Positions 1 to 23,969 of a stretch of 23,969 nt of DNA are shown here, piece by piece. The translations under genes and the position numbers were made by a program. The DNA comes from a virus. How positions within the stretch are numbered: position 1 is the first letter of the stretch; every line of letters begins with the position of its first letter. The notes beneath the pieces were generated by a model. It was not told where the DNA came from, did no database searches, and saw nothing but the letters and a program-made list of their open reading frames with translations. Location of the stretch: the IMG/VR virus record IMGVR_UViG_3300009149_000279, positions 1 through 23,969 of that record; one strand, given 5' to 3'.

Positions 1-223
1 AGTAATGTTTGACTTCACCATTTATATCCAAGTTTGATGTTAATTTATTCAAATCTAAATTAGAAAATAAAACATATAATGAATTGATACACTTTTTTTC
101 AGCAAGACTTTCAATTTCATATTTACATTTTTGATGTAAGTGTTTGATACCTAAAATAGTTTTTTGAAAAACTATCGTGGATATCATTTTTCTAAAATCT
201 TTATTTCTATACTGATACTTCAT
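1..223 (-). CDS. Hypothetical protein, C-terminus cut off by window edge
   Basis: The reading frame starts with ATG at 223-221 and runs off the left end after about 74 residues, so only its N-terminal part is visible. The start overlaps the stop of the preceding 48-aa gene as ATGA, which supports the start and suggests translational coupling. The visible part is basic and helical (MKYQYRNKDFRKM at the start, then a Lys/Cys-rich stretch). I do not recognise it. It is the last visible member of a run of tightly packed small genes after the sigma-like gene. An open frame on the opposite strand at 164-361 is its shadow. Confidence 0.6.
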   Translation of the reverse strand, partial: MKYQYRNKDFRKMISTIVFQKTILGIKHLHQKCKYEIESLAEKKCINSLYVLFSNLDLNKLTSNLDINGEVKHY

Positions 224-366
224 AATTTTTCTAAATTTTTTATTCTTTCTTTTAATTCAGATATTTCTTTATCCAATCTATCGATATGTTTTCTCATAAA
301 TTTTATAACATCACCTTCACTCCATTTACTACTCAACCTATTAAAAAAGTCATCTTTATAACTCAT
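220..366 (-). CDS. Small coiled-coil protein, 48 aa
   Basis: This short gene begins MSYKDDFFNRLSSKW and ends in a heptad-like helix (residues about 26-48, DRLDKEISELKERIKNLEKL), which should form a short coiled coil. Both ends overlap neighbours in the ATGA pattern: its ATG overlaps the TGA of the 88-aa gene and its TGA overlaps the ATG of the next gene. That is strong support for a real, translationally coupled gene despite its size. The function is not recognisable. A short coiled coil next to small membrane proteins could be an accessory or lysis-related subunit, but that is a guess. Confidence 0.6.
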   Translation of the reverse strand: MSYKDDFFNRLSSKWSEGDVIKFMRKHIDRLDKEISELKERIKNLEKL

Positions 367-629
367 ATTTCTAAAACATTTAATTTTTGATCATATAGCT
401 TCATAATAAAACTACATAATAAAGCAATCCAAAGATTACCACCACTCATAATCAATCCAACCCAAAAAGCACTACACTTATAACACATAAAAGGTTTTTC
501 AATAATAAACTTTATCAATTCATTTTTAATCTTAAAAAACTCAATAAATAAAGCCGATGGAATCGAAAAGAACGGCATTTCAACTATAAACCAACTTAAT
601 AAACATATTTTAACTATTAACATTATCAT
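363..629 (-). CDS. Small membrane protein with CxxC-x-FW motif
   Basis: The 88-aa product has two or three hydrophobic segments: about residues 2-18, a weaker one about 20-32, and 54-77. Between them lies the motif C49-Y-K-C52-S-A-F-W-V-G. A CxxC followed by FW at a membrane boundary resembles small phage and Gram-positive membrane proteins of the DUF1360 kind, but the similarity is only motif-level. The ATG overlaps the TGA of the preceding 168-aa gene (ATGA), and its own TGA overlaps the next ATG. It is expected to sit in the host inner membrane. The role is unknown; holin-like, superinfection-related or host-modifying roles are all possible. Confidence 0.65.
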   Translation of the reverse strand: MIMLIVKICLLSWFIVEMPFFSIPSALFIEFFKIKNELIKFIIEKPFMCYKCSAFWVGLIMSGGNLWIALLCSFIMKLYDQKLNVLEI

Positions 630-1132
630 CTTATTTTCTTAATTTTTAACCAATTTTTCATATTTATATTAGGTCCATATAATTCTCTCATAGTCGGACC
701 AACATCGTTACCTTTTAAACTCATATATTCCTTTTCAGTTAGATAAGGATTACCACCAGTAATAGTTTTTCTAAAACTTCTAGTATATAAATAACCACTA
801 TTTCTACTAACTCTTCTAAACCAACCATCACCTATCGGCTCCCAACCAAAAGGAGTATTTACTTTACAATTACTATTAAAAGTATTTTCACAAATTTCTT
901 TTACCTGAGTCGGTTTATTACCACTTCTATAAATCGTAATTATCTCATAACATTTTACAGGAACTTTTATAACACAATTTTCAGTCTTTTTTTCTAACAT
1001 AATAATTCTTAATAATAAATCCTCTAATTTTTTATTAGATTCAATATATAAATCCTCAGATAAATAACACTTACCATCTATCTCAAATCTTAAAGGTCCA
1101 ATTTCCTTATTACAATCATTTCTTATTATCAT
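626..1132 (-). CDS. Hypothetical protein, 168 aa
   Basis: A soluble-looking protein with five Cys residues scattered through the N-terminal two thirds (positions 7, 22, 53, 61 and 81, plus 89) and no regular zinc-ribbon spacing. The C-terminal third is rich in aromatic and basic residues, for example GDGWFRRVSRNSGYLYTRSF around residues 101-120, and suggests a compact folded domain. I recognise no family. The start overlaps the preceding 33-aa gene by 17 bases and the stop overlaps the next start as ATGA, so it belongs to the coupled run of small genes downstream of the sigma-like gene. Confidence 0.7.
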   Translation of the reverse strand: MIIRNDCNKEIGPLRFEIDGKCYLSEDLYIESNKKLEDLLLRIIMLEKKTENCVIKVPVKCYEIITIYRSGNKPTQVKEICENTFNSNCKVNTPFGWEPIGDGWFRRVSRNSGYLYTRSFRKTITGGNPYLTEKEYMSLKGNDVGPTMRELYGPNINMKNWLKIKKIR

Positions 1133-1217
1133 TATAAACTATATAATTTTTTAAAACCAACATATATAAAGCTCCTATCGGCATTCCCATAAATAAACCA
1201 AATAATATATCAATCAT
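1116..1217 (-). CDS. Single-pass membrane microprotein, 33 aa
   Basis: This gene is easily missed because of its size. ATG at 1217-1215 overlaps the TGA of the sigma-like gene as ATGA. The product begins MIDILFGLFMGMPIGALYML and is essentially one transmembrane helix (about residues 3-23) followed by a short polar tail ending NDNKK. It then overlaps the next gene by 17 bases. The tight overlaps at both ends, together with the hydrophobic composition, support a real gene over a chance frame. It could be a holin-like or regulatory microprotein; nothing in the sequence decides this. Confidence 0.55.
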   Translation of the reverse strand: MIDILFGLFMGMPIGALYMLVLKNYIVYNDNKK

Positions 1218-1789
1218 TTCATTAAACCTTCTTTTTTTAAAATATCAAAAATCTTTTTCTTAGTTTTCTTAACAGATAAAAAAACAGAAACGTGATCTAT
1301 TTTCATATCCTTTTCAGTATGTAATTTTTCTATACCTCTCAAAGTTAAAGGTTTTTTTAACTCACCAGTCTCATCACATATTCTTTCAAAATAATATAAT
1401 CTAAATATATGAGCATCGTACCAGTGTATTCCCTTTAATATATCCTCAACTCTTTCAACAACCTTAATTTCATAATCATCAACATCTTTATCAACTATCC
1501 AATCCAATTCATAATCAAACATTTTATCTTTCCTATACTTTTTATAAAAAGGACTCGTCTTACTATTCCACTGATTATTCAAAATCACATAACACCAATT
1601 CCATATCTTACCCTCATCATATATCTTTTTTAATCTATCACCATCCTCCTCCAATAATATCAATAAAAACTCCTGCTTCAAATCATCAATATACATTTTA
1701 TTACCACATATACTCGATAACATTTTATCTAGCTCTTTATTTTTAGCGACATAATCAACTATATCATTACTTAACATAAAAATTATCAT
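1214..1789 (-). CDS. Phage sigma-like transcription factor
   Basis: The 191-aa protein has the layout of small sigma-70-type factors found in Bacteroidota phages. A region-2-like segment covers residues about 34-85 (DDLKQEFLLILLEE, then WNWCYVILNNQWNSKTSPFY). After an acidic linker (about 93-108) comes a region-4-like helix-turn-helix at about 112-186 (DAHIFRLYYFER, then LTLRGIEKL and VSVFLSVKKTKKKIFDIL). It would direct host RNA polymerase to phage promoters. M1 gives a 23-base overlap with the upstream gene; M5 at 1777 would give an 11-base overlap and is equally plausible. The window holds repeated promoter-like elements that do not fit the Bacteroidota TTTG / TAnnTTTG pattern, which suits a dedicated factor. 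The family call is by pattern only. Confidence 0.65.
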   Translation of the reverse strand: MIIFMLSNDIVDYVAKNKELDKMLSSICGNKMYIDDLKQEFLLILLEEDGDRLKKIYDEGKIWNWCYVILNNQWNSKTSPFYKKYRKDKMFDYELDWIVDKDVDDYEIKVVERVEDILKGIHWYDAHIFRLYYFERICDETGELKKPLTLRGIEKLHTEKDMKIDHVSVFLSVKKTKKKIFDILKKEGLMK

Positions 1790-2114
1790 TTAATTTTTTC
1801 ATATTAGCCGCTCCTTCATATAATTCACTTTCAATTAAATCATTTAATAAATCTTCATAAAAACAAATAACATAATTCGTAATCAATAAAAACTTTTTAG
1901 TATCATCATCTAAAGTCTTTTCAATATATCTTAGATTCTTATTACATTCCATTATCAAAGTATCAACATCAGGATTTTTTAAAAAAGATAAATCTAACAT
2001 AGCTTGACTTATATTTCTAATATAAAACCATAACCAATAATCATCTTCACTCATATTATCAATAAAATCCGGCAACCTAACCATCCTCTTTTTCCACTCA
2101 TAGTCTAAACTCAT
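1767..2114 (-). CDS. Hypothetical helical protein, 115 aa
   Basis: An acidic, almost wholly helical protein with many aromatic residues in the middle (SEDDYWLWFYIRNISQ, about residues 22-37), followed by two predicted helices. The N-terminal part overlaps the end of the 61-aa gene by 17 bases, and its own end overlaps the start of the sigma-like gene by up to 23 bases. That places it in one translational unit with the sigma-like factor. I recognise no family. A partner or regulator of the sigma-like protein would fit the position, but the sequence does not show it. Confidence 0.65.
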   Translation of the reverse strand: MSLDYEWKKRMVRLPDFIDNMSEDDYWLWFYIRNISQAMLDLSFLKNPDVDTLIMECNKNLRYIEKTLDDDTKKFLLITNYVICFYEDLLNDLIESELYEGAANMKKLNDNFYVK

Positions 2115-2283
2115 TTTCCTTTCTTATTTTTTTTAAAGCCTCCTCCATCAAATCAGAGATCATATCTCTAACATACCAATTATCATCTTCACAATTCCAA
2201 GGACTAATTAAAGATTCTAACTCTATAATATCATCTAATATATCTTTATAAGTTTTTTCTTTTATTTCTGCTTCTTTTCTCAT
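2098..2283 (-). CDS. Hypothetical small acidic protein, 61 aa
   Basis: The 61-residue product (starting MRKEAEIKEKTYKDILDD) is predicted to be two helices joined by a short loop that contains SPWNCEDDNWYVRD at about residues 27-40. It is the first gene downstream of the class B element at 2301-2342, with the ATG 17 bases past the AT tract. It therefore probably opens the 61-aa / 115-aa / sigma-like unit. The stop lies inside the following gene (17-base overlap). No family is recognised. Confidence 0.6.
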   Translation of the reverse strand: MRKEAEIKEKTYKDILDDIIELESLISPWNCEDDNWYVRDMISDLMEEALKKIRKENEFRL

Positions 2284-2300
2284 ATTTTTTGTTTTTCTTT

Positions 2301-2342
2301 TTTATATATATTCTATATATTAATTATCTTTATCTCCCTCAC
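2301..2342 (-). promoter_or_regulatory. Class B repeated element, copy 1 (putative promoter)
   Basis: On the minus strand this reads GAGGGAGATAAAG, a short spacer, then a long TATATAGAATATATATA tract. The same arrangement (AGGGAG, about 12-14 bases, then TATATA-rich tract) recurs at 4304-4342 and 5232-5272. The G-rich half lies within the last codons of the nuclease gene. The tract ends 17 bases before the ATG of the 61-aa gene. A promoter role is inferred from repetition and position. Confidence 0.45.
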
Positions 2343-2928
2343 CAAAAAGGATCCAATCTAAACCATTTTTTTCAATCTTTTTTTCTACTTTAGGGACTAT
2401 ATAAGATTTCATATAATTATTTTTCAATAATCTATTTTCATTTAATCTATAATCAAAAAACTTAGCATCTTCAATTCTAATTAATTTACAAAGTTTATTC
2501 TTTTTATCAACTCTAGATAAAACCGTATATTTATTAGCATATAATTTATCAGTACAATCTTCAGGTTTAATATCAGTAATATCCCAAAGATAAGTTCCTT
2601 CAGGACAAAAGTTAAGATAAAATATACTATACTCACCTTCTTTTAGATAAAGGTTTTTCTTAATTAAATCATTTAAATCAGAAACTTTCTTTTTTTCTAA
2701 CATATAAGTATCATAAGATGAATATCTATATTTAATTTCAATAAATATAGTTTTTTTAATTTTAGTACCATCCATTATATTAAAAAAAGCATCATATAAT
2801 TCATACTGATAATCAGTATAGTTTATATCATACTTAAATATAGTTGGATTCAAAATTTTAAGTTCTTTTAAGGATTCTCTACCTAAGAACTCGTTTTTTT
2901 CAAAATCATTAATAAATTTATAATTCAT
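2320..2928 (-). CDS. PD-(D/E)XK-like nuclease
   Basis: The 202-aa protein carries the pattern of a PD-(D/E)XK nuclease core: E43/D46 (YELYDAFFN), then after a short strand E64-I-K66 (IFIEIKYR), followed by LEKKK at about 77-81, which fits the helix after the core. This resembles endonuclease or resolvase-like proteins that are common near phage replication genes. The likely role is DNA processing: recombination, junction cleavage or host DNA degradation. The gene follows the polymerase-like gene after 73 bases that contain a perfect dyad (2928-2969) touching its ATG. The catalytic residues are read by eye, so the exact subfamily is uncertain. Confidence 0.55.
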   Translation of the reverse strand: MNYKFINDFEKNEFLGRESLKELKILNPTIFKYDINYTDYQYELYDAFFNIMDGTKIKKTIFIEIKYRYSSYDTYMLEKKKVSDLNDLIKKNLYLKEGEYSIFYLNFCPEGTYLWDITDIKPEDCTDKLYANKYTVLSRVDKKNKLCKLIRIEDAKFFDYRLNENRLLKNNYMKSYIVPKVEKKIEKNGLDWILFGEGDKDN

Positions 2929-2969
2929 TTTTTTAAGTTAATTTTATAATATATATTAACTTAAAAAAA
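2928..2969 (-). repeat. 14-bp perfect inverted repeat at the nuclease start codon
   Basis: The arms TTTTTTTAAGTTAA (2928-2941) and TTAACTTAAAAAAA (2956-2969) are perfectly complementary and enclose a 14-base AT-only loop with a TATATATTATA core. The last base of the dyad is the A of the nuclease ATG. In RNA it would fold into a weak A-U hairpin over the ribosome landing site. In DNA it would be an operator-like dyad around a possible -10 region. The arms carry only one G-C pair each. Confidence 0.5.
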
Positions 2970-3001
2970 CGACTTTTTTCCACTATGGATTTTTTATAGG
3001 A

Positions 3002-3973
3002 TCATTTAATTTCCTTTTTATCAAATATCAAATCCTTATATCTAGATTGACAATAATTTAAAATCTTATCACTACAATCAGGTTTAACTATTATAGCATC
3101 GTGTATAGGAATCCCAAAATCACAAGGAAGATTCTCCAATATATCATCAATCCATATCTTACTTTCTATTCTCTGTAATAAAGAAGCCGAGTTTTTATAA
3201 TTACCTCTTTTTAAACCTTTTAAAAACCTACTCACAACAGGGAAAATCCTATGTATATTAAAATCAGGAACATATCCATCACCATTTAACCAAAACATAA
3301 AAAGATCCTTAGCATCATCTCTACTTTCTAAATCTAACTCAGCCATAATATAATTATAAAAATCCAAACCATTTTCAAATATATAATTATAATCTTTATC
3401 AACTATCTTTCTTTTTTTCATCTCCAAATAAAGCAATCTCGGCTGACTACAAACAGCATCAATAACATAATATCCTTTAAAATCTTTTTTATAATTTCTT
3501 ATAGCCGGATGATGACATCTCCTACCAAAAACATCACGCTTTATTTTAATCTCATATCCACACTCACTTAAACTACTACTTAATATATCATACCATCTTT
3601 TATTTCTATTAGTCATCAAATCAACATCAATTTCATAACCAGTCGTATCTATCAAAAATCTATAACTCATAGTAATTCCCATACTAGTATTATAATATTT
3701 TCTTTCTATACTTCCAAATAAATCATTAGGATCCTCAAAGTATCTAACCTTATACTCAATCAATCCTCTTTCTATAAAATGATCTATAATAGACTTATAC
3801 CTTTTATTTATAGTCATTAAGTATTTAGCAGATATAGGAAACCATCCATTCTTATCAGCAAGAATAGACTTACTCCATAAAGCTCCATATATCTTTAAAG
3901 CATTTTTCTTTTTTGTCTTATTACCTATCTCTTCGATAATTAACTTTATCTTATCGTTTATTTCTATTTTCAT
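3002..3973 (-). CDS. Compact family-A polymerase-like protein with N-terminal HTH
   Basis: The 323-aa protein shows the three family-A polymerase signatures in order. Motif A is D172-AVCSQP-R179, matching the D-x6-R spacing of DYSQIELR. Motif B is R218-x3-K222-x7-N230-G231, where PolA has R-x3-K-x7-Y-G. Motif C is H291-D292-A293 (IPIHDAIIVK), where PolA has HDE. FP at 244-245 and the helix after it (SASLLQRIESKIW) match the region between B and C. Residues about 25-78 look like a winged helix (WFPISAKYL, then IIDHFIERGLIEYKVR). There is no 3'-5' exonuclease and little room for a thumb; typical PolA-type enzymes are about 600-900 aa. It may be a polymerase, a replication initiator or a primase-polymerase-like enzyme. 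A class A element lies 32 bases upstream. The motif match is strong, the activity unproven. Confidence 0.6.
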   Translation of the reverse strand: MKIEINDKIKLIIEEIGNKTKKKNALKIYGALWSKSILADKNGWFPISAKYLMTINKRYKSIIDHFIERGLIEYKVRYFEDPNDLFGSIERKYYNTSMGITMSYRFLIDTTGYEIDVDLMTNRNKRWYDILSSSLSECGYEIKIKRDVFGRRCHHPAIRNYKKDFKGYYVIDAVCSQPRLLYLEMKKRKIVDKDYNYIFENGLDFYNYIMAELDLESRDDAKDLFMFWLNGDGYVPDFNIHRIFPVVSRFLKGLKRGNYKNSASLLQRIESKIWIDDILENLPCDFGIPIHDAIIVKPDCSDKILNYCQSRYKDLIFDKKEIK

Positions 3974-4005
3974 TTTTCTAATGTGTCTTTTTTTTTTTAA
4001 TAATA

Positions 4006-4040
4006 TAATAATATATCATTATTACTCTTTCCCAGTTTTT
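4006..4040 (-). promoter_or_regulatory. Class A repeated element, copy 4
   Basis: It matches the 12634-12668 copy at 32 of 35 positions. The minus strand reads CTGGGAAAGAGTAATAATGA and then ATATATTATTA, ending 32 bases before the polymerase-like gene. It is preceded by a degenerate second half-copy (GTGAGAAACATAATA) that begins right at the TGA of the 66-aa gene, so this copy is effectively a tandem. Putative phage promoter or boundary element. Confidence 0.6.
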
Positions 4041-4059
4041 ATTATGTTTCTCACTTTTT

Positions 4060-4260
4060 TCAATAAGATAAAGTCTCTAAATTATGAATCTTTCTATATT
4101 CTATAAACTGACTAACTTCATCCATAATATCATTCTTATCATCTTTACTTACTTTACTAAAAGTAGTATCAACATAAATTTTTATACTCCTATAACTATA
4201 ATTTCTTTTAACTAATTCTAAGGAGTTTTTTAAAGCTACTTTTTTCCAATCTATTCTCAT
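4060..4260 (-). CDS. Hypothetical small protein, 66 aa
   Basis: A basic N-terminal half (MRIDWKKVALKNSLELVKRN) is followed by an acidic helical half. It looks like a small helical, possibly DNA- or RNA-binding, protein, but no known fold is visible. It stands alone between a terminator plus class B element upstream and a class A element downstream, so it is probably a single-gene transcription unit. The ATG at 4260 is the only sensible start. Upstream at about 4280-4297 the minus strand has CAGGGAAAGACCTG, a short dyad that also resembles the GGGAAAGA half of class A. Confidence 0.55.
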   Translation of the reverse strand: MRIDWKKVALKNSLELVKRNYSYRSIKIYVDTTFSKVSKDDKNDIMDEVSQFIEYRKIHNLETLSY

Positions 4261-4303
4261 AATATATCTTTTTTTTATTATCAGGTCTTTCCCTGTTGTC
4301 TTT

Positions 4304-4342
4304 TCTATATAATATATATAAAAAACATATCACTCCCTTTCG
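4304..4342 (-). promoter_or_regulatory. Class B repeated element, copy 2 (putative promoter)
   Basis: The minus strand reads CGAAAGGGAGTGATATG followed by TTTTTTATATATATTATATA. It aligns closely with the copy at 5232-5272, sharing AAAGGGAG and the T6 plus TATATA tract. It lies between the terminator at 4388-4422 and the 66-aa gene, the usual place for a promoter. The AT tract ends 43 bases before the ATG. Confidence 0.45.
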
Positions 4343-4387
4343 ACTTTTTTTAACTTTTTTTTAACTTTTTTTTATTTTTTTTAATAA

Positions 4388-4422
4388 AAAACCCCGACTT
4401 ACTTAATTTCAGTCAGGGCTTT
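4388..4422 (-). terminator. Rho-independent terminator
   Basis: On the minus strand the arms AAAGCCCTGACT and AGTCGGGGTTT form a 12-bp stem with two G-U wobbles around an 11-base loop, followed by a T run (GGGGTTTTTTATT). On the plus strand those two pairs would be A-C mismatches, so the hairpin is meant for minus-strand RNA. It closes the zinc-ribbon / RHH unit. Confidence 0.8.
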
Positions 4423-4507
4423 TCACACATTAGAATAGAATTTTCTTACAAATTTAATTTCTTTTTTATACTTTTTCTTTTTTATCTTTCCATTTTTATA
4501 ATTTTCA

Positions 4508-4684
4508 TTAAGAAGCTTTAACCACTTCATTTTCTTTTCTTTCATTTTTATAATTTTTAATCAATTCATAAATAATTTCGCTATAACTCATCTTTTTATT
4601 CATATCAAACATAATAGAATCTAACTCATCTTTCAATTCAACTTTCATCATTATACTCTTGTATCTACCTTTATACTTATCCAT
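4508..4684 (-). CDS. Ribbon-helix-helix-like regulator, 58 aa
   Basis: I take the ATG at 4684, which overlaps the TAA of the zinc-ribbon gene as ATGGATAA. A longer reading from 4738 would sit deep inside that gene. The product begins MDKYKGRYKSIMMKVELKDE, a short beta strand (IMMKVEL), then a helix (about 19-28), a turn MSYSE and a second helix (about 35-44). This is the layout of CopG/Arc-type ribbon-helix-helix DNA-binding proteins, which act as dimers on operator DNA. It could repress nearby early promoters. The family call rests on length and strand-helix-helix pattern only. Confidence 0.5.
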   Translation of the reverse strand: MDKYKGRYKSIMMKVELKDELDSIMFDMNKKMSYSEIIYELIKNYKNERKENEVVKAS

Positions 4685-5150
4685 CACACATAATAGTTTT
4701 TTTATATATATTATATTTAATTTCCTCCCATTTAACAAAATCTTTTAAATGACTATACATCTTTTCTAATTGATCTTTAGGTTTTAGATTATCAAAACCA
4801 TCTTTAGGTAATGTCTCATAAAATAAAGTAATCATTTCAACATAAATTTCCATAATAGAAGCATAACCTTTTCTACTTTCAATCTTTTTAATAAATTTAA
4901 TTATATCGTTTTTAACAACATCCATATCTTTATTTTTATTAATTCTATAATCTCTAGCACAATCATTACATATACTAGATGTATTCGGTTTTTTATCAAT
5001 TCCACATTTCTGACAAATATCATAAATATACTTCTTATTATAAGAAGGATTTTTTTTCTTACACTCTAAACACATAGAATTTTTATTTTCTTTTTTATCA
5101 GAACCACATTTACTACATTTATTATACAAATATATTTTTTTCATTTTCAT
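4677..5150 (-). CDS. Double zinc-ribbon protein, 157 aa
   Basis: The N-terminal 64 residues hold two tandem copies of C-x2-C-x11-C-x2-C: C12/C15/C27/C30 and C46/C49/C61/C64. Each repeat is about 34 residues and shares KCG-x-DKK, so they arose by duplication. Each should bind one zinc ion. The remaining part (about 75-150) is helical and not recognised. Such ribbons are typical of nucleic-acid-binding or polymerase-contacting proteins. ATG at 5150 is used; M3 is an alternative. It is followed at once by the RHH-like gene and then the terminator at 4388-4422, and is preceded by a class B element and an 18-codon frame. Confidence 0.65.
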   Translation of the reverse strand: MKMKKIYLYNKCSKCGSDKKENKNSMCLECKKKNPSYNKKYIYDICQKCGIDKKPNTSSICNDCARDYRINKNKDMDVVKNDIIKFIKKIESRKGYASIMEIYVEMITLFYETLPKDGFDNLKPKDQLEKMYSHLKDFVKWEEIKYNIYKKTIMCDG

Positions 5151-5154
5151 AATT

Positions 5155-5211
5155 TTATTTTTGATTCATATAATTCCACCAATCTTCGAAGTTTTCTATT
5201 TGATTTTCCAT
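5155..5211 (-). CDS. Possible 18-aa leader or microprotein
   Basis: ATG at 5211-5209 opens an 18-codon frame (MENQIENFEDWWNYMNQK) that ends four bases before the ATG of the zinc-ribbon gene. It starts 20 bases after the AT tract of the class B element, almost the same spacing as the 61-aa gene has (17 bases), which is the main support. The product is acidic and rich in Trp and Asn. It may be a leader whose translation helps the next gene, or only a chance frame. Confidence 0.3.
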   Translation of the reverse strand: MENQIENFEDWWNYMNQK

Positions 5212-5231
5212 ATTCTTTATTTATTTTTTTA

Positions 5232-5272
5232 TTTATATATATTATATATAAAAAAGTTTAGTCTCCCTTTAG
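5232..5272 (-). promoter_or_regulatory. Class B repeated element, copy 3 (putative promoter)
   Basis: The minus strand reads ACTAAAGGGAGACTAAAC, then TTTTTTATATATAATATATA and an A-rich leader. It is downstream of the terminator at 5302-5323 and upstream of the 18-aa and zinc-ribbon genes, so it is well placed to restart transcription. Copies at 2301-2342 and 4304-4342 share the layout. Confidence 0.5.
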
Positions 5273-5301
5273 TATTTTTTCAATTTTTTTTAGCAATAAA
5301 A

Positions 5302-5323
5302 AAGACGCCATATAAAGCGTCTT
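5302..5323 (-). terminator. Rho-independent terminator of the virion block
   Basis: The perfect 7-bp stem AAGACGC / GCGTCTT encloses an 8-base loop. On the minus strand it is followed by GCGTCTTTTTTATT, a T6 run. It lies 48 bases past the stop of the last structural gene, so it ends the long virion transcript, with a class A element between the stop and the hairpin. Confidence 0.8.
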
Positions 5324-5337
5324 ATAAATATATTATA

Positions 5338-5372
5338 TTATAATATATCATTATTACTGATTCCCACTTTTT
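5338..5372 (-). promoter_or_regulatory. Class A repeated element, copy 3, directly before a terminator
   Basis: It matches the 12634-12668 copy at 32 of 35 positions (minus strand GTGGGAATCAGTAATAATGA, then a TATATTATAA tract) and begins at the TAA of the 237-aa gene. It is the only copy followed by a terminator instead of a gene. Its role as a promoter would give a very short RNA. Confidence 0.55.
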
Positions 5373-6084
5373 ACTCCAATATATAACTATACTCTATCAA
5401 AATATTTATATCATACGAAGCAGTCGCTGAAAACTTACCCTCTATTTGAGATCCTGTAGGAATTACACCCACTGAAAGTGTTTCACCCACCTCAAATCCT
5501 GAAACATCATCAACTACCAATTGATCAAAAGGATCAATCTCATTATATACAGCACCAATTATATTAATAACAGACGCAGTAAAACCAGTAGTATCACCAA
5601 TTATTATATCACCTATAAAAAAATTCGCTCCATCATCCTCTAGAATCAATAATGTATTAGCACCATACTTTGATATAAGACCACTAGATTCAATTTTAAT
5701 AATCAATTCTTCATCACTTATTAAAACATTTCGATAAGTATCCACTAATTGATCCGATTCGGATTCAATTAATTTAGAATATACTGAATAGGAAATTTCA
5801 CTATTCAGTATATTTAATTGAAAAGGATTCAATATACTTCTATAAGAATTTCCACCTAAATTATATATATTTTTATTAGGAAGTCCAATAGTAATATCAT
5901 TATCACTCCAATATGGAGATTGTCCAACCACATAATTCGGCTTTACATATATATTTTTGATCCAATATAATCTACCATCAACATAATTTTCAACCTCATT
6001 AAATAAAAATATATCTGTATCAGAATATAATTCAGTCGAGGTTAAAGTATATTGTAATATATCTGTACTATAATTCAAACTCAT
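5371..6084 (-). CDS. Hypothetical virion-associated protein, 237 aa
   Basis: The last gene of the virion block. The protein is rich in Ser, Ile, Asn and Tyr and mainly beta, with no Cys. Near the C-terminus there are two related glycine turns of the type G-D-I-I-I-G-D-T-T-G-F-T-A (about 158-170) and VSGFEVGETLSVG (about 194-206). These recall small beta-barrel repeats seen in phage structural proteins. The N-terminal half shows no family that I know. Its place after the holin suggests a late product, perhaps an appendage or a lysis-module companion. It starts two bases after the holin stop and is followed by a class A element and the terminator. Confidence 0.55.
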   Translation of the reverse strand: MSLNYSTDILQYTLTSTELYSDTDIFLFNEVENYVDGRLYWIKNIYVKPNYVVGQSPYWSDNDITIGLPNKNIYNLGGNSYRSILNPFQLNILNSEISYSVYSKLIESESDQLVDTYRNVLISDEELIIKIESSGLISKYGANTLLILEDDGANFFIGDIIIGDTTGFTASVINIIGAVYNEIDPFDQLVVDDVSGFEVGETLSVGVIPTGSQIEGKFSATASYDINILIEYSYILE

Positions 6085-6086
6085 TT

Positions 6087-6515
6087 TTAATCATCTATTT
6101 TTTTTATTTCATCTTTTAAACTAGCCGTCCTCGTAATCATTTCCTTAAAAGAAATAAACATATTCTTTCCAGTAATATAAGTAAAATTCTCATCTATACT
6201 AACACCTTCAATAAATATCAAAGTCAAAGCCACTAATTTCGTAAATAATATATCTATATCAAAAATCAAAGATATAAACTCACCAAGCAACCAAGTATCT
6301 AAAACAAAAGCCGTAATTACCGCACCTTGATATAAAACCATTTTGGGGATTAAATTACCTAATTTCCTACTCGTAATCTTTTCACCTCTCTTCTTAGCCG
6401 CCCATACACCTAATATAGTATCACCTAAGATTAAAAGTCCAACCAAAAGTACCAAAGGTACAACCGGCAAGAAAAAGCTTCCCATACTAACTAAAAATGA
6501 TTTTAAATATTTCAT
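6087..6515 (-). CDS. Phage holin
   Basis: The 142-aa protein has hydrophobic segments at about residues 10-37, 58-77 and 78-103, with the signature GDTILGVWAAKKRGEKITSR (about 31-50) and KMVLYQGAVI (about 58-67). This pattern, a first membrane helix ending in a D-x3-G-x-W/A-A-K-x-G-E loop followed by a helix starting with K-x3-Y, is that of the phage holin_4 (toxin secretion/phage lysis) family. It would form lesions in the inner membrane at the end of infection so that lysin can act. No lysin is recognisable beside it in this window. It sits between the neck protein gene and the 237-aa gene with 1-2 base spacing. Confidence 0.75.
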   Translation of the reverse strand: MKYLKSFLVSMGSFFLPVVPLVLLVGLLILGDTILGVWAAKKRGEKITSRKLGNLIPKMVLYQGAVITAFVLDTWLLGEFISLIFDIDILFTKLVALTLIFIEGVSIDENFTYITGKNMFISFKEMITRTASLKDEIKKIDD

Positions 6516-6516
6516 A

Positions 6517-7089
6517 TCACCACCATAAATTTATATCATCCCATCTCGTAGGAGCAGGACATAGATTTCCAATCTGATTAGGAATAAACATACCCCAAAA
6601 ATAAGTATCATTTTTAGGAAACTTTTCACTATATCCACTCACACCTTCCAAGTACTGAGGAAAAACAGATGTATTATCTCTTAAAAAATCACTTATCATT
6701 TCAGTATAGTATTCAGCCCAATCTCTTATACTAGATTTTAAATAATTAACTTCATTTAAATCACTAGGATTCGAATTATCAGAATTCTGTTTCGATAAAG
6801 CCTTATTCGTTAATTTATAATTACTCCATAAAATCCACTCATATATAGTCCAGTATTGTAAAGCCGGCTGAATATACTTTCTCAATAAATTAACCTCATC
6901 ACTATTTAAATTACTATTCAATAATCCACTTTTTAATCTTTCATATAATTTCGTTCCTAAAACTCTACCAATATAAATATCCTGAGCCGGTTTTATAAAA
7001 GTCCTTAACTCATCATCATTAACATATCCTAAAGCAGGAGTATTGTCCTTAATATAATTTGTCTTAATAAAAATCGCTTCGCTAGCCAT
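6517..7089 (-). CDS. Head-tail connector / neck protein
   Basis: A 190-aa helical protein of the kind found just after the portal in Bacteroidota phages. The diagnostic stretch is DIYIGRVLGTKLYERLKSG (about 37-55), then LRKYIQPALQYWTIYEWILW (about 69-88) and NKALSKQN, and a C-terminal part with AEYYTEMISDFLRDN (about 125-139). I place it with the DUF6712-like neck proteins, which are thought to join the portal to the tail. Unusual is the Trp-rich C-terminus (WDDINLWW). It starts four bases after the portal stop and is followed at once by the holin. Confidence 0.6.
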   Translation of the reverse strand: MASEAIFIKTNYIKDNTPALGYVNDDELRTFIKPAQDIYIGRVLGTKLYERLKSGLLNSNLNSDEVNLLRKYIQPALQYWTIYEWILWSNYKLTNKALSKQNSDNSNPSDLNEVNYLKSSIRDWAEYYTEMISDFLRDNTSVFPQYLEGVSGYSEKFPKNDTYFWGMFIPNQIGNLCPAPTRWDDINLWW

Positions 7090-7092
7090 ATC

Positions 7093-8241
7093 TTAACCCT
7101 CTATTTTTTTAATATCTATTTCATACTTCTTTATATTCAAAGGCTCAGCTCCGTTTATAGCACCAAGTTTATTTATCACCTTTTCAATAAATCCTTGTTT
7201 ATAATTCACATAAACACTTTGAAAAATCTCCAATCCTTCTAACATCTCATTTTTTCCACCCAACTTTCCAGGAGTAGAAACACCAAATAATTCAGGACTA
7301 GTCACCTCATTAGCCGTAAATATATTCTGTCTTATCAAATCATTCAATTCACTATATCTACTATCAGTATCAGCCAGTGGAATAGGAGTCAATCTCGGCT
7401 CTTGATCCTTACCATTACTAAAAGTCAAAATAAATCTACCAGCATTAAAAGTACCAGTATATTTATTCTTAATTTCTTTATAAGCTCTTTCCATTTCATC
7501 AGGTGATGGAATCCCACTCGAAAAATTCAAAAGGAATCCAGCATTAAAACCATTCTGTATAGTAGCCCTATGAAAATTACTTATTTCCCACTCAGCAAGC
7601 ACCCAATTTATACTAGAAAAATAACTAGGAATAGGATATATCATTTTCGAACCAGGCTGATATTCTTTAACATATAAAATCTGATTCTTATTTTCTAAGT
7701 ATTTTCTAGAAAAACCTTGATATTTCTTAGGTTTTTCTTTTCTAACATTACTCCAATCATCACTTATCCAATAATAATTCGGTAATCCATTTTTATTATC
7801 ATTTCCTTTATCAACTCTAACATTTTCAAAAGGAATATGATAAATCTCAGCGATTTTAGTACCATCATTACTCCATCTAACACCTAAACAAAAACCAGCA
7901 TTCAACTCCAAATCAAAAGCAATCTTATATAAAATCTCATCTAAATCATCATCACAATAAATATTTTTCCATAATGATAAACCAGCATCGTCAATAGGTT
8001 TTTCCCAACCTTCACCAGCAACCATCTTAACCTTTCTATTTATTATAGTCTTATGAGTAATCGATTTCGTATGGAAAACATCAATTAAAAACTGAGGGAA
8101 TTGATTATCCAATCCAAACTCAACCCAGTCTCTATACCCAGTCTCTCTTATCTGGGGCAAGTCAATATTATCACCTAAATTAATGATTCTAAAATTCATT
8201 TTATCATTACTCACCTCATCTATACTATTCTTAGCATTCAT
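7093..8241 (-). CDS. Portal protein
   Basis: The 382-aa protein has the portal layout of Bacteroidota phages: DWVEFGLDNQFPQFLIDVF near residues 40-58, then NRKVKMVAGEGW (about 69-80), an alpha/beta wing with HIPFENVRVDKG, and a C-terminal helical part with LNDLIRQNIFTANEVTSPEL (stem and clip region) and GLEIFQSVYVNYKQGFIE. Portal dodecamers form the DNA gate at the capsid vertex. It is shorter than SPP1-type portals (about 500 aa), which is common in this group. It is transcribed after the capsid genes, not before them, and is followed by the neck protein. Confidence is based on conserved order of these stretches. Confidence 0.75.
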   Translation of the reverse strand: MNAKNSIDEVSNDKMNFRIINLGDNIDLPQIRETGYRDWVEFGLDNQFPQFLIDVFHTKSITHKTIINRKVKMVAGEGWEKPIDDAGLSLWKNIYCDDDLDEILYKIAFDLELNAGFCLGVRWSNDGTKIAEIYHIPFENVRVDKGNDNKNGLPNYYWISDDWSNVRKEKPKKYQGFSRKYLENKNQILYVKEYQPGSKMIYPIPSYFSSINWVLAEWEISNFHRATIQNGFNAGFLLNFSSGIPSPDEMERAYKEIKNKYTGTFNAGRFILTFSNGKDQEPRLTPIPLADTDSRYSELNDLIRQNIFTANEVTSPELFGVSTPGKLGGKNEMLEGLEIFQSVYVNYKQGFIEKVINKLGAINGAEPLNIKKYEIDIKKIEG

Positions 8242-8259
8242 ATCTTAATTTAATTTTTT

Positions 8260-9000
8260 TTATAATAGGAAAACAACAAACGAATATGTCGCCGAGCAAC
8301 TCGATATACTATTTTCAGCCGTTACTTTCAACTCAAATAAACCAGTCCCTTCCGAAACCCACTCGTAATAAAAAGTTGATGTCGTCACCGTAATCAAATT
8401 ACCATCACTATCAGGTACCGTCCAAGTATATAAAGTAGGATTCCAACTAGGTCCAGAAAAAGGATCCGTATCAAAAGCCCATAAATAAACACTATCACCC
8501 TGTAAAACAGCATCAATAGGATTAAAATCAACATTATTATCATATACTACCAAATTCAAATCATCACAAACAGATTCAGTCGGTCCAACAGGACTTTCAT
8601 AATCACAATCAAAATAAACAAAAGTATCATTATCAGTAACATCAAAATAAACTTGAGGAGGACATATTTCATCATCTTCAATCTTAATCTCATTATCATA
8701 TAATAAACTAGCCGAACCAAGATTCAAATTATACTGATATTCAGTCTCATAAATATTCAAAAAATAATTTCCAGGATCTAAGTCAAATCTACTTTGAGTC
8801 GCCGAAAAAGTCACTCCATTAACCCAATCAAATTTATTATATGATAAAGGCGCCGGTGATATATCATCACCCGTAAATAAAATCTTTTCCTTACTATTTT
8901 GATTAATCATTTCAAAGATATAATAAGGATTAACAAACTTTGACACCTTATTTAACCTAAAAACTACTGATGTTGTACCAACTTCCTTTATACTTTTCAT
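8260..9000 (-). CDS. Virion protein with C-terminal Ig/PKD-like domain
   Basis: Two parts are visible. The N-terminal half (about 1-110) has the pattern FEMINQNSKEKILFTGDDIS, then YNKFDWV, then RFDLDPGNYFLNIYETEYQ, which I know from small beta-sandwich proteins in Bacteroidota phage head-tail modules. The C-terminal part (about 145-246) is Cys-poor and beta-rich, with VYLWAFDTDPFSGPSWNPTL, YTWTVPDSDGN and GLFELKVTAENSIS, typical of PKD/Ig-like domains used for surface attachment. It probably decorates the virion. It follows the strong hairpin at 9044-9082 and precedes the portal by 18 bases. Confidence 0.6.
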   Translation of the reverse strand: MKSIKEVGTTSVVFRLNKVSKFVNPYYIFEMINQNSKEKILFTGDDISPAPLSYNKFDWVNGVTFSATQSRFDLDPGNYFLNIYETEYQYNLNLGSASLLYDNEIKIEDDEICPPQVYFDVTDNDTFVYFDCDYESPVGPTESVCDDLNLVVYDNNVDFNPIDAVLQGDSVYLWAFDTDPFSGPSWNPTLYTWTVPDSDGNLITVTTSTFYYEWVSEGTGLFELKVTAENSISSCSATYSFVVFLL

Positions 9001-9043
9001 ACTTTCTATATATAATTTTCAACAAATATGTTTTTTAAAAATA

Positions 9044-9082
9044 AATAAACCCAACTAGATATAAAATCCAGTCGGGTTTATT
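9044..9082 (-). terminator. Long hairpin terminator between tube-like gene and 246-aa gene
   Basis: A 17-bp stem (AATAAACCCGACTGGAT with ATCTAGTTGGGTTTATT on the minus strand, two G-U wobbles) closes a 5-base loop and is followed by TATTTTTAAAA. On the plus strand the two wobble pairs become A-C mismatches, so it is built for minus-strand RNA. It may end or attenuate transcription before the 246-aa, portal, neck and holin genes. No promoter element is obvious after it, so partial read-through is likely. Confidence 0.75.
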
Positions 9083-9111
9083 GGCATTATGAAAAACAAA
9101 AATATCTTTTA

Positions 9112-9624
9112 TTAAGATGTAATCAAACTTAACGCAAGTGCTTCCTCGATTTCATCAGCAGGCTCGAACTCTTTAAACTCCAAAGTAATAGTAAATCCAG
9201 CAAGATCACCCATAGCTTGTCCAGGTCCTGATGATCCAGCCGAAGCTCTACCACCATTAACTTTTCCAAACAAGAAATATCTACCATTTTGAGTCTTAAC
9301 TATCGCTCTTACTCTAGCCTGAGTCAAAGCAAGAAACTGCTCTCTCGTAGCCGCATCCATTTTCTCCATTATCAAAGTAATAGTCTGTACATAATGGGCA
9401 GTACCATTAGCATTATCAAAAGCTCCTTCCTGAGAAGCAAGCGCTTGTTCCGTATATTGTTCGTATAGATAAAAACTCATAGTCGGTGACATACCAGTAA
9501 TTATAGAAGCCGTACCAGTAGTATATGTAACACCAGTCTCAAAAGAAGCAAGCGCAATATACTCTACACCCCCAACTGAGTCTCGGCAACCTAAAGCGTA
9601 GCCCGAATTTATAACACAACTCAT
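9112..9624 (-). CDS. Putative tail tube or virion protein, 170 aa
   Basis: The protein starts MSCVINSGYALGCRDSVGGV and contains EYIALASFETGVTYTTG, a central GTAHYVQTITLIMEKMDAAT (about 74-93), then LTQARVRAIVKTQNGRYFLFGKVNGG and AMGDLAGFTITLEFKEFEPA near the C-terminus. This set of stretches is familiar from small proteins encoded right after the capsid gene in Bacteroidota phages. Length, beta content and single-copy position fit a tail tube subunit, although a head decoration role cannot be excluded. It is preceded by a 10-bp hairpin after the capsid gene and followed by a strong terminator hairpin, so its mRNA may be specially protected and abundant. Confidence 0.55.
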   Translation of the reverse strand: MSCVINSGYALGCRDSVGGVEYIALASFETGVTYTTGTASIITGMSPTMSFYLYEQYTEQALASQEGAFDNANGTAHYVQTITLIMEKMDAATREQFLALTQARVRAIVKTQNGRYFLFGKVNGGRASAGSSGPGQAMGDLAGFTITLEFKEFEPADEIEEALALSLITS

Positions 9625-9651
9625 ATTTTTTTAATTTTTTTTTATATTGAT

Positions 9652-9677
9652 AGATGGTTGGATTTCTCCAACCATCT
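9652..9677 (-). other. Perfect hairpin after the capsid gene, no U-tract in transcript direction
   Basis: The stem AGATGGTTGG / CCAACCATCT (10 bp, 6-base loop) lies 14 bases past the capsid stop. In minus-strand RNA it is preceded by A5 and followed by ATCAATATAAAA, so it lacks a terminator U-tract. On the plus strand it would be a classic terminator (CCAACCATCTTTTT). It may stabilise or process the capsid mRNA 3' end, or block antisense transcription. Confidence 0.6.
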
Positions 9678-9690
9678 TTTTAATCAATTA

Positions 9691-10653
9691 TTAAGCGTTG
9701 TAAAGTACAACAAATTCTGGAAAAGCAACCTGAGCTCCTTGTTTCCACTTAGATCTAAAATATACTTTATCGTCTTTTTGATGATAAAAAACTTCAAAAG
9801 TTTCATAATCATTCACCATATCAACACCCCAGTATAGGTTAGAAGCAGGAGTAGCAACGATTCTATTAGAAGCATTCAATCCTCTCACAGCAATAACATT
9901 AAAGTTAGTACCCAAATAACCATCGATTCTAAAATCTCCTTGGTTAGCGTCATAATGGAAATAATTAGCATCTCTTAACGCTTGAGTCAATAGCGTAAAG
10001 TTAGGATATGAAATATAAATATTCAAATTTTCCTCACCCAACGCATCAGTCGCATTAGTGTTAAAATCAGCGATAATCGAATCTATAATATCAATCGCAG
10101 TTGTCTTTGAAAAAGAAGCTGTAGTCGATGCGATATTCACAGAAGCAGAACCTGCTTGGAATTGTAAAACATCCAACACACCATCACACAAAGTCATCTG
10201 TCCTGTAGCCGATCCAGCTCCAGTAACATTATTACCTGATTTTGAACCTTTCCAGAAAAGATCTTCCGAAAGCGCTTGTATTTTTTTCACTTTATCTTCT
10301 ACATAAAGTTGTTCAAAAGGAATCTCATCTTGATAAGATCCTCTTTTCATAGTTTTTCCAACCCAGTATTCTTCCAAATCCTGAAGACAAATATCTTCAA
10401 AAACCGTAATAGGGCAAGATATAATGTCTCTTTGTGACAAAGCAACAGAACCAGTCGCGCTGATTCCACAACCTCCAGCCTGAGCTGTCAATTCACTATT
10501 CATTAAATTCAAAGCCGACTTGTATTTAACATCTGGCTGAATAGAAATCCCAGTATCAATAGTCCTTCCTCTTAGCACCGCCTTACTAATTAACTCAGTA
10601 GCAAGTTCGTCAGTATATTTCGTTAGCGCCGATAAATCTATAACTCCACTCAT
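9691..10653 (-). CDS. Major capsid protein
   Basis: The 320-aa protein matches the major capsid type of Bacteroidota phages, which I expect to have an HK97-like fold. An N-terminal arm (TKYTDELATELISKAVLRGR, about 11-30) precedes DVKYKSALNLMNSELTAQAG and the Cys-containing stretch GGCGISATGSVALSQRDIIS with C62, C80 and C89 (CPITVFEDICLQDLEEYW). The central part includes IIDSIIADFNTNATDALGEE, and the C-terminal part contains NLYWGVDMVNDYETFEVFYH and KWKQGAQVAFPEFVV. It is encoded directly after the acidic scaffold-like gene. Codon use here is less extreme in A/T than in neighbours (more GCG, GCC and CTC-type codons), as expected for a highly expressed gene. Mature size may differ after protease processing. 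Confidence 0.8.
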   Translation of the reverse strand: MSGVIDLSALTKYTDELATELISKAVLRGRTIDTGISIQPDVKYKSALNLMNSELTAQAGGCGISATGSVALSQRDIISCPITVFEDICLQDLEEYWVGKTMKRGSYQDEIPFEQLYVEDKVKKIQALSEDLFWKGSKSGNNVTGAGSATGQMTLCDGVLDVLQFQAGSASVNIASTTASFSKTTAIDIIDSIIADFNTNATDALGEENLNIYISYPNFTLLTQALRDANYFHYDANQGDFRIDGYLGTNFNVIAVRGLNASNRIVATPASNLYWGVDMVNDYETFEVFYHQKDDKVYFRSKWKQGAQVAFPEFVVLYNA

Positions 10654-10685
10654 AATTTTTATTTATTTTTTTTTATTTTTGATTC

Positions 10686-11294
10686 TTAATCAATTCTTTT
10701 TAATGTTTCTTGTAATTCTCTTAACCTTTCAGCCTTTGAACCACTTTTCTTGAAAGTCTCTGATTTTAAACCAGCCGCCTTAATTTCAACTTTATCTCCA
10801 CCAGGCATTTTAGAAAATTCATCAACCAAAAATTCAGTAGCCTCAACTACTTTATTTAATTTTTCATTAATCAATTTTTCTTGGTTTTTTTCCATCTCTT
10901 TAAGTTTTTCTTCTAAAGCCTTAATTTTTTCTTTAAGGTCTTCTTCAACTTCTTCAACTTCTTCAACAACTTCCTCTTCCATTTCATCCTCTTTTTCCTC
11001 AGTTTCAATCTCAACTTCAACCTCAGGCTCAACATCCTCAGCAATTTTAATTTCAGTGATTTTTCCGTCCTCAGTAATAACTACCGTACCATCCTCTAAT
11101 TCGTGCTCACCATCAGGAGCCGGAGTATTTTCACCATCTCCAACTACTAAAACTTCAGCACCAACTTCAAACTCATCACCAGGAGTCATAATCTTAACTC
11201 CATTTTTTAAAACCGCTTCAGAAAAAGTCTCTTTCGATTCCTCAGAACCAAAAACCAACTCTTTAACTTTTTCTATAATTTCATTTTTATTCAT
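10686..11294 (-). CDS. Scaffold-like capsid assembly protein
   Basis: A 202-aa, very acidic protein just upstream of the capsid gene. Residues about 38-85 are a small beta domain (GDEFEVGAEVLVVGDGENTP, then GEHELEDGTVVITEDGK). Residues about 88-118 are a Glu/Val-rich low-complexity run, and 118-150 form a coiled coil (LKEKIKALEEKLKEMEKNQE). The basic C-terminus (SGSKAERLRELQETLKRID) could bind the capsid protein, as in other scaffolds. The low-complexity part corresponds to a CTTCAA/CTTCTT microsatellite-like stretch at about 10935-10985, a likely slippage hot spot. A core copy of the class A element lies about 70 bases upstream. The opposite-strand frame at 10750-11358 is its shadow. Confidence 0.65.
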   Translation of the reverse strand: MNKNEIIEKVKELVFGSEESKETFSEAVLKNGVKIMTPGDEFEVGAEVLVVGDGENTPAPDGEHELEDGTVVITEDGKITEIKIAEDVEPEVEVEIETEEKEDEMEEEVVEEVEEVEEDLKEKIKALEEKLKEMEKNQEKLINEKLNKVVEATEFLVDEFSKMPGGDKVEIKAAGLKSETFKKSGSKAERLRELQETLKRID

Positions 11295-11362
11295 AAGAAT
11301 ATATTTAAATTTTTATTCGTTTCAATATCAATATATTAAAACGATGTTTTTTGTTTAATTTT

Positions 11363-11379
11363 GATATTATATCATTATT
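11363..11379 (-). promoter_or_regulatory. Class A element, core-only copy
   Basis: The minus strand has AATAATGATATAATAT, identical to the AT half of the 12634-12668 copy, but the GTGGGAAAGAG half is absent (CAAATACTCA instead, within the end of the 142-aa gene). It lies upstream of the scaffold and capsid genes, with the AT core about 69 bases before the scaffold ATG. Confidence 0.4.
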
Positions 11380-11803
11380 TGAGTATTTGAACTATAACAC
11401 CATTTATTATTTCAAGGCCAACCTTTTCAATCATTTCAAAAGATGTCCAAACCCAATAAGTTCCATCAGCCATAGCCTTTGATAATAAACTATCCTCAAA
11501 AGCCTTTAAATTATTATCCAAAGGTTTTGGTTCTGTGAATAAACTTGATAATCCACTTTCTGTTTTATCAACCAACATATATTCAAAAAATAATTCACCT
11601 AAACCACCACCTGCTCCAGGAGGTCTATTAACTAAAGAAAGTTTTTCAATAGCCTTTTCAGCATTCAAAGTCAATTTCCCTTTATTATCAATTTTCAAAT
11701 CATCACCTAACATATCCTCAGATAAAATCACAACTCTAGTTCCATCCTTTTTTATACCAACCAAAGGACCATACTCAAAATCTATTTCGTTTTTTCTATT
11801 CAT
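11375..11803 (-). CDS. Appendage-family protein with shared N-terminal module, 142 aa
   Basis: Its first about 45 residues (RKNEIDFEYGPLVGIKKDGT, then LSEDMLGDDLKID) align with the N-terminal modules of the 290-aa and 191-aa proteins and, more weakly, the 223-aa protein. The common pattern is R-x-N-x-D-x-E-Y-G-x-L-x-G, then a variable strand, then S-x-M-x-G-D-x-L. The rest (about 55-142) is unrelated to the others and not recognised; it has a glycine-rich hinge (RPPGAGGGLG, about 60-69). I infer a structural protein docking at the same site as its paralogues. It ends at the core class A copy, and is the last of four related genes. Confidence 0.6.
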   Translation of the reverse strand: MNRKNEIDFEYGPLVGIKKDGTRVVILSEDMLGDDLKIDNKGKLTLNAEKAIEKLSLVNRPPGAGGGLGELFFEYMLVDKTESGLSSLFTEPKPLDNNLKAFEDSLLSKAMADGTYWVWTSFEMIEKVGLEIINGVIVQILK

Positions 11804-11812
11804 TTTTTTTAT

Positions 11813-11917
11813 TTATTTTTTGAAAACTAACTCAAGTGCTTCTTTTGATGTGGCACCTTCTTTAACGAGTTGTTTTACTTGTTTTAATTTTACTTGTAAT
11901 TCAAAAATCTTTTTCAT
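11813..11917 (-). CDS. Small helical protein, 34 aa
   Basis: The ATG at 11917 opens a 34-codon frame starting MKKIFELQVKLKQVKQLVKE and ending EALELVFKK, filling the gap between the 223-aa and 142-aa genes with an A-rich leader typical of this genome. It is predicted to be one long amphipathic helix, or two helices joined at GATS, with a basic face. Neither neighbour overlaps it. Its size and helix suggest a small assembly cofactor, but no function is recognised. Confidence 0.45.
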   Translation of the reverse strand: MKKIFELQVKLKQVKQLVKEGATSKEALELVFKK

Positions 11918-11934
11918 ATCTTTATTTTATTTTT

Positions 11935-12606
11935 TTAAAGCCCTGCTGGAACATATTGTGCTTCTTCAAGTGAATAAGTGAAACCAGTTATCACTTCACC
12001 AGTCAAATCCTCCTCAGTATCAACTTGGATAAAAATTCTTCCTTCAGTTAATTCGTAACTATCAGCGAAACTAATTGCGTGATAATAAGAAAATGAAGGA
12101 GTTAAACCAAAATCAATGCTTCTTTCATAACTATACTTTATTTGAAAGAAAGATACATCCAACCCGAATTGAGTGCTTTGATAACCACTTTCACTATCAA
12201 CTCCTTCACTTGAAAAGGCAGTTGTTGGATATGATAATCCACCGGCTTGTTCTACTGGTGGTGTCATTAAACCACTTACCGCAATGTTTTCTATTTCAAA
12301 TGATGGTTGAAAAGGATTATTGATAATTGCTGTTTTATAAAAACCATCTAAGGCTCCTCCAATTTGTGAGCCTCCTTGTTCATCAATCACCAAAGATGCT
12401 GTGAAATAAGAAGCCGAACCAGCAAAGATTGCGTTCAAAGCCTCATCTACATCAACAAACTTGAAGTTTATTGTTTCACCACACTTGAAACTATCACAAG
12501 AAATTGAACCATTTCCAATTTGAACTTCATTTCCATTTTTATCAACCGATACTAACGGACCATCCTCGGCTCTAAGGATGTTTTTTCTTTCATTAATAAA
12601 TCCCAT
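11935..12606 (-). CDS. Appendage-family protein, divergent N-terminal module, 223 aa
   Basis: The start (MGFINERKNILRAEDGPLVS) is a divergent version of the module in the following three related proteins: R-x-N-I, E-x-G-x-L and then a strand-turn-strand up to about residue 45. The rest is beta-rich, with two Cys at about 34 and 38 and a run of aromatic-rich strands (FGLDVSFFQIKYSYERSI, then SYYHAISFADSYELTEG). The C-terminal residues EDLTGEVITGFTYSLEEAQY suggest a closed beta domain, perhaps receptor binding. It is the first gene after the class A copy at 12634-12668. No family is recognised beyond the N-terminus. Codon use looks a little less AT-rich than in neighbouring genes (many CTT, TTC and ACT codons), which could indicate exchange. 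Confidence 0.55.
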   Translation of the reverse strand: MGFINERKNILRAEDGPLVSVDKNGNEVQIGNGSISCDSFKCGETINFKFVDVDEALNAIFAGSASYFTASLVIDEQGGSQIGGALDGFYKTAIINNPFQPSFEIENIAVSGLMTPPVEQAGGLSYPTTAFSSEGVDSESGYQSTQFGLDVSFFQIKYSYERSIDFGLTPSFSYYHAISFADSYELTEGRIFIQVDTEEDLTGEVITGFTYSLEEAQYVPAGL

Positions 12607-12633
12607 TTTTTTTTTATTTTTTTTATTTATATA

Positions 12634-12668
12634 TTATATTATATCATTATTACTCTTTCCCACTTTTT
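12634..12668 (-). promoter_or_regulatory. Class A repeated element, copy 2
   Basis: The minus strand reads AAAAAGTGGGAAAGAGTAAT and then AATGATATAATATAA. It is 34 of 35 identical to the copy at 21301-21335. The first AA belongs to the TAA of the 290-aa gene. The AT tract ends 27 bases before the ATG of the 223-aa gene, which has a very A-rich leader. The likely role is a phage-specific promoter. Confidence 0.65.
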
Positions 12669-13539
12669 AATTATGTAATGGGATTTTATATAAAGTTCCA
12701 TTTACTCTAACCTCTAAATATAAAACTGGACTCACTGATGCTGTACCAGCCGTATTCTTTTGAAAACCAAGATTAGCCGAACCTATAGCAATTTCACCAT
12801 CACTCAACGGCTCAGCATAACCACCTAAAGCAATCGTATTATTCACACTCGTAATAGTTGGTCCCGATCCTACACCAATAAAAACATTATTATCACCATT
12901 AATATTATATTGATTCGCTATCGCTCCTATAACAACATTTCCATCACCATTTTCTAAAATCGCACCAGCTTCTTTACCAACTAAAACATTATTAGATCCA
13001 CCGTTCATATCTCTACCAGCCTGTTCCCCCATCATAACATTTCCATCACCCGTATTCAATAAACTACCAGCCTCATTACCAAAAATCGTATTATTTACAT
13101 TTTCCTCAACTCTCCAACCAGCTCTATAACCAACCAAAGTATTATTCGAACCAGTACTCAACAAATTACCAGCATCACGACCAATTAAAGTATTCCCCGA
13201 TCCAACAACACCATCCTCACCAGTACCAAAACCAACAAATGTGTTTAATAAACCACTTGGATCAGTCCTCTCATTCAATTTAAATATTCCACTAGCAACA
13301 TCTACTTTTCCAAAAGCTCCAAAATTTCCACCACCAGCGTTTATCTGTAATTGATTCACATCACCTCCAGGATTTGATCCACCACCACTAAAAGTAGCTG
13401 ATAAAACCCCATTTTGAAAAATAAGATTATCACCAATCATATCACTATTAATATATGTAAAGAATTGTCCATTTAAATAACCTCTTAAACTTCCATACTC
13501 CAAATCAAAAATATTTTGTCTTCCTCTATAAGGCACCAT
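12667..13539 (-). CDS. Beta-helical fibre protein with 17-residue repeats, 290 aa
   Basis: Residues 1-48 are the shared module (RQNIFDLEYGSLRGYLNGQF, then YINSDMIGDNL). Residues about 99-242 contain nine copies of a 17-residue repeat of the type N-T-L-V-G-x-x-A-G, beginning at 99, 116, 133, 150, 167, 184, 201, 218 and 234. This is a left-handed beta-roll like the YadA head, so the protein is expected to be a trimeric fibre shaft or tip. The C-terminus (LEVRVNGTLYKIPLHN) is a module often seen at the end of Bacteroidota phage fibre proteins. It may bind host surface glycans. It is encoded between the 191-aa and 223-aa relatives. Confidence 0.7.
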   Translation of the reverse strand: MVPYRGRQNIFDLEYGSLRGYLNGQFFTYINSDMIGDNLIFQNGVLSATFSGGGSNPGGDVNQLQINAGGGNFGAFGKVDVASGIFKLNERTDPSGLLNTFVGFGTGEDGVVGSGNTLIGRDAGNLLSTGSNNTLVGYRAGWRVEENVNNTIFGNEAGSLLNTGDGNVMMGEQAGRDMNGGSNNVLVGKEAGAILENGDGNVVIGAIANQYNINGDNNVFIGVGSGPTITSVNNTIALGGYAEPLSDGEIAIGSANLGFQKNTAGTASVSPVLYLEVRVNGTLYKIPLHN

Positions 13540-13557
13540 ATCATTTTTTTTATTTTT

Positions 13558-14133
13558 TTATAACTCAGAAACAATAAAATTATAGTTTTCACATATAATA
13601 TCAGCCGTTCCAGTTTCGTTTTTAGTCCAAATTTCAACATAATCATTTTCACTCATCTCAACTAAACACTGAATCGCCGCTCCTTGTAACTTACCATTAC
13701 TTCTTGTAATTAATTCCTGCTCACTACACGGGATTATAATCGATCCATTTTTATAAAAAGATAAATGAATCTCATTATTATTTCCACTCGATAAACTAAC
13801 TATTCCTTCACACTTACATATTCTATTTCCATCCGTGTTTAATATCCTATTATCACTATGAACAAATCCATCTCTTGAAAATCCTTCAGTCGTCTCAACA
13901 TTTAATTTATACCAAGTCCCAGAAGCAGTAATCCCAGTCGTAAAAGAATCACCAAACATAAAACAATTAATAAAAGCTCCACCAGTTAATTTCTTTTCAT
14001 TATCATTCCATAATAAACCATCACCAACCATATTTGAATTAATATAAGTATATAAATTATCTTTAATATAACCTCTTAACTCACCATATTCTAAATCGAA
14101 TATATTACTTCTACTTCTAAAAGGAGCGCTCAT
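13558..14133 (-). CDS. Fibre/appendage protein with jelly-roll-like C-terminus, 191 aa
   Basis: The first about 50 residues (SRSNIFDLEYGELRGYIKDN, then YINSNMVGDGLL) are nearly the same as in the 290-aa protein. The rest (about 65-191) is a beta sandwich of the C1q/TNF-like type found in phage appendages: EIHLSFYKNGSII, then AAIQCLVEMSENDYVEIWTK and ADIICENYNFIVSEL. Such trimers bind ligands or decorate virions. The ATG overlaps the TGA of the protease gene as ATGA, so it is coupled to it. The location between protease and scaffold genes leaves open whether it attaches to the head or the tail. Confidence 0.65.
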   Translation of the reverse strand: MSAPFRSRSNIFDLEYGELRGYIKDNLYTYINSNMVGDGLLWNDNEKKLTGGAFINCFMFGDSFTTGITASGTWYKLNVETTEGFSRDGFVHSDNRILNTDGNRICKCEGIVSLSSGNNNEIHLSFYKNGSIIIPCSEQELITRSNGKLQGAAIQCLVEMSENDYVEIWTKNETGTADIICENYNFIVSEL

Positions 14134-15050
14134 CTTAATATATCTTTTAATTTTTCCAAATCATTATTCAATAAAGCCTCTTTCATCTTATCAAATTTTT
14201 CATTTATCATATCTTCTCTATCAATTTGTTCTAATTTTCTCTGAGCCCACTCAACACCTTCATCACCACCCCAAGCAAGCCACATCAATCTACCACAACC
14301 ATCACCTAAATCCTTATTACTATTTTGTCTATGTCTCTCAAAAGCCGCCATCCTTGATATAGTTTCTCGACTTATAGCCTCACCATTAGCAAGTTGATTC
14401 GCTCTAGCCTTTCCAACAGGAGTACCACAATCACCCCAACCATTTTCCTCAGCCCATCTTAAAGCAATCTTAGCATTCTCACTAGCCGCCTTAGGATAAT
14501 CAGTATATGACTCAAAATCCTGCTTCGACATTTCAACCTTTTCCAACTCACTTATTAACTCAATAGAAAATCCTTGTAAAGAATCACTTTTTATATAATC
14601 TTTCCAAAACTTATCATCATCAATATAAACAGATCCAGCCCAACTTCCATCAGGGACTTCAAAACCAAAATCTACTTTAACCTTATCACTAACAATAAAA
14701 TTCTCAACAACAAAAGCATTAACTCTATTATCTCCGTGTTGAAAATTTATATTTCTACCATACTGATTCTTATTAAACTTCTTAACTATCTTTTCAATAG
14801 TCGATTTTTCAAACATAGTATAATATTCACCCATACTAGGACTCCATCTATATATCAATTTATCAGGAACTATAAAAACGCCATAAAGCATTTTCTTATC
14901 TTTATTAGCAACAAAAGTCATTTTCTTTTGTTTATTCAATTTAATCCAATTTAACTCCATAGCCGGCTCATCAACCAAAGATATAAAATCAACACCAGTC
15001 ATATCATCATCATCATTAACAACAACTTTATATATCGGTAACTTTTCCAT
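14130..15050 (-). CDS. XkdF-like prohead protease with extra C-terminal domain
   Basis: The 306-aa protein begins like XkdF-type (S78_2) proteases: DFISLVDEPAMELNWIK (about 21-37), then H105 in NFQHGD, E116 in VVENFIV, a GSWAGSVYIDDDKFW stretch (about 135-149) and S162 in QGFSIE. H105 and S162 are the likely catalytic pair. The enzyme would cleave scaffold and capsid subunits during maturation. Residues about 185-276 form a second domain (YPKAASENAKIALRWAEENG, then CGTPVGKARANQLANGE, ISRMAAFERH and LMWLAWGGDEGVEWAQ) that I recognise as a recurring fused module in Bacteroidota phage proteases; its function is unknown. The final helix is a short coiled coil. The TMP gene lies just upstream. Confidence 0.75.
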   Translation of the reverse strand: MEKLPIYKVVVNDDDDMTGVDFISLVDEPAMELNWIKLNKQKKMTFVANKDKKMLYGVFIVPDKLIYRWSPSMGEYYTMFEKSTIEKIVKKFNKNQYGRNINFQHGDNRVNAFVVENFIVSDKVKVDFGFEVPDGSWAGSVYIDDDKFWKDYIKSDSLQGFSIELISELEKVEMSKQDFESYTDYPKAASENAKIALRWAEENGWGDCGTPVGKARANQLANGEAISRETISRMAAFERHRQNSNKDLGDGCGRLMWLAWGGDEGVEWAQRKLEQIDREDMINEKFDKMKEALLNNDLEKLKDILR

Positions 15051-15082
15051 AATTTCTTATATATTTTTTATAATTTCGTTTA

Positions 15083-16387
15083 TTAACCAAATTCAGCACT
15101 TGTCTCAACAACAGCCACATTATTCTGAGTACCAGTAATATCAGTTTCAACAACATAAACCTGTTGAGGCTGATTAACAACCGGCGCTTGAACATTAGCA
15201 CCAGCTATATTCGAAGCTCCACCAGCCGCTCCACTATTTATACCAAATTCAGGAGGTACTATATCACTAACTCCACTTTCACCAGCACTAGAAGATCCAC
15301 TTAAAGACGATGAAACGCTCGAAGCAGCACCTCCACCACCAGCACCTCCGCTTTCAGGGAATTTCTGAGAAGCAATTATACCAATCTGAGCCGCTCCTAA
15401 ACCAGCAATCACAGCCGCCATAACAGCTCCAGCTATCGGTCCTAATTGAAAAGCATTAACAACACCCTGAGCCGTCGCTATAATGGCCTGTACTATCTGT
15501 AAAGCCTTTTGTTGTTCAAAAGCCTTTTTCTGTTCCTTTCTTTCCTTTTTTCTATACTCTCTATCAATATTTTCCTTAGCAGTAGCCAGCTCCTCCTCAG
15601 TCAAAACACCTCTTTCATACTGAGCGTCCAAAGCCGCAATCCTTTCATCTCTTTCTCGATTAATCTGTTCTATTCTTTGATTACTTTGTTCCTGTAAAAT
15701 CTGTCCAACACCACCTATAATAGAATTAATCGCTCCTAAAGCCGCTCCTATCGCTCCCAATAAACTATCTTCATCATCAGGATTATCTATCGCATTTTTA
15801 ACACCATCTATAGCCTCACCAAAACCACTAGTAATATTCATCGCAGCCGAAGCAAGCGCGCCAGATATACCATCAGTCCCAACAAAAATCTCAGATATAG
15901 TCGATCCTAAATTTTTAAAACCTGTAGATATTTTTTCTATATCACTAAGTGATTCATCGGTCAGTTGTCTTTGTAATCCGAGTAATTTAATTTGTAAATC
16001 TATCCTCTCCTTTGAACCTTCTTTAAATAAATTCTTTTCCAATAAAAGATTTTGAATCCTTCTTATCTCATTTTCCTTTAGTTTCCTATTTAACTCATCC
16101 TCATCTTTTATTACACCATCAGTATATTCCTGATAAATTCTTAATTTTTCAGCAGCAAATTCAGTTTCAACAGAATTAACATAAATATCATTTAATCGTT
16201 TCTCCTCCTCTCTCGCTTTTCTTATAACCTCTAATCTTTCCTCCTCTAACTTCTTAGCCGCTTCTATTTTTTTCTTATCAGCTTCAACCCTAGCCTTTTC
16301 CTCATCAGCAATTCTTTTCTTTTCCTCAGCAGAAGCCTGTTTCGATATAGTATTTAATTCTCTTTGAATCTGTCTTTCTTGATTCAA
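15083..16387 (-). CDS. Tape-measure protein, C-terminal part after an in-frame stop
   Basis: This is the continuation of the tape measure in the same frame. The open frame actually extends back to 16471, right after the TAA at 16474-16472, with 28 codons before the first near-start codon, a TTG at 16387. No ATG start lies close to the stop; the first in-frame Met is about 180 residues further on. The sequence runs as coiled coil (AEEKKRIADEEKARVEADKK), then a hydrophobic section (GAIGAALGAINSIIGGVGQI), another coiled coil, a second hydrophobic stretch (VVNAFQLGPIAGAVMAAVIA), and a Gly/Ser-rich tail. The C-terminus (QVYVVETDITGTQNN) is a common tape-measure end in Bacteroidota phages. Without the stop the whole protein would be 767 residues. 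Confidence 0.7.
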   Translation of the reverse strand: MNQERQIQRELNTISKQASAEEKKRIADEEKARVEADKKKIEAAKKLEEERLEVIRKAREEEKRLNDIYVNSVETEFAAEKLRIYQEYTDGVIKDEDELNRKLKENEIRRIQNLLLEKNLFKEGSKERIDLQIKLLGLQRQLTDESLSDIEKISTGFKNLGSTISEIFVGTDGISGALASAAMNITSGFGEAIDGVKNAIDNPDDEDSLLGAIGAALGAINSIIGGVGQILQEQSNQRIEQINRERDERIAALDAQYERGVLTEEELATAKENIDREYRKKERKEQKKAFEQQKALQIVQAIIATAQGVVNAFQLGPIAGAVMAAVIAGLGAAQIGIIASQKFPESGGAGGGGAASSVSSSLSGSSSAGESGVSDIVPPEFGINSGAAGGASNIAGANVQAPVVNQPQQVYVVETDITGTQNNVAVVETSAEFG

Positions 16388-16471
16388 CCTTTCAGTTCTT
16401 TTTCTAGCAACATCAGCAATTAAACGAGCTTCCTCATCTAAATTTTCTTTATTCGATCTAGCAAAAGTATT

Positions 16472-17386
16472 TTATAGTGTCTGAGCCTCCGCCCTTAATT
16501 CTAAAACCTTAGTTTCCTCAACTAATAAAGTATTCTGTAAATCTCTCGCTTCTCTTAAAAATCCCGCCCTTTCACTAGCCGAAAATTGTTCTTCTTGTCT
16601 AGACTTCAATCTTAACTCAGCAATATCACCTTCCAACTTGGCTCTCTTAACCAATAAATCTCTTTCTAATTTATCAGCTTTAGCTCTTTTATCAGCAACT
16701 TCCGCGGCAGCATCACCTTCCTTTTTTAACTCATCAACAAATTCACCCGTTTTCTTTATAGCATTTTCAATCTTATCAGTAGCATTTTCAACACCAGTCG
16801 TGATTTTCAAAGCCGCATCGGCAGCCGTCTTACCAGCCTCTTTAAATTTCCCACTCAAAGCAAGCTCAATAGATTTTCCTAAAGCCGGAATCAACTCCAA
16901 TATACCTTCAAATCTATTAACAATATTCTCCTTTAACGCATTACTAAAATCCTCTAAGGCTTTTTTTGGATTCCGAAAAGCCTTAATAATAATCTCTCCT
17001 AAATCAGCAAGTAAATCAATAAAATTATCAACAATCGAACCAGCAACCGTCATAATCTTATTCCACTTATTCTGTCCTTCCTCACTACTCGTAAAAGCAG
17101 CAGTCACCGCACCAATAGCGATTATCAAAAGACCTATACCAGTCGCAGCAATCGCCGCTCCCATACCTCTAAAACCTAAAGTAGCAGCATTTATAACTTT
17201 AGTCATCCCACTAAAAGCAGCGCTTATCTGTCCTATCGGTCCAGGAATCTTTGATAAATTATCATTAACAGAACCAAAGGATTTATCAGCAGTTTTCCCA
17301 GTATCAGCAATCTTTTCATTAAGATTTCCTATACTTTTCTCCGCATCAGATGTATCTAAAATTATTTTTTTTCTTATGTCAGCCAT
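16472..17386 (-). CDS. Tape-measure protein, N-terminal part, ends at an in-frame TAA
   Basis: Residues 1-304 of a tail tape-measure protein. The N-terminus (ADIRKKIILDTSDAEKSIGN) and the following helices are typical, with hydrophobic stretches at about 70-100 (GFRGMGAAIAATGIGLLIIA, then IGAVTAAF) and later helices rich in Lys, Glu and Ala. It would sit inside the tail tube and set tail length. The frame ends at TAA (context CTA TAA AAT) in the middle of a coiled coil (LRAEAQTL), and the same frame continues downstream for 462 further codons without interruption. A one-base change from CAA, GAA, AAA, TTA or TCA would explain the stop. The gene may be broken, read through, or affected by an assembly error. 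Confidence 0.7.
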   Translation of the reverse strand: MADIRKKIILDTSDAEKSIGNLNEKIADTGKTADKSFGSVNDNLSKIPGPIGQISAAFSGMTKVINAATLGFRGMGAAIAATGIGLLIIAIGAVTAAFTSSEEGQNKWNKIMTVAGSIVDNFIDLLADLGEIIIKAFRNPKKALEDFSNALKENIVNRFEGILELIPALGKSIELALSGKFKEAGKTAADAALKITTGVENATDKIENAIKKTGEFVDELKKEGDAAAEVADKRAKADKLERDLLVKRAKLEGDIAELRLKSRQEEQFSASERAGFLREARDLQNTLLVEETKVLELRAEAQTL

Positions 17387-17405
17387 TATCTATTATATAA
17401 TTATT

Positions 17406-18218
17406 TTATATCCATTTTAATTTACAAATCCAATTAATATTAGTACCAGCTTCACCAGTAACTCTTACTCTAACACTCGTACCACTAAAATCTATCGTAG
17501 ATGTAGCAGTCGAAAAATCAGTCTTTTCAATTAAATCTATAGTACCAACCTGAAACAAAGTACCACCATCATTTCTTATAGCAGATGTAATCTTACCATA
17601 ATATCCATTTGATCCGTCAGTCTGTATTCCAGTGATATATGCTTCAAAAAATTTCATATTATTTGAACCAACCCAACTATAAGTAGCAATATCAGTAATC
17701 GTAGCATCACTTGTCGAAACACTATAACCTTGAAATCTTAATCCTTCTATACCAACATAACCTAAACCAGATGATATATCAACATAGTTTTCACCAACAA
17801 CTAAAGTTTCTGTTTCACTTATTCTTATACTATTACTAGCATCAGCACTTAATAAAATAAAACTATTATTCATTAATATACTACTAGATCCATCAGCAGA
17901 TGTAATTTCATCACCAACACTCATAATTATATCACTACCACCAGTAGTATTACCAACAACTAAAACATCAGATAAAGATGGCGTTACACCACTCACCGTT
18001 CCACCAAAAGAAAACTCATTTATATTCGATCCAATCCTTATAAACGCCTTATTATTCAACTCATCAACACCTATCTCACTTAAAGCAAGATCACTTTTAG
18101 TCCAACTACCACTCGCTCCAAAAGGAAGTGTAAAATCCTCCTGACTAGGAATCGAAAAAGTCGAACCATCAGTCACCGTATGATGACTTATTCTACTAAA
18201 CTGACTTATTATACTCAT
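17406..18218 (-). CDS. Tail fibre-like protein, 270 aa
   Basis: The protein has a motif typical of tail fibre or tropism-determinant N-termini, SWTKSDLALSEIGVDELNNK (about 38-57), followed by FIRIGSNINEFSF. The middle is a Ser-rich beta region (SVGDEITSADGSSSILMNNS), and the C-terminus (about 178-270) has YSWVGSNNMKFFEAYITGIQ, GYYGKITSAIRNDGG and NINWICKLKWI, an all-beta domain that I have seen at the ends of phage fibre proteins. The likely job is adsorption or baseplate decoration. It lies between the 1011-aa tail protein and the tape measure and is not part of the adaptor family seen in the four genes after the protease. Confidence 0.6.
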   Translation of the reverse strand: MSIISQFSRISHHTVTDGSTFSIPSQEDFTLPFGASGSWTKSDLALSEIGVDELNNKAFIRIGSNINEFSFGGTVSGVTPSLSDVLVVGNTTGGSDIIMSVGDEITSADGSSSILMNNSFILLSADASNSIRISETETLVVGENYVDISSGLGYVGIEGLRFQGYSVSTSDATITDIATYSWVGSNNMKFFEAYITGIQTDGSNGYYGKITSAIRNDGGTLFQVGTIDLIEKTDFSTATSTIDFSGTSVRVRVTGEAGTNINWICKLKWI

Positions 18219-18249
18219 ATTTTTAAATATATTTTTTATTCATATGTTT

Positions 18250-18411
18250 TTATATCACAAAGTCATAACCACCAGATAAAAGATTCTCTATCGTATGACT
18301 ACCTAAAGGTCTAACCTCATCTCGACCACCAGATATAAAATTTTCAACTTTATTTTCAGGAAAAGCACTTAAAACCTCATCTCGACCAGCACCAACAAAA
18401 TTACTTACTTT
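18250..18411 (-). repeat. Three ~20-residue repeats at the end of the 1011-aa tail protein
   Basis: Residues 959-978, 979-997 and 998-1011 carry K-V-S-N-F-V-G-A-G-R-D-E-V, K-V-E-N-F-I-S-G-G-R-D-E-V and T-I-E-N-L-L-S-G-G-Y-D-F-V. The last copy forms the exact C-terminus. They follow the beta-helix and may be an oligomerisation cap. The span runs from 18250 to 18411 in ascending order. Confidence 0.7.
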
Positions 18412-21285
18412 TATCATAGGCTGTCCTATCATCACTCTATCACTTTCTCTCAAAGTATTATTAACACCACCTATAACAACAGAATTTTTAATATTCAAAT
18501 CTATCTTATTACCAGCACCACCTATAACAACAGAATTAGTCGCAGACTTTCCAATAAAATTATTCTCACCACCCAATATAACAGCATTATTACTACTCAC
18601 TATATAATGATTATTACCACCAACAACAGCCGATAAAAAAGAATTAGCACCAATTCTATTATCATCTCCATATATGAATCCATTTGTAAAATATCCCATT
18701 TCATTTGAATCCCCAAAAATAAAAACTCCTCCTATTTCTCTACTAGTATTTCCCTTTCCAACCAATATACCCTTATCAGTATATGGTCTATTCGGTCTTG
18801 ATATAATTACACCATCCATCGGCTTTATAAAAGTATCAACAACATCTCCTTTAATAACCTTTAAATCTATCTCTTTTATTTTCAATAATTCAACTTTATA
18901 AGATCCACTTCTAACAGGATTATACTCTATCTTATTCAATCTAAAATAACCACCAGTCGAGGATGACAACCTATCAACAAATATAATATCATTAAAACTT
19001 AAACTATTCAAATCTAACGCATCTAAATAAAAATTAGCCGTAATCAATCTACTATCTTTATCAACAATTTCCTCGATCATTTTTCGATGATAAACATTAT
19101 ATAAATTATTATTCGTAATTTGATTACCAGGATAATATAAAACTTTTGTAATCCCAAAATTAATATCACTAGAAGCCTGAGTAGGATGATTAAAATGGCC
19201 CGCATAAGGATATGTATTCAAAGTATTACCATCTAACTTCCAAAATCCATTATCAGGCACCGATATACTCTGCGTTCCTCTCTGTAAAATTCTTATACCA
19301 CCAATTATATTATTTGTAGTATCACCATTATCTTTATCTAAATATCTAGGAATTAACATCCTAAGATCAAATGAAGCGTAACTACAAACCGAAGGGCTGA
19401 ATATAATTTCAGTTTTTTCCTCACCTTTAATAAAATCATTATCAATTTCTTTAATATATTGACCCCATATCTCATTATGACTATTAAAATAAACATCATT
19501 ATAATAATCCTTTGAATCCTTTTTATATGTATATAGAATATCCTTACTTCTCAACTCACCCAATATCTGTTGTCTTACTTCTTTCGATATATCTAACTTT
19601 CTACTCCAATCTTTAACAACACCTTTCGCATAATAATCATCTCTCGTCTCAATTATCAAATTCTTAGGATTATTCTTATCAATATCAACATATAAATTAA
19701 ACATCTTTAATATAGATGAAACAAAGTCACTCTTTTTAATCTTAGGAGTCAAAACCCTCGACATATCTATATCTTGTCCTGAAAATAAAACAGATTCTAT
19801 ATCAGTCGTAATATAAGATCCTTCCATAACTTCAAAAACATTCTCACCATTTAATATATTTTCGACTCTAACATAATTATTCATAAAACTTTCAACAAAA
19901 AAAGTATCAATTTCAACCCAAACTTTTTCACCAGGATATAAAGGCGCTAGTCCAGTAGCAGATCCATCCAAAACTATCGACTGAATCTGTTTTTTATATC
20001 TCACATAATCAACCGTTTCATCAATAATATCATCATTAGTAAAAAATGGGACTATATTATAAGTATTACCATTACCAAAAGGAACAGAACCAGCCTCATT
20101 TGTCAAAAAAACATAACTACCCTGTATCACAGGCTCTCCTATATTAACCACCTCAGCATTAGCAATAGGAATTTCAAAACCATTAGGAGCAGGATTTCCA
20201 GTAATAGGATTAAACTCTCTTAGTATTCTAAAAATAATATCACCACCTAATTTTCTACCAACCTGCGGAAAAGGATATACTGATGGAATATCCTCCTCAC
20301 TTTTTCCTTGAAATAGTTTATTTATTTTAATATCTAAATTAACACCAAACTTTATATAAAAAGTCTGGGATGGCTGCGTATATTCAAAATTAGTAACATC
20401 CCAATAACCAGATGGATCACCAAAAGGAGATAAATCATTTGAAAATCTCATAGTAGGATCATAATCAGGAGTACCAGTATCACTCATTAAAAACGCATAA
20501 TCAAATGGCTGAGAAGCAACATTTGATAATGGGTTACATACATAAGAACCAGTCAAACCAATATAAATTCTATTATTGAAAATCCACTCAGGCGTCGGTC
20601 CTGTTTCAGGAGCACCATATGGAATTATCAAATTTTCAAAAATCTCACTATCAAAAAAATCTGATTCATATGTAAATCCAGATTCATTAAATAATTTTTC
20701 CATAATATACTTAACATATATACCCGGTCTCATCTTTTCAATTTCTAAACCATCATTATTAACTAGCTGTAAATTATCTAAATTATTATTATAATCAATC
20801 AAAGGATAATAATATCCATAAGTCCAATATTTATCCCAACTATCAGATATATTAACATAATTATATGTATGATTCAATTCACTAAAATCCAAATCACTTA
20901 TATATCCACCACTTAAAGTTTCAAAAAAAGTATCATTATCTCCTAAAATTACACACTCATAATTAAAGTGTATATTATCACCACTCTTAATATTTCTTAA
21001 TTGAAAAAATCCTTCGAAAACTTGTATAGTATCATTTAAAACATAACACCTAACTTTTTTATTAGCATTAAAATCAGATAAATTATGAACATCAAAAATA
21101 AAATTAAATAATTGACTATTATTAACCGTATGAGGAATATTCAAAGTCTTAGTAAAAGATGAATTCCTTTTCGATATATCTTTAACATCAGCAATATTAT
21201 ATGTAATAGGAAAACTTATATTTTCTCCTAAATCAACCTTTCTCCAATCTCCATCAAAGTAAATAAATAATTCTGTCTTATTCAT
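18250..21285 (-). CDS. Large tail/baseplate protein with beta-helical C-terminus
   Basis: A 1011-aa protein. The N-terminus (YNIADVKDISKRNSSFTKTL, about 31-50) and the following 100 residues (FEGFFQLRNIKSGDN and similar) are characteristic of large tail-hub or baseplate proteins in Bacteroidota phages. The central part is long and beta-rich. Residues 839-958 form a beta-helix with repeats such as NSVVIGG-x10 in a 17-residue period, like the 290-aa protein. Residues 959-1011 carry three repeats of V-x-N-F-x-x-G-G-R-D-E-V at about 20-residue spacing. So a fibre-type domain is fused to the hub, perhaps making it a host-contact tip. It is the first gene after the class A element at 21301-21335. 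Assignment to the hub role is by analogy. Confidence 0.65.
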   Translation of the reverse strand: MNKTELFIYFDGDWRKVDLGENISFPITYNIADVKDISKRNSSFTKTLNIPHTVNNSQLFNFIFDVHNLSDFNANKKVRCYVLNDTIQVFEGFFQLRNIKSGDNIHFNYECVILGDNDTFFETLSGGYISDLDFSELNHTYNYVNISDSWDKYWTYGYYYPLIDYNNNLDNLQLVNNDGLEIEKMRPGIYVKYIMEKLFNESGFTYESDFFDSEIFENLIIPYGAPETGPTPEWIFNNRIYIGLTGSYVCNPLSNVASQPFDYAFLMSDTGTPDYDPTMRFSNDLSPFGDPSGYWDVTNFEYTQPSQTFYIKFGVNLDIKINKLFQGKSEEDIPSVYPFPQVGRKLGGDIIFRILREFNPITGNPAPNGFEIPIANAEVVNIGEPVIQGSYVFLTNEAGSVPFGNGNTYNIVPFFTNDDIIDETVDYVRYKKQIQSIVLDGSATGLAPLYPGEKVWVEIDTFFVESFMNNYVRVENILNGENVFEVMEGSYITTDIESVLFSGQDIDMSRVLTPKIKKSDFVSSILKMFNLYVDIDKNNPKNLIIETRDDYYAKGVVKDWSRKLDISKEVRQQILGELRSKDILYTYKKDSKDYYNDVYFNSHNEIWGQYIKEIDNDFIKGEEKTEIIFSPSVCSYASFDLRMLIPRYLDKDNGDTTNNIIGGIRILQRGTQSISVPDNGFWKLDGNTLNTYPYAGHFNHPTQASSDINFGITKVLYYPGNQITNNNLYNVYHRKMIEEIVDKDSRLITANFYLDALDLNSLSFNDIIFVDRLSSSTGGYFRLNKIEYNPVRSGSYKVELLKIKEIDLKVIKGDVVDTFIKPMDGVIISRPNRPYTDKGILVGKGNTSREIGGVFIFGDSNEMGYFTNGFIYGDDNRIGANSFLSAVVGGNNHYIVSSNNAVILGGENNFIGKSATNSVVIGGAGNKIDLNIKNSVVIGGVNNTLRESDRVMIGQPMIKVSNFVGAGRDEVLSAFPENKVENFISGGRDEVRPLGSHTIENLLSGGYDFVI
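18465..18537 (-). repeat. 22-bp direct repeat, 51-bp period, in the beta-helix region
   Basis: Identical 22-bp copies occur at 18465-18486 and 18516-18537 (both contain CCTATAACAACAGAATT). The 51-base spacing equals 17 codons, so it encodes two consecutive NSVVIGG beta-helix turns. The DNA identity points to recent duplication of one turn. Confidence 0.75.
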
Positions 21286-21300
21286 AATCTATATTATATT

Positions 21301-21335
21301 TTATATTATATCACTATTACTCTTTCCCACTTTTT
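21301..21335 (-). promoter_or_regulatory. Class A repeated element, copy 1
   Basis: The minus strand reads AAAAAGTGGGAAAGAGTAAT, then AGTGATATAATATAA. It differs at one position from the 12634-12668 copy. It begins inside the TAA of the 635-aa gene, and the AT tract ends 15 bases before the ATG of the 1011-aa gene. The position and repetition fit a phage promoter. Confidence 0.65.
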
Positions 21336-23241
21336 AAACATTTGATATAATATCAAAAGCCTTTCTATACTTCAAAGTATATTGTACCAATTGATCATTC
21401 AAAGTACTTTTTAACTCCCAACTATTATCAGTAATTATAACAGGTAATAAATCCGTACCATCAATCATATATACTTCAGGGCTTTCAACCAATTCCCTTA
21501 TAAATAAAGCTTCATCATCACTTAAATAATCAGTATTAATTTCCCACTCCTCACTTATCTTTTGTCCTACAACTTCCATACCTCTATCACCTATATTATA
21601 ATTATATTGTAAAACTCTTTGTATCATATCTCTCTTAATCTCACTCCTATACTTACTCACTAAATTAAAAGTCCAATAATCTATACCTCCTAACTTATTC
21701 AAAAAAGCAAGCCTCACCAAGTCATATTCTCTATATTGCTTTTCAATTTTAAATTCTCTTTTATCACTTATTCTAAACCTACCTTCATTAACAAAACAAG
21801 CACCAATTCCAGCAGCCTGTATTTGAGTACCATTAAAACTCTGTATCAGAATCCAAAAATCAGTCGAAGCAGCCGTAAATGTTAAACTATACACACCATC
21901 TATAGGATCAGTAGCAACTAAGTATTGATTAATAGAATCACCAATAGATATATTAGCACCTACATAAGGCGATCCAAAGGAAAATAATGTAATAACAACC
22001 GTATATACTTCACCAATAGTCAAAACTCCAGTCTGTTCCAATATACCAGTATTTAAAGTAGATAATAGAGTTCCACCATATATAAACCCACTTCCCAAAA
22101 AAGTCATAGTAACACCAGTCGAAAAAGTCGCACTCCAACTTCCTCCACCAGGAGTCGTAAATAAAGGATTATCAACAACATTAGGTCCAACACCTTCCAA
22201 ATAACACTCATAAGTATCAGTATCATCATCTATAATAGAATATGTCGCAAGATTACTCGTACCACAACCAACATCAAATCTTATCGTACCTTCCGCCTCA
22301 TTAGGATCAAATAAAATCAATTCCGTATTCTGTAAAACACCACCATCAAAAGTATTAACTCTTAAACCCCAATTAGCAATCTCACTAGGTCCAGGAAAAG
22401 AACCAGTATTTTCAAACTCCTCGACGGATGATGTCGAAGCAATAAAACTTAAAGTCTCCCACTCACTATACTCACCATCTTTAAAGTATATCGGTTTTTC
22501 ACCTTCATAACTAGTCAAAAATTTCTCATAAGAAGCCGTAGCATTATCAACAACAAATTCACTTTCAAAGTCTCTATTAATTTCCTCATATTGTCTCACC
22601 CCATTAAAAACACAATTAACACCACTCGTCTCAACATTTTTTCTAACTAAATTAATTATAGAACCAGGCTCTATCACCGTAGATGATCCAAAAGGTTTAT
22701 CTAAAACAACCGTCATAACACCAGTAGGGCTTCCACCAACAGATCCTCCACTTTGAGTCGCAGTAACCGAAGCCGTACCATTATAATATTCATTAACAGA
22801 TATATCATCTTTATCAACCGTAATAATATCACCAACTCGTATATCAACAGAAGTTTCAAAAACCAATCCTAAAGATCCACCAATAAAATTAGTATCTCCA
22901 AAAGTCAAACCAGGATTATACTGCTCCCCAAATCTTATATTATAAAAAGATAAACTCTGAGTCGCTTTAACAAAATCCTCAATAAAAGGAGTAATATTAT
23001 AAGTCACCAAATCCTTCATTACATAATGAACCGAAAAAACACAATTACCCCCAGTCCTAGGATAAGTAGTCACCGTAGTCTGATAATCATTAACATTATC
23101 CCACTCCTCACCAGTATATACTTCAAAAATATACTTATAATTATCTAAACTAGAATTCGTAGCACTTACTTCCCAAGCAATCGTATTTTGATAAGAAGGC
23201 TCATAAAATTCCGGTCCATTTATTATATCAATTAACGCCAT
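21334..23241 (-). CDS. Large tail protein, 635 aa (distal-tail-like)
   Basis: A beta-rich 635-aa protein. The N-terminus (ALIDIINGPEFYEPSYQNTI, then NYKYIFEVYTGEEWD and YPRTGGNCVFSVHYVMKDLV) is the start of a large tail protein common in Bacteroidota phages. The C-terminus (YREYDLVRLAFLNKLGGIDY, then WTFNLVSKYRSEIKRD, about 505-537, followed by IRELVESPEVYMIDGTDLLP and VIITDNSWELKS) is equally typical and looks like a distal-tail-type fold. A middle beta domain (about 390-490) resembles a carbohydrate-binding or Ig insertion. It is expected at the tail tip next to the 1011-aa protein. It follows the gp10-like gene by 18 bases and ends at a class A element. Whether it is the Dit equivalent is inferred. 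Confidence 0.6.
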   Translation of the reverse strand: MALIDIINGPEFYEPSYQNTIAWEVSATNSSLDNYKYIFEVYTGEEWDNVNDYQTTVTTYPRTGGNCVFSVHYVMKDLVTYNITPFIEDFVKATQSLSFYNIRFGEQYNPGLTFGDTNFIGGSLGLVFETSVDIRVGDIITVDKDDISVNEYYNGTASVTATQSGGSVGGSPTGVMTVVLDKPFGSSTVIEPGSIINLVRKNVETSGVNCVFNGVRQYEEINRDFESEFVVDNATASYEKFLTSYEGEKPIYFKDGEYSEWETLSFIASTSSVEEFENTGSFPGPSEIANWGLRVNTFDGGVLQNTELILFDPNEAEGTIRFDVGCGTSNLATYSIIDDDTDTYECYLEGVGPNVVDNPLFTTPGGGSWSATFSTGVTMTFLGSGFIYGGTLLSTLNTGILEQTGVLTIGEVYTVVITLFSFGSPYVGANISIGDSINQYLVATDPIDGVYSLTFTAASTDFWILIQSFNGTQIQAAGIGACFVNEGRFRISDKREFKIEKQYREYDLVRLAFLNKLGGIDYWTFNLVSKYRSEIKRDMIQRVLQYNYNIGDRGMEVVGQKISEEWEINTDYLSDDEALFIRELVESPEVYMIDGTDLLPVIITDNSWELKSTLNDQLVQYTLKYRKAFDIISNV

Positions 23242-23259
23242 TTCTTTTTTATTCTTTTT

Positions 23260-23592
23260 TTATCTGAGTCCTAAGGCTCTACTTATTTTTTCCTCCAACT
23301 CCTTTTCAATTATACTTTCTAAATATCTTTCAGCCTCCTCCTCGATTACTTTCACAAAAAATTCACGCGGCTCAATATATCTCGTACCTTCATCAACATA
23401 CTTTCCATAGTCTATCATTTCAAATTCAATAGTATATTCACCACCTCTTTCATTAACTCTAAAATCTATACTATCTCTTAAAGCTCCTGTCCTTACAGCC
23501 CCAACACTATTTATCTTATCAACTATCTTATCAACCGTATCTCTACCAAATTTATCTAAAATATCACCTAAATCAATTCTTTCTCTCGCCAT
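23260..23592 (-). CDS. HK97 gp10-like tail completion protein
   Basis: The 110-aa protein carries the family signature: RTGALRDSI (about 34-42) and, after two strands, YGKYVDEGTRYIEPREFF (about 62-79), followed by a C-terminal helix rich in Glu. HK97 gp10-type proteins act at the head-tail junction or tail terminus, where they close the neck or complete the tail tube. Here the gene comes first among the visible tail genes, directly upstream of the 635-aa tail protein. The start is the ATG at 23592 with no better candidate upstream. Confidence in the family is good; the exact stage of action is not shown by sequence. Confidence 0.7.
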   Translation of the reverse strand: MARERIDLGDILDKFGRDTVDKIVDKINSVGAVRTGALRDSIDFRVNERGGEYTIEFEMIDYGKYVDEGTRYIEPREFFVKVIEEEAERYLESIIEKELEEKISRALGLR

Positions 23593-23626
23593 CTATTTCA
23601 CATCTTTTTATCGGAATCTATTCTAT

Positions 23627-23779
23627 TTATTTTTCAGTATAACCTTCTCGTATATCACCATAAAATCTTTCAACAAGATACTCGTTGCCATTAAAATCAT
23701 AATATACTATGTTCTGTCTTAATTCAATAGAACCATCAACAACAATTTCAACATCTATAATTTCATATTCTCCTAACAT
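23627..23779 (-). CDS. Hypothetical small protein, 50 aa
   Basis: ATG at 23779-23777 opens a 50-codon frame (MLGEYEIIDVEIVVDGSIEL at the start, GDIREGYTEK at the end). It is acidic and strongly beta-like, with alternating hydrophobic residues (VEIVVDG, then NIVYYDFNGNEYLVERFY). It lies three bases after the stop of the partial gene upstream and 34 bases before the gp10-like gene, so it fits the operon. It may be a small virion or neck subunit. The family is not recognised. Confidence 0.55.
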   Translation of the reverse strand: MLGEYEIIDVEIVVDGSIELRQNIVYYDFNGNEYLVERFYGDIREGYTEK

Positions 23780-23782
23780 AAT

Positions 23783-23968
23783 TTATATTTTTATTTTTGC
23801 GTTTATTCTATGTCTTACAACTTTTGGGTCTGTTATCCAAGTCGGAGTATCCAATTTAATATATAATTGATCTTCATCATTAACAATTAAAGGAGTAGAT
23901 AAAACATAATTTATATAACTATCATCATCGTATAGTTGATTATTTGTAATTACCGAGCAAGAACCAGT
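23783..23968 (-). CDS. Hypothetical virion-operon protein, N-terminus outside window
   Basis: The frame runs in from the right edge and ends with TAA at 23785-23783. The visible 61 C-terminal residues (such as NNQLYDDDSYINYVLSTPLI, then YIKLDTPTWITDPKVVRH and INAKIKI) are beta-like and without Cys after the first few residues. Only three bases separate its stop from the next ATG. It is part of the neck/tail operon by position. No family can be named from this fragment. Confidence 0.5.
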   Translation of the reverse strand, partial: TGSCSVITNNQLYDDDSYINYVLSTPLIVNDEDQLYIKLDTPTWITDPKVVRHRINAKIKI

Positions 23969-23969
23969 A

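Follow-up and report, generated by a model that had tools for sequence, protein, structure and literature searches.

Four neighbouring genes in the late cluster of an uncultured phage encode proteins whose N-termini, as judged by profile comparison, are homologous and whose C-terminal parts are mutually unrelated. In related viruses, heads of the same kinds are found on other anchored proteins and on the tail hub. On balance we take the four genes to encode accessory, interchangeable virion adhesins, probably located at the tail tip.

Results

The window, i.e. the whole stretch of DNA analysed, is a 23,969-base virus record with a late gene cluster on the minus strand. This cluster starts with a gp10-like protein, T635, T1011, T270, the tape measure (two ORFs) and an XkdF-type protease at 14130-15050 (PF14550, E 7e-12), continues with the four genes under study, a scaffold-like protein, the capsid protein, a 170-aa protein (in our reading the tail tube) and a 246-aa protein, and ends with the portal, a 190-aa protein and a holin-like protein. 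Gene order and relatives are the basis for naming the capsid, scaffold and holin. The four genes, which sit between the protease on one side and the scaffold-like and capsid genes on the other, and two tail genes are:

F191, 13558-14133, minus strand: anchor residues 1-28 (about 14050-14133), neck residues 29-50 (about 13984-14049), predicted TNF/C1q-like head residues 51-191 (about 13561-13983)
F290, 12667-13539, minus strand: anchor residues 1-27 (about 13459-13539), neck residues 28-49 (about 13393-13458), repetitive GxxNxxxG-type head residues 50-290
F223, 11935-12606, minus strand: anchor residues 1-28 (about 12523-12606), without recognisable neck
F142, 11375-11803, minus strand: anchor residues 1-24 (about 11732-11803), neck residues 25-46 (about 11666-11731), short C-terminal part
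T1011, 18250-21285, minus strand: probable tail-tip hub with gp27/Tal-like fold, model of low overall confidence
T270, 17406-18218, minus strand: probable further tail adhesin adjoining the hub, distinct conserved start (residues 1-68), without the anchor

Since the stop codon of the protease gene contains the start of F191 and the gaps that follow are only 18, 60, 131 and 80 bases in order, the four genes are probably expressed together with the virion genes. The starts of F191 and F290 form a 105-nt repeat with 72% identity; scans for repeats and promoters revealed nothing further.

Other genes of the cluster deserve mention. The tape measure (15083-17386) is split into two ORFs in the window, through either a frameshift or an error in the sequence; contig L004/L014, which is almost the same (99.93% over 14,480 bases, with a single gap), has one ORF of 767 aa. 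At its C-terminus (residues ~181-277) the protease is ~54-61% identical to segments of haloarchaeal tailed-virus proteins, either prohead proteases or head proteins, a likeness far above that of the protease domain itself. The 246-aa protein (8260-9000) has ~115 additional C-terminal residues compared with its relatives of ~130 aa, and this extension looks like another added display domain.

The N-termini were compared pairwise by shuffle z-scores over the first 55 residues. F191 and F290 gave z 24.6, F142 gave 9.9 with F191 and 10.6 with F290, and F223 gave 7.4 with F142; direct comparison of F223 with F191 (z 1.8) or F290 (z 0.9) was not significant. Membership of F223 is linked through relatives, because its residues 1-28 match proteins of two related loci (z 16.3 to L005:14915-15478 and z 11.9 to L006:15146-15673). 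In leave-one-out profiles each member ranked straight after the profile's own sequences (F223 with E 8.5e-6), the best non-member having E 0.04-0.09. An N-terminal profile built from relatives only, without any window sequence, placed all four window proteins in the top nine of 4,396 ORFs, with E 4.4e-5 for F223 and 6e-10 or better for the other three, against 0.09 for the best non-member. Members were thus recovered ahead of every non-member, as expected for the common N-terminal module on four neighbouring genes that the preliminary description had proposed. Its further statement that the C-terminal parts are unrelated also stood, with z from -1.1 to 2.8.

The protein encoded at 626-1132 was considered as a fifth member and not accepted (z 3.3 to F142, negative profile score). 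Together with L010:14351-14959 and L009:7293-7763 (minus strand) it forms a small family with an M-I-I-R-N-D-C-like start, a coil and a Trp-containing C-terminus; the window protein weakly resembles an amidase PHROG (E 0.0045).

The shared N-terminus had been described as a single pattern of 45-50 residues. Its first half, the anchor (about residues 1-28, R-x-N-x-x-D-x-x-[YH]-G-x-L), is indeed present in all four proteins; the second half, with the pattern I-N-S-x-M-x-G-D-x-L, is a separate neck (about residues 29-50, M-x-G-D-x-L) and is absent from F223. Alignments indicate that the two parts are separable, because no neck is recognisable behind the anchors of F223 and L006:15146, and L010:1796-2707 has the neck without the anchor. 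The latter scores z 6.6 with F191 and 7.0 with F290 over 50 residues and below 1 over the first 28; a neck profile from which it was left out recovers it with E 1.5e-3, and a different start precedes its neck. AlphaFold2 gave F191 no secondary structure in residues 1-18 and a low-confidence hairpin in residues 19-31.

A tree of 28 columns, with moderate support (0.70-0.91), separates about three anchor groups: F191, F290 and the L010 pair; F223, L005 and L006:15146; F142 and L006:15821. Two anchor subtypes recur together in one other genome, L006. The module was present in 6 of 39 clade records, corresponding to about four distinct viruses; many of the records are fragments. The anchor's own residues had no match in Pfam or PHROGs at E ≤ 1, and no relative was found in PDB sequences, deposited phages or the bacterial genome contigs searched. 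Scans of viral contigs with two anchor subtypes returned the already known carriers and L074 only. In L074, which is close to L006, the portal, holin and anchored genes are all broken ORFs, perhaps owing to low sequence quality.

F191 had been described as jelly-roll-like at its C-terminus, and this is confirmed by structure prediction: in an AlphaFold2 monomer model the head reached a pLDDT of ~95 (residues 61-190). Residues 51-191 are confidently predicted to form a TNF/C1q-type jelly roll, a fold that is normally trimeric. The best structural match was BxpB (Z 16.4, 131 residues, rmsd 2.0), and BclA (Z ~15) and a domain of the short tail fibre of cyanophage A-1(L) (Z 14.1) also matched; Foldseek matches included the receptor-binding protein of phage 1358, the spike knob of phi812 and the lectin BC2L-C. 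F191 has the fold in common with the heads of the A-1(L) fibre, the phage 1358 protein and BclA/BxpB, but sequence identity is only ~10-18% and the N-termini are different. Among the fetched loci, 89 ORFs (with copies of one contig included) encode an F191-type head, which in most cases is C-terminal and follows a wide range of N-termini; elemovirus gp55 carries it with 46% identity. One protein with this head, L133:5955-6707, begins with a signal-peptide-like sequence and may be cellular.

The head of F290 consists of GxxNxxxG-type repeats with the terminus YLEVRVNGTLYKIPLHN. It matched a PHROG virion structural family (E 1.5e-19) and a tail spike family (E 5.8e-9), but no Pfam family, and profile and sequence searches of the PDB gave no clear match. 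It is probably a beta-roll (YadA-like or other); the beta-helix of the preliminary description is plausible on account of the repeats, but found no confirmation in the Pfam and PDB profile searches. No fold could be assigned to the head of F223 or to the short C-terminal part of F142 from their Pfam and PHROG comparisons.

Relatives show natural exchanges of heads. The F191 head is carried by one anchor group in the window and by another in L005 and L006. The T1011 homologue of L006 has the F290 head as its C-terminus (blastp E 2e-15), matching to the last residues (z 14 over the last 45). A second repeat head is present on the anchored protein L010:4235-5017 and on L010:1796-2707, which has the neck only, and it also forms the C-terminus of the T1011 homologues in L042 and L045 (z 13-22, last 60 residues). 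Finally, a coil with a Trp-containing tail is found on the anchored protein L006:15821-16441 and, after a different start, on L010:14351-14959 (z 20). These natural swaps, in which C-termini change among relatives while the module is kept, are what was predicted for interchangeable displays on a common N-terminal module.

The model of T1011 is poor overall (pLDDT 51), but its better-modelled parts gave Z 10-11 to hubs from a large number of phages and from contractile injection systems, and such hubs filled the top ranks. The predicted hub fold lies in residues 1-810, and T1011 is probably a tail-tip hub with a gp27/Tal-like fold, so that the proteins sharing heads with the cassettes would be tail-tip proteins. 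T270 parallels the cassettes in design: it has a conserved start, different from the anchor, with 63% identity to L005:5337-5927 over residues 1-68, and a C-terminus that is swapped in L005 and can not be aligned. L011 (L011:19749-20393) and L008 have a coil protein, encoded at another place in the genome, whose N-terminus repeats the second half of this start (residues 42-68).

The ends of T1011 and of the hub L005:1937-5314 contain three repeats of a motif like N-F-x-S-G-G-R-D-E-V. After each of these two GRDEV-type hubs comes a T270-type gene, and both the motif repeats and such a gene are missing from the other hubs examined. This triple tail is unlikely to be the docking site of the anchor, because the hub of L006 is without it and L006 has two anchored proteins.

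Discussion

The best explanation of these data is that the N-terminal anchor peptide of ~25-28 residues plugs into a site on the particle, that a short neck follows in most of the four proteins, and that an exchangeable C-terminal head would touch the cell surface. Recombination would carry heads from one anchored protein or anchor subtype to another, and into or out of direct fusion with the hub. One particle could therefore present several of them, and relatives would replace, lose or fuse heads. The four proteins would be components of the virion, possibly trimers, and would bind receptors, the last point being suggested by the head fold only. Heads of the cassette type occur elsewhere too, and the docking site is a matter of what we infer from their sharing with the hub, which favours the tail tip.

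An unlikely alternative is that the proteins are head fibres whose anchors plug into capsid pockets and whose heads decorate the capsid. There is precedent in the Bacteroides phage crAss001, whose head fibres gp21 and gp29 and tail-hub fibre gp22 attach by their N-terminal residues 1-38, 1-58 and 1-26, respectively (PMC10172136). Attachment by such very short N-terminal segments is what we suppose for the window proteins as well; the difference is that the window anchor is common to several proteins of one phage. In sequence the window anchors resemble neither gp21 (z ≤ 1.3) nor gp29 (z ≤ 0.8), with profile E ≥ 0.06 in a seven-sequence set. The preliminary description had placed the attachment site on the head on the sole basis of gene position, and in the window and in L010 anchored genes do lie between protease and scaffold. 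This position is not conserved. In L005 and L006 the anchored genes are placed after the holin, in L010 the neck-bearing gene lies between tape measure and protease, and the protease-scaffold interval is empty in L005, L006, L007, L008, L011, L042, L045 and L054. Since placement differs among relatives, gene position is no guide to the attachment site and was rejected as evidence for the head. In addition, fusions to the tail-tip hub exist for two of the head families. A site on the head is therefore not supported.

Still less probable is attachment to the neck, the collar, the tail tube or another fibre such as T270, giving a branched complex. Branched tailspike complexes of several receptor-binding proteins are known from the Ackermannviridae (CBA120, S117; TSP1-4), with conserved N-terminal assembly parts and variable C-terminal heads (PMC11414711). 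In L005 a T270 homologue of 196 aa, with its own conserved start, adjoins the hub. However, L006 has no T270 homologue adjoining its hub, yet has two anchored proteins.

In T4, capsid-targeting sequences bring unrelated proteins into the prohead. That the window N-terminus is such a peptide, cut by the protease, would fit a short conserved start on unrelated proteins encoded near a prohead protease and a scaffold gene, but it is very improbable in view of head folds common to phage fibres and the tail hub and of genes that lie away from the head cluster in relatives.

We thus keep to interchangeable adhesins at the tail tip as the preferred reading. One attachment site for all of them, as originally proposed, is a different matter: because there are about three anchor subtypes, two of which recur together in L006, distinct subsites or mixed oligomers are as likely. 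Tentatively, and with more doubt than belief, one may go further and picture a sequence-unique anchor system whose heads are traded with the hub and whose several subtypes form a mixed multi-head adhesin complex on one particle.

A conserved N-terminal part with a variable head is the standard design of phage receptor-binding proteins, as in the Ackermannviridae (PMC11414711). With TSP1-4 the window has in common that there are several receptor-binding proteins per phage, with conserved N-termini and variable heads. The N-terminal parts of the Ackermannviridae, in contrast, are large, folded and of different kinds (TSP4-N is given as 335 residues in PMC8825819), whereas in the window one anchor of <30 residues is found on four small proteins. 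Mosaicism, with fragments common to otherwise unrelated proteins through ongoing shuffling, is pronounced in receptor-binding proteins as a class (PMC10684548); what sets the window clade apart is that the tail hub and separate anchored proteins exchange heads with one another. The principle of a conserved anchor with swappable heads is already established, and the surprise is therefore moderate; new are the anchor family itself and the trade of heads between cassettes and hub, visible here in one small uncultured clade.

Since relatives swap heads among anchored proteins and with the tail-tip protein, the four genes probably represent a small, interchangeable adhesin kit on the tail. In uncultured phages, searches with the anchor could reveal adhesins that lack annotation. 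The clade illustrates natural exchange of heads by separate fibres with the tail hub, and the window is a compact case, from nature, of a small phage with seemingly several host-contact heads on an anchor of less than 30 residues.
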